A stretch of DNA of 64,000 bases, taken from positions 1 to 64,000 of the forward strand of contig JAJRXK010000069.1 of NCBI GenBank assembly GCA_024276305.1. Reading direction: 5' to 3'. Positions within the stretch are counted from its first letter, which is position 1; each line of letters opens with the position of its first letter. The translations under genes were made by a program, and so were the position numbers. Origin of the DNA: Candidatus Krumholzibacteriota bacterium. Lineage in GTDB: Bacteria > Krumholzibacteriota > Krumholzibacteriia > JAJRXK01. Below, piece after piece: positions 1 through 64,000 of the stretch. Under the pieces are notes generated by a model, which saw only the letters and a program-made list of their open reading frames with translations, was not told where the DNA came from and ran no database searches.

Positions 1-117
1 ATGCCCTGGATCGTCACCGTGGTGGTCAATGGGAGTCCGCAGACCTTCAGCGGTTCCTTCTCACCCGCGAATCTCAACGATCCGCTTCTGGAAATCACTC
101 GAGTCACCATCCCCTAG
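1..117 (+). CDS. C-terminal end of an unknown protein (partial)
   Basis: An open frame enters from the left edge and ends with TAG at 115-117. Its last 38 residues (ending LLEITRVTIP) are visible. The first codon of the window happens to be ATG, but there is no room to see a ribosome binding site, and the peptide reads like the end of a beta-rich protein. It is convergent with the kinase gene whose stop lies at 164. No function can be assigned. Confidence 0.4.
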   Translation: MPWIVTVVVNGSPQTFSGSFSPANLNDPLLEITRVTIP

Positions 118-163
118 GGGCACTGGTCGGGAGTCGGGGCGCGGACCTCCCACGCGCCCCACC

Positions 164-1045
164 TCAGCCCACATAGAGCCGCAGGACTCGGTCCACTTCT
201 GCGGCATAGTGGCCGCCGAAGAGAACGAAGTGGTTGAGCAGATGATAGAGCTGGTAGAGGCCCAGCCGATGACGCCAGCCGGGTCGGAGCGGCCGGACCT
301 CTTGGTAGGCCTCCCACACCCGCGGCGGAAAACCCCCGAAGAGCGCCATCATTCCCAACTCGGCCTCGCGCTCCGCCCAATGGGCCGCCGGATCCACCAA
401 TGCGGCTTCTGCCCCTCTCAAGGCCATGGCATTGCCCGACCAGAGATCACCGTGGATCAGAGACGGACCCTCCGTCTCGCCGATCCACTCGTCGAGGCGC
501 TCGACCAAGGTCTCCAACCGGGACGAAGTGGCCGCCGGCAACCCCCCCGCTCGAGCGAGATCGCCGAGATGCCGGAGACGATGCTGTCCGTAGAACTCGA
601 CCCACGAGGCACTCCGAGGATTGGGCTGGACCGTTCGGCCGCAGTATCCGTCGACCTCGAATCCATAGGACTCGAGAGGTCGAGGGGCGTGCATCTCGGC
701 CAAACCCCGCCCCAGCTTCTCCGCCCACTGCGCGTCGGATGGACCGCGGTCCAGATACTCCAGGATCAAGAAACTTCCCTCCGAGGATCCGTCAGCGAAG
801 CCGAAGACTTCGGGAATCCTCAAGGATGGGGCTGCGGCCTTCAGGGCTCGCAGGCCCGCCGCTTCGGCCTCGAAATGTCCGGGCTGAGCCGAGGCATTCA
901 GTTTGAGAAAGTATCTCTCTCCGTCGACCAGCAGATGATAGGTGGAATGGAAGGACGAAGCTCCGGCGGATTCCCACTCCAGTTCTCTTGCGTCGACCGA
1001 GATTGCACGGCGCATGATCGTCCGCAGACTCTGCTCGCTCAACAT
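164..1045 (-). CDS. Fructosamine/ketosamine-3-kinase family protein
   Basis: A 293-residue kinase of the FN3K family, which phosphorylates the sugar of glycated lysines (fructosamines, and in many bacteria ribulosamines or erythrulosamines) so that the adduct falls off. Visible features are the phosphate-binding lysine in RYFLKLNA (about residue 48), the catalytic loop HGDLWSGN (198-205) and the metal-binding aspartate in LVDPAAHW. Length fits the family (about 290). An ATG 14 codons upstream would overlap the preceding gene. The start at 1045 has a GAGG about 7 bases ahead and leaves an 8-base gap after the phosphatase gene, so I prefer it. It is the last gene of a leftward operon with a low-molecular-weight phosphatase directly before it, a pairing that supports a role in protein deglycation. 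Confidence 0.85.
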   Translation of the reverse strand: MLSEQSLRTIMRRAISVDARELEWESAGASSFHSTYHLLVDGERYFLKLNASAQPGHFEAEAAGLRALKAAAPSLRIPEVFGFADGSSEGSFLILEYLDRGPSDAQWAEKLGRGLAEMHAPRPLESYGFEVDGYCGRTVQPNPRSASWVEFYGQHRLRHLGDLARAGGLPAATSSRLETLVERLDEWIGETEGPSLIHGDLWSGNAMALRGAEAALVDPAAHWAEREAELGMMALFGGFPPRVWEAYQEVRPLRPGWRHRLGLYQLYHLLNHFVLFGGHYAAEVDRVLRLYVG

Positions 1046-1053
1046 GGTAGACC

Positions 1054-1518
1054 TCAGGCCCGGAGACGGTCCAAGAGGCCGCAGCAAGATCGCTGGATCA
1101 TCCTGTAGACCTCCTCGAATCCGTCCGCGCCCGCGTAGTAGGGATCCGGCACTTCATCGCCCGGCAGGGGATCGAAGTCCCTCAGAAGGCGCAGCTCGAG
1201 CCCCTCGCGAGAGCCGAAGCGGGCGTGGAGCTGGCAAAGGTTCTCACGGTCCATGGCCAGGATCCAATCGAAGCGCTCCGCATCTTCTTCGATCACCGGT
1301 CGGGCCCGTTGTTCCGACAGATCGATCCCGTGGCGAAGGGCGACCTCCACCGACCTCGGATCGGGCGCCTCCCCCTCGTGCCAAGCTCCGGTCCCTGCAG
1401 AATCGACTTCGAATTCCGCGGTCAGGCCTTCTTCTTCGATCAAGGAGCGGAAGATCCCTTCCCCCAAGGGAGACCGACAGATATTCCCCATGCATACGAA
1501 GAGGACCCGGCAACTCAT
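1054..1518 (-). CDS. Low-molecular-weight protein tyrosine phosphatase family protein
   Basis: A 154-residue cytoplasmic phosphatase. The N-terminal P-loop CMGNICRSP holds the CX5R signature with the nucleophilic cysteine near residue 9, and the DPYY motif near the C-terminus supplies the general-acid aspartate. The start at 1518 is fixed by a 4-base ATGA overlap with the stop of the upstream gene. Longer upstream starts would run through that gene. Family members act on phosphotyrosine or arginine phosphate. Human LMW-PTP-A also hydrolyses ribulosamine 5-phosphates on proteins, and the neighbouring FN3K homologue makes that activity a real possibility here (inference). Confidence 0.9.
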   Translation of the reverse strand: MSCRVLFVCMGNICRSPLGEGIFRSLIEEEGLTAEFEVDSAGTGAWHEGEAPDPRSVEVALRHGIDLSEQRARPVIEEDAERFDWILAMDRENLCQLHARFGSREGLELRLLRDFDPLPGDEVPDPYYAGADGFEEVYRMIQRSCCGLLDRLRA

Positions 1519-3401
1519 CGGCGATCCAGCTTCTCCAGCATGCGTTGAGCGGCGACATTCTCCGGAGCCAAACGCAGGAGCTCTCTCAATCGCTGGGTCG
1601 CGGCCCCCGGATTCCCGGAGGATTCGAGGAGCCGGGCCAAATTCCACAGCACCTGGGGTTGGGCTGGATCGAGATCGAGAGATCGCTCCAAGAACTCTCG
1701 AGCTTCAGCCGGTCGCGACTGGGCGGCCACGCAATCGGCCAGAGAATTCCACGCTGCCGCAAAGTGGGGCAGGATCCGAGTGACCTCGCGCCACAGGGAT
1801 TCCGCACGCTCGGGATCCTTCAAACCCGACTGGAGAAAGCGAGCCGCCTCATAGATGCGGATTCCATCTCCGGGATGGCGTCGCAGACTCTGGGCGTAGA
1901 TCGGCCAGAGATTCGACAGGTCCTGCTGCCCCAAGAGCGTATCGAGACTCTGCACCTCCGACTTCAAGCGTCCGAGCTGTTCCTCGTGATCACTCTGATT
2001 CACGAATGGAGGAACCCGGGTCTCTGCCATCACCTGCCGCAGCAGGTCCGACCGAGTCCAGGGCGTGTAGGCCAGGTATTGGGCCGTCGCCGACACCGAA
2101 AGACCTCCAGCTTTGTCCGAGCTCTCGGCTGCCGACCAATCCGATCTCGTGGCCGACAACGCCGCCTCCACCGCGGGCCCCAGCGCCGAAGCCACCGCAT
2201 GGTTGCCCCTCAGATCGAGGTGGACATGGTCGAGAAAAAACTCCCGCCCTGCGATTCCGTAGGAGCTTCCTCGATCGAGGTCGGCCGCCACGTCTACGAA
2301 GTGTACCCCCTGCTTCGCGCGATCACGGGCGACTTCGGCAATGATCGATTCGATCCGCGAATCGGCTCGAAAACGCAGCGAATCCAGGTCGCGAGCCCGG
2401 ATCAACTCCTGCCGTCCCACCAGCGTATCTCCCAATGCCAGTTGCAGACGCCCCAGGCGGTAGTGGACTTCGGCGCAGTCCGGAGCCAGCTCCACCGCTG
2501 CGTGCATCTTCTGAGCGGCCCCGCGATAGTCTCCCGACTGCCGCAATTCGAGCTCTTCGCCCAAGATATCCTCGATCTTCGACACGGAGAGCGACGCGAA
2601 GGGAGCAGAGTGACGCAGATTCGTCCCCACTGTCGCAAGCACCACCGGCACACCATTGCTCTTGGCCAGATCGCAAATGGCTTCGAGATTGGATCGGAAA
2701 CTCTCGTAGACGCGGTCCATCGCCGGATCGTCTTCGGCGACCGGCCGATCGACGAAGACCTCCATACCCGTCCCTCGGACCTGCGAGGTCGCCGGCGAGA
2801 ACGCGCCCTTGGCCCGGCGAAGGAGCTGTCCCACCCGACTCTTTCGCATCCAGATCGAAGCCCCCACTCCCAACCGGGGTGGGCTGGTCGAGGTGAAGAC
2901 CGTCCCCGGGCCGAAGGGCCCGGTGACTTCGTTGTTTCCCAGGTAGAGCACGAAGAGATCTGGATCGAGAGCCGTAGCTGCTTCGGCCATCTCCCGCACC
3001 ACGAGAGAGTTGACCTACCGACTGGCAAGGTTCAGGACTTCGATCCGCGACTGGGGATGACGGTTACGCAGCCACTCCTCGAGCATCGGGGCCATGCCGT
3101 AGCTCGGAGCGGGGCTTCCCATCGCCGCCGATCCACCCAGGAGAACCACTCGAACTTCGCCGGCCTGCTTTGCCCGGGGCACGCTGAGAGGCAGAGGTAC
3201 TGGTCGCAGTGGAGGGGGAAAAAAGAGGTCGAAGAAATCTGGATTGATGGTCCAGACATTCCCTCCTTCGACTTCGGCGGAGCGGAACAGGGATCGATCT
3301 TCGCCGGATCCCACTCCGCGCAGAATCCCCTCGAGGACGAAGACGAAGAGAATCGACGCGGCGATCGCGACCAAGAGCCGCCGCCATCCCAGTCGGGCCA
3401 T
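1515..3401 (-). pseudogene. SGNH hydrolase-TPR protein interrupted by an in-frame TAG
   Basis: Read through, this is a 628-codon gene. It has an N-terminal membrane anchor (residues 9-28), the SGNH block I as LLGGSAAMG (Ser 91), block III as LGNNE (about codons 154-158), block V as DHVHL (about codon 390), then TPR-like helices to the end. Codon 129 is TAG (3015-3017), giving an N-terminal piece (3015-3401) and a downstream open frame (1515 to about 3002) in the same frame. The family normally reads N-A-M-x-x-(I/V)-N-S here, and VNSLVVREMA follows the stop directly, so nothing but the one codon is disturbed. The stop separates the catalytic Ser from the Asp-His pair, so without readthrough the enzyme cannot work. 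It lies 4 bases after the PLP enzyme and overlaps the phosphatase by ATGA. It could be a fresh nonsense mutation or an assembly error. Confidence 0.8.
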
Positions 3402-3405
3402 ACCC

Positions 3406-4632
3406 TCAGGCCTTCCAGCGCTTCAGCACGTCCAGAGCGAGGTCGACATCGGCCTCGGTGTGGGCAGCATTGATCTGAAATCGAATGGTGTCGTCCCCCT
3501 TCGGTACCACCGGGAAAGCCAGGCCGACCACCAGAATCCCGCTCTCGTAGAAGTCCATCACCATGTCCTTGGTCTTCTGGCTCTCACGCACCAGTAGAGG
3601 CACGACAGGATGTGGTCCCGGAATGGACTCCATTCCCAACGCCTCGATGCCTTCGCGGAACTGGGCCACCCGCGCATGGAGCTTCGACAAGCGCTGCTGA
3701 CCCTCCTCACTGTCGGCGATCTCCAATGCCACCCGCGCCGCGGCACAATCCGCAACGCTGAGCGGGTTGGTATAAATGTAGGTGTCCGCCCGCTGGCGGA
3801 TCGCCTCGACGACTTCCTCGCTCCCGGCTACGAAGCCCCCGTTGACACCGAAGGCCTTGCCGAAGGTCCCCACCACCACGTCGGCCCGGCTCCCGCAGTG
3901 GTCTTCGGTTCCCCGTCCCCGTGGACCGTAGGCTCCGATCCCGTGGGAATCATCGACGACCGTGACCAGACCTTCTGCGAAGCGATCACGATAGGGCTCG
4001 ATCGCGGCGTGGATTTCCTCCATGGGGGCGTTGTCCCCCCGCATCGAAAAGATTCCGTCGAAGATCACCACCACCCGACGGATGGACGAAGGAACTCCCT
4101 CGAGCGCGGCCACCAGAGCCCCGACATCGTTGTGCGGGTAGATCGCCTTGTTCTCGCGGGGAACATTCGAAATGCGCATCGCTCGAATGATGCAATTGTG
4201 ATTGAGCTCATCGCCGATCCAATAGGTTTCCTTGGTCTGGATGGCCAGAGCCAGCCCCAGATTCGCGGTGTAGGCGGAGTTGAAGATCTTGGCGGCCGGT
4301 CGATCCAGGAAGTCAGCGATGGCGTTCTCGAGCTCGACATGATGAGAGAAGGTACCGTCGATGAAACGTACGGCCCCCGGCCCGACTCCGAATTCCTGGG
4401 CTGCTTCATCCGCTGCTTCCAGCATCCTGGGATCGTGAGAGAGGGAGAGATAACTGTTGGAGTTCATTCGAAGGTAGTCCCGATCGCTGTCCTGCAATCG
4501 ATACCGGGGACCATAAGGAGGTTTCGGTGGGGAATATCCCACAATGACTCTCTCCCGAGCCTTGGCTCGGCCCTCGCCTTCCAGTTTCGACACTTCTCGG
4601 CGCAGCGCCTCGTTGAGCTTCTCCAGCGACAT
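3406..4632 (-). CDS. Alpha-oxoamine synthase family PLP enzyme, glycine C-acetyltransferase-like
   Basis: A 408-residue fold-type I PLP enzyme that would join an acyl-CoA to an amino acid with loss of CoA. Family marks are GPGAVRFIDGT, DELNHNCIIRA, the PLP-contacting VDDSHGIGAYGPRGRG and the Schiff-base lysine in GTFGKAFGVNGG. GPGAVR resembles 2-amino-3-ketobutyrate CoA ligase (Kbl) more than BioF or serine palmitoyltransferase, but no threonine dehydrogenase is near, and the final substrate cannot be read from sequence. First gene of the leftward operon with the SGNH/TPR protein, phosphatase and FN3K-like kinase. A 112-base gap separates it from mutM. The GGAGAAGG run upstream could serve as ribosome binding site. 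Confidence 0.82.
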   Translation of the reverse strand: MSLEKLNEALRREVSKLEGEGRAKARERVIVGYSPPKPPYGPRYRLQDSDRDYLRMNSNSYLSLSHDPRMLEAADEAAQEFGVGPGAVRFIDGTFSHHVELENAIADFLDRPAAKIFNSAYTANLGLALAIQTKETYWIGDELNHNCIIRAMRISNVPRENKAIYPHNDVGALVAALEGVPSSIRRVVVIFDGIFSMRGDNAPMEEIHAAIEPYRDRFAEGLVTVVDDSHGIGAYGPRGRGTEDHCGSRADVVVGTFGKAFGVNGGFVAGSEEVVEAIRQRADTYIYTNPLSVADCAAARVALEIADSEEGQQRLSKLHARVAQFREGIEALGMESIPGPHPVVPLLVRESQKTKDMVMDFYESGILVVGLAFPVVPKGDDTIRFQINAAHTEADVDLALDVLKRWKA

Positions 4633-4744
4633 CGATTCCGCTTCCTTCTCCGTGGTGGTCCCGGTCCTCTCGAAGGAACCATGCTAGTCGGGAGTGGGCC
4701 TGGAGACAAGTCGCCGCACCCCGGAGACCGCGGTTCTCTCGGGA

Positions 4745-5584
4745 TCAACGCTGCACGGAGGGCACCCATGCCGTGGTCCTACCCGCCAACTGCAGAAACT
4801 CGATCGGCTCACCCCGCGCGCTCCGAGCCCCGGCGCGCTTGCCCCACCGACGGTGAAAGAGCCAGGTCCGAGGAAAGCGGTCCTTCTCGGCGTCGACCTC
4901 CACTGCCCGCCGAATGATGCGGGCGAGGACCCGGCCCACTCGACGGGCCTCGGCTTCGCTCAATTCGACGCCCTTCCTCCGAGGATCGATCCGGGCCTGG
5001 TACAGGACCTCATCGGCAATCCAATTCCCCACTCCTGCCACGAAGCCCTGATCCAGGAGCACGCTCTTGAGACATCCCCTACGGCCCCGCAGCCGGAGGG
5101 AAAAATCTCGCGGGGGAAGCATCTCGTAGAGGGGATCGAAGCCCAACTTCGAAATGGGCGCTTCCGCCTCGGGATTCGTTCGCAAGCGAATGCGTCCGAG
5201 GCGGCGGGCATTGGTCATGACCAGCTCTCCCCCACCCTCGAAGTGCAGATGGATCTTGGCGAATCGAGGGGGCCAAAGCGGGCCCTCCCCACCTCGAGGG
5301 CTCGAGACGAGGGGGAGCGCGGCGAGATCCGGTACGCGAAAGGCGCCGGTCATCCCGAAATGGAAAAGAGGATGCGGAGGACGATCGAGGCAGAACCACA
5401 ACTGCTTTCCTCGACGGCGGACCGCCTCGACCCGGCGCCCCACCAGCTGCGCCTCCACCTCTTCAGGGGCGGCGCCGTCGAAGACGATCTCATCGTCGGC
5501 GCACCACACTTGGCGGATCCGGTGACCTTCGGCCACCCGCTCCGCAATGCGTCGACCCCGCTCGACTTCCGGCAATTCGGGCAT
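4745..5584 (-). CDS. mutM: Formamidopyrimidine-DNA glycosylase family (MutM/Fpg), zincless
   Basis: A 279-residue base-excision repair glycosylase/AP lyase for oxidised purines. It begins with the catalytic MPELPEVE (Pro 2 nucleophile, Glu 3), has the lysine region RRRGKQLW, FGMTG, and the helix-two-turn-helix DQGFVAGVGNWIADEVLY with the conserved GN. The C-terminal zinc finger normally built on CxxC...CxxC is absent: the tail from WLFHRRWG to VPSVQR has no cysteine, so this is the zincless-finger type seen in plant Fpg and NEIL1. It could therefore differ in lesion preference from E. coli Fpg. Divergently transcribed from the M1 peptidase with a 100-base shared gap. Confidence 0.88.
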   Translation of the reverse strand: MPELPEVERGRRIAERVAEGHRIRQVWCADDEIVFDGAAPEEVEAQLVGRRVEAVRRRGKQLWFCLDRPPHPLFHFGMTGAFRVPDLAALPLVSSPRGGEGPLWPPRFAKIHLHFEGGGELVMTNARRLGRIRLRTNPEAEAPISKLGFDPLYEMLPPRDFSLRLRGRRGCLKSVLLDQGFVAGVGNWIADEVLYQARIDPRRKGVELSEAEARRVGRVLARIIRRAVEVDAEKDRFPRTWLFHRRWGKRAGARSARGEPIEFLQLAGRTTAWVPSVQR

Positions 5585-5607
5585 CGAAGCCCCTCCTCAG
5601 CTGAAAC

Positions 5608-5637
5608 TTGTCTTGCCACCGCATCGTACTCTACACT
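5608..5637 (+). promoter_or_regulatory. Candidate promoter for the M1 aminopeptidase
   Basis: TTGTCT (5608-5613), an 18-base spacer and TACACT (5632-5637) lie 48 bases ahead of the ATG at 5685, in the gap shared with the divergent mutM gene. Assigned by eye against a sigma70-type consensus only. Confidence 0.35.
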
Positions 5638-5684
5638 CGTCGCCCCCCGAATCGCAGCATCCAACTCTCTCTTCGGAGATCCAC

Positions 5685-8321
5685 ATGAACCGCCGAACTC
5701 TCCCCTGGCTGGGGCTGTGTCTGCTCCTGCTCGCCGTTCAGGCCCAGGCCCAAGATCCCGCCGACGACCCCTTTCGCCTGGGAAGTGTCGTCCGTCCGCT
5801 CTACGAAGACATCGAGCTCAGTGTGGACCCGTCCCTCAACAACTATCGCGGTGAAGTACGGATCGCGATCGAGGTCACCGCTGACATCGATAGTTTCCGG
5901 ATCCACGCCCGGGAGATGACCCTCGAATCGATTGGACTGAATCAGCGCGATGACCGTTGGCGGCTCTCGGCCACCGAAGGAGAATCGGGGCTGCTCACCC
6001 TGCATTCCGACCGGATCATCCCTCGCGGGCGATACGACCTCAGGATCACCTTCTCCAACGACTTCGACACCCGTGCTCACAGCCTCTATCGGCTCGAGTA
6101 CGAGGATATCCCCTACCTCTTCACCCAATTCGAGGCCACCGACGCCCGTGGCGCCTTTCCCTGTTTCGACGAACCCGAGTTCAAGATCCCCTGGCAATTG
6201 GTCCTCACCGCGCCCGCCTCGGATATGGTGCTCTCGAATACTCCGATCGAAACCACGGCGGAATTGGATGGAGGCATGGTCCGGACCACCTTCGAGACGA
6301 CACCTCCTCTCCCGAGCTACCTCCTGGCCATCGCGGTGGGTCCCTTCGACACCGTCGAGGTCCCAGGCATGAAGATCCCCACCCGAGTCGTCTGTGCCCA
6401 GGGAAGAGGTCACCTGGCCCAGACCACCGTCGAGTTGACTCCCCCGATCGTCGATGCCTTGGAGCGCTACTTCGGCCGCGCCTATCCCTACAAGAAGCTC
6501 GACCTCATCGCCGTTCCCGAATTCTGGGCCGGCGCGATGGAGAATCCCGGAGCCATCACCTTCCGTGACACCATCCTCCTCTTGGACCCAGAGTCGGTGA
6601 CCGCGAGTCAGAGGCGACGGCTGGCTTCGGTGAATGCCCATGAGCTGGCCCACCAGTGGTTCGGCAATCTCGTCACCATGCAGTGGTGGGATGACCTCTG
6701 GCTGAACGAGTCCTTTGCAACTTGGCTGGGCAACAAGATCACCGACCAAGTGTTTCCCGAGTTTCATTTGGCGGCGACCTCCGTCGAATCGGCAGAGATG
6801 GCCAAGTCCATCGATGCTCGTGAGAGTACTCGGGCCATCCGCGCGCCGGTCTACGGCAACGAGAACATGGAGAGCATGGACGCGGGGATCACCTATTCGA
6901 AGGGCGCCGCGGTCCTCGGAATGTTCGAATCCTTCCTCGGCGAGGAGACTTTCCAGGAGGGAGTCCGCGGCTACATCTCCGCCAATGCCGAGGGCAATGC
7001 CACCGCAAGCGACCTCTTCGAAGCCCTTGGGCGCGCAAGCGGCATGGACGTCGCCAGCGCGATGTCCACATTCACCGACCAACCGGGCATCCCCAATGTG
7101 CGCGTGAACCAGCTCGGCGATGGACGTCTCGAATTCGTGCAGACTCGCTTCTCGAATTTCGACAAGGAGCTCGCGGCCGAGCGAAACTGGATCATCCCCA
7201 TCGTCTTCCGCTGGTCCGACGGCCACCAGACCCACACTCAACGGCTCTTGCTCTCCGACCGATCCCAGATCGTGGATCTCCCCGGTGGTGCCAACCCTCG
7301 GTGGATCCATCCCAACGATGAGGAGCGAGGATACTACCGTTGGGAATTGGATCCCGATCAACTGCGTTCGCTCGTCGAAGACTCCGCGCAGAACCTGAGT
7401 CTGCGAGAGCGCGTCGCCCTGGTGGGGGTCCTCACCTCGCAGCTCGACGCCGGCCGCCTCGACGGCGGAAGCTACCTGGAGCTATCGCGGGTTCTCTGCG
7501 AAGATTCCGCACCGGAGGTCATCGACGCCGCCTTGGTCTCGTTGAGCGAAGTGCGGGTTGCCTTCGTGACCGACGAGGACCTGCCCGCATTCCAGGAGTA
7601 CGTGAGATCCACCCTACGTCCCATTCTGAAGCGATATGGTCTGAGTGCGCGGGATGGAGAGGACGAAGCGATCAACCTCCTCCGTCCATCGCTGATCCAG
7701 TGGCTGGGTCTCTATGCCGATGATGCCGAAGTCCAGGCCTTCGCCAGAGAGGTCACCGACCGCTATCTGGAGGATCACAGCAGTGTGGACCCCTCGATCG
7801 CCGGCACTTGCCTCCAAGTGGCTGCGCTTCACGGGGGATGGCGTCTCTACAATGCCTTCCGCAAGGGCTTCGAAAGCGCGACGATTCCCGCAGAGAGGAG
7901 CCGGTTCCTGGCTGCAATGGGACACTTCGACGATCACGCCATGCAAGAGGCGGCGCTGCACTACACCCTCCAAGGCCCCACCCGTCCCCAGGAGGTCTTC
8001 ACCATACCCATGGGAGTCGCGCAGACGAACCTGGAGAATCCAGACTTCATGTGGCATTGGTTCCAGCAGAACTTCGACGCGATATCCGAGAAGATTCCGG
8101 AGATGTACCGCGCGTTCCTCCCCTACTTTGCCATGGGTTGCGATGAAGCGCGCGTTGCGGACGCTCGAGAATTCTTCGCCACCAAGAAGGACGACATTCC
8201 GGGATACGAGCGGACACTGGCCAAAGTGGCCGAGCAAATCACCCATTGCGCCCAAATGCGAGAGAGGGAGAGCTCGTCCGTTCGGAACTACCTCCAGGAC
8301 TGGCAGCAAGGCGGTCGTTGA
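5685..8321 (+). CDS. Exported M1 family aminopeptidase
   Basis: An 878-residue zinc aminopeptidase. A signal peptide (residues 1-22, ending AQAQA) sends it out of the cytoplasm. The N-terminal saddle domain leads to the substrate-anchoring GAMEN motif (283-287) and the zinc site HELAHQWFGN with its distal NESF glutamate (His 319, His 323, Glu 342). The C-terminal third is the helical ERAP1-like domain. The start at 5685 has GGAG 6 bases upstream and places the signal peptide at the front. Longer in-frame starts lack this. It probably trims peptides in the periplasm. The Tat amidase follows after 83 bases on the same strand and may be cotranscribed. Confidence 0.93.
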   Translation: MNRRTLPWLGLCLLLLAVQAQAQDPADDPFRLGSVVRPLYEDIELSVDPSLNNYRGEVRIAIEVTADIDSFRIHAREMTLESIGLNQRDDRWRLSATEGESGLLTLHSDRIIPRGRYDLRITFSNDFDTRAHSLYRLEYEDIPYLFTQFEATDARGAFPCFDEPEFKIPWQLVLTAPASDMVLSNTPIETTAELDGGMVRTTFETTPPLPSYLLAIAVGPFDTVEVPGMKIPTRVVCAQGRGHLAQTTVELTPPIVDALERYFGRAYPYKKLDLIAVPEFWAGAMENPGAITFRDTILLLDPESVTASQRRRLASVNAHELAHQWFGNLVTMQWWDDLWLNESFATWLGNKITDQVFPEFHLAATSVESAEMAKSIDARESTRAIRAPVYGNENMESMDAGITYSKGAAVLGMFESFLGEETFQEGVRGYISANAEGNATASDLFEALGRASGMDVASAMSTFTDQPGIPNVRVNQLGDGRLEFVQTRFSNFDKELAAERNWIIPIVFRWSDGHQTHTQRLLLSDRSQIVDLPGGANPRWIHPNDEERGYYRWELDPDQLRSLVEDSAQNLSLRERVALVGVLTSQLDAGRLDGGSYLELSRVLCEDSAPEVIDAALVSLSEVRVAFVTDEDLPAFQEYVRSTLRPILKRYGLSARDGEDEAINLLRPSLIQWLGLYADDAEVQAFAREVTDRYLEDHSSVDPSIAGTCLQVAALHGGWRLYNAFRKGFESATIPAERSRFLAAMGHFDDHAMQEAALHYTLQGPTRPQEVFTIPMGVAQTNLENPDFMWHWFQQNFDAISEKIPEMYRAFLPYFAMGCDEARVADAREFFATKKDDIPGYERTLAKVAEQITHCAQMRERESSSVRNYLQDWQQGGR

Positions 8322-8404
8322 CGCCAGACGCTGAGAGCGTCACCCTGCGGTGGCGCTCTCTCCTCGAGCCTGTGGACTCTCCCCCACCCAACGAGGTCGA
8401 TTCC

Positions 8405-10144
8405 ATGGTCGGTGGCACAGATACCGGACCCACTCGGCGGGAATTCCTGGGGCGCGCGGCCGCCCTGACCCTTCTGCACACCTTCGCACCTTCGCTGGCC
8501 CTCGCCCAAGAGGACTCCGAGTCTCGAGAGATCAGCCTCGAGGTGATCGAGCGTGCCGAAGAGCTCGCCGGACTGGAGTTCACGGCGGATGAGCGGGAAC
8601 TCATGCGGAAGAGTGTGGCGGAGCACCTGCAGAGCCTCGATTCCCTGCGAGAATTGCGCTTGCCGAACTCCGCTCCCATGGGCCTGAGTTTTCGTCCCTT
8701 GGCCCCCGACGTGGAAAGCCTGAAGCTGCAACCGCTGGCCGAGGGCGAACGCCATGTCGGGCGCGCCTTCCGTGAACTGCGCTACGTTGGCTCGGCCAAG
8801 CCCTCCTTACGTCCCCCCAGTTCCGAGCAGGATCTTCTCTTTGCTCCGGTGACTCACCTCGCTCATTGGATTCGTCGGCGCGAGATCACCGCCACGGAGC
8901 TGACTCGACTCGCGCTGAAGAGGCTGAAGCAACTCGATCCCCAATTGCACTTCGTGATCACTCTCACCGAAGAGCGAGCCCTGGAACAGGCGGCCCGGGC
9001 CGACGAAGAGATCTCTCGCAATCGGTGGCGTGGAATGCTCCACGGGATTCCGTGGGGTGCCAAAGATCTCCTGGCGGTGGAAGGATATCCAACGACCTGG
9101 GGCGCAGCACCCTACCGAGATCAGCATGTCGATCGGACCGCGGAGGTCGTGCGTCGACTCGATGCCCAGGGAGCGATCCTGGTCGCGAAGACCAGTGTCG
9201 GCGCCCTGGCCTGGGGTGATGTCTGGTTCGGAGGAATGACTCGCAATCCGTGGAATCCCGAGCAGGGCAGCAGCGGCAGTTCCGCCGGGTCCGCCTCCGC
9301 TGTCGCCGCCGGGGCCCTTCCCTTCGCCCTCGGCACCGAAACCCTGGGATCCATCGTCTCCCCCTGTGCTCGTTGTGGCGCGACCGGGCTCCGGCCGACC
9401 TTCGGTCGCGTTCCGCGTACGGGCTGCATGGCCCTGAGTTGGAGCATGGACAAGATCGGAGTCATCGCCCGACGCGCGGGCGACACCGCGTTGGTCCTCG
9501 AAGCGATTGCCGGAGCAGATGGATCCGACCGCGACGCCGTGACCCATCCCATCGACTGGCGCGGTCCATCCAATCCCGGGCGGTTCCGCTTCGGATACCA
9601 CCAGAGTGCCTTCGCTGCCGAATCACCGCAGCAGGCTGCGGACGCCGCGGTCCTCGACGCGCTACGTGACCTGGGGATGAAGCTCGAGGCAATGGAGCTC
9701 CCCGACCTGCCGGTCGGAGACATGCTCGTGGTGCTCGAGGTCGAAGCCGCGGCCGCTTTCGACGAGCTCACCCGCACCCATCGTGACGACGAACTCACGC
9801 GTCAGGTGGAGCAGGCCTGGCCCAATGTGTTCCGAGCCGCCCAACTCGTTCCCGGAGTCCAGTATGTGCAGGCCCAGCGGGCTCGAGAAGAACTCGTGCG
9901 CGCTTTCGACGAGAGTCTCGGTGATCTCGATGGCTATCTCACGCCCAGCTTCGGCGGGGGATCCCTCACCGTGACGAATCTCACCGGACACCCCACCGTC
10001 GTCCTTCCCAACGGCTTCCGCGAGGATGGCACTCCGACCAGCATCTCCTTGGTGGGGCGCAACTACAGAGAGGGACCTCTCCTCGCGGTGGCCGCGGCCT
10101 ACCAATCCGTCACCGACTGGCACTTGCGCCGTCCGCCGATCTGA
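8405..10144 (+). CDS. Tat-exported amidase signature family hydrolase
   Basis: A 579-residue amide hydrolase. The N-terminus carries a twin-arginine signal (RREFLGRAAALTLL), so the folded enzyme is exported. The Ser-cisSer-Lys triad is visible: Lys 220 in WGAKDLL, the glycine/serine loop GSSGSSAGS (288-296) and the nucleophile region GTETLGSIVSP. About 120 residues of unassigned sequence lie between the signal and the amidase core, a common layout in secreted members. Substrate unknown. It is not GatA, which is cytoplasmic and lacks a signal. Its 3' end overlaps the convergent phosphatase gene by 35 bases. A GAGG lies about 8 bases before the chosen ATG. Confidence 0.88.
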   Translation: MVGGTDTGPTRREFLGRAAALTLLHTFAPSLALAQEDSESREISLEVIERAEELAGLEFTADERELMRKSVAEHLQSLDSLRELRLPNSAPMGLSFRPLAPDVESLKLQPLAEGERHVGRAFRELRYVGSAKPSLRPPSSEQDLLFAPVTHLAHWIRRREITATELTRLALKRLKQLDPQLHFVITLTEERALEQAARADEEISRNRWRGMLHGIPWGAKDLLAVEGYPTTWGAAPYRDQHVDRTAEVVRRLDAQGAILVAKTSVGALAWGDVWFGGMTRNPWNPEQGSSGSSAGSASAVAAGALPFALGTETLGSIVSPCARCGATGLRPTFGRVPRTGCMALSWSMDKIGVIARRAGDTALVLEAIAGADGSDRDAVTHPIDWRGPSNPGRFRFGYHQSAFAAESPQQAADAAVLDALRDLGMKLEAMELPDLPVGDMLVVLEVEAAAAFDELTRTHRDDELTRQVEQAWPNVFRAAQLVPGVQYVQAQRAREELVRAFDESLGDLDGYLTPSFGGGSLTVTNLTGHPTVVLPNGFREDGTPTSISLVGRNYREGPLLAVAAAYQSVTDWHLRRPPI

Positions 10145-11786
10145 ATCGGCTTCCGCGCAGCGCCGCCCCCAATACCTTGCCACTCATCGTCGATGCCGGT
10201 GTTTCTCCAGCGAGGGCGAGAAGAGTCGGCGCGAGGTCCCGAATCTCGGCCGGGTCACGGTAGTGTCCTGTTCGCACCCCGCGTCCCAAGAAGATCAGTG
10301 GCACCTCCCGGTCGTAGGGATGAGGAGATCCGTGGGTGCACACATCGGCCAGGGGATCGCCGAGCAAGTACCAGTTCGGCCGCTGGACCACCAGAAGGTC
10401 GCCGCTCCGACGAGGCGAGTAGCTGTGACGAGCCGCGGTCAGGAGCGAATCCGCCGGAGTCTCCGCCACCAATTGATCTCGCCGAAAGACCGCCTGGATT
10501 CCACGTTGGACTTCGAGCCAGCCCTGGGCCACCCGCCACACTTCGCGCTCGTCGAAATCACGGGGGATGTCCAGGTAGAAGGTCGGCACCGACCAGTGCT
10601 CGATCCAGTCGTGCTCGGCGAAGGTCGTGTCGAGATACCGATCGAGATCCGCACCCAGTCTGCGAGGATCCAGTCGACCTGCGTCGATTCCCCTCAGCTC
10701 TTCGGACTCTGGAGTCTCGGGATAACCGTGGTCCGCGGTGAAGGCCAGGGTCCATTCTCCCCGTCCGACCACCGCATCGAGTTCGTCGAAGAGGCCGGCC
10801 AGAATTGCATCGAGATGACGCAATACCGAGGTTGCCGTCGGAGAATCGGGGCCGACATTGTGGGACACATAATCGTGGGCCGAGAAGCTCACGAAGAGAT
10901 GGTCGATCCGGTCCGGATCACGACCCACCTCCGAATGTGCCAGGGCCTCCCGGAGGAAGTCGAAGGTCAATTCGTCCACCCAGGGGGAGCTCTTCAGGGC
11001 TCGGAAGTAGGTCTTGGTGGCATTCTCGGGAAGTCGGTCGTGGATCCGAGCCCGAACGCCATGCGCTCGCAGGGAGTCGAGGGCCACTCGATAGAGGGAG
11101 TGCCACGGAAGATCGCAGGGGCGATCGATCTTCTCGCGTCCGATGTGCACGTTCTGAGGGGAGGTCTCGTAGTAGTCCTCCCACCACGGAGGCATTGCAT
11201 CGAAGTAGAAGGAGGAGGTGACGAATCGTCCGCTGCCGTTGTCCCACCAATAGGCCTGACCATGACGTCCGGACCCGACCGTCGCCGCGCGATCCTTCAC
11301 CGACACCGCCAGAGATCGGCTTCTCCCCTCGCTGCGCATCCACAGCACGTCGGCCAGCGTCGGGACCTCAAGGTTACGAGGGGAAGAGCTCGGCCGAGAT
11401 CTGGCCGCTCCCACGCTGCGCACCTCGGGGTCGGACATGCAGTAGACGCGTCGACCGGTCTCTCGATCGAACCAACCATTTCCCACCAACCCATGCTCCG
11501 CGGGCGTCGCTCCGGTGGCGATCGTGGCGTGGCCGGGCGCAGTGAAGGTCGTCGAGTGCGAGAATCTGGCCCGCTCGAACCATGCGCCTTCGTCCAGGAG
11601 TCGCCGGAATCCACCCTGGTCGAAACACTCCTGGTGTCGAAGCATCTGCCGCGTCGAAAGACCGTCCACGACCACGGTGATCAGGACCCGCGGGGCGTCC
11701 ACCCGGTCCCCTCCACCACAGCCGCCAAGAGCCAGAAGAAGGACCCCCACCACCAGGAAGCCGGCTCGGGCCAAGCCCATCCCCAT
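10110..11786 (-). CDS. PafA-like alkaline phosphatase superfamily lipoprotein
   Basis: A 558-residue phosphatase/phosphodiesterase of the alkaline phosphatase superfamily. The N-terminus is a lipoprotein signal (LLALGGCGGG), so it is anchored in the cell envelope. Metal-site aspartate in VVVDGLST and the nucleophilic threonine region HSTTFTAPGHATIATG followed by AEHGLVGNGWF match PafA-type phosphatases, and HDYVSHNVGPDS and ADHGYPE supply further metal ligands. The start at 11786 forms a TGATG junction with the stop of the aldo/keto reductase, so the two genes are translationally coupled. It probably releases phosphate from organic esters. Confidence 0.88.
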   Translation of the reverse strand: MGMGLARAGFLVVGVLLLALGGCGGGDRVDAPRVLITVVVDGLSTRQMLRHQECFDQGGFRRLLDEGAWFERARFSHSTTFTAPGHATIATGATPAEHGLVGNGWFDRETGRRVYCMSDPEVRSVGAARSRPSSSPRNLEVPTLADVLWMRSEGRSRSLAVSVKDRAATVGSGRHGQAYWWDNGSGRFVTSSFYFDAMPPWWEDYYETSPQNVHIGREKIDRPCDLPWHSLYRVALDSLRAHGVRARIHDRLPENATKTYFRALKSSPWVDELTFDFLREALAHSEVGRDPDRIDHLFVSFSAHDYVSHNVGPDSPTATSVLRHLDAILAGLFDELDAVVGRGEWTLAFTADHGYPETPESEELRGIDAGRLDPRRLGADLDRYLDTTFAEHDWIEHWSVPTFYLDIPRDFDEREVWRVAQGWLEVQRGIQAVFRRDQLVAETPADSLLTAARHSYSPRRSGDLLVVQRPNWYLLGDPLADVCTHGSPHPYDREVPLIFLGRGVRTGHYRDPAEIRDLAPTLLALAGETPASTMSGKVLGAALRGSRFRSADGASASR

Positions 11787-12787
11787 CAGAACTGAGTCGG
11801 GAGCTCGGGCCGGTTGTCCAGAACGGACTCGATCGACTCCATGACCGCATCGTCCACCTGGTCGAGATAATCCAACGCGGCCAGGTTCTCCTCGAGTTGA
11901 GAGAGCTTCGAAGCGCCCAGAATGATGGTGCTCACTCGAGGGTTCTTCGCGCACCAGACCAGCGCCAATTGGGCCAGCGAGCACCCGACCTCACGGGCCA
12001 CTGGTTCCAGTTGAGCCGCCTTGGCGATGCGAGATCGACCCTTTTCACTCTCGTAGATGTCCCGAAGCCACTCGTAGCCCTCCAGAGTGACCCGAGAACC
12101 TTCGGGATAACCCTCCGCGTACTTCCCGGTGAGAATACCCGAGGCGAGCGGAGACCAGATGGTCATTCCCAGGCCCGCGCCAACACAGAGGGGCAGCAGC
12201 TCCTTCTCGACTTTCTCCCGCACGAACATGTTGTACTGCGGCTGCTCCATGGTAGGCGGCTCCAGACCAAAACGCGCCGCGACGGTGTGTGCTTCCTGAA
12301 TCTGCTGGGCGGTCCACTCGGAGGTTCCCCAGTAGAGCACCTTGCCCTGCCGGATCAGACCATCCATCGCCCTGACCGTCTCTTCGATCGGGGTCTCAAG
12401 ATCGGGGCGATGACAGAAGAACAGATCCAAGTAGTCCAACTGGAGCCGCTTCAATGCCCCGTCACAGGCTTCGCGGATATGCTTTCGCGAGAGACCTCGT
12501 TGGGTGGGTCGATCTCCTCCCCAGTAGACCTTGCTGGAGACGATGAAGGAATCGCGGGGCCACCCCTCGTGCTGAAAGGCCTGACCCATGATCCGTTCGG
12601 ACTCCCCCGCGGCGTAGACCTCGGCGTTGTCGAAGAAATTCACCCCCGCATCGTAGGCGGTGCGCATGCACACCGAGGCCGCGGCCACATCCATCTGAGT
12701 TCCGAAGGTCACCCAGGATCCATAAGAAAAGAGACTCACTTTGAGTCCACTGCGGCCCAAACGGCGGTACGGCATTTCGCGTGGCAT
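11786..12787 (-). CDS. Aldo/keto reductase, Kv-beta-like (AKR6-type)
   Basis: A 333-residue NADPH-dependent oxidoreductase with a TIM-barrel fold. The catalytic tetrad is recognisable: Asp and Tyr in FFDNAEVYAAGESE, Lys in SSKVYWGG and His in FFCHRPD. The sequence from MPYRRLGRSGL onward resembles the beta-subunit-like AKRs rather than aldose reductases. The ATG at 12787 has GGAGGA just upstream and is preferred over more distal starts. The stop overlaps the start of the phosphatase lipoprotein. Natural substrate unknown. Members are usually broad carbonyl reductases. Confidence 0.9.
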   Translation of the reverse strand: MPREMPYRRLGRSGLKVSLFSYGSWVTFGTQMDVAAASVCMRTAYDAGVNFFDNAEVYAAGESERIMGQAFQHEGWPRDSFIVSSKVYWGGDRPTQRGLSRKHIREACDGALKRLQLDYLDLFFCHRPDLETPIEETVRAMDGLIRQGKVLYWGTSEWTAQQIQEAHTVAARFGLEPPTMEQPQYNMFVREKVEKELLPLCVGAGLGMTIWSPLASGILTGKYAEGYPEGSRVTLEGYEWLRDIYESEKGRSRIAKAAQLEPVAREVGCSLAQLALVWCAKNPRVSTIILGASKLSQLEENLAALDYLDQVDDAVMESIESVLDNRPELPTQF

Positions 12788-12933
12788 GCTTCCTCCGACG
12801 AAAGATTCCGAACAAGGCTGGGAATTCATGCTAACAGCTTCTGCAAGAACGCCAACGTTCCGATTTCTGGAGAGTAGCAATCGGGGGCGCAGTTGGATCC
12901 GGGGAACTCACCCCGGAGTCGCGATCGGCCTCG

Positions 12934-14301
12934 CTAGCCCAGCTCGGCCCGCTCCCAGTAGTGCAATCCTCGACGGGCGAGGAACACTCCCACCAAGGCC
13001 ACCCCCAAACCAATGGCAAGCGATACCGCCACGTCCGCCGTAGACCCACCATCCTCATTCATCGCATAGGTGAGGGCAGCTACGATCCATGCTGGGAAAA
13101 AGCCGACCATTCCACTCCACTGAGTCCACCGGGACGCGTAGACCGCAACCCCGAAACCAAAACACATGAGAGCGGGAGCGATTGCATATCCCAACCAGAA
13201 CACCATGGTAGTCATGGCGTAGCGGACCATCACTGCGTGAAGAACAAGATTCATCGTCAAGAAGAATCCAGTGAAGCGGATCGCATCGGTCCGCAGGGCC
13301 ACCACCAGAGACTCAATCAACTCCGGACGAGAGGCTGGCTTGAGCAGTTCCCGTCGCATCCGGCTCGGTGTGAATCCCCCGAACAAGACGATGAGGCCGT
13401 TCAACAGAAAGAGGTTCGGATTCCAGAACAGATTCGTAGGATCGTCCCCACCGATGCTCACCGTGGTGAGGACCATCACGAAGGGCAGGTAGAGCAGGGC
13501 CAGTCCCGCCGGACTCAGGACATTGAGCGAGTATCGGTAGAGCTCTCGGCGCAGTCGGCCTTCGTCGGTCCGTCCGTTGTCCCGGGCCGGAAGTCGGCGA
13601 CGCGTAAATCCCGGCATGACCGCGAGGACGATGGCGGGGAGTCCGGATCCCCCGCCGCACTCCCCACTCTTTCTCTGATCTCGCGTCCACCACCGTTGGA
13701 GGAGCCGTGAGTCCTCGGTCAAGGAGAGCGTCCACCGGCTGAAGCAGACCATCGCCAGGACTCCTCCTCCGATCAACCCAATCTTCTGCCACATGGGGTC
13801 CATGATCCCGATCCAGTACTGGGCCTGATCATCGGTGTGCTTCGCGTAGACTACGATATCGACCGCCAACCCGACGCTCGCCAAACTCAAAGTCGCACGC
13901 TGATTGTCGGGAAGCAGCGGAGATGCACACCAGATCACAGCAAAACCGACCGCCGAGAGGGCCACCACCGTCAGCCAGCTGATTCCAGCCCCCAGGGCAG
14001 CCACCGACGGGAGAGACGCAATCGCCAGAGCCATTCCCAAGGAGGTGAAGTAGACCCGACGGCGATATCCGGGCACCAATGCCGCGCCCGCACGGAAGAG
14101 ATGGGTCCGTACCGAAGTGGTGAACGCAAGCGCCGTCCACATCGAGGCGAAGCTGGCCACCCCCACTCCGAGACTGAAGTTTCCGGGGCGAGGGGCCCAC
14201 ACCACGACCACTGCGCTCGCACCCAACGAGACCAACAGGGCGATGCGGGCCATGGGTGGCCGCATCAGCTGTCGAAACGCAGTCGGCGCAGAATCAGACA
14301 T
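12934..14301 (-). CDS. Multi-pass membrane component of an ABC transporter
   Basis: A 455-residue polytopic membrane protein with roughly ten to twelve hydrophobic segments and a hydrophilic loop around residues 210-260. No ABC permease family is obvious, but the ATG overlaps the last 8 bases of an ABC ATPase gene and this is the third gene of a GntR-ATPase-membrane operon, so it is very likely the transport partner. The arrangement recalls ytrABC of Bacillus, where the exported substrate is not firmly known. Role assigned from context. Confidence 0.7.
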   Translation of the reverse strand: MSDSAPTAFRQLMRPPMARIALLVSLGASAVVVVWAPRPGNFSLGVGVASFASMWTALAFTTSVRTHLFRAGAALVPGYRRRVYFTSLGMALAIASLPSVAALGAGISWLTVVALSAVGFAVIWCASPLLPDNQRATLSLASVGLAVDIVVYAKHTDDQAQYWIGIMDPMWQKIGLIGGGVLAMVCFSRWTLSLTEDSRLLQRWWTRDQRKSGECGGGSGLPAIVLAVMPGFTRRRLPARDNGRTDEGRLRRELYRYSLNVLSPAGLALLYLPFVMVLTTVSIGGDDPTNLFWNPNLFLLNGLIVLFGGFTPSRMRRELLKPASRPELIESLVVALRTDAIRFTGFFLTMNLVLHAVMVRYAMTTMVFWLGYAIAPALMCFGFGVAVYASRWTQWSGMVGFFPAWIVAALTYAMNEDGGSTADVAVSLAIGLGVALVGVFLARRGLHYWERAELG

Positions 14302-15178
14302 GGTGCATCTCCAAGAAGATGTCTTCCAGGCTCAGATTCTGCACTTCGACTCGCGCCCCGTGGTCTCGCTCCAAACGCGCGACGAGCGCGTCGCTACAAT
14401 CGGTCACGCTGATCAGGGCTTCGTTCCCGCGGACCCGGAGGCTGATCGCTTCAGGAACTTGGAGTGATCTCGGAAGAGGGGTCTGGGAAGTCAAGCGTAT
14501 GCGCTTCACCCGCTCCTTCAGTTCGTCCAGCTCTCCCAGAAACCCGATCCGTCCGTTCTGGAGGATCGCGACGTGATCCGCCACCCGCTCGAGATCGCTG
14601 GTGATGTGGGTCGAGAACAATACGGACTGCTCCAAATCCGTGACCATGCCCAGCAGAGCCGCAAGAAAGTTTCGCCGGGCCGCCGGATCGAGCGATGCCG
14701 CCGGCTCGTCGAGGATCAGCAGCTCCGGCTCGTGACCAATGGCCAACAGGATGGCCAACATCTGCTGCTGTCCCTTCGACAGTTTCCGAGTTCCTCGAGT
14801 GAGATCGAGTCCCCACTCGCGCGCGGTGTCCTTGACATAGCTCGAATTCCAGGTCGCATAGAAGGTCCCCGTGTAGTCGAGAGTCTCCTCCACCGACATC
14901 CAGGGATAGAACTCGATCTCCTGGGGAACATAGCCGAGGCGTGCTTTCTCCTCCGCACCCAAGCTCATGGCTTCACGCCCGAGGACCCGGGCGTCTCCGC
15001 GGTCGGGCCGCAGGAGTCCGACCGCGCACTTGAGTAGAGTGCTCTTGCCCGCGCCGTTGCGACCGAGTAGGCCCACCACCGATCCGCGTGCGACCTCGAG
15101 GTCGACTCCGACCAGCACCTCCTTGCCGCGTCCGTAGCCCTTGTGGAGCTGCCGAAGAAGGACCGGTGACTCATTCAT
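14294..15178 (-). CDS. ABC transporter ATP-binding protein, YtrB-like
   Basis: A 294-residue nucleotide-binding subunit. Walker A is GRNGAGKST (about 38-46), the Q-loop is in YVPQEIEFYP, Walker B is LLILDEPAASLDP and the switch histidine is in FSTHI. The signature motif reads LSKGQQQ instead of LSGGQ, a variant common in the YtrB/drug-export branch. A C-terminal extension of about 70 residues follows the core. It overlaps the upstream regulator and the downstream membrane gene by 8 bases each, so all three should be made together. Confidence 0.9.
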   Translation of the reverse strand: MNESPVLLRQLHKGYGRGKEVLVGVDLEVARGSVVGLLGRNGAGKSTLLKCAVGLLRPDRGDARVLGREAMSLGAEEKARLGYVPQEIEFYPWMSVEETLDYTGTFYATWNSSYVKDTAREWGLDLTRGTRKLSKGQQQMLAILLAIGHEPELLILDEPAASLDPAARRNFLAALLGMVTDLEQSVLFSTHITSDLERVADHVAILQNGRIGFLGELDELKERVKRIRLTSQTPLPRSLQVPEAISLRVRGNEALISVTDCSDALVARLERDHGARVEVQNLSLEDIFLEMHHV

Positions 15179-15578
15179 GATTCAACTCCGCGAGAAATGG
15201 ATCGAGAACACGTCGGATCTCGGAGGCGTCGAGGTCGAGGCGATAGGCGTGGTCAACCAGTTGACGGGCAAAGGGCTCGAGCTCTTTGCGACGGTCGGAG
15301 ATCGGAGCTTGGGTGCGGCGCGCGCAGACCCGCATCCCACGACCGGGAAGACGCTCGACCAGACCCTCGGATTCGAGGCGAGAATAGGCTTTGGACACCG
15401 TCATCGGATTGATCTCCAATTCCTTGGCCACCAGGCGGACGGAGGGCAGGATGCTCCCCACCGGGCGACGCCCGGAGGCAATGTCGGACCGCACCGCATC
15501 CATGAGTTGGCGGTAGACCGGAACCCCCGAAGAGGGGTTCATGGCATAGGGAACATTGTCGCGTTCGTTGTGCATCAC
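15171..15578 (-). CDS. GntR family regulator, YtrA subfamily
   Basis: A 135-residue repressor-like protein with an N-terminal winged helix (VPVYRQLMDAVRSDIASG then PSVRLVAKELEINPMTVSKA) and a short C-terminal helical tail, the size typical of YtrA-type regulators that lack a large effector domain. First gene of the operon it probably controls. Just upstream, on the minus strand, lies an AT-rich stretch containing GTGTATTAGCGTAGTAG, a plausible promoter/operator zone, but I could not find a clean inverted repeat in it. The divergent space is 124 bases. Confidence 0.88.
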   Translation of the reverse strand: MMHNERDNVPYAMNPSSGVPVYRQLMDAVRSDIASGRRPVGSILPSVRLVAKELEINPMTVSKAYSRLESEGLVERLPGRGMRVCARRTQAPISDRRKELEPFARQLVDHAYRLDLDASEIRRVLDPFLAELNHE

Positions 15579-15702
15579 TGTCCTACTACGCTAATACACT
15601 TGAGGGGTTGCAGTCCAGGGGAAAAATCTTTCGGAGAGCAAATGGGGGCCTGAAGGCTCCTGGCAGCTCGCCCTGCGCGCCTCGACGTTCTCGTGGCCCC
15701 TC

Positions 15703-17880
15703 TCAGTAGCGCAGGGTCCATCGCAGCTTCACAGCCAAATGATCCTCGGTGGTGTGGACGAGGCTCCAGCGATCCGGTCGCCAGGGACGCTCGAGCGCCT
15801 GGATCCATACCACATAGAAGTCGTTGCCGGGTTCGATGGTCCATCGCAATCTGGCGTTGATCCCAACATTGCGAGACTCGGAGTCGTACTGCGTGTCGGT
15901 GGACAGGATCAGATCCGGGCTGAAGGAGTAGGCGGCACGAAGTTGATAGAGCCGCTGGATGAAAGACCCCTCGGGCAGATCTGCAAAATCGTTCTCCGCC
16001 ACCAAGTCCAACTGCAGGTGGCCGCGGGGTGAAGCATATCCGGCCGACACTTCCCACTGGGTGAGAGTCCCGTCGAAGAACTCGCCGAACCAAAGCGTCG
16101 AGGCGGCGACGAAGTTCCGGTGTTCGGCGCTTTCGACTTCAATACGGTAGCGCTCGAAAGCGTAGGCACCGACGGGAAGAACCACCCCCTCGGCGATCTC
16201 GAAGGGCTCGTCGAGGTACTCGTACTGGGGAACGAAGTTCAGCTCTAGATGTTCGCCGGATTCGGTTCTGACGTTGAAGGGCGCAGTGAATACGCGCCAG
16301 GACTGAGTCCGTCCGCGGAGACCCTCGACCACACGAGGATAGCACTCGAAGAAGAACTGCCGGACCCAGCCGAAAGGACCGTCCTCGGGCCGGGGCTGGT
16401 AGGAAAAGCCCCCCGTGAACCACCGAGTACCCGGCCGAGGCAGGAATCCCAAGGCCGGATCCAGGCCGTCGCCGAACTCCCGGTAGACGAAGGCAGCATC
16501 CCATCGATCGTTGGGATAGTCGACTTTCAGACCCCAGCCATAGGATTGACGGCTGGGGAGGTCGTCCCGACTGGCGGCAGCCCACCCTCCCACCGAAAGA
16601 TTCTTGTCTCCGCCCAGAGTCGAGGTCTGCCAAATGGCATCCCAACCGACGAGCGTGTTGTCCGAAACGCCATCAGGATCCCCGTCGGTCGCGATCGTGC
16701 CGAGAGTCAGGTGGGGATCCACATCGTAGGTGATGCGTCCCACGTAGAGGTCCGCCGATGCGGTTTGCCGCCCCGCCCCCGTTCGGGCAGCCAAGAGGCC
16801 AATACCCCAGCGTCCACTGCGTCCGAGGACCTTGCCACCGATGTCCAACGGCACCTGCTCGCCTTTGTACAATCCGATGCGACGTGAGAAGAAGAGCACG
16901 AAGTCCCTCCCCAAGCCGGAGCCGAATTCGAAGTGGTCGCTGCCTTCGAGAAAGAAATCGCGCTTCTCCGGGAAAAAGAGAGGAAAGCGCGTCAGATTGA
17001 CCTGCCGACTGTCGACCTCGGTTTCGGCGAAGTCAGTGTTGACCGTCAGCACCGCGCTCAACTCGGTGGTGAGGTTCCAGGTCGCATCGCCGCCCATGTC
17101 CCCGGTCACCGCATGCCTCGTCGCACCCTCCTCCTTGTCGACATGCACGATTCCGTAGGGACTGACCGAGATTCCCAATCCCTGCCGCAAGATCTTCATT
17201 CCGGAGAGATGACCGGCCCGGCGCAGATCCGAGAGCTGGGCGTTTCGCGAATGGTCCGCCCAGCGCAGGGTGAGCTGATCCCGAGCCACGAACCGCTCTA
17301 GGTTCAGGCCCCACCGGTCGACGCCCACTGGAAACCGCAGAGTCTGAGCAGGAATGCGCAACTCGGCAGTCCAGCCATCGACGCTGCGAGAGGTCGCAGC
17401 ATCCCAGATTCCGTCCCAATCCGGGGACACGCTCTCCGATCCGGTGATCAATCCGTCGACCCGAGCTCCAGCTGCGTTGATCGCAAAAGAGTATCCGCGA
17501 CGCTGATCGCCGAATGGATCCAGCACGATGGTGATGCTGTCGTCGCCGCGCAGTGAGCCATCTCGGGTCATGGTGTGCACGGCAATGGATGTCGGATCCG
17601 GATCGTGACAGATGAATCCGAAAGTCAGCCCACCGGGATCGGCCACCACGAAGACCTCGGTGCGGTAGACCGTTGGCTCGCCTGGCATGGGATCCTGCTG
17701 AATCAGATCGTCGATGTGGCCGGCCAAGTGCCAAGCGCTGTCGTCGAGACGACCGTCGATCGTGATCCCACCGGGGGCGGGAGGGGCGGCAACTTCGGCG
17801 CCAGCCGCACGACCGACCGGTGTGCACAGACCTGCAGCCAACAGAATCAGAACAAATCGAATGCCGCCCCGATCCGTCAT
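15703..17880 (-). CDS. DUF5916 outer-membrane protein with CBM9-like domain
   Basis: A 725-residue exported protein. After a signal peptide (cleaved near GRAAGAE) comes a CBM9-like beta-sandwich (ITIDGRLDDSAW, about residues 38-210), then the DUF5916 region, marked by FPEKRDFFLEGSDHFEFG and LFFSRRIGLY, and alternating hydrophobic strands to the end (last residues LKLRWTLRY, terminal aromatic), as in an outer-membrane beta-barrel. The family is frequent in Bacteroidota and related phyla, function unknown. AAGGTG lies about 9 bases before the ATG. It stands alone between the GntR operon and the BNR protein. Confidence 0.87.
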   Translation of the reverse strand: MTDRGGIRFVLILLAAGLCTPVGRAAGAEVAAPPAPGGITIDGRLDDSAWHLAGHIDDLIQQDPMPGEPTVYRTEVFVVADPGGLTFGFICHDPDPTSIAVHTMTRDGSLRGDDSITIVLDPFGDQRRGYSFAINAAGARVDGLITGSESVSPDWDGIWDAATSRSVDGWTAELRIPAQTLRFPVGVDRWGLNLERFVARDQLTLRWADHSRNAQLSDLRRAGHLSGMKILRQGLGISVSPYGIVHVDKEEGATRHAVTGDMGGDATWNLTTELSAVLTVNTDFAETEVDSRQVNLTRFPLFFPEKRDFFLEGSDHFEFGSGLGRDFVLFFSRRIGLYKGEQVPLDIGGKVLGRSGRWGIGLLAARTGAGRQTASADLYVGRITYDVDPHLTLGTIATDGDPDGVSDNTLVGWDAIWQTSTLGGDKNLSVGGWAAASRDDLPSRQSYGWGLKVDYPNDRWDAAFVYREFGDGLDPALGFLPRPGTRWFTGGFSYQPRPEDGPFGWVRQFFFECYPRVVEGLRGRTQSWRVFTAPFNVRTESGEHLELNFVPQYEYLDEPFEIAEGVVLPVGAYAFERYRIEVESAEHRNFVAASTLWFGEFFDGTLTQWEVSAGYASPRGHLQLDLVAENDFADLPEGSFIQRLYQLRAAYSFSPDLILSTDTQYDSESRNVGINARLRWTIEPGNDFYVVWIQALERPWRPDRWSLVHTTEDHLAVKLRWTLRY

Positions 17881-18067
17881 TCGCGAAGCACCTTCCGACC
17901 ACTCCTCAAAGGCCAGAAGTTGTGGAAGGAACCGGAGTGCAGCAAGAGGTGATTCTGAACCACGAACCGTTCCTCTTCCATCTCCAGCTCACCTGTAGAG
18001 TGTTCGGCGAGTAGATGGGTTCTGTCGCCCTCGATCTCGGCGTTCGGCAACGGAAACAAGCCCAACG

Positions 18068-18096
18068 AAAAAGCGCCCCGGCCGAAGCCAGGGCGC
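18068..18096 (-). terminator. Rho-independent terminator of the BNR-repeat gene
   Basis: On the minus strand GCGCCCTGGC (18096-18087), loop TTCG, and GCCGGGGCGC (18082-18073) form a 10-pair stem with one G-U, followed by five T (18072-18068). It lies 28 bases after the stop at 18124. Confidence 0.88.
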
Positions 18097-18123
18097 AGGA
18101 ATCACCACCGTAAACCCATCACC

Positions 18124-21100
18124 TCACTTGACCAGGAGCATCTTCTTCTGCAACACCTGATCTCCCGCCACCATCTGGTAGAGGTAGACCCCACTGGCAG
18201 CTTGTGACCCGTTGTTGTCCCGTCCGTTCCAGGTCACGGTGTGGGCCCCCCCCGATTGCTCCTCGTCGACCAAAGTGCGGACGAGACGGCCTCGAAGGTC
18301 ATAGACCTGGATCGAAACTCTCTGGTGCACCGGCAGATTGTAAGAGATCTCGGTCTTGGGATTGAAGGGGTTGGGCATGTTCTGAGAGAGCTGCAGCTTC
18401 GAAGGTGCCGACGGCGCCGGGGTCGCCAGCATCTGGATCTGCAGATTGTCGAAGGCCCATCCCCATCCGGTCACCGACTCATCCGCGACCAGACGCCAAC
18501 GCAGGAGGACCACGTCGTAGGGCTGGAACACCGACAACAGGTCGAAGCTGTGATGCCGGAAGAGCAACGATGATCCGTTGGTGCCGGAGTTGTAGGCATT
18601 GAGCCAGGCAGTATTGAAGCGAGAATCATAGCCGTTCGCCAGCGGCACCCAATTCGCTCCGTCGGTACTCCCTTCGACGATCACATAGTCCCAGAATCCC
18701 ATCTGCCCAAAAGGAACTCCGGGATCGCCGGGTTCGACGATCACCACTTCGTCGAATTCCACCGTCGCATTGCCCCCCGCGACCCGGATCGGGACCGTGA
18801 GCTGATACTGGAAGGTAGTCTTGTCGGGATAAGGGTGAGTCGTGTGCACTGCCGGATCCGAGAAGCCTCCGACCGTGGCCACGGAAAAACCGTTGCCGAA
18901 GAAGTCGTTGACTCCTCCATTGAAGTCGTTGGCATATTGGTACACGGGAGGGCCCATCACCACGGTGTCGACACTCTTGGATACCGAATCGTAGGCCACT
19001 CCTCCCCGGAAGCCGCGTGCACTCACGATCTTGGTGCCCCCAACGGTCACCGGGGTAGAGGCCGTCACCAGATCATGGGCCGCATTCGCGGGAAGGGTCT
19101 CGATCTTCGATCCATCCACGAAGACCTGCGTCGAGTCGTAGACCGAGCGCAGATTCAAGTCGATATCTAAGAAGCCCGACGGCCCCTGGGTGACTCGCTC
19201 GAGGAGCGGCGCAAAGGTTTGGTTGGCGATCAAATTGGGAATCTGGACGCTCCAGATCCCTCGGCCATGGGTGCCGATCACGATCTCGTCTTCGGACTCG
19301 ATCAGACGCCAGATCCCGACGTTGGGAAGCCCATTGTTCGCGAGCGCCCAACTCAGTCCGCCGTCGGTGCTCTCGACGAGGCCGATCTCGGTGGCAACCC
19401 AGATATGATTCGGGTCATCCGAGAACACGAGCAGATCGTAAACCGCGACGTCGGGGAAGCCATTCGAACTGACCGACGAAGCACCGAAGCCGCTGATGTC
19501 CGTCCAGGTCGCCCCCAGGTCCGTGGTCTTCAGAATTTTCGGACGTTGGGCGAAGGAGAAGAGCGCATAAGCGGTATTGGCGTCATGTGGATCGGTAGCG
19601 AGACCCGAGATTCCGCCCATGGTGACCAGGCCATAATCGCTCGTCGAAGCGAAGGTCAACCCACCGTCCGTCGAAACCTGCAAGTGCGCGGTCCCATCCA
19701 TTCGAGCTCCAGCCCACACCACTCCCGCGCTGGCCCGCGAAACCCGCACGTCGTGGAAGGAACTCAAGCTCCCCCAGGCCGAACTGGGGATGGCGCTCAG
19801 CGTCCAACTACCGCCGAAGTCCGTCGATCTCCAGACTCCCTGCGCTCCCACCGCGAAGAGGAGCTCGGGGTCGAGATTGGACTTGCCGATCTTGGTGATG
19901 AAAGGCGCATTGCCCGCTCCACTGTCGATAGTGCCACCGCCGGTGGCATCGATCCACGTTTCACCGCCATCGAGAGATCGAATGAGTCCGTTGTACTGGT
20001 ATCCGCCGATCATCTTCTGAGGATCATTGAAGTGCCAGGAGGTCTCGTATCCGTCTCCACCGATCGCGAAGGTCCACGGATCGATCGAAGTGGGATTCGC
20101 CGCCGAGAACCAGGTCCCGTTGTCCTGCATCCCCCCGAAGTAGGCGCTGGCGCCGGGTCGTTTGTCCACTCCGTAGAACTGCGTCGTGACCAATCCATTG
20201 GTGGGCTTCGACCATCCCGTGTCCTGACTCGAGCTGACTCCGATTCCTCCGTCGTTGGAATTCAGAATCCGCCAACTCCCACCAGGGTTGATGATCTTCA
20301 GATTGTGGTTGTCGACGTGCACCGGACCGGTGTTCATCAACGAGGTATTGCGGGTTACCGTACCCACTCCCCCCGGGAACTGGATCTTCCACAGCTGAAT
20401 TCCTCCAACATAGACAATGGCCGGATTGGTCGGATGACAGACGATGGTATTGTCGTACCAACCCTGAGCCCCCAGCCAATTCGGCTCCGTTCCCGACTCC
20501 GCGGTCTGGATCCAGGTACCAGCTTTGTCGATCGATACGTAGAGTTCCGAATTGGCTCCGCCCTCGGCCGAAGCAAAGATGTAGTTGGAATTCACCGGGG
20601 AAATCGCAAGCTCGAACCGTCCGTTGAAGGACGGGATTCCGTTGTTGCTCAGAGCCCAGGTCTGTCCTCCGTCCGTGGATTTCAAGATCCCTTTCTCATC
20701 GATGGCTGCATACTGGATGTTGAAGTCGGTCGGATCCGCAATGACCTGCTGAACTTTCTTCACGCGGTTGAAGGATCCCAGATCCGTCTCGGTATAGACC
20801 TCGGTCCAAGTGCTTCCACCATCCGTAGACCGAAGGATGCTCGAGCTCGGATTCACAGACTCCTTGTACCGACCGGTGGTCGCAGCCACCACCAGAACCT
20901 GAGCATCGGCCGGATCCACGATGATCCGAGCGATGTTGTTGAAGCGAGGATCGTCCACGGTGCTGGCGATCTGCGACCAGGTCGCACCGCCATCCACGGA
21001 TTTGATGATCCCATTGCCGTTGATCGTGTCGATGTTGAAGAAACTCTCTCCCGTCCCTGCGTAGATCACGTTCGGATTGCTCGGGCTCATCGCGATCGTG

Positions 21101-21669
21101 GACATGGGGAGATTCGGCATCCCGTCGGTGAGGACGGTCCAGGTGGCGCCCGCGTCAGTGGTCTTCCACACTCCACCGCCCGCACTGCCGACCCACCAGG
21201 TATTCCCAGAGGGATCGGTCGGATCGACGATCAGACCTCGGGCTCGTCCGGACACGTTGCCCGGTCCCCGACTGACCCAGGGCAGCAGGGGACCCGCTTT
21301 GGCCATCCGCACCGCCCGATCGAGTTCGTACTTGCGGTAGCCGGGACCATACTCGGGAGCGGTCCGGTCCGCCGGGATCTTCATCTCCCAAAGAATCCGT
21401 TCGAACTCTTCCGCGTATCCGGCGGGCGGTTGACCCTCTCTCGAGGCTCTCCGTTTGGCAATTCTCTCTCGCAACTTGTTGGCGACTCCGCTCCGCGGAT
21501 CGACGTGGTTCAGTTGCCGCTGCAGCTGAGCAATCTGGGCATCGAGGCGAAGGACGGCCTCGGGGGCAACAGCCTTGTTTGCAGCCGGATCCGGGGACGA
21601 GAAGGAAAAGTACAGAATGGTGAACAACGCCATACAGGCCAAGGCCTGCAGCGTAGGGCGAAACCGCAT
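18124..21669 (-). CDS. Secreted BNR/Asp-box repeat protein with FlgD-like C-terminal domain
   Basis: A 1181-residue extracellular protein. A hydrophobic N-terminal segment (about residues 9-24) serves as signal or anchor. The body carries about ten Asp-box/BNR motifs of the form S-x-D-x-G-x-T-W (for instance STDGGSTWTEV, STDGGQTWALS, SLDGGETWIDA), building sortilin/VPS10-like beta-propellers. The last 80 residues form a FlgD-type Ig domain starting NPFNPKTEISYNLP and ending KKMLLVK, shared with the metalloprotease at 26361. Such tails serve as sorting or anchoring domains in FCB-related lineages. The start at 21669 has GAGG 6 bases ahead and puts the signal first. The terminator at 18068-18096 ends the transcript. 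Ligand unknown. Confidence 0.87.
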   Translation of the reverse strand: MRFRPTLQALACMALFTILYFSFSSPDPAANKAVAPEAVLRLDAQIAQLQRQLNHVDPRSGVANKLRERIAKRRASREGQPPAGYAEEFERILWEMKIPADRTAPEYGPGYRKYELDRAVRMAKAGPLLPWVSRGPGNVSGRARGLIVDPTDPSGNTWWVGSAGGGVWKTTDAGATWTVLTDGMPNLPMSTIAMSPSNPNVIYAGTGESFFNIDTINGNGIIKSVDGGATWSQIASTVDDPRFNNIARIIVDPADAQVLVVAATTGRYKESVNPSSSILRSTDGGSTWTEVYTETDLGSFNRVKKVQQVIADPTDFNIQYAAIDEKGILKSTDGGQTWALSNNGIPSFNGRFELAISPVNSNYIFASAEGGANSELYVSIDKAGTWIQTAESGTEPNWLGAQGWYDNTIVCHPTNPAIVYVGGIQLWKIQFPGGVGTVTRNTSLMNTGPVHVDNHNLKIINPGGSWRILNSNDGGIGVSSSQDTGWSKPTNGLVTTQFYGVDKRPGASAYFGGMQDNGTWFSAANPTSIDPWTFAIGGDGYETSWHFNDPQKMIGGYQYNGLIRSLDGGETWIDATGGGTIDSGAGNAPFITKIGKSNLDPELLFAVGAQGVWRSTDFGGSWTLSAIPSSAWGSLSSFHDVRVSRASAGVVWAGARMDGTAHLQVSTDGGLTFASTSDYGLVTMGGISGLATDPHDANTAYALFSFAQRPKILKTTDLGATWTDISGFGASSVSSNGFPDVAVYDLLVFSDDPNHIWVATEIGLVESTDGGLSWALANNGLPNVGIWRLIESEDEIVIGTHGRGIWSVQIPNLIANQTFAPLLERVTQGPSGFLDIDLNLRSVYDSTQVFVDGSKIETLPANAAHDLVTASTPVTVGGTKIVSARGFRGGVAYDSVSKSVDTVVMGPPVYQYANDFNGGVNDFFGNGFSVATVGGFSDPAVHTTHPYPDKTTFQYQLTVPIRVAGGNATVEFDEVVIVEPGDPGVPFGQMGFWDYVIVEGSTDGANWVPLANGYDSRFNTAWLNAYNSGTNGSSLLFRHHSFDLLSVFQPYDVVLLRWRLVADESVTGWGWAFDNLQIQMLATPAPSAPSKLQLSQNMPNPFNPKTEISYNLPVHQRVSIQVYDLRGRLVRTLVDEEQSGGAHTVTWNGRDNNGSQAASGVYLYQMVAGDQVLQKKMLLVK

Positions 21670-21811
21670 GGAGAGCCTCACGAGCGAGGGGAATTCCGAC
21701 CCGGGGGACGAAGGTACCAGGGCGGAAAGGACAGGCGAAAATCGGAAACGATTGTACCAAAACGGGACGGCCTCCGACAACTAGCTCCGAATATCCACCC
21801 TCGGAGGACAC

Positions 21812-21845
21812 AAAAGGGCCTCTCGACGGGAGTCGGGAGGCCCTT
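21812..21845 (-). terminator. Rho-independent terminator of sodB
   Basis: On the minus strand AAGGGCCTC (21845-21837) pairs with GAGGCCCTT (21822-21814), with an inner CGAC/GTCG stem across one mismatch, and TT follows. It begins 32 bases after the sodB stop. Confidence 0.82.
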
Positions 21846-21876
21846 GGTCAGCGTCGGACCCGTCAGACCCTGGGAA

Positions 21877-22452
21877 TCAGAGCTGGGACGCCACGAACTC
21901 CCAGTTCACCAATTCCTTCATGACGGTCTCGATGTACTTCGGACGTGCATTCCGGTAGTCGATGTAGTAGGCGTGCTCCCAGACATCGATGGTGAGCAGA
22001 GGCTTGGCCCCGTGCTTCGACGGCAAGTCCGCGTTGGAAGTACTCATCACCTCGAGCTTGCCATCCTTGGTGACGAGCCAACCCCAGCCCGAACCGAAAT
22101 GAGTGGCACAGGCCTTGGCGAATTGCTCCGAGAATGCAGCGTAGGAACCGAAATCCCTCTCGATGGCGGCCGCGAGCTCTCCCTGGGGCTCGCCCCCCCC
22201 ATTGGGCGAGAGGCAATTCCAGAAGAAACTGTGGTTGAAGTGCTGAGCGGCATTGTTGAAGAGACCTCCCTCGGCAGAGTCGAGAATCTCTTCGAGACTC
22301 TGATCTGCGAGGGGAGTCCCATCAATGAGAGCGTTGAGGTTCTTGACGTAGGCCGCGTGATGCTTGCCATAGTGGTATTCGAAAGTTTCGGCGCTCATGT
22401 GCGGAGTCAGCGCGTCCTGGGCGAAGGGGAGCTCGGGTAGTTCGAAGCTCAT
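21877..22452 (-). CDS. sodB: Iron-type superoxide dismutase
   Basis: A 191-residue enzyme that converts superoxide to hydrogen peroxide and oxygen. Metal ligands sit in FEYHYGKHH, NNAAQHFNHSFFW and DVWEHAYYIDY. The glutamine in NNAAQ is the position that favours iron over manganese (Mn enzymes usually have glycine there with Gln later). No signal peptide, so cytoplasmic. The start at 22452 has GGAG about 8 bases upstream. A clear terminator follows the stop. It lies 116 bases after the sensor-kinase gene on the same strand. Confidence 0.95.
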   Translation of the reverse strand: MSFELPELPFAQDALTPHMSAETFEYHYGKHHAAYVKNLNALIDGTPLADQSLEEILDSAEGGLFNNAAQHFNHSFFWNCLSPNGGGEPQGELAAAIERDFGSYAAFSEQFAKACATHFGSGWGWLVTKDGKLEVMSTSNADLPSKHGAKPLLTIDVWEHAYYIDYRNARPKYIETVMKELVNWEFVASQL

Positions 22453-22568
22453 CGTCGGATCTCCTCGGAATCGGTAGGATTCTAGATCGGGCAACATGGT
22501 CCAGATTACGACAGAATCGGAGCTTTGGCACCTGCGGATGGACGCACTTCCCTCCCCGGGGAGCTGAA

Positions 22569-25500
22569 TCAAGCACGAACGCTGATTGCCGTTTCGATCG
22601 CAGACCGAAGGCTGTGAAGTCGCACGGGTTTGCGCAGCCCAACCTGGGCTCGTTGATCCGCGGTACTCAATCTCTGATCGAAGTCGAGGACCACGACCAA
22701 GGCCATGCCGGCGTCGCCGCGTTCCTCCTGCATCGCGGCCAGGGCCCGAAGCGTCGCGCCTCCGCCCATGGTGGACGAGACTACCGCGACATCGATTTGG
22801 TTCGGACTGGCGATCTCACCGAGCTCTTCGACGTGGTCGAGGCACACCGTCCGACAACCCATCGACTCGAGACCGCGCATCAGCATCCGTCTCAAGCTCG
22901 AGTTCTCCTCGAAGATTGCGACCCGCAGGCCCAATGGAGATGAGGTCACCCCCGCGGAGACCGCGGCGGCATCGAGGCTGAGATCGATCTCGAAGAAGAA
23001 TTCCGTTCCCTTCCCCAGCTCACTTCGGACCTCCAACTTGCCTCCCATCGCCGTCACCAGACGGCTGGAGATGGCCAGCCCGAGGCCCGTACCCCCGAAT
23101 TGGCGGGTGATCGAAGCGTCGGCCTGGGTGAAGGCCTCGAAGAGATTCGAAATCTGATCTTCGGAGATTCCCATCCCCGTGTCGCGAACCCCGAAGTAGA
23201 GTCGGGCCGGCCGATCGGGGTCCACTTCGCGCACCACCAGCTCGACTTCTCCCTCACGGGTGAACTTGATGGCATTGCCCAGAAGGTTGACCAGCACTTG
23301 CCGCAAGCGTGCAATGTCTCCCACTCTTTGGGGGAAGATCAAGGGATCGCGGTCCAGAATGAGCTCGATCCCCTGATTGGCACTTCGCAGAGCCACGTCA
23401 TCGAGGGCCATGTCGAGACACTCATCCAAATCGAAGGCCTCGTGCTCGAGCTCCAGACATCCGGCCTCGATCTTCGAGAAGTCGAGGATCTCGTTGATGA
23501 TCTTGACGAGGTTTTCTCCGGAACGATGGATGATCTGGACGTATTCGGTCTGTTCCTCGTCCAATTCGGTCTCCAGAAGCAGCGAGGTCATTCCGATGAC
23601 CCCATTCATCGGCGTCCGAATCTCGTGGCTCATGTCGGCCACGAACTGAGTCTTCGCGTGGCTCGATTCTTCGAGCTCGGCATTGAGCCTCTGGAGCTCG
23701 TCCCGCATGTTCTCGATCTCCCGGAGAGATGCCTCCAGATCTCGATTCCGATCTTCGAGTTCCCGAGTTCGGGCCGCGACCATTTTCTGCAGAGCCTCCG
23801 CCCTCGCGCGATGCCGCGCCGAGAGCCAGCGTTGGAGACCCACGAGAGCGGCCAGAATCACCAATCCCACGAGAACCATCACGAAAGGTCGCCGCCAAAG
23901 CGGGGGAGCAACCGACCAGCTCACCTTGGCCGAAGGCGACCACTGTCCATGGAACTGGCGAGCCTGGGCCTCGAGAACGAAGTTTCCCGACCCCAGATTC
24001 GACACCCGCAGATCGTAGTCATCGATGGTCTGCCACTGTGGGATCGCTCCCAGAATCCGGTAGCGACGCTCGATCTGTCGGGGATTCACGTAGCTCAGCA
24101 CCGCCAGGGTAGCCCGCAGTTCTCCACTGCCAGGCCCGAGACGCGCGCCATCGAGGAAGGGGATCCCCGCGAATCTCAAATCCTGAAGCCGGATCCTCGG
24201 AGCGACGTCCTGGGCGACTTCGCGGGCCGGATCGAAATGAGCCAGCCCCCCCGCGGTTCCGAACCACAGAGTGCCGTCGTCATCGAGGAGAAATCCTCCC
24301 GAATTCGACTCGTCCGAGGGATATCCGTCGGCGGGCGAATAGTGGACGAAGCGGCTCCCGTCGTAGCGATCCACGCCTCGAGCGTGCCCGAACCACATAT
24401 CGCCCTGGGCATCGACTCCCACCGAGAAGACCGATGGATTCGTCAGCCCCTCCGCGGCGGTGAAGGTCCGGAAGGAAGCCCCGTCGAAACGGGTCACTCC
24501 CCGGGCTGAGCGGTAACCGAACCACACCGCGTGGTCTTGGTCTTCAGCCAGATAGTAGGGGCGGGGACCGGCCAGGCCATCTTCGACCGTCCAGGTCCGC
24601 CATTGGGATCCATCGAAGCTCGAGAGGCCATGATCACCGCTGACGTAGAGGGTTCCATCACTGTGGACCAAGGCCCGGGCATTCTCGAAACTCTGACCGG
24701 CGACTCGAACCCGGCGGAAATTGCGGCCGTCGCGGCTGCGCGCCAGGAATCCACCCCGCACACAGACCCAGATGCTGCCGTCGGGCCCCTCGACCACGCT
24801 GTCGACCCATCCCCGGACCTGCACGGGATCGACGAGGTGAAAGCTCATCGCGCCCGGTTCACGACAGAAGAGACCGCCCGCGGTTCCGACCCAGAGTCGT
24901 CCTTCGCGGTCCTCGTTCAGGCTGAGAACTCGGCGATCGCTTCGGGGCACCTGCGAAAGGATCACCGGCACGAAGGTGTCGCCGTCCCAGCGCACGAGCC
25001 CCCGCTTCGTCCCCGCCCAGAGCGTTCCATCACGGCTGCGCAGGATTGGACGTACATTCGCGGAGGGGAGACCATCCGCCTCGGTGAAAATGCGAAAGGC
25101 CGGGTTCGCGAGGACAGCGATGCCTCCGGTACCCATCACCCATACCAATCCTCCCGCGTCCACGTGCACATCTCGAATGTCCTCGAAGGGAAGCCCATTG
25201 GCCGGAGTCATCCACTCCATCGCTTCGCGTCCCACCCGAAGCAACCCACCGTTGGTACCGATCCACAGGTCTCCACGGAGGTCCACCGCTCCACCGTTGA
25301 GCCTGGGGAGGGGGCGTCCATTGACCTTCTCGATGTGCTGTACGACACGCCCGTTCTGAATCCGATCGAGCCCGAACGCCCCCGACACCCAGAGATCACC
25401 CTCTCCCACGACCACCAAGTTCGCCGGACCGTTCACGCCGGGAACCGGAGCGACGTCCTCGCCCCGCACCTCGTAAATCCCCTTCTCGGTCACGGCGTAG

Positions 25501-26018
25501 GAGCGTCCCCCTGCACTGCGCTGGAGGTCGAGAACCGCGACTCCTTCGAGACCCGCATCGAGTCCAAGCGGACTCAACGTCTCTCCCGACAGTTCCACCA
25601 AACCTCGAGGAGTACCGATGAGGAGCCGGCCGTCTCCCCGGTCGAGCAGGCAGAGCACGTTCTCGATCGGGAGTCCGACTCTGTCGATGACCAAGTTGGG
25701 GTCGATGTGGTCCACCCCTCCGTTGGAGGCGATCCACATTCCACCCCTCGCCGCGGGCTCGATGTCGTGAATCCAATCTCCCTGCAGCCCCTGATTCACG
25801 GTGAAGGTCTCGAAGGTGGAGCCGTTGAATCGGTTCAAACCGGCTTGGGTTCCGATCCACAGAAAGCCCTCAGCGTCTTCGGACATGCAGTTGACGTAGA
25901 GCTGGGCCAATCCATCCGCGGGGGTGTACTCGTGAAAGGTCCAACGCTCGGCCCACGCGGCGGAGACCCACAGTGCAGTGGCGAGAACGAGAATCGAGAG
26001 GCGTAGAAATCTGTTCAT
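22569..26018 (-). CDS. Two-component propeller hybrid histidine kinase with degenerate receiver
   Basis: A 1149-residue membrane sensor. After a signal peptide (ends WVSAAWA) come two beta-propellers of reg-prop repeats (motifs like [15 protein letters not shown] and [10 protein letters not shown], about residues 25-640), a Y_Y_Y-type Ig domain, one membrane helix (about 725-745, [17 protein letters not shown]), a coiled coil, then HisKA with phospho-accepting His 798 in SHEIRTPMN, and HATPase with [17 protein letters not shown] and [10 protein letters not shown]. The last 120 residues look like a receiver, but the acidic pair is EEN and the phosphorylated Asp position reads VAVVSSTMG, so only the late lysine (RKPVR) survives. 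It is probably not a phospho-acceptor. In Bacteroidota such sensors detect glycans. The ligand here is unknown. Confidence 0.9.
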
Positions 26019-26360
26019 GACCTAGCACCCAGAGAGGAGTCCTCGGACCGAGACCTCTTCCGTGCACGCACCGTGCCTGCTTCGCCTGCAAAACGGTGCA
26101 GAAAAACACCTTCTGCGCCTTTCGAATCCCATTCGAGAGGAAGGTCTGGGAGGAGATGGGGACAGATTTGCCCACCACCCCCCGGTTGGGGTACAATTGG
26201 TGCTCGAATCCCATCAGCCCTGGTTCCCCCCCTCAACCGGCCGAACCATGAGGAGCGATCGCCCACGACTCGCCTACCCGAGCGAGAAGCAGGGGTGCGT
26301 GGTCGTCGCGTTCTGCATCGCAGATGGCAGATGGATGTCAGTTCACCATTCGGAGGAACA
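26019..26360. other. 342-base divergent intergenic region
   Basis: Lies between the divergent sensor-kinase and metalloprotease genes. It contains the candidate rightward promoter at 26168-26197 and a roughly 155-base leader before the metalloprotease. I see no convincing gene or RNA in it. Confidence 0.5.
26168..26197 (+). promoter_or_regulatory. Candidate promoter of the metalloprotease gene
   Basis: TTGCCC (26168-26173), an 18-base spacer and TACAAT (26192-26197). The implied transcript would have a leader of about 155 bases before the ATG at 26361. Confidence 0.42.
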
Positions 26361-28430
26361 ATGCCTGACCTTTCCCGTTCTCTCGCCCTCCCCTTCCGAG
26401 TCGCGGCCTTGGCCGTGGCGATCACCCTTCTGGCCACGCCATCTCTCGCCCAGCCTCTGCCCGAGATCGTCTGTGGCCGCGACATCGAAGTCACCATGGA
26501 CTTCGGAACTCCGCCGCCGGGGGGCCTGAAGCTCCAGCGTCCCCTCCTCGAGAAAAAAGCCACCACCATCAATCTCAATGCAGGCCCCGGCCTCACCGCG
26601 CGTCCTCTGGCTCTCGCCGCCTGGAACCGTGCGGTCGCCGTCTGGGAAGGCTTCCTGGGCGATGCGGTGAGCATCACCATCGATGGTGACTTCGCCGCTC
26701 TGGGCGCTGGGGTCCTGGGCGGAACCAGTAGCCGATCCTTCCTCACCGACTACACGTCGGTCCGCAACGCTCTCGTATCGGATCGAGCTGCGGACGAAGC
26801 CTATGTGGCTCAACTCCCCGGCGCGGCTCAGTTCAATATTTCCATGCCTCCTGGCTTCACCTTTTCGGGCAACGTCGCCGCAACCAAGGCCGCCTTCAAG
26901 GCCATGGGCTTCGACATGAGCTTCGACGCCGGCTTCGCCGACGCGACCATGACCTTCAGCACCGGATTCGAAGCCAACTTCGACTACGATTCCAGCGACG
27001 GCATCACCCCCGGCAAATTCGACTTCGAAGCCATTGTGATCCACGAAATCGGCCATGCCCTCGGCTTCACGAGTGAAGTCGACGACATCGATTTCGTGAA
27101 GAACCAGGGCAATACGTCTTCGGTGGTCCCCACGAGCCTCGATCTCTTCCGCCTTCTTCCGGGCGACGGAGCGGCCAACTTCACCACCGCCAGTCGGCAG
27201 CTCATGTCCGGCGATCTCGTACCCACCCAGAAATTCTGGGACGGGAGCCAGGATCTGGGGTTGTCCACCGGCACGAACCTCGGAGACGGACAGCAGGCCA
27301 GTCACTGGAAGGCCGACGAGCAATCCGGAATCTTCGTGGGAATCATGGATCCGACCCTCGCCCCGGGTGACCACGAGGTGATTACTTCCAACGATTTGCG
27401 AGCCTTCGGAGTGATCGGGTGGGACATCGTCACCAATCCCATCACCGACTGCAACGGCAATGGAATCGATGACGCCCTCGACATCAGCTCCGGAACATCG
27501 CAGGACTGCAATGGCAACGGCATCCCCGACGAGTGCGACATCGCCAGCGGTACCGAGCAGGATTGCAACGGCAACGGCATCCCCGACAGCTGCGATCTGA
27601 GCAGCGGCACCTCGCTGGACTGCAACAACAACGGAGTCCCCGACGAATGCGACATCGCCAGCGGAACCTCGCAGGACTGCAACGGCAATGGGATTCCCGA
27701 TGTCTGCGACTTCATCGCCGGCACCGAGACCGACTGCAACCTGAACAACATCCCGGACAGCTGTGACATCGCCAACGGCACGGCTCAGGACTGCAACAAC
27801 AACGGCATTCCTGACTCCTGTGACGTGTCCAGCGGAACTTCCCAGGATGCGAATGCCAACGGCATCCCGGACGAGTGCGAGCCGGACTGCAACGGCAACG
27901 GTCTGCCGGATGATTTCGACCTCCTCAATGGTCTTGCCCAAGACTGCAACAACAACGGCATTCCCGATTCCTGCGAGATTGCCAGTGGCGCGGAGCAGGA
28001 CTGCAACGGCAACGGAATCCCGGACTCCTGCGAGGGCGACTGCAACGGCAACGGAATCCCGGACGATTGCGACATCGCCAACGGGACTTCGCTCGACCTC
28101 AATGGTGACGGTATTCCGGACGAGTGCGTCCCCACCGCCACGACTCCGGAAGTCCAGAGCTACAAGCTCGGGGCCCATCCCAATCCCTTCAATCCGCGCA
28201 CGTCGATCTTCTTCGACATGCCCAAAGCCGGTTACGTGACCCTCGACGTCTTCGACGTCACTGGGCGACACGTCCGGACTCTGCTCCGCGGGAACTATGA
28301 CGCCGGCCGTCATCAGTTCGAATGGGACGGGCTCGGCAGTGGCGGCCGTCCGGTCTCGAGCGGAGTCTACTTCGTGGTCTTCGGACGAGACGGCGGATCG
28401 CAGAAGCTCAAGGTCACTTTGGTGAAGTAG
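26361..28430 (+). CDS. Secreted metalloprotease with calcium-type repeats and FlgD-like C-terminal domain
   Basis: A 689-residue exported zinc protease. Signal peptide about residues 1-30 (LLATPSLAQ). The catalytic helix VIHEIGHALGF gives HExxHxxGF, with the third ligand replaced or supplied nearby (EVDD), as in NF038122-like enzymes. Residues 363-591 are thirteen acidic repeats of the type DCNGNGIPDECDIASGT that resemble thrombospondin-3/dockerin calcium loops. The tail from NPFNPRTSIFFD to KVTLVK is the FlgD-like sorting domain also found on the BNR protein. GGAGG stands 4 bases before the ATG. The terminator at 28451-28478 follows. Likely cell-surface or released protease needing calcium. 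Confidence 0.87.
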   Translation: MPDLSRSLALPFRVAALAVAITLLATPSLAQPLPEIVCGRDIEVTMDFGTPPPGGLKLQRPLLEKKATTINLNAGPGLTARPLALAAWNRAVAVWEGFLGDAVSITIDGDFAALGAGVLGGTSSRSFLTDYTSVRNALVSDRAADEAYVAQLPGAAQFNISMPPGFTFSGNVAATKAAFKAMGFDMSFDAGFADATMTFSTGFEANFDYDSSDGITPGKFDFEAIVIHEIGHALGFTSEVDDIDFVKNQGNTSSVVPTSLDLFRLLPGDGAANFTTASRQLMSGDLVPTQKFWDGSQDLGLSTGTNLGDGQQASHWKADEQSGIFVGIMDPTLAPGDHEVITSNDLRAFGVIGWDIVTNPITDCNGNGIDDALDISSGTSQDCNGNGIPDECDIASGTEQDCNGNGIPDSCDLSSGTSLDCNNNGVPDECDIASGTSQDCNGNGIPDVCDFIAGTETDCNLNNIPDSCDIANGTAQDCNNNGIPDSCDVSSGTSQDANANGIPDECEPDCNGNGLPDDFDLLNGLAQDCNNNGIPDSCEIASGAEQDCNGNGIPDSCEGDCNGNGIPDDCDIANGTSLDLNGDGIPDECVPTATTPEVQSYKLGAHPNPFNPRTSIFFDMPKAGYVTLDVFDVTGRHVRTLLRGNYDAGRHQFEWDGLGSGGRPVSSGVYFVVFGRDGGSQKLKVTLVK
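27447..28133 (+). repeat. Thirteen tandem DCNGNGIPD repeats (57-base period)
   Basis: In-frame tandem repeat inside the metalloprotease gene. Most units are 19 residues (57 bases) and start with D-C-N-x-N-x-I-P-D. Three units are 13 residues long (after ANANGIPDECEP, after NGIPDSCEG, and the last one). DNA copies share GACTGCAACGGCAACGGCAT-like cores, so the array could expand or shrink by recombination. Confidence 0.92.
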
Positions 28431-28450
28431 AGCTCTCTGCCTCTCCACCG

Positions 28451-28478
28451 AAAGGGCGCTGCCGTGGCAGCGCCCTTT
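28451..28478. terminator. Bidirectional terminator between metalloprotease and trmB
   Basis: AAAGGGCGCTGC (28451-28462), loop CGTG, GCAGCGCCCTTT (28467-28478): a perfect 12-pair stem with A/T at both outer ends, sited between two convergent genes (stops at 28430 and 28515). Confidence 0.88.
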
Positions 28479-28514
28479 CTCGTTCGGCCGTCCAAAGAGG
28501 GAGTCCCACCTTTC

Positions 28515-29489
28515 TCATTCCACTCGTTCCATGAGGATCATCCCTCGGGACTCGAGCCAGTCGGCCACCTTCACCACTGCCAACCTCACTCCTCGAGTCT
28601 GCACGGGGGCTCCGAAGTGTTTCAATCCCACATAGATGCCCGTCTGGCAGGGCCGGGCCTCCACGAGTAGAGCTTGCCTCAGATCTGCCTCTTCGACGAT
28701 CACCTCGAAGGTGATGCGATCGCCGTCGAGACTTCGGCTGGCTTCGAGCAGGACGACGTGGCCACCCTCGAAAGCATGGGATTCCTTCTGAAAACTGCCC
28801 ACCTGAGACAGATCACCTTGGAGCCGAGCGTGAGCCACTGGAACCTCCTTCACCCGGGGGCAGAAGTCCCGCGGAGATTTCTCGAGAGGAATGAACTTGG
28901 CGTGATGGATCTCGAGGTCCATGGACTGCCACTTCTCGGCGTACTTGGTCTGCAGAGTCTCGGAAGGCGCGGCCTCGATATGAATCTCGTAGAGCCCCGT
29001 CGCCTCCGCCTGCGACACTGCAAAATCGAAGTAGTCGGGATGATCGGTGGTGAGCCAGATCTCGCCGGAGGGATGCAGACGACGGGTGGCGAGCTCGAAG
29101 AATTCCGACTGCAACAGTCGACGCCCTTCGTGCTTCTCCTTCGGCCAAGGATCGGGAAAATTCACCACGATTCGATGGACCGACTCCTCGGGCAGAGTGT
29201 CCCACAGAATGAGCCGTCCATTTCCGCAGTAGAGCCGCGCATTCGAGATGCCCTCCCGACGGAGCCGACGCACCCCTCGATCGATGGATGCCGCGGCGAT
29301 CTCCACTCCGAGGAAATTCCAATCCGGATGGCGGCGGGCAAAATCGACTAGGAAGGCGCCGTTTCCGAAGCCGATCTCGAGGCCGAGAGGAGCCTCCCGG
29401 CCGAAGATGGTGGCCGGCGTCAGCGGGAATGCCAATTCGTGGGTCCACAGCCGAACCGAACCGGCCGGCGAATCCATGGGCGTGTTCAT
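28515..29489 (-). CDS. trmB: tRNA (guanine-N7-)-methyltransferase with C-terminal extension
   Basis: A 324-residue enzyme that methylates G46 of tRNA using S-adenosylmethionine. SAM loop EIGFGNGAFL, and the family hallmark VNFPDPWPKEKHEGRRLL followed by TDHPDYF. Typical bacterial TrmB is about 210-240 residues, so here roughly 110 extra residues follow the core (from about 215), with a second compact domain (EVPVAHARLQGDL to ADWLESRGM). Extended TrmB proteins are known in some thermophiles. The ATG at 29489 has GGGGGAG 6 bases upstream. A TTG ten codons earlier is possible but less likely. Second gene after the RluA-type synthase. Confidence 0.9.
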   Translation of the reverse strand: MNTPMDSPAGSVRLWTHELAFPLTPATIFGREAPLGLEIGFGNGAFLVDFARRHPDWNFLGVEIAAASIDRGVRRLRREGISNARLYCGNGRLILWDTLPEESVHRIVVNFPDPWPKEKHEGRRLLQSEFFELATRRLHPSGEIWLTTDHPDYFDFAVSQAEATGLYEIHIEAAPSETLQTKYAEKWQSMDLEIHHAKFIPLEKSPRDFCPRVKEVPVAHARLQGDLSQVGSFQKESHAFEGGHVVLLEASRSLDGDRITFEVIVEEADLRQALLVEARPCQTGIYVGLKHFGAPVQTRGVRLAVVKVADWLESRGMILMERVE

Positions 29490-29558
29490 GGGCAGCTCCC
29501 CCGAGCAATCCAGGCGCAAAGGTCGAAGGCCCAGTATGCAACAGGACCGCGCCCGCCG

Positions 29559-30470
29559 CTAGGAGTGGCCAACGACCCAGTTCTTCAGAACTTCGCGAAA
29601 ATCGGGAGGGTCGGGCGCTTCGACATCGAGGTCCTCGAAGCGAATTCGAGAGGCGTGGAGCATGTGTCGTCGCACTCCATCTTCACGACCGTAGACCGCG
29701 TCGCCGAGGAGGGGGTGTCCGAGATGGGCCATGGTCACCCGAATCTGGTGAAGAAACCCGGTCCTCGGCCGCAGCTCCACCAGGGCATGAGAGGCTCCGA
29801 CTTCGAGGAGCCTCCACCGCGTGGGACAGCTCCGCGTCTGGGCATCCGCAGAGGCCCTCACCTCGACTCGAGCGGGCCGGTGCCGCCGGACCATGAGCTC
29901 GACCGTGACCTCACCGGACGCCGGTGGAATCCCATGGACCAGAGCGCGGTAGACTTTGGTCACTCGATGCTCTTGGAAGGCCGAACGAAGCCGAGCGAAG
30001 CCCGCCTCGGTGGTCGCAAAGACCTGCACTCCCGAGCTGTCGACATCGAGGCGATGCACCACCCCGGATCGCAGTCCCCCTTCTCCCACCCCTTCGACCT
30101 CCGGGTGACGTGCGATGACTGCATTCAAAAGGGTGTCCGATTGATCGCTGCGGAGCGGATGCACGCCCTGGCCCGGGGCTTTGTCCACCGCGATCCACCC
30201 GGGGCCCTCCGCCAGGATGGAAACGCCGAGGTCCGGGCGGGGGAGAATTCGATGGAGCCGGCGCGGCTCGGCAAAGAGACTCACCCGATCTCCCGCCGCG
30301 AGGAGATGACCCTTCGCCGATTCGGTGGCGGTCCTCCCGTTCAGCCCGACCATTTGCAGACCCAAGCTCTCGCGGGCCTGACGACGCGACCACTGCAGCT
30401 TCTCCGCGAGAAATCGGTCCAGGCGCACCCCCGATTCCTCAGCCGAGACTCTCCAGGACTTCCATGTCAT
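29559..30470 (-). CDS. RluA family pseudouridine synthase
   Basis: A 303-residue RNA modification enzyme. An N-terminal S4 domain (RLDRFLAEKLQWSRRQARE) binds RNA, and the catalytic domain holds HRLDVDSSG with the essential aspartate, then RPRTGFLHQIRVTMAHLGHPLLGD. The family makes pseudouridine in 23S rRNA or tRNA. Which site cannot be told from sequence, though the S4 domain suggests an RluD/RluC-like role. Divergent from the old yellow enzyme with 79 bases between, and 69 bases upstream of trmB on the same strand, so the two RNA-modifying genes probably share a transcript. Confidence 0.93.
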   Translation of the reverse strand: MTWKSWRVSAEESGVRLDRFLAEKLQWSRRQARESLGLQMVGLNGRTATESAKGHLLAAGDRVSLFAEPRRLHRILPRPDLGVSILAEGPGWIAVDKAPGQGVHPLRSDQSDTLLNAVIARHPEVEGVGEGGLRSGVVHRLDVDSSGVQVFATTEAGFARLRSAFQEHRVTKVYRALVHGIPPASGEVTVELMVRRHRPARVEVRASADAQTRSCPTRWRLLEVGASHALVELRPRTGFLHQIRVTMAHLGHPLLGDAVYGREDGVRRHMLHASRIRFEDLDVEAPDPPDFREVLKNWVVGHS

Positions 30471-30549
30471 AATTCGCGCCCCGTCATCGAACGACCCCGA
30501 TTGCTTCCGCAGGAATCCATCCGTCCTTCAGATTGGGAGTGTCCCTCAA

Positions 30550-31620
30550 ATGACCGATCTTTTCGACCCCGTCGTGCTCGGATCCATCGAATGCCGAAAC
30601 CGCATCGCCATGGCTCCCTGCACACGCTGCATGTCTCCGGACTTCCTGCCCACTGCAAACGTGGTCGAGTACTATCGGCGCCGCGCGGCCGACGGAGTGG
30701 GATTGCTCATCAGCGAGGGCACGGTCATCACTCCGCGCGGCAGTGGCTACCTCGACGTCCCGGGCATCTTCGACCCTTCCCAGGCGAAGGCGTGGAAACG
30801 GGTCACCAACGCCGTCCACGACGAAGGGGGACGGATGATTTGCCAGATCTGGCACGTTGGAAATGTGGCTCACCGGCGAACTACGGGCGGCTTGACCCCG
30901 GAATCTCCCTCGGGGATCGCCCCCGAAGGCCACGTCAGCCGGATCGTGAACGACGACGGTCAGCCGGTTCCCTTCGAGGCGGGTGAAGCGATGACCGAGG
31001 CCCGGATTCACGAGGTGATCGACCTCTTTCGCAGCGCGGCGGGTCGAGCGATGGAAGCCGGTTTCGACGGGGTGGAAATCCACGGAGCACATGGATACTT
31101 GATCGATCAGTTCACGAATCTCGCCTTCAACCATCGCACCGACGAGTGGGGAGGCATCCATCGGACCCGCTTCGCCCGCGAGGTGACCCACTCGGTCATC
31201 GGCGAGATCGGATCCGACCGAACCGTGTTTCGATTCTCACCTCTCATGTCGGTCGCCAATCAGCCTTGGCTCGAAGCCGAATCCACCTTCGAGCTGCTCC
31301 TCACGGATCTCTGGGAGGCTGGACTCCGCATTCTTCACGCCTCGAACCTGGACTACGACCAACCCATCCTTCGCAGCGGACCGGAGATCGCCGACCCGGA
31401 CCTTCCCTTGCATCGAGCCTGCCGGCAGCACTGGTCGGGCCAACTCATTGGAGTGGGAAGCCTCGACCCCAGCCGTGCGGCTCGGGCGATCGAAGACCAT
31501 GAGGTGGATGTGGTGGCCTTCGGACGTTCGCTCATCGCGAACCCGGATTTCTGCCACCGCTTGCGGTCTGGCCTCCCTCTCCGGGACTACGATCCACAGA
31601 TGCTGGCAACGCTGGATTGA
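30550..31620 (+). CDS. NADH:flavin oxidoreductase, old yellow enzyme family
   Basis: A 356-residue FMN-dependent ene-reductase of the NemA/OYE type. TIM-barrel landmarks are VVLGSIECRNRIAMAPCTR, QIWHVGNVAH (substrate-binding histidine region) and GVEIHGAHGYLIDQF, with FGRSLIANPD near the C-terminus binding FMN phosphate. It lacks the C-terminal iron-sulfur and second nucleotide domains of dienoyl-CoA reductases. It reduces activated double bonds of quinones, enals or nitro compounds. Natural substrate unknown. GGGAGTGTCC upstream may contain the ribosome binding site. Confidence 0.92.
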   Translation: MTDLFDPVVLGSIECRNRIAMAPCTRCMSPDFLPTANVVEYYRRRAADGVGLLISEGTVITPRGSGYLDVPGIFDPSQAKAWKRVTNAVHDEGGRMICQIWHVGNVAHRRTTGGLTPESPSGIAPEGHVSRIVNDDGQPVPFEAGEAMTEARIHEVIDLFRSAAGRAMEAGFDGVEIHGAHGYLIDQFTNLAFNHRTDEWGGIHRTRFAREVTHSVIGEIGSDRTVFRFSPLMSVANQPWLEAESTFELLLTDLWEAGLRILHASNLDYDQPILRSGPEIADPDLPLHRACRQHWSGQLIGVGSLDPSRAARAIEDHEVDVVAFGRSLIANPDFCHRLRSGLPLRDYDPQMLATLD

Positions 31621-31684
31621 GCCTCGCGCCGGCCCGTGCCCACCATCCTTGACCCCGTCGAGTCCCTCACAGACACTGATCACC

Positions 31685-32743
31685 ATGGCTCAGCGAAAGC
31701 AGCAGAGATCACGTTTGCGCCGCCGCCCCTCCCCCCGCTCGCCCTGGTGGAGTCGGGCGGGCCGACAGGAGATTCTCGATCTCCGCCTCTGCGATCTGGG
31801 ACTGAGGATCGAGGACACCCACCTCGCGGTCCTCGTCGAGCGTCTCTACACCGAACTCGACGAACGGGGGCTGCGATTGCACCCCCACACCTGGTTCGCC
31901 AGCGACTGGTTCAGCCCCGATGGGGTGCCGGGCATCGCCATTCCGTTCTATCTCGCGCACCCTCGGCTGATCCGGATGGAGCGCCGAATGATGCTCGAGG
32001 TCGAGGGAGAGGGCGACCGGGAGTGCATGCGCCTCCTGCGTCACGAGGCAGGGCACGCTCTCTGTACCGCCTTCCGCCTCCACTATCGACGCAAATGGCG
32101 AGAGATTTTCGGACCGATGAGCAGTCCCTACCCCGAGAGCTACCGGCCCAAGACCCGCAGCCGGGACTATGTCGTCCACCTGGACTGGTGGTACGCCCAA
32201 GCTCATCCCGCCGAGGACTTCGCCGAGACCTTCGCGGTTTGGCTCACTCCCCACTCCCGGTGGCGAAGCCGCTATCAGGGTTGGCCAGCGCTCACCAAGC
32301 TCGAGTACGTGGACCGTCTCATGAACAGCATTCGAGGCCGCTCGGCGATCGTTCGATCGCGCCGACAGATCGAACCCATCTCACGACAGCGAATCACCCT
32401 TCGCGAGTACTACGCCGAAAAACAGGAGCGCTTCGGCGCGGACCGTCCCGAATTCTACGACCGGGACCTCCAACGGCTCTTCGGGCACGGGGATCCGGAG
32501 GCGCCAACCGCAGCCAGTTTCCTCCGGAGCCACCGTCGCCGGATTCGCGAATCCGTATCCCGGTGGACTGGCGAATACCAGTACACCATCGACCAAGTGC
32601 TGCGCCAGATGATCAACCGCAGCCGTGAACTCCAACTCCGCCTGGAGTTCGATGACGAAGACACTCTCTACGAAGCCACGGTCATGGTCGCCGTGCAGTC
32701 CACTCGGTACCTGCACCGATTCCCTCACCGAATCCAGGTCTGA
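31685..32743 (+). CDS. Putative zinc metallopeptidase (HEAGH protein) paired with an ATP-grasp ligase
   Basis: A 352-residue soluble protein with no signal peptide and a very basic N-terminus (residues 1-25). A zinc site is likely: HEAGH at 120-124 and EDFAETF at 177-183, the layout of Peptidase_Mx-like putative metallopeptidases where the Glu of ED-FAE is the third ligand. Around it are RDYVVHLDWWYAQAHP and long helical segments. The remaining C-terminal half (about 200-352) is charged and helical. It ends 3 bases before the ATP-grasp gene at 32747, so the two are surely coexpressed. Substrate unknown. I infer that peptidase and ligase act on the same peptide bond type. Confidence 0.7.
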   Translation: MAQRKQQRSRLRRRPSPRSPWWSRAGRQEILDLRLCDLGLRIEDTHLAVLVERLYTELDERGLRLHPHTWFASDWFSPDGVPGIAIPFYLAHPRLIRMERRMMLEVEGEGDRECMRLLRHEAGHALCTAFRLHYRRKWREIFGPMSSPYPESYRPKTRSRDYVVHLDWWYAQAHPAEDFAETFAVWLTPHSRWRSRYQGWPALTKLEYVDRLMNSIRGRSAIVRSRRQIEPISRQRITLREYYAEKQERFGADRPEFYDRDLQRLFGHGDPEAPTAASFLRSHRRRIRESVSRWTGEYQYTIDQVLRQMINRSRELQLRLEFDDEDTLYEATVMVAVQSTRYLHRFPHRIQV

Positions 32744-32746
32744 TCC

Positions 32747-33772
32747 ATGGCGCGCTACCGCATTCTCCTTCTCGTCCATGAAGATCTCGTCCCCCCGGAG
32801 AGCGTCGAAGGCATCGAGCCATCCGAGGTGATGAAGTGGAGGACCGAATATGACGTGGCTCAGGGCCTCACCGCGCTCGGGCACCGCGTTCTGATCCTCG
32901 GAGTGAAGAGTGATCTTGCGGTCATCCGGACCGCGATCGAGGACTTTCGTCCCCACATCGCCTTCAACCTTCTCGAGGAGTTTCACGGGGTTGCACTCTA
33001 CGACCAACATGTCGTGAGCTACCTCGACCTTCTGCGAATGCCCTATACCGGATGCAATCCCCGAGGCTTGACCCTCTGTCACGACAAGGCTCTCTGTCGA
33101 AAGATCTTGGCCTACCACCGCGTGCCCGGCCCTCGATTCACCCTCATTCCTCTCGGGCGGAAAGCGCGGGTTCCCCAACGCATGCGCTATCCGCTCTTCG
33201 TGAAATCCGCGACCGAAGATGCTTCCTTTGGCATCTCGCAGGCTTCGGTGGTCCCCGACGAAGCCCACCTCCTCGAACGAGTCGAATTCATTCATGATTC
33301 CGTGGGAACCGACGCGCTGGTCGAAGAATACATCGACGGAAGAGAGCTCTACGTGGGGGTCCTCGGCAACCAGAGACTGCAGATCCTTCCCATCCTGGAA
33401 ATGACCTTCCCGAATCTCCCCCCGGGAGCTCCCAAGATCGCCACCGAGAAGGTGAAGTGGGACGAGGAGTACCAGAAGCGCATCGGACTGCAAGTCGAAG
33501 CTCCCCGAGATCTCGACGAAGTGCTCGTTCGAAGGATCGACACCCTCGCCCGGCGCATCTACCGGATCCTGGGGCTCAGCGGTTATGCGCGACTGGACCT
33601 GCGTCTCTCACCGGAAGGCGTTCCTCACCTCATCGAAGTGAATCCCAATCCGGACTTGGCGGCTGACGACCTCCTCGCCGATGCCGCCGAAATGATCGGC
33701 TACTCCTACGAACGGCTGCTCAAGAAGATCATCAGTCTGGGCTTGAGATATCGCGCAAAATGGGCTCAGTAG
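32747..33772 (+). CDS. ATP-grasp ligase of the D-Ala-D-Ala ligase type
   Basis: A 341-residue ATP-dependent carboxylate-amine ligase. N-terminal Rossmann-like domain (RILLLVHEDL), a central lid (YPLFVKSATEDASFGIS with ATP-binding lysine; LVEEYIDGRELYVGVLG) and the metal-binding end LIEVNPNPDLAADD. Overall shape is that of Ddl, but the usual Ddl serine loop and genome context (mur/fts genes) are missing and its only partner is the metallopeptidase 3 bases upstream. I would not call it ddl. More likely it makes a dedicated peptide or tag. Its stop overlaps the convergent phosphatase gene by 7 bases. Confidence 0.82.
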   Translation: MARYRILLLVHEDLVPPESVEGIEPSEVMKWRTEYDVAQGLTALGHRVLILGVKSDLAVIRTAIEDFRPHIAFNLLEEFHGVALYDQHVVSYLDLLRMPYTGCNPRGLTLCHDKALCRKILAYHRVPGPRFTLIPLGRKARVPQRMRYPLFVKSATEDASFGISQASVVPDEAHLLERVEFIHDSVGTDALVEEYIDGRELYVGVLGNQRLQILPILEMTFPNLPPGAPKIATEKVKWDEEYQKRIGLQVEAPRDLDEVLVRRIDTLARRIYRILGLSGYARLDLRLSPEGVPHLIEVNPNPDLAADDLLADAAEMIGYSYERLLKKIISLGLRYRAKWAQ

Positions 33773-34275
33773 CGTAGAATCACGGTATCCACCTGCTCTT
33801 CGGAGACGACGACCAAGTAGAGTCGATCGTACTCTCGTGCTTCGTCAATCGGTGCGCCCGCTTCGCCGCCCAAGAGGCCTACCGCCACCGGGGTCGTGTT
33901 GGTATGACCGATGACGAGGTGACGTCCGCCGCTGGCCCGCAATCTCGCTACCAAGGAAGACAAGTCCCGCGGGTCGTAGATCTGGATCTCGAGTCCGAGT
34001 TCTGCGGCCAACGGAGCCCCGGTCTCTCGAGTCCGGCGAGTATCGGAGGAGTGGATCCCCTCGATGCCCGCGTCGCGCAACAGGTGGGCGAGAGCCCTGG
34101 CTCGCTTCCGACCGATCTCGTTCAAAGGAGGGTCGTCTCCCTCGGACGCCTTCTCGGCGTGGCGCACGAAGAACACCTGAAGAGGAGTCATCTCTGCGCC
34201 GAGAGCTCTCCGCGGGACAGCTCCAATGCCAACCAACAGCGCGAGACCGATCCCCAGGATCAAGGGAGCTCTCAC
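33766..34275 (-). CDS. Exported histidine phosphatase (SixA/phosphoglycerate mutase superfamily)
   Basis: A 169-residue phosphatase. Signal peptide at the front (PLILGIGLALLVGIG), phospho-histidine motif FVRHAEKA near residue 35, the pairing HSSDTRRTRET and the second histidine in VIGHTNTTP. I chose the GTG at 34275 because it forms a GTGA overlap with the ferrochelatase stop and has GAGGAGG upstream, whereas the ATG 12 codons earlier is buried in hemH. Last gene of the nhaD-like/usp/hemH/phosphatase operon. Target unknown. The export signal argues against a cytoplasmic SixA role. Confidence 0.82.
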   Translation of the reverse strand: MRAPLILGIGLALLVGIGAVPRRALGAEMTPLQVFFVRHAEKASEGDDPPLNEIGRKRARALAHLLRDAGIEGIHSSDTRRTRETGAPLAAELGLEIQIYDPRDLSSLVARLRASGGRHLVIGHTNTTPVAVGLLGGEAGAPIDEAREYDRLYLVVVSEEQVDTVILRY

Positions 34276-35327
34276 TCGGACTTCGCCTCCTCGGATGGGT
34301 CGCCCCCCCATCCCTGCATTTCCTCCAAGGCCAATCGGGCCAAGAGCCGAGCGTGATCATCGGCATCGTTCAACGCGGGAAGATAGCGAAACCCTCTTCC
34401 GCCGGCCTCGGTGAAGACTTTGCGGTTCTGGACCTCGATCTCTTCGAGGGTCTCGAGGCAATCCACCGCGAATCCTGGGCAGACGACATCCACCCCCTCC
34501 GCCCCGCACTCACCCCAATCCTGAAGGGTGTCCTTGGTGGAGGGCTCCAGCCACGGATCCCTTCCGAAACGGGACTGATAGGCCATCTTCCAGTGGCCGC
34601 TCGCCAGGCCGAGCTCCTCGGCCAGAGCGGCGGCAGTCTGGCGACAGTGGATGGGATAGGGATCCCCCTGATCGGCATAGCGCTGGGGAATCCCGTGGAA
34701 GGACAAGAGGAGTCGGCGACCGCCGAACTCTCCGCCCGCGCTTCGAATCGACTCCGCCAATGCTTCGATGTAGAGAGGATGCAGGTGGTAGGACATCCGG
34801 TGCCGGATCTCCGGCAACCAGCGATAACGCGCCGCGGCCACGTTCAGCGCGTCGACATTCGTGGCCGTCGTCGATGCAGAATACTGGGGATAGAGAGGCA
34901 AGTGGACGATGCGCCCGCAGCCCTGCGAAATCAGGGCGTCCAGAGCATCGGCCATCGAGGGTTTCCCATAGCGCATGCCCACCACCACCGGGATCGCTCC
35001 GGTGGTCGCCAATTCCGCCTCGACCTTCAGCCCCAGGGATCGGGTGAGATGGAGCATGGGTGAGCCATCGTCGGTCCAAATGCTCCGGTAGAGCCGGGAG
35101 ATCCGGAAGGGACGCACGGGAAGGATGAAGAGATGCAGAATGGGCCACCAGAGCAGGGGTGAGAGCTCGACGACTCGGGGATCCGAGAGGAACTCCCTCA
35201 GAAAGCGGCGTAGAGCCCCTGGAGAAGGGTCGTCCGGAGTGCCCAGATTGCTCAGGAGTACCCCGACTCGGGGGCGATCGGCGGCAACGGAAGCCCCACC
35301 TCCACGCGATCCTCGATAGCGCGGCAT
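34272..35327 (-). CDS. hemH: Ferrochelatase
   Basis: A 351-residue enzyme inserting ferrous iron into protoporphyrin (or coproporphyrin) at the end of heme synthesis. Landmarks are VGVLLSNLGTPDDP, the catalytic histidine in LLLSFHGIPQRY, YQSRFGRDPWLEPST and the conserved glutamates in GFAVDCLETLEEI. No cysteine cluster for a 2Fe-2S centre is evident at the C-terminus. It lies 29 bases after the universal stress gene and overlaps the phosphatase by GTGA. No other heme genes are visible in the window. Confidence 0.95.
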   Translation of the reverse strand: MPRYRGSRGGGASVAADRPRVGVLLSNLGTPDDPSPGALRRFLREFLSDPRVVELSPLLWWPILHLFILPVRPFRISRLYRSIWTDDGSPMLHLTRSLGLKVEAELATTGAIPVVVGMRYGKPSMADALDALISQGCGRIVHLPLYPQYSASTTATNVDALNVAAARYRWLPEIRHRMSYHLHPLYIEALAESIRSAGGEFGGRRLLLSFHGIPQRYADQGDPYPIHCRQTAAALAEELGLASGHWKMAYQSRFGRDPWLEPSTKDTLQDWGECGAEGVDVVCPGFAVDCLETLEEIEVQNRKVFTEAGGRGFRYLPALNDADDHARLLARLALEEMQGWGGDPSEEAKSE

Positions 35328-35356
35328 GAATCTCCGATCCGTCGGTTGCGGGGGAC

Positions 35357-36241
35357 TCAGCGGGCGGGCACCAAGAGCACCGGAACGTCGGAAAGCTCCA
35401 CGCAGCGATGCGAAGCGCTTCCCAGCCAGAGCTCCGCCAATCCATGACGCCCTTTGGTTCCCATCACGATGATCGTGGCGTCGGTCTCTTCCCTCAGGCG
35501 CAGGATCTCCTCGACCGTGCGCCCCGCCGAGAGATGCGCCTTCACCTGGGAATACGATCCCGCAAGACGCTCACGCCTTTGCTCCAACGCCTCCTCCGCC
35601 TCTGCCGAGGCTGCGGCAAAGCGCTCGTCGTCCTTGGTCCCCGTGTCTCGTTCGTTCAGAACGTGTGTGAGGTGACATTCCGTCGCCGCCGGTCCGATTG
35701 CCGCCGCGAATTCCAGGGCGGCTTCCGCCACGTCCGAGAAATCCGTGGCAAAGAGCACTCTCTCGAAGAGGTTGATCCTCCGATCATCCGCATGACGATC
35801 GTCCTCGCGAGGTTTGCAGATCATCACTGGAACCTTGGAGTGGCGTACGATCGCCATCGACGTTCCTCCGAGATAGACGCGCTCGAGGGCCTTCTCGTGC
35901 TGACGCCCTGCCACCACCAGATCGGCTCCGCTCTCCCGGATGCCCTTGAGAATCTCTGCCTCCGGATTCCCGACTTCGACTCGATAGCTCGCCTCGATCC
36001 CACTCTCCGCCAATTGCTTCTTCCAATCCTCGAAGCGAGTCTCCCCCTCGCGCCGCATGCGGTCCGCAAGCTCTTCGTCGAATCCTCGGAAGCGATCGAA
36101 GGAGACCAGATCGCGATCGATCACATAGAGAAACTCGATCTCGGCGAGCCCGGCTTGCTTGAGCGCGAGCAGTTGCTGCACCACGAGGAACGAAAGCTCC
36201 TCGAACTTGGTGGGGAAAAAGATCTTTCGAATGCTACCCAT
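35357..36241 (-). CDS. Universal stress protein with two tandem UspA domains
   Basis: A 294-residue protein made of two UspA units (about 1-145 and 155-294). The second keeps the ATP-binding pattern G-2x-G-9x-G-S in MGTKGRHGLAELWLGSASH. The first has AGRQHEKALERVYLGGTS, which lacks the early second glycine, so only the second unit may bind ATP. GAGGAAAT precedes the ATG. It lies between the ion antiporter (35 bases upstream) and hemH (29 bases downstream). Confidence 0.92.
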   Translation of the reverse strand: MGSIRKIFFPTKFEELSFLVVQQLLALKQAGLAEIEFLYVIDRDLVSFDRFRGFDEELADRMRREGETRFEDWKKQLAESGIEASYRVEVGNPEAEILKGIRESGADLVVAGRQHEKALERVYLGGTSMAIVRHSKVPVMICKPREDDRHADDRRINLFERVLFATDFSDVAEAALEFAAAIGPAATECHLTHVLNERDTGTKDDERFAAASAEAEEALEQRRERLAGSYSQVKAHLSAGRTVEEILRLREETDATIIVMGTKGRHGLAELWLGSASHRCVELSDVPVLLVPAR

Positions 36242-36276
36242 GATTTCCTCGTTTCACTCGGAATCGGCCCGACGAA

Positions 36277-37818
36277 TCATCGGAAGAAGATGAGGGTGAT
36301 CACCACGAAGCTCGGCACGAGAAATACGAGCGAGTACTTCAGGATATAGCCGAAGAAACTCGGCATCGAAACCCCGGTTTCCTCCGCGATGGAACGTACC
36401 ATGAAGTTGGGAGCGTTGCCGATGTAGGTATTGGCTCCCATGAACACGGCGCCCGACGCGATCGCCCTCAGATAGATCTCGTTTTCCGCGATCAACTGAT
36501 GGATCGCCTGCACCTCAGGAACGCCAGGACTGAAGTTCCCCAGCGCGGTGTTCAGAAAGACCAGATAGGTCGGCGCGTTGTCGAGGAAGCTCGAGAGTCC
36601 ACCGGTGATCCAGAAGTAGTGCACCGGATCCTGCACCGCCTCGATGATGAAGGAGAGAGCTCCATCGCTCCCGGCCTTCAAGATCAGGAGAACAGGGATC
36701 ATGGTCACGAAGATCCCCGCGAAGAGATAGGCAACTTCCTGGATGGGGAACCAGGTGAATTCGTTGCGATCTCGAATGTCTCGGGTGGTCGTCCGCAGAC
36801 TCAGAATCCCCATGACGATCAGGATGCCATCTCGGAGCAGATGGGCGACTGGACGCTCGATTCCCAGCACATCGATCTCGCCGAGATGCAGAAGTCCACT
36901 CATGAGAACGGCGCCCACGACCCCCAGCAGGAAGATGCCGTTGTGAAGACCCTCGATCTTGAGATTGGTTCCACCTTCGATCGCCTCCGGCCGATTCTTC
37001 TCCTTGCGATAGTGATAGGTGTCGAGGAGGAAGAAGATCGCCAGAAGCATCGACGAAACCACGGCCATCGGCGCAACCAGATCCATTGTCCAGAAGAAGG
37101 GCACACCGTGCAGGAATCCCAGGAACAGCGGGGGATCGCCCAGCGGAGTCAGTGACCCACCGATATTGCAGACCAGGAAGATGAAGAACACGATCTGATA
37201 GGTACGGTTCGATCTCCATGCGTTGGCCCTCATGAACGGCCGGATGAGCAACATGGCCGCCCCGGTCGTACCAATCAACGAGGCGATGAGGGTTCCGATC
37301 ACCAGCATGATCAGATTCACCACCGGGCTCCCCGAGAGGTTGCCCGTCACCAAGATCCCGCCCGCTACGGTGTAGAGAGACCACAGCAGGATGATGAATG
37401 GTACGTAGTCGGAGAGGTAGATGTGGAGGATCTCGTAGACCGCGACGCCGCGATAGGCGAAGAGGAAGGGGATGACCAAGAGCAGCCCCCAGAACGCCGA
37501 GATCTTCGGGAAATGGTGGTGCCAGAAGCGTGGAGCCACCAGCGGAAAGAGTGCGATGGAGAGGAGAATCCCCGCGAAGGGAAGACCGGTGTAGAGCGGC
37601 AGCTCGCGCCCGAGATCTTCATGCCCGCCTCCGTGCTCCTCTCCGCTTTCCGCCGCGGCCTCGTCATGAGTCTCACCACCGCTGACATGATCCACCACCG
37701 ATCCGCGGTCGACTTCGGATGGCGGCGACTCGGCCCGCCCAGAAGTGGCCAGACCCATGGCCAGAATCATGACGACAACGGCCAGGTAATAGGGCCGTGG
37801 GTGTGCGATCCGTCGCAT
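36277..37818 (-). CDS. NhaD/CitMHS-type sodium:proton antiporter
   Basis: A 513-residue inner-membrane transporter of the ion transporter superfamily. A signal-like first segment is followed by a short His/Glu-rich loop (HDEAAAESGEEHGGGHED, about residues 50-67) and about 12 membrane helices. The family repeats are seen in SLIGTTGAAMLLIRPF, CNIGGSLTPLGDPPLFLGF and, in the second half, SSFLDNAPTYLVFLN and GANTYIGNAPNFM. These resemble sodium:proton antiporters of the NhaD kind. Ion specificity cannot be proven. GGAGG lies 8 bases before the ATG at 37818. Longer starts lack this. First gene of a four-gene operon. Confidence 0.87.
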   Translation of the reverse strand: MRRIAHPRPYYLAVVVMILAMGLATSGRAESPPSEVDRGSVVDHVSGGETHDEAAAESGEEHGGGHEDLGRELPLYTGLPFAGILLSIALFPLVAPRFWHHHFPKISAFWGLLLVIPFLFAYRGVAVYEILHIYLSDYVPFIILLWSLYTVAGGILVTGNLSGSPVVNLIMLVIGTLIASLIGTTGAAMLLIRPFMRANAWRSNRTYQIVFFIFLVCNIGGSLTPLGDPPLFLGFLHGVPFFWTMDLVAPMAVVSSMLLAIFFLLDTYHYRKEKNRPEAIEGGTNLKIEGLHNGIFLLGVVGAVLMSGLLHLGEIDVLGIERPVAHLLRDGILIVMGILSLRTTTRDIRDRNEFTWFPIQEVAYLFAGIFVTMIPVLLILKAGSDGALSFIIEAVQDPVHYFWITGGLSSFLDNAPTYLVFLNTALGNFSPGVPEVQAIHQLIAENEIYLRAIASGAVFMGANTYIGNAPNFMVRSIAEETGVSMPSFFGYILKYSLVFLVPSFVVITLIFFR

Positions 37819-38132
37819 CGCGCTGCCTCCAAGACGAGGTGAACTGCTTCTCGCACAAGCGGTTGCGCTAGAATCGAGAAGTCGCGCGCCAGACCATGGC
37901 GCAAATGCTCGACCAGAGCAAGACAAAGCTTTCGCCACGATCCGCAACGTTCGGGCCACGATATGACATTTCGTTCACGAGCCCTCCACTCCAACTCTCG
38001 TCGGCCGAGTGATTCCCCGCACTCGCTCGATGGAGGGACCCCGCGAGGACAACAAGACCTTTACCCCGACCCTGGTCGAGATGCCAGAAGATGCGCTCGC
38101 GGCAACGCCTCGGCCACAACTCCCGAGGCGGC
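37819..38132. other. 314-base intergenic region without a recognised gene
   Basis: Separates the antiporter operon from the M50 protease gene, both leftward. It must contain the antiporter promoter. I found no strong minus-10/minus-35 pair, hairpin or RNA. A short leftward open frame at 37868-38119 has no ribosome binding site or protein-like composition. Confidence 0.45.
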
Positions 38133-38852
38133 CTAGATCCAACCGATGTACAGGAACTGAAGGGTAGCGCCGAAGATCGGGCCGAAGATCATTCCGAAGA
38201 GCCTCCACGCGATCAAGATCCCCAACAGACCGACCGCCGGATGTCGAATCCAGACCTGGAACTGCCGCATCCGAGGCTCCGGCAACACCAGTCCTACCGC
38301 AGCCGAACCGTCGAGCGGGGGCACGGGAATGAGATTCAGGACGAAGAGCAGGAGATTCATGGAGTAGAAGGTACTCGCCACCACCACCAGGGCCGTCGAC
38401 GCGGTGCTCCCCGTCTCCCCCGCCAACTGCGCGAAGGCGATCCGCTCCGGCAGGCTGGCCAAGCCCATCCGGTTTCCGATTCCGAGGACCAGAGCCGCCA
38501 CCACCACCAGCACGAGATTCGCGAGGGGTCCGGCCATGGCCATCGCGCCCGCCCGCCGAGGATAGCGCTGCGCCCAGCCCAGGTCATAGGGAGTGCTGGC
38601 GTAACCGAAGGGCCAGCCGAACATGGCCAGAGAGAGAATCGGCAACACGACCATGCCGAAGGGTTCGCGTCGAAGGTGGGGCCAGGGATCCAAGGAGACC
38701 TGCCCTCCCCAGTAGGCGGTGGGATCCCCACCTCGCAACGCCGCCCAGGCATGCGCGGCCTCGTGTGCGGTCACCGACACCAGGAACACGACATAGAAGA
38801 TGATCTGTCCACCCAGTCCATCCAGCCCGTTCACGAGCTCCCCTCCCGGCAT
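38133..38852 (-). CDS. Site-2 protease family (M50) membrane metalloprotease
   Basis: A 239-residue polytopic membrane protease. The zinc motif AHEAAHAW lies in the first membrane helix (about residues 29-36) and the third ligand in NLIPVPPLDGS (about 187-197), both typical of M50B rhomboid-sized S2P proteins. No PDZ or CBS domain, so it belongs to the minimal group. It probably cuts within the membrane, though no anti-sigma factor is nearby. Divergent from the Ig-like lipoprotein gene with a 165-base gap. Confidence 0.92.
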   Translation of the reverse strand: MPGGELVNGLDGLGGQIIFYVVFLVSVTAHEAAHAWAALRGGDPTAYWGGQVSLDPWPHLRREPFGMVVLPILSLAMFGWPFGYASTPYDLGWAQRYPRRAGAMAMAGPLANLVLVVVAALVLGIGNRMGLASLPERIAFAQLAGETGSTASTALVVVASTFYSMNLLLFVLNLIPVPPLDGSAAVGLVLPEPRMRQFQVWIRHPAVGLLGILIAWRLFGMIFGPIFGATLQFLYIGWI

Positions 38853-38947
38853 TGGCCATCCTGCCCTGCGCTTCGGCGACAGTGTACAGCCCCGAACCGG
38901 CCCTTTCCCGGTTTTTCCCCAATGAATGCTCGGTCAGCGATCCCTGA

Positions 38948-38976
38948 TTGCCCCCGCCCGCGGTCCGTGCTATTGC
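38948..38976 (+). promoter_or_regulatory. Candidate promoter of the Ig-like lipoprotein gene
   Basis: TTGCCC (38948-38953), 17 bases, then TATTGC (38971-38976), preceded by TGC. About 42 bases upstream of the ATG at 39018. Weak match, by eye. Confidence 0.28.
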
Positions 38977-39017
38977 CGAGCGTAGCCCGCCCGCGAATTT
39001 CCTCGAGGAGGACCGAA

Positions 39018-40724
39018 ATGAACCCCCTGAAAGTCCTGTTGTGGGCGACCACAGCCTGCATTCTCACTCTCGTGATCGCGTCCTGCGGCGGAAGTGACGG
39101 ACCCACCGGAGTTGGCTCCGACACCACCGCCCCCGTCGTTCTCTCGGTCAACCCGAGCCAGGACGACACCGGCGTGGCTCCGGCCGCTGCCATCGAGATC
39201 ACCTTCAACGAAGCGATGACGGCAACCACGGACAGCTCCGTCATTCTGCTCTCCGATGGCAGCGCGACTTCACTGAGCTGGTCCTCTCCCACGCAACTCG
39301 TCGTCCAGCACAGCCCGTGGCCCGCCGGGACCCATGTCTCCGTGACCTTGGGCACTGCTCTGACGGACCTGGCGGGGAATGGCCTGGCGGCTCCCTATCT
39401 CTGGGATTTCTGGACCCAGACCGCCTCTCCTCAGGTCCTCGAAAGTACCGTAGCCGAGGGTGCGACCAATGTCGGCCGCAACACGGCCATCGGTTTTCTG
39501 TTCTCGGAGGAAATGAACCTCTTTTCCCTCGACTCCGCGACGACCCTCACCAACAACGGCGTCGTACCCAAGGCTGGACTGGGATTCCAATGGGTGAGTG
39601 GCGAAGGCACTTGGGTCAATCTGGTCTTCAGCCCGGCACTCGATGCCAACACCAGCTATACTCTCGACATCGCAGCCACCGCACAGACGAACAGTGGGAC
39701 TCCGTTGGGAACGGCCTTCCAGCTCAACTTCGTCACCGGCACCGAGACCGACACTACGCCGCCTACCTTGGTTTCCATTGTCCCCGCCAACGGCAGCGTG
39801 ATCAGCCCAACGACCACCACCATCGTCATGACCTTCGACGAGGCGATCGACCCCAACGCCTTCTAACCCAGCCGAATCAGCGGTCAGTTCGCTTTGCTCT
39901 TCGACACCTTGGGAATCGATGCGGTGTGGTCCAATGGCGGAACCCAACTCACCGTCCCCTTGCCCAGCCCGCTGCCCGCGGGATTGCCCATCGTCGTTGT
40001 TTTCGATTCCTTCGTCGACCTCGCTGGCAACGTACAGACCGGTGGGATCGACTACCGGGTGGACGTGGCGGGCACTCCCGATCCCTGGCCCTTCGTGGAC
40101 AACAACATGTCCCAGTGGTGGGAGAATTGGACCGAGGCTCCGATCGGCGGCCCCATGACTTTCGGGAACGATCTGTTCTTTCTCCGCTACGAAGGACAGA
40201 GCGATGGAACCTTCCGTGTCGCTCGCTATGAGGACAGCAGTTTCTCGACGCTGTTCGGTTACGACATCTATCGTCCCTTGGCCGACCGAGTCGAACTCTC
40301 GGGGATGGCCGAAGTCGACCTCGGAGTCTTGACCACCACCACGATCACACCGGCTGCCATCTACCAGAAACTCCCCTTCCAGGCGCAATCCTGGTCCGGC
40401 ACGGCCACCCTCTCCGATCCCACCATGACCGCCAACGTCAGTTATACCGTCACCGTGATCGGGCAAGAGGATCTTGTCGACCCCCCGGCCAAGACGGCGA
40501 CGTCATTGACTCCGGTTTGGACCGATGCCTGGAAGACCGCCCTGGACTATCGGCTGACCGATCCTTCGACCGGACAGATTGTGATCTCGGGAACGGATTC
40601 GCTCTGGTTCGCCCCTACGGTGGGATTGGTGCGGATGAAGAGTCACGAAAGCGGACCGGACGGAAGTAGGGACTCCGCCCAGTACTTCATCGGACTGATT
40701 CCGGCCACGGCAAGAGATCGATGA
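39018..40724 (+). pseudogene. Ig-like (Big_5) lipoprotein interrupted by an in-frame TAA
   Basis: Read through, 568 codons. Lipobox in LTLVIASCGG (Cys near residue 23) after MNPLKVLLWAT, GAGGAG 7 bases before the ATG. Three Big_5/SbsA Ig-like domains follow, each opening with a phrase like APVVLSVNPSQDDTGV or PPTLVSIVPANGSV and containing ITFNEAM or MTFDEAI. Codon 283 is TAA (39864-39866), inside the third domain after DEAIDPNAF. The same frame continues undisturbed for another 285 codons (PSRISGQFALLF onward) to a beta-rich C-terminal region. It is a nonsense mutation or base error, not a frameshift. The truncated 282-residue product might still be exported. The next lipoprotein gene starts 20 bases after the distal stop. 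Confidence 0.8.
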
Positions 40725-40744
40725 CTCGAAGAAGGAGGCGCAGC

Positions 40745-41107
40745 ATGCGCACCTGGATGGTCCTGTTCTCGGCCACGATCTTGGTCGTGGCCTGCGATCA
40801 GGGAAGCGAGACGGAGCCCAGCGCGGCGAAGTCCACGATCGACGCAGCTCGAGAGGCCGTGGCCTCCCTCCCGGTGGCCCGCACCGTCGAAGGCACCCTT
40901 GGTTGTGGCCACTGCACCTTCGAAACGAGCGAGGAGTGCACGGCTGCCCTTCGAACCGCCGAGGGTGAAGTCATTCTCTTCGACGGGGTGAGCGAAGACA
41001 GCCCGTTGTTTCGGAAGCGACTCGACGGCGGCGAGGTGAAGGTCACCGGAAACTCGACCACCCGCGACGGCGTGACCCACATGACCGTTGTGAGTTACAC
41101 GAACTAA
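40745..41107 (+). CDS. Small lipoprotein with CxxC and paired cysteines
   Basis: A 120-residue lipoprotein. The start at 40745 is chosen because AAGGAGG lies 6 bases upstream. An ATG eight codons earlier overlaps the previous stop but lacks such a site. Lipobox ILVVACDQG. The mature part has VEGTLGCGHCTFETSEEC followed by a short beta-rich domain (EGEVILFDG, GEVKVTGN) reminiscent of small OB-like or DUF6370-like proteins. The three cysteines could bind metal or form a disulfide. Function unknown. The KDO transferase follows 3 bases later, so it is in the same transcript. Confidence 0.75.
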   Translation: MRTWMVLFSATILVVACDQGSETEPSAAKSTIDAAREAVASLPVARTVEGTLGCGHCTFETSEECTAALRTAEGEVILFDGVSEDSPLFRKRLDGGEVKVTGNSTTRDGVTHMTVVSYTN

Positions 41108-41110
41108 CCC

Positions 41111-42481
41111 ATGCCCCGACCACCCGACCGGCACTCCTACGCACTCTACAATGCCTGCTTCGTGCCGGTCGGACTCGCAGCCTACCATCTCGCGCGCTTC
41201 GTCTCCCCGAAGGCTCGACGCGGACTTGAAGGCAGGGTGGGGCTGTGGGATCGCCTCGCCGCCCGGAGGGAAGATCTGGAGGGGGCCGTATGGTTTCATG
41301 CCGCAAGCGTCGGGGAATACGAACAAGCGCGCCCCGTCTTGCGCGCCTTCAAAGAGGAGTGTGAGCGCAGAGGAGAGCACATTCCCACCCTCCAAACGGT
41401 ATTCAGCCCGTCCGGCTACGATTTCGCGCGCGACCGCTGCGACGCGGATGTGATCGACTACCTCCCCCTCGACACTGCGGGGGCGATGTCCCGGATGATC
41501 CAGACGATCCGGCCGCGCGCCGTGGTCTTCATGAAATTCGATTGCTGGCCCAACCTGATCTGGGCGGCACGCCGGCGCGAGGTGCCCGTGCTGCTCCTCG
41601 ACGCCACCTTGCACCGACGCAGCCGACGACTTCGACCGCCCGCTCGGACCTTCTTCCGTCGGCTCTTCGACTGCTTCGACGCAATCGGAGCCATCAGCCC
41701 AGGAGATGCGGATCGCTTTCGGTCGGAACTGGGGAGCTCCACTCCCATCGAGGTCACCGGGGACACCCGAACCGACCAAGTCGTTCACCGCTGGGAGGCC
41801 GCGGCGAACGGTCCCCTGGCCACGGCCCTGGAAGGAACCTCCTTCGACTACTTCGCGTTGGGAAGCATTTGGCCCGCGGATGAGGATCTGATTCTCACTG
41901 CAGCCCTGAAGGAGGGCCTCGCCGAGGACCGACGAGGCCTGGTGCTGGTACCCCACGAGCCCACTCCTGATACCCTCGACCGCCTCCAACGACGGTGCAG
42001 GGAATTCGGAGTCTCCCCCACCCTTCTCTCCGAACTCTTCGACTCCCAGACCCAGAACCTGCGGATCTCACCCCTCGACCAACCCGATCGATGGCGCTTC
42101 GTTCTCGTGGACTGCGTCGGGCTCCTGGCGGAGATCTACCGGGGAGTGTCCTTTGCCTACGTGGGAGGGAGTTGTAGCACCGGAGTCCACAATGTGCTCG
42201 AACCCGCAGTCTGCGGGCAGCCAGTTCTCTTCGGGCCACGCATCCACAACGCCTACGAGGCCGAGCGACTGGTCGAGATCGGCGCGGGCTTCGTCCTGAC
42301 CCACCCGGAAGAGGCTCGCGTCCGAGTCGCCGAATTCTTCGCCGAACCCCACCGCCGACGGGAATGCGGGCGTCGGGCCCAGGACTTCGTGCTTCACCAA
42401 CGGGGAGCCACCCAGGCCAGTCTGGAACTCCTCCTCGCCCATCTGGCCCCTCCCCTCTCTCCTCGACCCGCAGATCCCTGA
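41111..42481 (+). CDS. waaA: 3-deoxy-D-manno-octulosonic acid (KDO) transferase
   Basis: A 456-residue GT-B glycosyltransferase that adds KDO to lipid A precursor. Family marks are a short N-terminal membrane-associated stretch (about 8-28), VWFHAASVGEYEQARP with the catalytic glutamate (about residue 66), the middle GDTRTDQV and the donor-binding YVGGSCSTGVHNVLEPA followed by FGPRIHNAYEA. It shows that the organism makes an LPS-type outer membrane. Length is slightly above the usual 420-430. No other LPS genes are in the window. Confidence 0.92.
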   Translation: MPRPPDRHSYALYNACFVPVGLAAYHLARFVSPKARRGLEGRVGLWDRLAARREDLEGAVWFHAASVGEYEQARPVLRAFKEECERRGEHIPTLQTVFSPSGYDFARDRCDADVIDYLPLDTAGAMSRMIQTIRPRAVVFMKFDCWPNLIWAARRREVPVLLLDATLHRRSRRLRPPARTFFRRLFDCFDAIGAISPGDADRFRSELGSSTPIEVTGDTRTDQVVHRWEAAANGPLATALEGTSFDYFALGSIWPADEDLILTAALKEGLAEDRRGLVLVPHEPTPDTLDRLQRRCREFGVSPTLLSELFDSQTQNLRISPLDQPDRWRFVLVDCVGLLAEIYRGVSFAYVGGSCSTGVHNVLEPAVCGQPVLFGPRIHNAYEAERLVEIGAGFVLTHPEEARVRVAEFFAEPHRRRECGRRAQDFVLHQRGATQASLELLLAHLAPPLSPRPADP

Positions 42482-42549
42482 ATCCGTCGATACGGCGCGC
42501 CCGGACGCCGGACCGCAGTGAAGGGTTCGTTGGAGGCGGAATTCTATTC

Positions 42550-42555
42550 TATACT
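42550..42555 (+). promoter_or_regulatory. Candidate minus-10 element upstream of the radical SAM gene
   Basis: TATACT in an AT-rich island (ATTCTATTCTATACTGTG) within otherwise G+C-rich sequence, with TTCGTT 18 bases ahead (42526-42531). About 66 bases before the ATG at 42622. Confidence 0.4.
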
Positions 42556-42621
42556 GTGCCGCATCCAACGACGCCGCCTCCCCGAGGAGCGGTCCGACCA
42601 TCGCATTGCAAGGAGTCGCGC

Positions 42622-43581
42622 ATGTCGCAGCCCACCGCCGGGCCCACCCTTCGCCCCAGCACCGAAGCGCCGACGCGCTGGCGTATGCCCTACGCCGAGA
42701 CCCCCAAGTTCTTGCAAATCGAGACCATGGTCACCTGCAACGCAAAGTGTCCGTTCTGTCCGCAACACGAAATCGACCGCAATCCCAATCGGATGCACGA
42801 CGAGATGTGGAAGAAGATCATCGATGAGACCCGAGGGCTGGGGATCACCTATCGTCCCTTCTTGCAGAACGAGCCCTTCGTCGACAAGCGCATGCCCGAG
42901 ATCATGCGCTACATCCGCAAGGATCCCACCGCCAAGATCGAGTTCAACACCAACGGCAGCCTGATGACCGAGAAGCTCAATGCCGAGATTCTGGACCTCG
43001 GAATCGACATCATGCGCTTCTCGATCGATGGATTCAGCGAGGAAGTCTACGCCCCGAGCCGCGTGGGTCTGAACTACGAGCGGGTGAAGGAGCGGACCAC
43101 CCAGTTCTTGGAAATGTGGCGAGCCGGAGGCTACGACAAGGATTGCTACACCGAGGTTCGCATGATCGACATGCCCGAGAACCGCCACCAGCACGAAGCC
43201 TACCGAGCCTATTGGGAACCCCTCTGCGACGAGGTTCTCATCACCGAGCTCTACGAGTGGCCATGGCAATCCCAGACCGAAGCGGTTCGCAAACCCTGTT
43301 GGAAGATGGTCGATGCCATGTACATCTTCAGCGATGGTCGGTGCACGCTCTGCTGCTGGGATACCGTCGAGCGCGGGGTGGTCGGCGATCTGAGAGAGGC
43401 CTCTGTGCTGGAAGTCTGGAATAGCGCACAGTACGAGGCCCTTCGCACCCTGCTCAACGACGGGCGCCGGGAGCTGATCCATCTCTGCAGCAAGTGCGAC
43501 GCCTACAAGAACCACGATTTCTCCCCCTATGAAGTCCACCCGCCTCGGACCGATGTCTTGCGAGCTCGAGAGGAATCCTGA
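42622..43581 (+). CDS. Radical SAM protein with SPASM-type C-terminal cysteines
   Basis: A 319-residue radical SAM enzyme. The cluster motif CNAKCPFC (CxxxCxxC, about residues 38-45) binds the SAM-cleaving 4Fe-4S centre, with EFNTNGS and RFSIDGF as barrel landmarks. Near the C-terminus KPCWK, GRCTLCCWD and HLCSKCD form a SPASM/Twitch-like set for an extra cluster. Such enzymes modify peptides, sugars or cofactors. AAGGAG stands 6 bases before the chosen ATG. Its own promoter lies upstream, and the transglutaminase-7TM gene starts 90 bases downstream on the same strand. No precursor peptide gene is visible. Confidence 0.85.
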   Translation: MSQPTAGPTLRPSTEAPTRWRMPYAETPKFLQIETMVTCNAKCPFCPQHEIDRNPNRMHDEMWKKIIDETRGLGITYRPFLQNEPFVDKRMPEIMRYIRKDPTAKIEFNTNGSLMTEKLNAEILDLGIDIMRFSIDGFSEEVYAPSRVGLNYERVKERTTQFLEMWRAGGYDKDCYTEVRMIDMPENRHQHEAYRAYWEPLCDEVLITELYEWPWQSQTEAVRKPCWKMVDAMYIFSDGRCTLCCWDTVERGVVGDLREASVLEVWNSAQYEALRTLLNDGRRELIHLCSKCDAYKNHDFSPYEVHPPRTDVLRAREES

Positions 43582-43671
43582 GCCAGAACACGGCACAACG
43601 GTTGCACTCTCGTCAGGTCCCCTCCTCGGCTTGCCCGCCGAGTCACATCCCCTTTCCGGGAGCAATCCAAG

Positions 43672-45276
43672 ATGCTCGCCACACGCATCTACTGGATCCT
43701 GATGGCCCTCGCGGCCGGGATTTTCGGCTGGCGTGTGCTCAGCGAGGGCCGAGAGGCTCTTCGGATCACTCCCGCTAGCGAATACGAATTCGAACAGACC
43801 GTCGACATCGGAGCTGCCGCCGGCGACTTCAGCCTGGAGATGTTCGTTCCCGGCCCCGGTTCCCGGTTGAAGGTGCAAAACGAGAGCCTCAGCGCGGGCA
43901 AGCTGCAACTCCGGGTGGAGAGCGGAGACAGCGGCCGGAGGCTGGTGGCCACCGGACGGCGAGGAGACCTCCCGGAGACCATCGTCTACCGGGCGACCAT
44001 TCGACGCCGCAGCGTCTCGTTTCAACTGCCGGAGGACCTGCGATGGAAGGACCTCCTCAGCCAGGACTCCCTCGACTCCACGAAGTGGATTCCGTCGGGC
44101 CACCGTGAAATCCAACTCGCGACCGCTCGACTCGTCGGCTATCCCCCAGACCGAGACCTGCCTCCCTCCCCCCACGCGTGGCAGGAGTGGATGGAATCGC
44201 AGGGCATCGGGCCAGTGGACTTCGCTCGACGGGCCTTCGTCTACTGCCGAGACGAGATCCAACCGGCCGCGTTCAGCGGATCGACCGACGCCCTGACTGC
44301 GCTCCGACTCGGAGAATCGAGCTGCGGTGGGAAGTCGCGGCTCATGGCCGCCATGTGCAGGAGTGTCGGGATTCCCGCCCGCATGCTCGGCGGAGTGATC
44401 ATGGGTCAGGCCAAGAAGAAGCGAACCAGCCACGTTTGGGTGGAGGTCGGTCTGGGGGATCAGTGGGTCCCCTACGATCCCCTCAATGACCATCAGGCCG
44501 TACTCCCCGCCCACTACCTCACCCTTTACGTGGGCGACCTTCCCCTCATTCGCCACAGCCGAGGACTGGCCTTCGACTACGGCTTCCGGGCTCCGGTGGA
44601 ACGCGTTCCCATGGCCTGGACGCTCACTCCCGATGAGCAGGATGGCCGGGGAGCGGTGCCTCTCCTCCAGCGACGGCACTTTTCGGTGATACTGCTCGCG
44701 CCCTTCGCTCTGCTCTTCACTCTCTTCGTCCGGCAGGTGATCGGGATCGATGGCATCGGTGTCTTCTTCCCCGTGCTCCTCGGCTTCTGCGTCACGCAGA
44801 TCGGCTGGACCCTGTCCGGGATCCTCCTGGCGGGGACTCTGGTCTTCGGAGTGTTGATGCGCTTGCTTCTCTATCGGATCAACCTCCTTCGAGTCCCTCG
44901 GGCGGGGATCCTGATCACCTTCATCCTGGTCCTCCTGCTCGCCTTCACCATTTCGCTCGAGCGATTCGGGGTCGCGATGGGCAAGGGAGCCCTCATTCTC
45001 CCCATCGCCGCACTGGCCATGGCGGTGGAGAGGTTCACCAACGAGGCCCTCGACGGAGGAGCGGCGAAGGCCGCGAAGCTCCTCGGAGAAACCCTGATTC
45101 TCGCGGTGATCTCGGCCCTTCTCCTCATGCAACCGCTGTTCAAGCTTCTGACCGTGATGTATCCGGAAATCCTGATCGTGGTCATCGCCGAGATGCTGAT
45201 GATCGGTCAGTACCGAGGTCTGCGATTGAGGGAGCTCTGGCGATTCCGGGCCCTCCGGAAGGTGACTTCGTCGTGA
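43672..45276 (+). CDS. Transglutaminase-like protein fused to seven membrane helices (UUP1 family)
   Basis: A 534-residue inner-membrane protein. One N-terminal helix (about 6-22), a periplasmic segment with a transglutaminase-like domain (about 180-290), then about seven helices (about 345-520). The domain keeps the papain-like triad: Cys in GESSCGGKSRLM, His in TSHVWVEV and Asp in WVPYDPLND. Although the family is often described as inactive, the residues look competent. In other bacteria this protein is always near an ATP-grasp glutamate-ligase-like gene, and here that gene follows with TGATG overlap. GGGAG lies 9 bases before the ATG. I infer a role in building or recognising a peptide at the membrane. 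Confidence 0.87.
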   Translation: MLATRIYWILMALAAGIFGWRVLSEGREALRITPASEYEFEQTVDIGAAAGDFSLEMFVPGPGSRLKVQNESLSAGKLQLRVESGDSGRRLVATGRRGDLPETIVYRATIRRRSVSFQLPEDLRWKDLLSQDSLDSTKWIPSGHREIQLATARLVGYPPDRDLPPSPHAWQEWMESQGIGPVDFARRAFVYCRDEIQPAAFSGSTDALTALRLGESSCGGKSRLMAAMCRSVGIPARMLGGVIMGQAKKKRTSHVWVEVGLGDQWVPYDPLNDHQAVLPAHYLTLYVGDLPLIRHSRGLAFDYGFRAPVERVPMAWTLTPDEQDGRGAVPLLQRRHFSVILLAPFALLFTLFVRQVIGIDGIGVFFPVLLGFCVTQIGWTLSGILLAGTLVFGVLMRLLLYRINLLRVPRAGILITFILVLLLAFTISLERFGVAMGKGALILPIAALAMAVERFTNEALDGGAAKAAKLLGETLILAVISALLLMQPLFKLLTVMYPEILIVVIAEMLMIGQYRGLRLRELWRFRALRKVTSS

Positions 45277-48200
45277 TGCGATCCTGGCGCGAGTGGGGAC
45301 GAGCTCTCTGGCCCAACGACCGGATTCTGGGGATCAACCGCCGGAATCTGGACCATGTCTTCGCCGACTATCGCCCCGGCCGCTTCGCCGAACTCGACGA
45401 CAAGCTGCTCGCCAAGTCCAAGTGCGAGGCCGCGGGGATCGCCGTTCCCCGGACCATCGGGACGATCGACTCCCCCCTGGAGCTCGCGAAACTGCACGCC
45501 TGGCTCTCCACCTGCGATGAACTCGTCCTCAAGCCGGCGCGCGGGTGGGGAGGGCGTGGGATCCTGGTACTGGAGAAGCGGGGAGAGAATTTCGTCACTC
45601 CCGGAGGCAACGTGCTCTCCACCCAGGAGATCGAGGACCATGTGCGGGAGACTCTGTCCGGCAACTTCAGCCTCGACGAATCCGACGATTCCGTCCTGAT
45701 CGAAGAACGCATCCATCCCCATCAGTTCCTGCAGCTCCTCTCGCCCGACGGACTCTCCGACTTGCGCATCGTCCTGGAGAAGGGGAAGGCGCTGCAGGCC
45801 ATGCTGCGGGTGCCCACTCGAGCGTCGGACGGCAAGGCGAACCTTCACGGGGGAGGACTCGGCCTGGGCATCGACCTCGAGAGCGGTCGGGTGCGCCACG
45901 CCATCCAGCGAGATCAACCCGTGGAGTCCCACCCCGATACCGGCGTGGTCCTCGTCGGCCTGCAGGTACCGATGTGGGAGGAATGCCTCGAACTCGCCCG
46001 ACGAAGTGCGGCAGTCTATGCCGATCTCGACTACATCGGAGTGGATATCGTTCTCGACGCCCGTCGAGGCCCCCTCCTCCTCGAGGTCAATGCCCGCCCG
46101 GGCCTGGCGATCCAGCTGGCCAATGCTTCTTCTCAACCGGTGTCACCCCGGTCCAAGACCTCGGTGGGCGAGCACATCACTTTCGCCGCGACCTGGATCG
46201 TCTTCGCGGCCTTGGCCATCGGGCCCTTGGCCTTCGATCGATGGGAGCGGCGCCACACCGAGAATCAGGACCGCGTCACCGTGGTCGGCCTGACCTCATC
46301 CGGTGCCAGCATCCCGGCGACCCCACTGGAAAGCGGCGGAAGCGTCGAGTGGTCGGAAGCCGCTTCGGAGATCTCGGCCGAGAATGCGGACTTTGCCCGA
46401 GCGAAGGAACTCGCAGACGGTGGGGATCCCGACCAGGCCATCGTGTACTACACCCGGGCGGCCGCGGATTCCTCCATCGCTCCCTTTGCTCTGAACAATG
46501 TGGGACTGCTCCACCGTGAGGCGGGCCGGTTGAAGGATGCCGAGACGGCTCTGCTCAAGGCCCTGCAGGGCCATCCCGAATACGCCCGCGGTCACTACAA
46601 TCTCGGCCTCGTCCACCGAGACCTGGGAAACAAGGTGGCCGCCGAAACAGACTTTCGCATGGCCCTCGCACAGCGTCCTTCCTATGGGCGGGCCTGGGGA
46701 GAGTTGGGACAACTCCTGGTCGAACGAGGAGTGGTCGAAGAGGGCATCCGGGCCCTGAACCAAGCCATCCGCTACGAACCGACCCTGGCCGCCTACCGCA
46801 AGGTCCTCGGTCGCGCATCCCTCCAGATCCAGGACTTCGGAGCGGCCACCAAGGCCTTCCGCGAGGCCCTGGCCCTCGACCCCCGCAGCCGGGTGGCGGC
46901 CGAGGGTTGGGTACGGAGCCGATTCCTCGCCGCCGTTCACGGCGCTCCACCTCTGGCGAAGAGCACCTTGGACTCCATGTCCGAGCTCAGCGAACGCTTC
47001 GATGCTCAGAATCAGCGTCTGGAGAGCCGCCGCCTGGCGGCAGAAGTCCGGTGGCTGGCCCACGGGCCGGGACGAGCGCGGTCGATCCTGCGAGATCTTG
47101 GCACCAGTTCGGACCTCGACGCCCGTCGTCTCGCCGTGGAAGGGGATCTCGCTCTGGGCATCTGGTCCGAACGAGATGCCACGACCTTGGAGACCAACCG
47201 CATCGCGATCGACATTGCTCGCCTCGGGCGAAGCCTCGAGACCGCACGTAGCCGAGAGGAGGTCACCTCTGCCTTCCACAACCGCCCTCCCCGAGACCCG
47301 CGTCTTCGGCTGGTCCTTCTGAGACTGCAGGGAGTGAATGCCTCTGCGGCCGACCGAGAAGCGGGCCTGGCTCTGGCGACCTCGACCACCGAGGATCGGT
47401 GGATTCGAAGCTGTGCGAATTCCGAGACCGAGTTGATGCCTCCCGACTCTCTCCGACAGGAAGCCCTCCCCCTCCTGCTCCGCCGCATCGAGAGTGACGC
47501 ACCGCTTCCCCTTCCCCAGAGCTTCCTGATCTGGACCACGGCGCGTATCGCGGAACTCGAAGGCCGAGACGGAAGTCCCTGGCACGAAGCCCTGGACCGC
47601 TGGTTCCCCGATTTTCGCCCGGCGATGCTCCACCGCTTCCACGAACTCGTGGCCCAGGGGGAGGTGCGGGCTGCCCGCCGAGTGGGCCTGCGAATGTTGG
47701 CAGACGCCAGCGATCCCACCGAGATCCTGCTTCCGCTGATGCGTCTCGAGCTCGAACGAAATCGACCCACGGCCGCCCGAAGCCTCTGGAAGCGCCTGGA
47801 TACCGCATCTCGCCGCGCCCCGGAAGCCCAGATTCTCTACGCCGAACTGCTGATCGAGGAGAAGAAGCCCAAGGCGGCCACTCGCCGCCTGGACCAAGTG
47901 CTCGAACAGGTCCCCACCCATATCGAAGCTCTCTACCTCCGCGGGAAGGCGCTGGCGCTGCGGGGGAAGAAGCAGACCGCGCAGAAGTCCTTCGAGCGGG
48001 CCCTGAACGAAGCGCCGAATCGGGCCGACATCCGTTCCGCTCTCGCCCGGGTCCTCATGGACCGCCGGCAGTACCCAGCGGCGATCGAAGAGTGGAAGAA
48101 GGTCTTGGCCCTCTATCCCGTTACCGAGCCCAAGTCTTCGGCCCTCTTCAACTTGGCGCTGTCCGAGCAGAGAGCGGGGGAAATAGATGCCGCTCTCGCC

Positions 48201-48392
48201 GATTGGCAACGATTCTTGCTCGTGGATCCGTCGAATTACCGGGCCTATTACAATCTGGCCCTCGCCCAGGAAGACGCCCGCCGGATCAGCGACGCCATCC
48301 GCAGTCTACAGAAAGCTCTCGAGCTCAATCCCAACCACTCTGCCAGTTCGAAACGCCTGGCAACGCTGCAAAATGGAGGACATGCACAATGA
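45276..48392 (+). CDS. ATP-grasp (glutamate-ligase-like) protein fused to a membrane helix and TPR region
   Basis: A 1038-residue three-part protein. Residues 1-285 are an ATP-grasp ligase of the RimK/alpha-L-glutamate-ligase-like family (ILGINRRNLD, LVLKPARGWGGRGILVLE with ATP lysine, VLIEERIHPHQ, DLRIVLEKG, LLLEVNARPGLAIQLAN with Mg ligands). A membrane helix follows (about 300-320, TWIVFAALAIGPLAF). The remaining 700 residues would lie outside the cytoplasm if the single helix is inserted, and consist of TPR repeats (about 365-560 and 850-1035, e.g. ALNNVGLLHREAGRLKDAE, AYYNLALAQEDARRISDA) around a less clear middle. The usual partner ligase is about 320 residues and stands alone. ATG at 45276 overlaps the previous stop (TGATG). 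A GTG one codon earlier is also possible. Its stop overlaps the barrel gene by ATGA. Confidence 0.88.
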   Translation: MRSWREWGRALWPNDRILGINRRNLDHVFADYRPGRFAELDDKLLAKSKCEAAGIAVPRTIGTIDSPLELAKLHAWLSTCDELVLKPARGWGGRGILVLEKRGENFVTPGGNVLSTQEIEDHVRETLSGNFSLDESDDSVLIEERIHPHQFLQLLSPDGLSDLRIVLEKGKALQAMLRVPTRASDGKANLHGGGLGLGIDLESGRVRHAIQRDQPVESHPDTGVVLVGLQVPMWEECLELARRSAAVYADLDYIGVDIVLDARRGPLLLEVNARPGLAIQLANASSQPVSPRSKTSVGEHITFAATWIVFAALAIGPLAFDRWERRHTENQDRVTVVGLTSSGASIPATPLESGGSVEWSEAASEISAENADFARAKELADGGDPDQAIVYYTRAAADSSIAPFALNNVGLLHREAGRLKDAETALLKALQGHPEYARGHYNLGLVHRDLGNKVAAETDFRMALAQRPSYGRAWGELGQLLVERGVVEEGIRALNQAIRYEPTLAAYRKVLGRASLQIQDFGAATKAFREALALDPRSRVAAEGWVRSRFLAAVHGAPPLAKSTLDSMSELSERFDAQNQRLESRRLAAEVRWLAHGPGRARSILRDLGTSSDLDARRLAVEGDLALGIWSERDATTLETNRIAIDIARLGRSLETARSREEVTSAFHNRPPRDPRLRLVLLRLQGVNASAADREAGLALATSTTEDRWIRSCANSETELMPPDSLRQEALPLLLRRIESDAPLPLPQSFLIWTTARIAELEGRDGSPWHEALDRWFPDFRPAMLHRFHELVAQGEVRAARRVGLRMLADASDPTEILLPLMRLELERNRPTAARSLWKRLDTASRRAPEAQILYAELLIEEKKPKAATRRLDQVLEQVPTHIEALYLRGKALALRGKKQTAQKSFERALNEAPNRADIRSALARVLMDRRQYPAAIEEWKKVLALYPVTEPKSSALFNLALSEQRAGEIDAALADWQRFLLVDPSNYRAYYNLALAQEDARRISDAIRSLQKALELNPNHSASSKRLATLQNGGHAQ

Positions 48393-50095
48393 GTCCCGCA
48401 CCGCGATCCATGCTCGCAGGTCGCACAACGCCCCTGATCGTGACCCTCATTCTGCTGGTCGCCACGGTCGGATCCGCCCCCGCCGCGACCTCGTCGCAGA
48501 AATGGCGCCCCATCCGCCCCGAAGCGCCCGCGCAGAGGCTCCAGCTGAAGAACTTCGATCCGGCTTCGAAACCCGCAGACGAGGGTCGCACCTGGACTCG
48601 GGTTTCCGTCGGCGACACCCTCGTCTTCCGCTATCGTGGCAGCGGCCAGTTTCGCCTCGATGCCCGCCCGGTCCTGGAGGACGAGGCGGAAGAGGCCACC
48701 CTGCGCTACGGGCTCCGCTTCGGCCATGAGCCCCCGCGACGCTTTCGACGCCACAGCACATTCGGAGGGAATTACCGCATCGCGCCTCTCTCCCCATCTT
48801 CGACCATTTCCGACGCAGTGCTTCTCGGAGACCTCGATCGCAACACCATCGAGCTCTCCCCCGATCAGCAGACGATCTACTTCTTCCTGCGCAAGAAGGG
48901 CGCAAAAGAGGCCCTGGTGCGAGGGCTGGTCCGCGGCGAAGTGGAGCGTCTGAACATTGCCTACCGGGACGGGAAGAAGTCATCCGGAGGCGAGTGGTCC
49001 TTCGACGCGGCCCTTGGCGGCGCCGGCTATACCAGCAACGTCTACCTCGCGCCGAAGAACGGGGTCGCGGCCTCGGGAGCCGGGTTCTGGCCAGCCGAAG
49101 TCGATCTCCGTTACCGAAATCGGGAGTCTTTGCCCTTCCGCTTCACTGCAGACTACTCCTTCGACGGTCGCTTCTACAACGATCCCATTCTCGACGAGCG
49201 CCGCCATTCCGTGCAGCTCGAACAAGAATGGGACTTCGGACGGGCCCTGGGGATGCGCAATGTGCAATTCACTCTCAGCGAGCGCATGAAGACCAAGGAC
49301 GACACCTTCTTCGGTCGTGGTGCGACCGACGAATTCGAGACCTCCGGTCTGAACGGGCGCGTGCCCTTCGGCAATCGCTTCGACTACACCGAATGGACCG
49401 GAGAGGGTGCATTGGCCTTTCGCACCGCCGAGAACTTCGAGGTCACCACGACCTTCCGGGCTCGACGCCGCGACTACGACAATGACTATTCGGACGATCC
49501 CACGATCTATTCTCTGGATCAAAACCGATTCGAGATCGGCACTCGCCTCGCCTGGGAACTCTCGAAGAGCACTACCCTCAGCCTCGATGCGAGTATGGAA
49601 GCCCAGAACTACGACGAGAAGTTCTCTCGCGATCTCCAGGGAGTGAATGTCGTGACCGAGCCAACGCGTTTGCGGCGTTGGCCCATCGAGGTCGGGCTGC
49701 GTTATCGGCCGCGGTTGGGATTCCAGGCCCGAGCCAGCCTTGGACTTCTGGTCACTCAGGACCTCTACCAGGGCTACTGGGACCGCACATCGAGCATCTA
49801 TCGCGCCGAGCTCGGATGGAAGTTCACCCGCCGCAATCGGATCAACGCATGGGTCCGCGGCTCGAGCACCAGCTACGACTCCGCTCGAGTGGGCTATCTG
49901 CTCACGAACTCCCTGGGCGTGACCAACCCGATCCGCGACAAATCGAGTCTTCGCCTGGGCATCGAGGGCGAATACGGACTCTATCGCAACGCCGATCTCG
50001 TTCTCTCCTATTCCTACGAGAACCTCGACAACAATTCTCCTCTCTTCGCCTACCAGCGCAGCGAAGTCCTGGGAGGGATCGTGGTCAAGTACTGA
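48389..50095 (+). CDS. Predicted outer-membrane beta-barrel protein of the ATP-grasp/transglutaminase operon
   Basis: A 568-residue exported protein. Signal peptide (LIVTLILLVATVGSAPAA) and an N-terminal beta-rich domain (about 30-195, with VSVGDTLVFRYRGSGQFRLD), then alternating strands with aromatic ends (for instance FRFTADYSFDGRFYND, DLVLSYSYENLD) to a terminal SEVLGGIVVKY, ending in tyrosine as barrels do. No known family recognised. ATGA overlap with the TPR-ligase gene and GGAGG 9 bases upstream show tight coexpression. It could dock the periplasmic TPR region to the outer membrane (inference). Confidence 0.8.
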   Translation: MSPAPRSMLAGRTTPLIVTLILLVATVGSAPAATSSQKWRPIRPEAPAQRLQLKNFDPASKPADEGRTWTRVSVGDTLVFRYRGSGQFRLDARPVLEDEAEEATLRYGLRFGHEPPRRFRRHSTFGGNYRIAPLSPSSTISDAVLLGDLDRNTIELSPDQQTIYFFLRKKGAKEALVRGLVRGEVERLNIAYRDGKKSSGGEWSFDAALGGAGYTSNVYLAPKNGVAASGAGFWPAEVDLRYRNRESLPFRFTADYSFDGRFYNDPILDERRHSVQLEQEWDFGRALGMRNVQFTLSERMKTKDDTFFGRGATDEFETSGLNGRVPFGNRFDYTEWTGEGALAFRTAENFEVTTTFRARRRDYDNDYSDDPTIYSLDQNRFEIGTRLAWELSKSTTLSLDASMEAQNYDEKFSRDLQGVNVVTEPTRLRRWPIEVGLRYRPRLGFQARASLGLLVTQDLYQGYWDRTSSIYRAELGWKFTRRNRINAWVRGSSTSYDSARVGYLLTNSLGVTNPIRDKSSLRLGIEGEYGLYRNADLVLSYSYENLDNNSPLFAYQRSEVLGGIVVKY

Positions 50096-50137
50096 TCTGG
50101 AGGAACCGTCTCCGAAAAGAGACCGCATGCAATCGAG

Positions 50138-50169
50138 CGACGCCCCGGAGCGCGAGCTCCGGGGCGTCG
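50138..50169. terminator. Bidirectional hairpin terminator between the barrel gene and the acyl-CoA dehydrogenase
   Basis: CGACGCCCCGGAGC (50138-50151), loop GCGA, GCTCCGGGGCGTCG (50156-50169): a perfect 14-pair stem followed by TTCT on the plus strand. It sits between two convergent genes with stops at 50095 and 50198. Confidence 0.8.
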
Positions 50170-50197
50170 TTCTCCAGCTCGACTCCACTCTCGGTCA

Positions 50198-51391
50198 TCA
50201 ACCTGCGGCAGCCGCCACCATCTTCGGCTGACGAGCGATGTGCTCACTCACGAGAATCTTGCTGATTTCCTCGCGCTGAATCTGATTGGTCCCCTCGTAG
50301 ATCTGGGTGATCTTCGCATCACGCATGTACTTCTCGATGGGGTAGTCGCGCATGTATCCGTAGCCGCCGAAGACCTGCACCGCATCGGTGGTGACCTGCA
50401 TGGCTACATCGCCCGCGAAACACTTCGACATCGCGGAGTACATGGTGGGACGCACCATCGGATTGCTGTCGACATGGCGTGCCGTGGCATAGCAGAGAGC
50501 CCGTGCCGCCTCGACCTTCATGGCCATGTCGGCGAGCATGAAGCGCAGCCCCTGGAATGATGAGACCGGTGAGCCGAACTGACGGCGCTCGGTGGCATAG
50601 TCGACGGCCAGATCCAGCGCTCCCTGCGCAATCCCCACCGCCTGAGCTCCTACTCCCGGACGAGATGCATCGAAGGTCTTCATCGCGGTGATGAAACCCG
50701 TCCCCTCTCGACCGAGGAGATTCTCGACCGGAACCCGGCAGTCCTGAAACACGACTTCGCGCGTGACCGAACCGCGGATTCCCATCTTGTCCTCCTTCTT
50801 TCCGAAGGACAGCCCGGGAGTTCCCTTTTCCACCACCAGAGCACTGGCCCCTCGGGCTCCCTTTTCCGGCTTGGTCAATGCGATCACAGTGTAGATTTCG
50901 GCTTCACCCCCATTGGTGATCCATTGTTTGGTGCCGTTGAGCACGTAGTGATCTCCGTCTCGAATTGCGGTGGTTCGGATCCCTCCCGCATCCGACCCCG
51001 CGTCAGCCTCGGTGAGAGCGAATGCACAGAGGCGTTTGCCCGCGGCCACGTCGGGCAGCCACCGTCGCTTTTGCTCCTCGTTTCCGGAAAGAATGATCGG
51101 CAACGCTCCCAGTGCGCTCCCCGCGAAAGCCAAAGCAATCCCTCCGCAAGCCTTCGAAAGCTCCTCGGTCACCAAAGACATCTGGAAGGTCCGGGAGCCG
51201 TTGGCCAGTCCTCCGTACTCCTCGTCGATGAAGACGCAGAAGAGGTCGGAATCCGCCATCTTCTGCACCACCGGCCACGGGAACTCGCCGGTCTGATCGT
51301 AGTGGGCCGCGACCGGACGGATGTCGTTCTCGGCGATCTTCTTCGCGAGATCGACGATCATCCTCTGATGTTCGTTCAACCCGTAGTCCAT
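50198..51391 (-). CDS. Acyl-CoA dehydrogenase
   Basis: A 397-residue FAD enzyme of fatty-acid or branched-chain acyl-CoA oxidation. Signature FALTEADAGSD and QWITNGGEAEIYTV near the flavin, and the catalytic base glutamate in YEGTNQIQREEISK near the C-terminus, placing it with butyryl/short-chain or isovaleryl types that carry Glu there. The start at 51391 has AGAGGAT 6 bases upstream. A start 16 codons earlier is possible but lacks it. The unknown 242-residue gene ends 32 bases upstream on the same strand, which suggests a shared transcript. Confidence 0.93.
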   Translation of the reverse strand: MDYGLNEHQRMIVDLAKKIAENDIRPVAAHYDQTGEFPWPVVQKMADSDLFCVFIDEEYGGLANGSRTFQMSLVTEELSKACGGIALAFAGSALGALPIILSGNEEQKRRWLPDVAAGKRLCAFALTEADAGSDAGGIRTTAIRDGDHYVLNGTKQWITNGGEAEIYTVIALTKPEKGARGASALVVEKGTPGLSFGKKEDKMGIRGSVTREVVFQDCRVPVENLLGREGTGFITAMKTFDASRPGVGAQAVGIAQGALDLAVDYATERRQFGSPVSSFQGLRFMLADMAMKVEAARALCYATARHVDSNPMVRPTMYSAMSKCFAGDVAMQVTTDAVQVFGGYGYMRDYPIEKYMRDAKITQIYEGTNQIQREEISKILVSEHIARQPKMVAAAAG

Positions 51392-51423
51392 GGGAATCCT
51401 CTCTTTCGATGGGTAGACAGAGT

Positions 51424-52152
51424 TCAGGTGGTGGGCCAAAGATCGGGATGCTGCGCGAAGGGTTGACCGTTCTCGAAGACGATGCGGAGCTCGCCGTCAG
51501 GCAGTGCCTCGCCAAAAGCCGAAATCGTGAACGCTCCATCGAGAGTCTTCTCTTCGGAAACGTCTTCGAGAGTCTCGATCAGTATGTGCGAGTCCAGATT
51601 CAATCCGCGCATCTTGATTCGCACCTGTCCACCGTCGATCTGCGTCTCGCAAACTCCTGCGGGATAGAGCCCTTCGAAACTCTCTGCGAGGTCGAGGATT
51701 CTGGCCGCCGCCTGATCCGGATCCGCAGCGGAAAATTCCACTTCCCCGTCGAGCTTTTGTACGCACGGATCGATGATGGTCTCACCGCGCCCACGATAGG
51801 AGGAGCGCTTCCCGCGTGCGAAATCCGGACTGGCCCACTGCAACTGCAGGATCGCGCCCGCTTTCACTTGCAAACGTACGTACTGCTGGGTGTCGTGAGT
51901 GTGGACGTAGAGATCTCCGCCCTCGATGGATGCGTGCAAGTCCGTCGGGATCACCGATAGGAGCTGTACCAACTCACCGGTGATCAATGGGAGGTCCGGG
52001 CCGGATGAGGGCTGCGCGTGACGCACCACGATGCAACTCTGAGTGGGCTCGAACTCCAGCCAGACGCCGGGAACTCGAGACAATTGTTCGGCCACTTCGG
52101 CGGGGAGTTCTCCCAAGGAGATCTCTCCACGGCAACCGTGATCCGGATACAT
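51424..52152 (-). CDS. Unknown protein upstream of the acyl-CoA dehydrogenase
   Basis: A 242-residue soluble protein without signal peptide or membrane helix that I do not recognise. Two halves can be made out: an N-terminal part rich in beta strands (LPAEVAEQLSRVPGVWLEF, DLYVHTHDTQQYVRLQV) and a C-terminal part (about 130-242) with DGGQVRIKMRGLNLDSHI and GELRIVFENGQPF. Three cysteines, not clustered. GGAGGGAAG directly precedes the ATG, a strong ribosome binding site. It is the first gene of the unit with the acyl-CoA dehydrogenase and lies downstream of the palindrome at 52243-52254. Confidence 0.75.
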   Translation of the reverse strand: MYPDHGCRGEISLGELPAEVAEQLSRVPGVWLEFEPTQSCIVVRHAQPSSGPDLPLITGELVQLLSVIPTDLHASIEGGDLYVHTHDTQQYVRLQVKAGAILQLQWASPDFARGKRSSYRGRGETIIDPCVQKLDGEVEFSAADPDQAAARILDLAESFEGLYPAGVCETQIDGGQVRIKMRGLNLDSHILIETLEDVSEEKTLDGAFTISAFGEALPDGELRIVFENGQPFAQHPDLWPTT

Positions 52153-52242
52153 CTTCCCTCCCCTCGGATGCTCTCTTGCGGCCGCCGACCACGGCCGATC
52201 GCAACTCTAGGAAGGGATCGATGATGCACGAAGATCAGGAAC

Positions 52243-52254
52243 GTGATCGATCAC
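52243..52254. promoter_or_regulatory. Perfect 12-base palindrome, candidate operator
   Basis: GTGATCGATCAC lies 90 bases upstream of the unknown/acyl-CoA dehydrogenase unit (leftward) and just after the SDR gene. Fatty-acid genes are often controlled by TetR or GntR repressors that bind such palindromes. No cognate regulator is adjacent. Confidence 0.35.
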
Positions 52255-52269
52255 ACTTTCGCAATCGTG

Positions 52270-52296
52270 TGACCGATGCATTTGCATCAGCGGTCA
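52270..52296 (-). other. Imperfect hairpin at the 3' end of the SDR gene
   Basis: TGACCG-ATGCA, loop TT, TGCAT-CAG-CGGTCA: two stem blocks of 6 and 5 pairs with a 3-base bulge, overlapping the SDR stop codon (52294-52296). Without a T-run it may be a weak terminator or a processing site. Confidence 0.4.
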
Positions 52297-53124
52297 GGGA
52301 TCGACGTAGAGATCTGGATGAAGTTCCGCATGAGGATTCACGGCATAGTGGTCGAAATCGGTGATCCCCTCCTGACGGAGGACTTCTTCGTCGAGAAAGA
52401 AGTTTCCGGTGCAGCTCCGCGCATCGCGACAGAGAATCGCGTGCGCCGCGTCGGCAACGATCTCCGGATGCCGACTCCGTTGCACCATCGGCTCGCCTCC
52501 CAGGAGGTTCCGCACGGCAGCGGTCGCGATCGTGGTCTTCGGCCAGAGAGCATTGAAGGCGATTCCCTCCTCGGCGAATTCCGCGCTCATGCCCAGGACC
52601 CATACTCCCATGCTGTATTTGGCCAGGGAATAGGCCGCATGACCGGCGAACCATTCGGGTCGAAAGTTCAGAGGTGGTGCAAGATTCAGAACGTGAGGAT
52701 TGTCCGATGCGCTCAGATGATCGAGAGCGCACTTGGTGGTGTACCAGCTGCCTCGGGCATTGATGTCGAACATTCGGTCGTAGACTTTGAGCGTGGTTTC
52801 ACGAGTGCCGGTCAATGACAACGCGCTCGCATTGTTCACCACCACGTCGAGGCCCCCCAGGCTTTCGGCCGCGGTCTTCACCGCTCGCTCGATCTGGTCG
52901 GCGTCTCGCAAGTCCGCCTGAATCGCGACCGCCCGTCCCCCCGCGGCTTCGACCGCGGCCGCGGTCTCGTGGATGGTGCCCGGCAACTTGGTGTGTCCCC
53001 GAGTGGTCTTGGCCACCACCGCCACGGCCGCGCCGTCTCGGGCGGCGCGGAGTGCAATCGCACGTCCGATACCGCGGCTGGCCCCGGTGATCAGGAGCTT
53101 CTTTCCCTTCAGGTCGGCTTTCAT
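52294..53124 (-). CDS. Short-chain dehydrogenase/reductase, HSDL2-like
   Basis: A 276-residue NAD(P)-dependent oxidoreductase. Cofactor loop TGASRGIGRAIA (about 12-23), NNASALSL, and the YSLAK catalytic pair. The stretch AKTTRGHTKLPGTIHETAA after the second strand is characteristic of HSDL2-like enzymes, which are linked with fatty-acid metabolism and fit with the acyl-CoA dehydrogenase nearby. The usual catalytic serine region reads LNLAPPLN, so the Ser appears replaced. The start at 53124 has GAGGAG about 10 bases upstream. Divergent from lexA, with the LexA operator in the gap. Confidence 0.9.
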   Translation of the reverse strand: MKADLKGKKLLITGASRGIGRAIALRAARDGAAVAVVAKTTRGHTKLPGTIHETAAAVEAAGGRAVAIQADLRDADQIERAVKTAAESLGGLDVVVNNASALSLTGTRETTLKVYDRMFDINARGSWYTTKCALDHLSASDNPHVLNLAPPLNFRPEWFAGHAAYSLAKYSMGVWVLGMSAEFAEEGIAFNALWPKTTIATAAVRNLLGGEPMVQRSRHPEIVADAAHAILCRDARSCTGNFFLDEEVLRQEGITDFDHYAVNPHAELHPDLYVDP

Positions 53125-53183
53125 ATGTCGTCGCTCCTCGCGAATGAGCTGATCGGGTCGCATTCCAGAACCATACAAAAGTC

Positions 53184-53215
53184 CTTGTGTATCACAAGAA
53201 CCTGGAATATATTCC
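53184..53215 (+). promoter_or_regulatory. lexA promoter with overlapping candidate LexA operator
   Basis: CTTGTG-TAT-CACAAG (53184-53198) is a perfect inverted repeat. Its TTGTGT (53185-53190) can serve as minus-35 box, with TATATT (53208-53213) as minus-10 after a 17-base spacer. The minus-10 lies in a second perfect palindrome, GGAATATATTCC (53204-53215). Transcription would begin near 53220, exactly at the lexA ATG. A repressor on the first repeat would block the promoter, as expected for autoregulation, and could also affect the divergent SDR gene. Confidence 0.65.
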
Positions 53216-53219
53216 TCAC

Positions 53220-53858
53220 ATGTCCTCTTCGAACCAAAGGCAGAAACGCAGCGGGGGACCGGTACGAGGCCATGGTGTGAGCCGCGATCTCGTCTTCCAA
53301 TTCGTGCGCGACCGTCTGGTCGCGGGCGAGCCCCCCACGATCCGTGAGGTCCAGGAAGGCCTGGGGTTCAAGGCGGTCCAGACCGTTCGAGAACACCTCA
53401 ATCATCTGGTCGAAGAAGGGCGCCTGGTGAAATTGGAAGGAGTTTCACGCGGCTATCGCCTCCCCATGGACAAGCGCACTCCCCCCACGCATCTTGTCCC
53501 GGTTCTGGGCCAAGTGCAAGCGGGAGCACCTACCCTTGCCGTCGAAGATATCGAAACCTACATCCCCGTACAATCCCACTATCCCGTCGAAGAGCTCTTT
53601 GCTTTGCGGGTGAAGGGAGAAAGCATGACCGGAGCGGGGATCTTCGACGGTGACCTCGTGGTGGTGCGCCGTCAACCCCTGGTGGTCACTGGGGAGATCG
53701 TCGTGGCCCTCGTTGGAGACGAAGCAACGGTCAAGACTCTCCGGCAGCGCCGCAAGAACTTCTACCTGCAACCCGAGAACCCCGAATTCGACCCCATCGA
53801 ACCCGAGGAATTCACTCTCCTGGGACGGGTGATCGAAATACGTCGAAATCTGGATTGA
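53220..53858 (+). CDS. lexA: LexA repressor
   Basis: A 212-residue SOS repressor/autoprotease. The N-terminal winged helix (SRDLVFQFVRDRL; PTIREVQEGLGFKAVQTVREHL, about 20-65) binds DNA. The cleavage site is Ala 101-Gly 102 in VQAGAP, and the Ser-Lys pair is Ser 135 in GESMTGAG and Lys 172 in ATVKTL. The ATG at 53220 is preferred to a GTG 11 codons upstream because that GTG lies within the operator. No Shine-Dalgarno precedes the ATG and the promoter predicts a start of transcription at it, so the message is probably leaderless. It is followed, after a 145-base gap, by the imuA-imuB-dnaE2 cassette it presumably controls. Confidence 0.93.
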   Translation: MSSSNQRQKRSGGPVRGHGVSRDLVFQFVRDRLVAGEPPTIREVQEGLGFKAVQTVREHLNHLVEEGRLVKLEGVSRGYRLPMDKRTPPTHLVPVLGQVQAGAPTLAVEDIETYIPVQSHYPVEELFALRVKGESMTGAGIFDGDLVVVRRQPLVVTGEIVVALVGDEATVKTLRQRRKNFYLQPENPEFDPIEPEEFTLLGRVIEIRRNLD

Positions 53859-53865
53859 TCCCCGG

Positions 53866-53882
53866 CCGCATGTTGCATGCGG
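53866..53882. other. Short hairpin between lexA and imuA
   Basis: CCGCATG, loop TTG, CATGCGG, 7 pairs, starting 7 bases after the lexA stop. No T-run follows, so it may attenuate rather than stop transcription into imuA. No copy of the lexA-type operator was seen in the rest of this 145-base gap. Confidence 0.4.
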
Positions 53883-54003
53883 ATTCACCGCGTCTGCTCG
53901 CGTCGAGCCTCCTCCCCTCCCGCTCGAGCTGACCGAAATCACATTCGAATTCCGCGGTCCGATGGCATCCTGCCCATCGCGAGCCGTACTTTCGGAGGAA
54001 ACC

Positions 54004-54669
54004 ATGGTCGATGCCATGGACGGCCGCGCAGCGGCGTCCACCCTGCCCCATCCCGAACCCCGTCCGGTCGTTGTCACTCCTCCCTCGGACGGAACCCCAC
54101 TTCCCGATTCTCGACCTACCTGGTCGGTCGCCACGCTGCGGGGTCGCCTCTGCGAATTGGTGAGCCACGGAAGGACTCCTCTGCTCAGCGCAGCCATGCG
54201 ACTATTGCACCAAGCGCAGTGTGAAGCACAACCGGTGGCCTGGATCGCAGCCGGCGTTGCTCCTTTCTATCCTCCCGACATGGCCGCGAGCGGCATCGAC
54301 CTCAGCGCTCTACCCGTGATTCGCACCACCGATCTCCGCCGAGGATTGCGCGTCGTCGACACCTTGCTGCGCAGCGGCGCCTTCGGACTGGTGGTTCTGG
54401 ATTTCGGAAACAATGGACCTGTTCCCATGCCCGCTCAGACTCGCTTGCTCGGATTGGTCCGCAAATACGATTGTGCCTTGCTCTTCTTGAGCCGCTCCGA
54501 AAGCAGGCAACACCGACAGGGAACTCTCGTCTCTCTGCGTGGAGAGGGACATATCGAAACAGACCAAGAGGGATGCTTTCGTCTGCACCTGGATTTCGAC
54601 CGCGACAAACGTTTCGGCCCTGGATGGAGCCATGAGGAGGTCTTCCGTGGACCGCATGGCCTGTATTGA
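54004..54669 (+). CDS. imuA: ImuA-like RecA-fold protein of the mutagenesis cassette
   Basis: A 221-residue protein with a degenerate RecA/SulA-like fold: WSVATLRGRLCELVSHGRTPLLS, a central GLVVLDFGNN strand and LLFLSRSES near the end. No Walker A motif is present. In proteobacteria and actinobacteria ImuA and ImuB assist the DnaE2 polymerase in damage-induced translesion synthesis. Assigned chiefly from being the first gene of the imuA-imuB-dnaE2 order. GGAGGA lies 4 bases before the ATG. Overlaps imuB by 23 bases. Confidence 0.82.
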   Translation: MVDAMDGRAAASTLPHPEPRPVVVTPPSDGTPLPDSRPTWSVATLRGRLCELVSHGRTPLLSAAMRLLHQAQCEAQPVAWIAAGVAPFYPPDMAASGIDLSALPVIRTTDLRRGLRVVDTLLRSGAFGLVVLDFGNNGPVPMPAQTRLLGLVRKYDCALLFLSRSESRQHRQGTLVSLRGEGHIETDQEGCFRLHLDFDRDKRFGPGWSHEEVFRGPHGLY

Positions 54670-56131
54670 ATTCCCCGCTTTGGCACTGCAGCTCCTCCTG
54701 CGCGATCACGAAGACTGGAGAGAACATCCCGTAGCCGTGATCGATCGGGACAAAGCGCAGGCAACTCTACTCGAGGTGAACCGCCATGCTGCGGCCGCAC
54801 GAGTTCTTCCTGGGCAACGCTATGCCACCGCCTTGTCCCTCTGTGCAGGATTACGTGCGGAGGTCATCGGCGCCTCCGTCCTGCAGCGAACTACCGATGA
54901 CATCCTCATGGCTTTGCGCCACTTCAGCTCCGGCGTCGAAGCCAGCGCAGCAGAACCAGGCGTATTCTGGGTCGATGCCAGCGGGCTCTCGCTGCTCTAC
55001 CCATCCCTCGATGATTGGGCCGGCTCCATACTTCGTGAGTTCGACGAACGCGGCCTCTACGCTCGGGTGGTGGTCGGATTCACCCACTTCGGCACACGAG
55101 TGCTCACCCGCAATGGGAAACGGATACAGATCTTCGATCGACGTGATGTGGAGCTCATCCACGCACATCGCATCGACATGAGTCGACTGCCTCTCGCTCC
55201 ACCACTCCTCGAAGTCTTCCACAAACTCGGCGTGCAGACCCTGGCCGATTTTGCGCGATTACCCGCAGCTGGCATTCGCCGACGATTCGACATGAACGTT
55301 TGTCGCCTGCATCAGATGGCAACCGATGATTTGTGGTCTCCACTGCAACCTCTACCGCCTCTGGACCCGCTTCAATTTGCCGAACACCTCGACTACAACG
55401 AACGAGATCTCGACAGCTTGCTGCGCCGCCTCGAAGAGCACCTCATCGCTCTACGATCCAAGCTACTGCAACGTCGACGTCTCCTGAGTTCCCTGCAGTT
55501 GCGACTGCGACTCGAGGACGGAACCCAACACGAGGAGCGTCTGCAACCAGCCTATCCCACCTTGGATCTCGACCAGGTGATGCAACTGTTGCGACTGCGA
55601 CTCCAGGGATGCGATCTGAGAGCAGGGGTGATCGGGGTTGCCATGGAGGTCGAAGAGCGAAGGCCCTCCCAGCAGCAGATGGAGCTCTTTTCCGCTCATG
55701 CACGGCGTGATCTCACCGCCGCCCACCGTGCCTTCGCCCGCATTCGAGCCGAGTTCGGCGACCATGCGGTGCAGATCGCATCCCTCCGGGACGGACACCT
55801 TCCCCAGGCCCGCTTCACTTGGACACGGCTGGGGTCTCTGTGCGAGGCTCATCCCCGTCTGGTGCAGACCCCGCATTTACTGCGCCGCATCGCCGATCAT
55901 CCCATCGTTGTCTCTTCTCCTCGGCGCAAGGAACCCGACGGTTGGCTCATTGCCGGTCTCGGTGGAGGAGCAGTCGAAGAGCTGCGCGGACCCTACGTAG
56001 TCTCGGGAGGATGGTGGGCACGTGACATTCATCGTGAATCCCACTACGTGCGCACTTCCCGTAGTGGGTGGTTGTGGGTCTACTTCGATCGCCGTCGTCG
56101 ACGCTGGTATCTACAGGGGTCCATCGAATGA
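54647..56131 (+). CDS. imuB: ImuB, catalytically inactive Y-family polymerase-like protein
   Basis: A 494-residue Y-family homologue that acts as an adaptor in SOS mutagenesis. The first catalytic motif, normally an Asp-rich D-x-D-x-F-F, reads CIEFPALAL, and the second has VFWVDASGLSLL without the acidic pair, so it should not polymerise. The helix-hairpin-helix/thumb region (LGVQTLADFARLPAAGIRRRF) is kept. QQQMELF (about 340) looks like the beta-clamp-binding motif that recruits the machinery. The C-terminal 140 residues are the ImuB-specific domain. I chose the GTG at 54647 because AGGAGG lies 6 bases upstream. ATG codons at 54632 and 54656 are alternatives. Overlaps imuA, and its stop overlaps dnaE2 by ATGA. 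Confidence 0.88.
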   Translation: MDRMACIEFPALALQLLLRDHEDWREHPVAVIDRDKAQATLLEVNRHAAAARVLPGQRYATALSLCAGLRAEVIGASVLQRTTDDILMALRHFSSGVEASAAEPGVFWVDASGLSLLYPSLDDWAGSILREFDERGLYARVVVGFTHFGTRVLTRNGKRIQIFDRRDVELIHAHRIDMSRLPLAPPLLEVFHKLGVQTLADFARLPAAGIRRRFDMNVCRLHQMATDDLWSPLQPLPPLDPLQFAEHLDYNERDLDSLLRRLEEHLIALRSKLLQRRRLLSSLQLRLRLEDGTQHEERLQPAYPTLDLDQVMQLLRLRLQGCDLRAGVIGVAMEVEERRPSQQQMELFSAHARRDLTAAHRAFARIRAEFGDHAVQIASLRDGHLPQARFTWTRLGSLCEAHPRLVQTPHLLRRIADHPIVVSSPRRKEPDGWLIAGLGGGAVEELRGPYVVSGGWWARDIHRESHYVRTSRSGWLWVYFDRRRRRWYLQGSIE

Positions 56132-59100
56132 CCGATCCCCTTTACGCGCCGCTCTGGTGCAAGAGCAATTACTCCTTCTTGGAGGGGGCTAGCCACCCTG
56201 AAGAGTTGGTCGAAGAAGCGCAGATCCTGGGCTTGCAGCACCTCGCCCTCACCGATCGTGATGGAGTATATGGAGCGGTGCGCGCGCACATGGCGGCCCG
56301 CAACACCGATGTACACCTCGTCCTGGGAAGCGAACTCACGATGGAGGACGGAACCACCCTCGTGGTTCTCGCCGAGAATCGAGAGGGGTGGCGACAACTC
56401 TGCCGATTGATCAGCCGAGGGCGGCTGCGGTGCGAGAAAGGACATTCCCAACTGCACTGGCGTGAAGTATGTGAACATTCCGATGGACTGATCGCTCTGT
56501 GGGGGGGGCGAAACAGTCATCTGGTAGCGGAGGCCGATCCTCTGTTCATTGCGCGCCAACTTCGGGATGCCTTCGGCAATCGTCTCTACGCTCTGATCGC
56601 GCGACACCACGAAGCCACGGAAGTTCGACAGGAGCGTCGTCTGCGAGAGCGCGCTCAGCGCTATGGATTGGAAACCGTCGCCACCACCGAAGTGCTTTAC
56701 CATCATCCTTCACGTCGCGATTTGCAGGACACGCTCACCTGCATTCGCCATCACTGCACCCTGACCACCGCCGGCACACGCACTCATCCCAATGCTCAAC
56801 ATGGACTGCTTTCTCCTCTGCGCATGCGGATGCTCTTTCATGACGACCCTTCCTCCGTGGCCCGTAGCCATGATCTGGCACAGCGCTGTCAGTTTTCACT
56901 CGCTGACCTTCATTACCGCTATCCTTCTGAACTTCTTCCCGATGGACGGAGGCACCATGAACATCTCCGCACCCTGACCTATGAGGGGGCGCGTGAGCGA
57001 TATCCACGGGGCATGTCCTCAACCGTGCGGCATCAGCTCGACCGGGAGCTTCTTCTGATTCGAGAGCTCCAGTACGAAGGCTACTTTCTCACCATGCATG
57101 AGATCGTGCGATTCTGCCGGCAGGAACAGATTCTGTGTCAGGGCCGCGGATCCGCGGCGAATTCCGCAGTGTGCTATTGCCTGGGCATCACGGCCATCGA
57201 TCCGGTGCGCATGGGCCTGCTCTTCGAGCGATTTCTTTCGAAGGAGCGTTCCGAGCCTCCCGATATCGACCTCGACATCCAGAACGACCGGCGCGAGGAG
57301 GTCATTCAGCACGTCTACCAAAAATACGGCCGCACTCATGCGGCAATGGTGGCCAATGTAGTACGTTATCGCTCGCGTTCTGCGGTACGGGAGATCGGCA
57401 AGGTTCTGGACCTCCCCGAAGTTGCCGTCGATCGGCTCGCCAATCTGCTTTCCTACGACCAACCCATCACCCCCGAGCTCCTCACCGGAGCCGGCTTCGA
57501 TGTGCAGAGCAGTATTCACCAACACCTCCTGCGGTTGACGGTCGCGATTCAGGACTTTCCCCGGCATCTCTCCATCCATCCCGGCGGATTCCTTCTGGGT
57601 CACGAGCCCGTGCATGACCTCGTGCCCATCGAGAATGCGACCATGGAGAATCGGACCGTCATTCAATGGGACAAGAACGATATCGAAGACCTTGGCCTGT
57701 TCAAAGTAGATCTCCTGGGGCTTGGCATTCTCACCGTGGTGGACAAATCACTGCGCCTGCTGCGCGAGCACCAACAGATCGACCTCTGCATGGCCACGAT
57801 CCCCGTCGACGACGAAGCCACCTTCGCGCAGATTCGACAGGGCGATACCGTGGGCGTATTCCAAATCGAAAGCCGGGCGCAAATGGCCATGCTCCCGCGA
57901 CTCGAGCCACGCACCTGGTACGACTTGGTCATCGAGATCAGCATCGTCAGGCCCGGACCCATCACCGGAGGCATGGTCCACCCCTACCTCCGACGACGAA
58001 ATGGCGAGGAAGCGGTGGACTACCCCCACCCCTGTCTCGAACCCATCCTGCAGAAGACCCTGGGGATTCCCCTCTTCCAGGAACAGGTCATGCAGCTCGC
58101 CATGGCCGCCGCCGACTACACGCCAGGAGAAGCCGATCAGTTGAGACGCGACATGGCTGCCTGGCGTATCGCCGGCAAACTCGAGCGTCACCGCGATCGC
58201 TTGGTGGCCCGCATGACCGCCAAAGGGATCGAACGAGCCTTCGCAGAGCGGGTCTTCGAGCAGATCCGGGGATTCGGAGAGTATGGATTCCCCGAGAGCC
58301 ACGCCGCAAGCTTCGCGTTGATCGCCTGGGCCACAGCTTGGTTGAAGCAGAATCATCCGGCAACGTTCTTGTGCGCCCTACTCAATTCCCAACCCATGGG
58401 ATTCTATTCTCCATCTACTCTGATCGACGATGCGCACCGACACGGGGTAACTCTATTTCCCATCGACGTTCAAGAGAGCGACTGGGATTGTACTCTGGAA
58501 GCGCTGGCCTCCGGAGATTTCGCGGTGCGGATGGGCTTGCGCTACATCAAGGGATTTCGCCGTGAGCAAGCCCAACGGATCCTCGACGCCCGAATCTCTC
58601 GTGCATTTCGGAGCATCGAAGATCTTGCGCGGCGCAGCGGGCTCGAACGTAGCGTGTTGTCACGCCTGGCGGAGGCCGGAGCCTTCGGAAGCCTCGATGG
58701 TCGCCGACGCAACGCCCTCTGGCAGGCGCGTGGATTCGCCCATGTCGCGAAGGAGACCCTCCGCCTTCAGGATCGCGAGAAGTCGGTGCCACTCCCCGAT
58801 CTCAGCGAGTTCGAGACCATCGAGTGGGACTATGCCACCGGAGGACACAGTGTACGCGGGCACCCGTTGCTGCCTCTGCGAGAGGAATTGCAACGCATGG
58901 GGATCCCCCCTGCCCGATGCCTGAATGCCCAGTCCAACGGCGCCCATGTCCAGTACGTCGGTATGGTGATCAATCGCCAACGTCCCAAGACCGCGGGGGG
59001 AGTGGTCTTCATGACTCTCGAAGACGAGACTGGTTTCGTGAATCTTGTGGTCTGGCGCCAAGTTTTTGCACAATATGCCGCGTTGGCCAAAACCGCATCG

Positions 59101-59223
59101 GTCCTCGGAGTCCGCGGCAGAATTCAGAGCCACTCGGGAGTGACCCACCTCGTCGCCGAAGAGTTCTTCGAACCACAACTCAGTCTGCGCCCGGAGCGGC
59201 GGCGCAGTCGAGATTTTCGCTGA
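56128..59223 (+). CDS. dnaE2: Error-prone DNA polymerase DnaE2 (ImuC)
   Basis: A 1031-residue C-family polymerase for translesion synthesis. The N-terminal PHP domain starts at YAPLWCKSNYSFLEGASHPEE. The palm has QGRGSAANSAVCY and the catalytic PPDIDLDI. The fingers include RPGPITGGMVHPYLRR. A C-terminal OB domain (about 920-1000) contains GGVVFMTLEDETGFVNLVVW. It is shorter than DnaE1 and lacks its tau-binding tail, as DnaE2 proteins do. The start at 56128 overlaps the imuB stop (ATGA), with ACAGGGG 9 bases upstream. Last gene of the SOS cassette. Confidence 0.95.
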   Translation: MTDPLYAPLWCKSNYSFLEGASHPEELVEEAQILGLQHLALTDRDGVYGAVRAHMAARNTDVHLVLGSELTMEDGTTLVVLAENREGWRQLCRLISRGRLRCEKGHSQLHWREVCEHSDGLIALWGGRNSHLVAEADPLFIARQLRDAFGNRLYALIARHHEATEVRQERRLRERAQRYGLETVATTEVLYHHPSRRDLQDTLTCIRHHCTLTTAGTRTHPNAQHGLLSPLRMRMLFHDDPSSVARSHDLAQRCQFSLADLHYRYPSELLPDGRRHHEHLRTLTYEGARERYPRGMSSTVRHQLDRELLLIRELQYEGYFLTMHEIVRFCRQEQILCQGRGSAANSAVCYCLGITAIDPVRMGLLFERFLSKERSEPPDIDLDIQNDRREEVIQHVYQKYGRTHAAMVANVVRYRSRSAVREIGKVLDLPEVAVDRLANLLSYDQPITPELLTGAGFDVQSSIHQHLLRLTVAIQDFPRHLSIHPGGFLLGHEPVHDLVPIENATMENRTVIQWDKNDIEDLGLFKVDLLGLGILTVVDKSLRLLREHQQIDLCMATIPVDDEATFAQIRQGDTVGVFQIESRAQMAMLPRLEPRTWYDLVIEISIVRPGPITGGMVHPYLRRRNGEEAVDYPHPCLEPILQKTLGIPLFQEQVMQLAMAAADYTPGEADQLRRDMAAWRIAGKLERHRDRLVARMTAKGIERAFAERVFEQIRGFGEYGFPESHAASFALIAWATAWLKQNHPATFLCALLNSQPMGFYSPSTLIDDAHRHGVTLFPIDVQESDWDCTLEALASGDFAVRMGLRYIKGFRREQAQRILDARISRAFRSIEDLARRSGLERSVLSRLAEAGAFGSLDGRRRNALWQARGFAHVAKETLRLQDREKSVPLPDLSEFETIEWDYATGGHSVRGHPLLPLREELQRMGIPPARCLNAQSNGAHVQYVGMVINRQRPKTAGGVVFMTLEDETGFVNLVVWRQVFAQYAALAKTASVLGVRGRIQSHSGVTHLVAEEFFEPQLSLRPERRRSRDFR

Positions 59224-59318
59224 GCCGCCCCGTTTTTCGGATGTGACGTCGGGCTCGAGACGATCTACTCTTCGGAGAGGCTCGCACCCTGCGCGACCCA
59301 ACCCGTCCCGGAGGATCC

Positions 59319-59963
59319 ATGCAGACGGATGAGTACTATGGCAACGAGCGACGTGAGATGCTGCCCTTCGTTCCGGCGGAGGCTCGCCGCATCTTGGACG
59401 TGGGTTGCGGACGAGGCTCCTTCGGGGCTGCACTGAAAGAGCGGTTGTCCTCTGCCGAAGTCTGGGGCATCGAAATGAACTCGACTGCGGCCACCGAGGC
59501 CCGGCAGGTCCTCGATGAGATTCTCTCGGGGGATGCCCTCGAAGTCTTGGCCGAACTGCCCACCGCTCACTTCGATTGCATTGTTCTGAACGACGTCCTC
59601 GAACATGTACCGCAACCCGAAGAGTTGATCACTCTCGCACGTTCCCGACTCGGTCCGGAGGGTCGAATCGTGGCGTCGATTCCCAATGTCCGCTATTTCT
59701 TCAACGTGGTCGACCTCGCGTGCTTCGGGCGGTGGGACTACACCGACGAAGGGATTCTGGACCGCACTCACCTGCGCTTCTTCACCCGATCGACGATTCT
59801 GCGCCTCTTCGCCGAGGGGGGATTCTCCGTCGAGAGAATCGAGGGAATCAACCCCACGGGCTCCCTCAAATTCTCGATCGCGAATCTTCTGTCCCTGGGT
59901 CGGTTCTCGGAAATGCGATATCTGCAATATGCGGTGGTGGCACGGCGCACTGGGGAGGATTGA
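59319..59963 (+). CDS. Class I SAM-dependent methyltransferase
   Basis: A 214-residue methyltransferase of the Methyltransf_23/11 type. SAM loop ILDVGCGRGSFGAAL (about residues 25-39), acidic WGIEMN at strand 2, FDCIVLNDVLEHVPQPEEL at strand 4 and RIVASIPNVRYF at strand 5. The DLACFGRWDYTDEG-DRTHLRFFT stretch is common in methyltransferases found in surface polysaccharide and glycosyl gene clusters, although no such cluster is here. GGAGGA lies just before the ATG. Substrate unknown. Confidence 0.88.
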   Translation: MQTDEYYGNERREMLPFVPAEARRILDVGCGRGSFGAALKERLSSAEVWGIEMNSTAATEARQVLDEILSGDALEVLAELPTAHFDCIVLNDVLEHVPQPEELITLARSRLGPEGRIVASIPNVRYFFNVVDLACFGRWDYTDEGILDRTHLRFFTRSTILRLFAEGGFSVERIEGINPTGSLKFSIANLLSLGRFSEMRYLQYAVVARRTGED

Positions 59964-60002
59964 ACCCTCCCTTCGACCCCCACTGTCCGATCCGGACCAT
60001 CC

Positions 60003-60635
60003 TCACTCGAAGGCCTGAGGATCCCCCTTGCCCACCCGCACCACTTGGGGCAAATCCTCCTCGAAGCGAATGAGAGTGGTGGGATCGAGTCCGCAGGGTC
60101 CGGCGTCGATGACCAGATCCACCTTGCCATCGAGGCGATCCCGGATTTCGCGGAAGTGGTTCAACGGCAGGTCTTCGCCGGGCATGCGCAGCGAAGAGGT
60201 CAGCAGGGGCTCGCCCAGATCGCTGAGAATCAAGCGGAGGATCTCGTAGTCCGGCACCCGCAACCCAATGGTTTTCTTCTTGGGATGCTGCAATCGGCGG
60301 GGAACCTCCCGCGTCGCCGGGAGCAGGAAGGTGTACGGTCCCGGGGTATGCGCCTTCAAGAGTCGGTAGACCGGTGTCGAGTACTTGGCGTACGTGCTAG
60401 AGTCCGAAAGATCGCGACAGATCAAGGCGAAGTTGTGCTTGGCATCCTTGTTCCGGATCCGCCGGATGCGATCCGAGGCCGCCTTGTCTCCGATGTGGCA
60501 GCCGATCGCGTAGGTCGTGTCCGTGGGGTAGACCACCACCCCACCCGAACGAAACACTTCGACCGCCTGATGGATGAGTCTCCGCTGGGGAGTCTCGGGA
60601 TGGATCTTCGAGTACAAGGTCAATGCGCTCAGCAC
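60003..60635 (-). CDS. YrdC/YciO/Sua5 family protein (L-threonylcarbamoyladenylate synthase-like)
   Basis: A 210-residue YrdC-fold protein. The RNA/ATP-binding groove is marked by VVVYPTDTTYAIGC, KDAKHNFALIC, PGPYTFLLPAT and TIGLRVPDY. YciO-type proteins differ from TsaC in the K-R-x-(S/T)-x-N motif. Here KHNFALIC resembles YciO, so it may not be the tRNA t6A enzyme itself. The fold makes threonylcarbamoyl-AMP from threonine, bicarbonate and ATP. Convergent with the methyltransferase (39 bases between stops). Confidence 0.88.
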   Translation of the reverse strand: MLSALTLYSKIHPETPQRRLIHQAVEVFRSGGVVVYPTDTTYAIGCHIGDKAASDRIRRIRNKDAKHNFALICRDLSDSSTYAKYSTPVYRLLKAHTPGPYTFLLPATREVPRRLQHPKKKTIGLRVPDYEILRLILSDLGEPLLTSSLRMPGEDLPLNHFREIRDRLDGKVDLVIDAGPCGLDPTTLIRFEEDLPQVVRVGKGDPQAFE

Positions 60636-60740
60636 TCCTGGGATCGGATCTCGCCAAGGAGTATCCCAGAAGCTCGGATCACGACAAGGCGGGATTCGCA
60701 GGCCACCGTCGACCGCACGTTGACCTGCCCCGCCGAGCGA

Positions 60741-60974
60741 TCAGCCCCAGAACCGAGAAATGCTCCACACCCACCACGGTAGCGCCAAGGGTAGCCCCCA
60801 AGCCAACCACCGCCGACCGCGCGGACTGAAGCGCTGAAGTGCCAGCCGGGACCTCGTTGCCAAGTCGGCCTTCTTCTTCGACTTCCAATCGTAGGTCGTC
60901 ATTGCCAGCAGACAAAGAGCGTTTCCTGCCACTCCAATGGCGGCCATCACGAAGTTCCAGGGAATCGCGCTCAT
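60741..60974 (-). CDS. Small membrane protein, unknown
   Basis: A 77-residue protein with two hydrophobic segments (WNFVMAAIGVAGNALCLLAM at about 5-24 and WLAWGLPLALPWWVWSI at about 57-73) flanking a basic loop (KSKKKADLATRSRLALQRF). AGGAAGG lies a few bases before the ATG at 60974. Its start is 19 bases after the stop of the lipoprotein gene, so they form a unit. No family recognised. Confidence 0.6.
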   Translation of the reverse strand: MSAIPWNFVMAAIGVAGNALCLLAMTTYDWKSKKKADLATRSRLALQRFSPRGRRWLAWGLPLALPWWVWSISRFWG

Positions 60975-60993
60975 CTCGACCTTCCTCTCGTCT

Positions 60994-61905
60994 TCAGTTT
61001 CCCCACCAACCGAACCAATCTCCGACGGTTTCGACCACCGTGACGATGGCGCAGACCGCCGACATGGAGATGGACGGAATGAAAATCGTGCCGCAGAACG
61101 GGTTCCAGACGCACCACCCAGAAGCCAGGGAGCCCACCCCGGCCCAAGCGCACATCGACCGCCACGGCGTCGAGTCGGTCCACCGGCCGAGAATCTCGAC
61201 CTCAGCGAGATCACGACCCGCGACCTTGCCGGCCGACGCCACCAACCAGCGTTGGAAGTCGGGAGAGAAGAGGAGTGCCTCCAGACGATCCTGTTCGGCC
61301 GTGGAGAGAGAAAGTCCCACCTCTTGGGCCGCCTCGAGGGCCTGTCTCTCCACGACTTCGGATTGGGGATCCTCCACCGTACCCTCCGCCGACACCGAAT
61401 GGGTGAAAACTCGATCGCCCACTCGGAGGGTGGTCCGCCTGGTGCCCCTGCGGAGATCCACGAGGAGGCTGGATCCGAAGTCATGATCGGCATTCCTCCA
61501 CTGGAACTCCGCTTTCATCGTCCCCTCCCGGGGCCGGGTGGCACCGAAGGCCATCGACGACCGAGTGGTCGGGGACTCGAGGATTCCGGCGAAGCCGTGG
61601 TCGAAATCTACGGCGGGCAGCAGGGATTCGGGAGCCGGGCCCAGACGAAACTCCCACGTGGATTCCTCGTGCGACCGATCGTCGTCGAGGCCCACGAAGC
61701 GAGCCTGGACCACCAGCTGATGGGCCTGAGAATCCACCTCGAAGTCGAGGAGCTCCACTGCCCCGACCTCGGTATCGATCACCGCCAGAGGCCGGGACGA
61801 CGGGGGAAGAGTGGTGCGATCGCCACAGGCCACGAGGAGAACTGCGGTCATGGCGAGGGACAGAGACCGTCCCCATGCAGGGAAGTGCGTCCGAAGGAGA
61901 TGCAT
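60994..61905 (-). CDS. Lipoprotein of unknown function with hydrophobic Cys/Trp-rich C-terminus
   Basis: A 303-residue lipoprotein (lipobox TAVLLVACGD, Cys near residue 27). The middle is beta-rich (VGAVELLDFEVDSQAHQLVV; EFQWRNADHDFGSSLLVDL) and then helical (VVERQALEAAQEVGLSLST). The last 55 residues are hydrophobic with cysteines and tryptophans (SMCAWAGVGSLASGWCVW, VCAIVTVVETVGDWFGWW), reading like one or two membrane segments, odd for a lipid-anchored protein. GGGG lies about 5 bases before the ATG. No family recognised. Paired with the small membrane protein downstream. Confidence 0.72.
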   Translation of the reverse strand: MHLLRTHFPAWGRSLSLAMTAVLLVACGDRTTLPPSSRPLAVIDTEVGAVELLDFEVDSQAHQLVVQARFVGLDDDRSHEESTWEFRLGPAPESLLPAVDFDHGFAGILESPTTRSSMAFGATRPREGTMKAEFQWRNADHDFGSSLLVDLRRGTRRTTLRVGDRVFTHSVSAEGTVEDPQSEVVERQALEAAQEVGLSLSTAEQDRLEALLFSPDFQRWLVASAGKVAGRDLAEVEILGRWTDSTPWRSMCAWAGVGSLASGWCVWNPFCGTIFIPSISMSAVCAIVTVVETVGDWFGWWGN

Positions 61906-62340
61906 GACAACCCCATTCAGGGAGGTCGATGATTGGCTTCGATCCGCAAGACATGCAGTCCGCGTGCCGGGACTGTGAATTCACTCAACCTTCAGTCATA
62001 ACGCAACTTACGGCATTTCCCGCCGACACTTCCGATCTCCGCCACTGTCCGGGATCCGGGAATCCGGAATGTCGGTACGGATCCGAGAGGTCTCGATGTT
62101 GGCCCACAACATCACGCGGAACTTTCAGATGGAAACTGGGGCTGGATTGAGAGAGCGCAACTAGAAAAGAACGCCGTGACCGGTCATCAATGCCATTCCG
62201 ACACTACGTTTCGAGCTCCTCCATCGGGCTAGCCAGCGGTGAGGTACACCCTCCGCCTCGCCAACAACCAGAACACCAGATCTCTCTTCGAAAACATCCT
62301 TCCACGACTCGATGCGACCTAGACTGTTGTCACATCAGGG
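61906..62340. other. 435-base gene-free region
   Basis: Lies between the start of the lipoprotein gene and the end of the SNF2 gene, both leftward. It is less G+C-rich than its surroundings and contains the short palindrome TGACCGGTCA. I see no tRNA, attachment repeat, or protein-like open frame. It may mark the edge of an acquired segment. Confidence 0.4.
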
Positions 62341-64000
62341 CTAGTCCGCAAATACCTGCCCGTGTAGGCCTTCCAAGTCGTGCTCAGCGATCTGGGGCGG
62401 CAGCAACACGCTACGGCTGAGCTTTCTCTTCTCGGAAAGCAATCGATCCAAGAGCTCATCGTAGGTCGGATGGTCCAGTTTCTGGCTGACAGCGAGCGGG
62501 TAGTACACCGTCACAGGTTTGAGTTGACCAATCCGGTAGGCACGATCGGTGGCTTGATCTTCTACGGCTGGGTTCCACCATCGCTCCAGGTGGACGACAT
62601 GGTTGGCAGCAGTGATCGTCAGGCCGACGCCCCCTGCCTTTGGGGACAGGAGGAGAACTCCGAAGCCCTCCCCCTTCTGGAATGAGTCAACGATCTCGGT
62701 TCTCTTCCTACCCGGTACCTTTCCGTTGACCACAAAGGGGCGCTGGCGCAGGCCGTATCTCCGTTGAATGATCTCCATCAGCGCGGACTGCATCAAACGT
62801 GACTCCGAAAACACGAGTACCTTTTCGTCCCGGGACTGCACGTCATCGAGGATCACGAACAGTTCTCCAAGTCGCGCGCTTGCTCCGATGAACTCATCAT
62901 CAGGCTGTCCATTCCAGACCAGGGGGTGGGTAGAGACTCGTCGAATCTGTTGCAATGCCTCAAGTCGATTCGTTGCGCGCCCCTTTCCTTGCAGAATACC
63001 CTGGTAGGCTTCTAGTTGCACCGTGGGCATTTCACGTCGCCGAGTCTCGAACGAGATCGAGGGCAATCCATCGAGTTCTTGTTCCTTCATTCGGCGCAGC
63101 ATGAGCGCGGGAGGGGCGCCCTCGGTCAGGAACTGATGGAGGCCTTGGAGTCTCTTGTGGGTTTCCTCATCCGACTCCGCCTGGAAGCTCTTCTCGAACT
63201 TCTGAAGGGATCCCAGTTTCCCCGGGGCGACGGTATCAACGATGGTCCAGAGATCGGACATGCGGTTCTCGACCGGAGTTCCGGTGATGGCAATGAAGAA
63301 GTCCGAAGACTGTCCCTTCGCAGCTCGAGTCATGAGAGATCGCGGGTTCTTCACTTTTTGCACTTCGTCGAACAGGGCCACACCCCATTTGATGCGGCCA
63401 ATACTGTGTTGATAGTCCCGGAGTGTCTCATATGTTGTGAGAACGACGTCGAAGTCTCGGAGACGATCAACGCGCAGGAGGGGCAACCCCCCTTTGAGTT
63501 CATGTCCCTTGGCGGCGTCGCGCTCGCGCAATTCGGCGAGATTCTTCCCATGAGCCTCGAGAACTCTCCCTAGGCGGTCACCGCTCAGATGCTTGGTCAG
63601 TTCCGCTCCCCAGCTTCTGAGAAGTCCGGTGGGGGCGACGATCAGAATTGGCCGATCCAGGGCACCGAATTCCCGCACCCACGCCAGAAAAGCGAGGCAC
63701 TGCAGTGTTTTTCCCAACCCCATGTCGTCGGCGAGAAGGACACCGGACCGGCCTGCTTTCCATGCCTCCTGGAGCCACTGAAGCCCCTTCTTCTGGTAAT
63801 CGAAGAGACCGGTGTCGAGGTTGGATGGTAGCTCCCGCAGGTCTCCCGATCGTGTGCGATCTTCAGGGACGAAGTCTTCGAGACTCAGATTATCGTGGAT
63901 CTGGATGACGATGCGCGCGTTCTCAGTCTTCGGTTCCTCTGAATCGGGAGATTCCTCGACAGCCTTGATGAGCTTGTCGAGAGCATCCAGCACTGATTCA
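62341..64000 (-). CDS. SNF2/DEAD-like helicase (partial, N-terminus outside window)
   Basis: At least 551 residues of a SNF2-family DNA translocase. Motif I is LLADDMGLGKT, motif II reads ALFDEVQKVKNP (DEVQ instead of the usual DEAH/DEAQ), motif III is AITGTPVENRMSDLW, and motifs V-VI are SPKAGGVGLTITAANHV and QATDRAYRIGQ. The frame is still open at the window's end (the leading residues ESV precede a GTG), so the true start and any N-terminal domain are unseen. SNF2 enzymes act in chromosome dynamics and in several phage-defence systems. The next genes would decide. Its stop is TAG. Confidence 0.88.
   Translation of the reverse strand, partial: ESVLDALDKLIKAVEESPDSEEPKTENARIVIQIHDNLSLEDFVPEDRTRSGDLRELPSNLDTGLFDYQKKGLQWLQEAWKAGRSGVLLADDMGLGKTLQCLAFLAWVREFGALDRPILIVAPTGLLRSWGAELTKHLSGDRLGRVLEAHGKNLAELRERDAAKGHELKGGLPLLRVDRLRDFDVVLTTYETLRDYQHSIGRIKWGVALFDEVQKVKNPRSLMTRAAKGQSSDFFIAITGTPVENRMSDLWTIVDTVAPGKLGSLQKFEKSFQAESDEETHKRLQGLHQFLTEGAPPALMLRRMKEQELDGLPSISFETRRREMPTVQLEAYQGILQGKGRATNRLEALQQIRRVSTHPLVWNGQPDDEFIGASARLGELFVILDDVQSRDEKVLVFSESRLMQSALMEIIQRRYGLRQRPFVVNGKVPGRKRTEIVDSFQKGEGFGVLLLSPKAGGVGLTITAANHVVHLERWWNPAVEDQATDRAYRIGQLKPVTVYYPLAVSQKLDHPTYDELLDRLLSEKRKLSRSVLLPPQIAEHDLEGLHGQVFAD

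Follow-up and report, generated by a model that had tools for sequence, protein, structure and literature searches.

A widespread sister system of the rlo operon combines transglutaminase-7TM and ATP-grasp ligase genes with TPR and outer-membrane barrel genes

The window analysed here is a 64,000-nt stretch of a 3.55-Mb, 97.9% complete genome of the phylum Krumholzibacteriota. Three consecutive plus-strand genes in the window are joined by a TGATG overlap at positions 45274-45278 (genes 1 and 2) and an ATGA overlap at positions 48389-48392 (genes 2 and 3). They encode an inner-membrane transglutaminase-7TM protein, an ATP-grasp ligase fused through a membrane helix to a long TPR region, and an outer-membrane β-barrel protein (Table 1). 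Promoter and terminator scans gave no signal above chance. The gene set itself lies far beyond chance, because the same order recurs in distant phyla.

Table 1 Genes, domains and predicted catalytic residues of the operon (positions are those of the window)
Feature	Position	Strand	Basis or remark
Gene 1, inner-membrane protein: TM helix, β-sandwich, transglutaminase and 7TM, 534 aa	43672..45276	+	PF01841, PF14402, AlphaFold2
Gene 1, predicted periplasmic part: β-sandwich (residues 34-112) and transglutaminase fold (145-313)	43771..44610	+	AlphaFold2, Foldseek
Gene 1, predicted catalytic Cys218 (SSCGGKSR)	44323..44325	+	invariant in alignments A1 and A4
Gene 1, predicted catalytic His254 (TSHVWVE)	44431..44433	+	invariant in alignments A1 and A4
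Gene 1, predicted third triad residue Asp269 (WVPYDPLN)	44476..44478	+	Cys or Gly instead in part of family
Gene 1, 7TM domain, residues 334-533	44671..45270	+	PF14402; helices in model
Gene 2, ATP-grasp ligase, TM helix and TPR, 1038 aa from ATG	45276..48392	+	GTG 45273 alternative start
Gene 2, ATP-grasp domain, residues 38-287, predicted cytoplasmic	45384..46133	+	PF14397 6.9e-63
Gene 2, TM helix linking ligase and TPR, ~residues 303-321	46179..46235	+	hydrophobic segment shared by all fused proteins in the alignment
Gene 2, TPR region, ~residues 372-1026, predicted periplasmic	46386..48350	+	PF07719, PF00515, PF13432, PF14559, others
Gene 3, outer-membrane barrel protein, 568 aa, hydrophobic signal-like N-terminus	48389..50095	+	profiles, AlphaFold2
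Gene 3, N-terminal β-sandwich, residues 70-192	48596..48964	+	AlphaFold2
Gene 3, β-barrel, 16 strands, residues 201-567	48989..50089	+	AlphaFold2

In profile searches, the gene 1 protein matches PF01841 (1.5e-18) and PF14402 (1.3e-30), and its AlphaFold2 model, built on an alignment of relatives, has a mean pLDDT of 91.1. A TM helix (residues 2-30) opens the model and is followed by the β-sandwich, the transglutaminase fold and the membrane helices. The best Foldseek match of the model is the putative cysteine protease 3isr (E 1.5e-14, TMt 0.71), followed by TgpA (6g4h, E 1.0e-4), and the ectodomain fold also matches the PeiP/PeiW endo-isopeptidases. As the significant matches are all transglutaminase-fold or cysteine-protease structures, the 7TM part is left uninformed by solved structures; a PDB sequence search with the protein found no solved relative. 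The catalytic-site Cys and His are kept in every relative read, and the third position holds Asp, Cys or Gly. The patterns of the 80-locus scan described below contained the Cys motif, so that Cys retention among those loci is partly selected, and the His lay outside the pattern. All three triad residues are kept in L142, L143, L145 and L148, proteins recovered independently of the pattern by a family search, L143 and L145 from genomes that the pattern scan had already reached. The gene 1 transglutaminase is thus apparently of the catalytic type, as predicted from Cys-His-Asp on a PF01841 fold, and not of the "inactive" type.

The gene 2 protein combines the ATP-grasp domain, which also matches TIGR02291 (1.7e-80), with about 670 residues of TPR, for which strong matches run along residues 375-1022. 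One catalytic-type set of ATP-grasp positions (K, E, R, D, E, N and R) is unchanged across all 83 relatives of the kind described here (hereafter new-type) and across all 14 RloC proteins, the ligases of the rlo operon. PDB sequence matches of the ATP-grasp domain are RimK-type proteins only.

The AlphaFold2 model of the gene 3 protein has a mean pLDDT of 79.7, with most of the barrel above 90; the 16 strands are a manual count from the DSSP line of this model. The N-terminal β-sandwich belongs to the lineage in which ligase and TPR are fused and is absent from the shorter barrels of the aligned separate-gene relatives. The match to PF10082 (BBP2_2) is marginal (23.9 bits, cut-off 23.7), and the match to the EpsL model reaches 23.1 bits against a cut-off of 275. 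Among 27 relatives of the barrel, eight match EpsL and two match PgaA, both exopolysaccharide outer-membrane proteins, in each case weakly. Generic porins are the fold neighbours returned by structure search, a PDB sequence search found no solved relative, and the barrel is too diverse for naming. These results bear out the first-pass annotation, made from the window's letters, in its coordinates, gene order and both overlaps (checked on the sequence), in its assignment of gene 1 as a transglutaminase-7TM protein (profiles and model agreeing) and gene 2 as a fusion of ATP-grasp ligase, membrane helix and TPR, and in its prediction of a new β-barrel as the product of gene 3.

A pattern scan of 84,980 species genomes yielded 80 loci that were kept, from about 14 phyla as assigned by record title or tree label; most loci come from metagenome-assembled genomes, and phyla represented singly may reflect binning error. 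An ATP-grasp gene lies no more than 1,500 bases after the transglutaminase-7TM gene at 77 of 82 loci (the 80, the window and L015), and the gene after the ligase is usually a TPR gene. The common form elsewhere consists of separate adjacent genes in the order transglutaminase-7TM, ATP-grasp, TM-TPR and barrel, and 58 of 70 separate TPR genes encode a hydrophobic stretch near the N-terminus. The first-pass annotation had staked its reading on conservation of the barrel gene beside the ligase: a barrel match lies downstream of the TPR gene at 44 of the 59 loci whose sequence continues for 1,300 bases or more past that gene. Eight of the 15 loci with no barrel match beside the TPR gene belong to Hyphomonadaceae; Planctomycetota, Acidobacteriota and single other groups account for the remainder. 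The suggested search of related genomes therefore finds the same order in distant phyla, and the arrangement, of which the first-pass annotation knew no description, is not special to this genome.

Within Krumholzibacteriota, PF14402 is present in 8 of 80 genomes searched, and five of these carry the ligase-TPR fusion: the window genome, G007, G008, G066 and G053, the last with the fusion present and the remainder masked by N. Its presence in five genomes, where the fused proteins form one tree clade with support 100, rules out an assembly error, raised at first as a possible source of the fusion. Listed by locus, the gene 2 fusion is matched in L014, L015 and L016 and, up to masked bases, in L019/L024. 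In two further Krumholzibacteriota genomes, G058 and G059, each module has a gene of its own, with the order unchanged (ATP-grasp, 301-304 aa; TM-TPR, 520 aa; barrel, about 390 aa). In the eighth genome, G001, the 7TM domain is fused to another ATP-grasp type and lacks a transglutaminase. The ligase-TPR fusion is a Krumholzibacteriota variant of a widespread four-gene system. A different fusion occurs in Alphaproteobacteria and some Gammaproteobacteria, where transglutaminase-7TM and ATP-grasp share one reading frame; two different fusions in different lineages support the view that the modules work together. CarboxypepD_reg proteins and YfiO/TPR_6 proteins recur near the loci in some phyla only.

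No extra gene common to all loci was found in the neighbourhoods. DUF560/Slam systems use TPR/barrel pairs to export proteins, and the gene 1 transglutaminase could likewise act as a cysteine protease, trimming or cross-linking proteins that leave the cell through TPR and barrel. The putative cysteine protease 3isr as the closest solved fold and a weak match of the Slam TPR model on gene 2 are consistent with this; the invariant, always linked ATP-grasp ligase would be left unexplained and no substrate gene is common to the loci, and we regard protein secretion as distinctly improbable. Alternatively, the ATP-grasp enzyme could put amino acids on a sugar or lipid-linked glycan, and the TPR and barrel would export the resulting exopolysaccharide. 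The best Pfam match of the ligase, PF14397, is named "sugar-transfer associated ATP-grasp", and the barrel similarity to EpsL and PgaA points the same way, but no glycosyltransferase recurs in the conserved neighbourhood, and the Kdo-transferase-like gene upstream in the window is not seen beside relatives, which leaves this explanation improbable.

The closest characterized relative is the rloABC operon of Pseudomonas aeruginosa, in which RloB is an inactive transglutaminase-7TM protein, RloC an ATP-grasp protein and RloA a secreted retropepsin (PMC12239564). The operon governs osmotic tolerance, biofilm, cell shape and drug sensitivity, rlo mutants are altered in cell shape and antibiotic sensitivity, and loss of rloB or rloC rescues the loss of RloA peptidases (PMC12239564), a rescue consistent with RloBC producing something that RloA clears away. 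As in rloABC, a PF14402 7TM protein is followed, in overlapping or adjacent genes and in the same order, by an ATP-grasp protein of the TIGR02291 kind, so that the kinship to the RloB/RloC-type pair proposed at first reading holds for both families and gene order. The differences concern catalytic state and partners. The window operon and its relatives keep the transglutaminase Cys and His, both of which are absent in 20 of 20 RloB proteins examined; the gene 1 protein scores 117 bits against the NCBIfam RloB model, far under its cut-off of 900. The new-type ATP-grasp proteins fall below the TIGR02291 cut-off of 314 bits (274 for the window ligase, 253-300 for tested relatives), unlike two RloC proteins at 458 and 466 bits. 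In a Gammaproteobacteria sample of 143 genomes, 26 carry PF14402, mostly as RloB, and the RloB proteins form one separate tree clade with support 100. At the 14 RloB loci read at length, a retropepsin lies on the near side and an ATP-grasp gene on the far side in every case, with no TPR or barrel gene. By contrast, the flanking DNA of the 80 new-type loci contains no retropepsin, and TM-TPR and barrel genes are added.

Could the operon nevertheless be a plain rlo operon, with its retropepsin relocated and an unrelated barrel adjacent by chance? The retropepsin family PF05618 does occur somewhere in 14 of 50 genomes with the new-type system. It is absent from the other 36, and a profile search found none anywhere in the 97.9% complete window genome, which extends the first-pass observation that the operon has none. 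The RloB proteins sit apart in their own clade without Cys and His, and the barrel is linked at 44 of 59 loci. These counts already contradict the plain rlo explanation, which we consider extremely improbable. The operon departs from rlo in three defining features (retropepsin, dead transglutaminase and TIGR02291 cut-off), and we conclude that it represents a widespread sister system. What appears to be new here, judging by sequence comparison, is the occurrence of the rlo ligase and 7TM families in a different catalytic state and with different partners. Within our sample, loci with a live-type transglutaminase have no linked retropepsin, and loci with a dead one do. This single evolutionary contrast suggests, without proving it, that one of the two enzymes takes the place of the other, an idea that is directly testable. 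A sister system that keeps the catalytic residues RloB lost and adds parts reaching the outer membrane would also offer a route to what is made and by which reaction.

Sequences and models show directly which modules are present, in what order they stand and which residues are conserved, and they prompt a tentative proposal, which we hold somewhat short of an even chance, that the four modules form a trans-envelope apparatus in which a peptide-like product is made inside, processed in the periplasm and passed via the TPR to the barrel. The cytoplasmic ATP-grasp ligase would couple amino acids to one another, or a carboxylate to a small amine, and its product would be moved across, or presented at, the inner membrane by the 7TM protein. 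The periplasmic transglutaminase domain would then cut the product or transfer it to an acceptor, and a TPR rod anchored in the inner membrane would lead to the outer-membrane barrel, which may export or anchor the product. Ligase and TPR rod would be merged into one protein in Krumholzibacteriota. We infer the topology, the successive steps, that the product is a peptide and that it leaves through the barrel. Of the trans-envelope apparatus already proposed in the first-pass annotation, the ligase-TPR fusion argues for the overall architecture by tying a cytoplasmic ligase to a predicted periplasmic TPR; a peptide product, perhaps oligoglutamate-like, and a TPR bound to the barrel are putative parts of that apparatus. 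We rank the route from TPR to barrel first on the basis of the anatomy, the rlo genetics, the EpsL and PgaA matches and the TPR of PgaA, to which the polymer binds and which is proposed to steer it to the porin (PMC9384988). The conserved order in about 14 phyla, the fusions, the invariant ligase residues and the retained Cys and His back the apparatus, as does the higher vesicle output of Shewanella that has lost an inactive-transglutaminase-7TM protein (PMC12096838). The 15 of 59 loci without a barrel match, the variable third triad residue, the barrel diversity and a conserved gene set with no polymerase-like or sugar transferase gene weaken it. Our literature search found no description of TPR and barrel partners with a transglutaminase-7TM/ligase pair, although the 2009 amidoligase survey (Iyer et al.) may mention the neighbourhood. 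Many phyla, few of which are open to genetics, would thereby gain an envelope machine.

Envelope tailoring without export would account for part of the same evidence. Here, the ligase would make a small amino-acyl or peptide group that the transglutaminase attaches to peptidoglycan, lipid or an outer-membrane protein, and the TPR and barrel would be a tether or acceptor linking envelope layers; we judge this explanation unlikely, though worth weighing. The TgpA and PeiP/PeiW fold matches of the ectodomain, the changed cell shape and antibiotic sensitivity of rlo mutants (PMC12239564) and the phenotype in Shewanella, where in a vesicle screen loss of an inactive-transglutaminase-7TM protein gives more vesicles and changes their number and size (PMC12096838), are consistent with tailoring. 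A 16-stranded barrel with similarity to EpsL and PgaA, however, exceeds what an anchor needs.

Several known systems resemble parts of the proposed trans-envelope apparatus. Synthase-dependent exopolysaccharide secretion (PgaA/PgaB for PNAG, Pel, alginate and cellulose) similarly places a TPR scaffold and a barrel behind inner-membrane synthesis, but the window operon has an ATP-grasp ligase and a 7TM transglutaminase in place of the glycosyltransferase, an inner-membrane glycosyltransferase synthase is absent from the conserved gene set across loci, and the TPR is either anchored at the inner membrane or part of the ligase protein, unlike in the exopolysaccharide systems. That the operon secretes an amino-acid polymer across both membranes, doing for a peptide what the Pel, PNAG and cellulose systems do for their polysaccharides, is a specific form of the proposal that we consider rather unlikely.

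Poly-γ-glutamate synthase PgsBCA/CapBCA likewise combines an amino-acid ligase, CapB, with a multi-pass membrane subunit, CapC, but CapB belongs to the Mur-type ligases and not to the ATP-grasp enzymes. If the 7TM domain were truly similar to CapC, as a comparison by eye suggested, the polymer reading would be greatly strengthened. In hhalign comparisons of the two, the best forward P values are about 0.002 to 0.009, against about 0.3 to 0.6 for reversed controls. The best of all, 0.0023 (reversed 0.44), is not significant and other subsets are weaker, and we treat kinship of the 7TM domain with CapC/PgsC as no more than a lead; tandem CapC proteins from Myxococcota, tried as a bridge between the two, did not close the gap. 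A PDB search for CapC returned no match.

RimK/RimB, the ribosomal S6 glutamate ligase and its retropepsin, have the ATP-grasp ligase superfamily in common with the operon and differ from it in having a cytoplasmic target and no membrane, TPR or barrel partner. TgpA of P. aeruginosa is likewise an inner-membrane protein with a periplasmic transglutaminase fold, but its membrane part is of another kind, and neither a ligase nor a TPR or barrel gene is known to be linked to it.

A 7TM domain resembling PF14402 is joined in a single protein, which lacks a transglutaminase, to an ATP-grasp domain of a different type that appears by eye to be D-Ala-D-Ala-ligase-like. This fusion (locus L020) is a further architecture of the 7TM family, likewise within Krumholzibacteriota. 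Two more PF14402 proteins, from gammaproteobacterial genomes G184 and G260 (loci L213 and L214, respectively), possess neither the catalytic residues nor an adjacent ATP-grasp gene and may represent a third type; a divergent retropepsin gene adjoins the PF14402 gene in L214. Among CapC proteins, those of Myxococcota loci L192 to L198 represent an unusual version of the membrane subunit of poly-glutamate synthase, in which a tandem pair of CapC domains precedes a soluble C-terminal region about 300 residues long.

In Krumholzibacteriota, Zixibacteria, Calditrichota and Bacteroidota, genes adjoining the operon encode CarboxypepD_reg-domain proteins that may be additional partners or cargo. Several of these proteins carry TPR_6/YfiO repeats, and a Por-secretion tail is likewise present in some. 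In Myxococcota loci L054, L078 and L090, a YfiO/TPR_6-type gene separates the TM-TPR gene from the barrel gene.

Upstream of the operon in the window, the Radical SAM/SPASM gene, whose real start codon probably lies inside the ORF as listed, was not seen to recur upstream of the operon in relatives. Elsewhere in the window, consecutive genes resemble a lexA, imuA, imuB, dnaE2 mutagenesis cassette, their translations having been inspected by eye only.

Coordinates of the features described (gene 1, transglutaminase-7TM gene)
Feature	Locus	Coordinates	Strand	Remark
7TM-ATP-grasp fusion	L020	7147-9117		
CarboxypepD_reg protein	L017	14889-16829		adjoins operon
CarboxypepD_reg protein	L058	8307-9890		adjoins operon
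CarboxypepD_reg protein	L050	7203-8975		adjoins operon
CarboxypepD_reg protein	L055	14987-15694		adjoins operon
YfiO/TPR_6-type gene	L054	8245-9348		between TM-TPR and barrel genes
YfiO/TPR_6-type gene	L078	5142-6530		between TM-TPR and barrel genes
YfiO/TPR_6-type gene	L090	14424-15662		between TM-TPR and barrel genes
Kdo-transferase-like gene	window	41111-42481		two genes upstream of gene 1; PF04413, E 2e-43
Radical SAM/SPASM protein gene	window	42364-43581	+ (strand of gene 1)	ends 91 bases upstream of gene 1
Putative mutagenesis cassette	window	53187-59223	+
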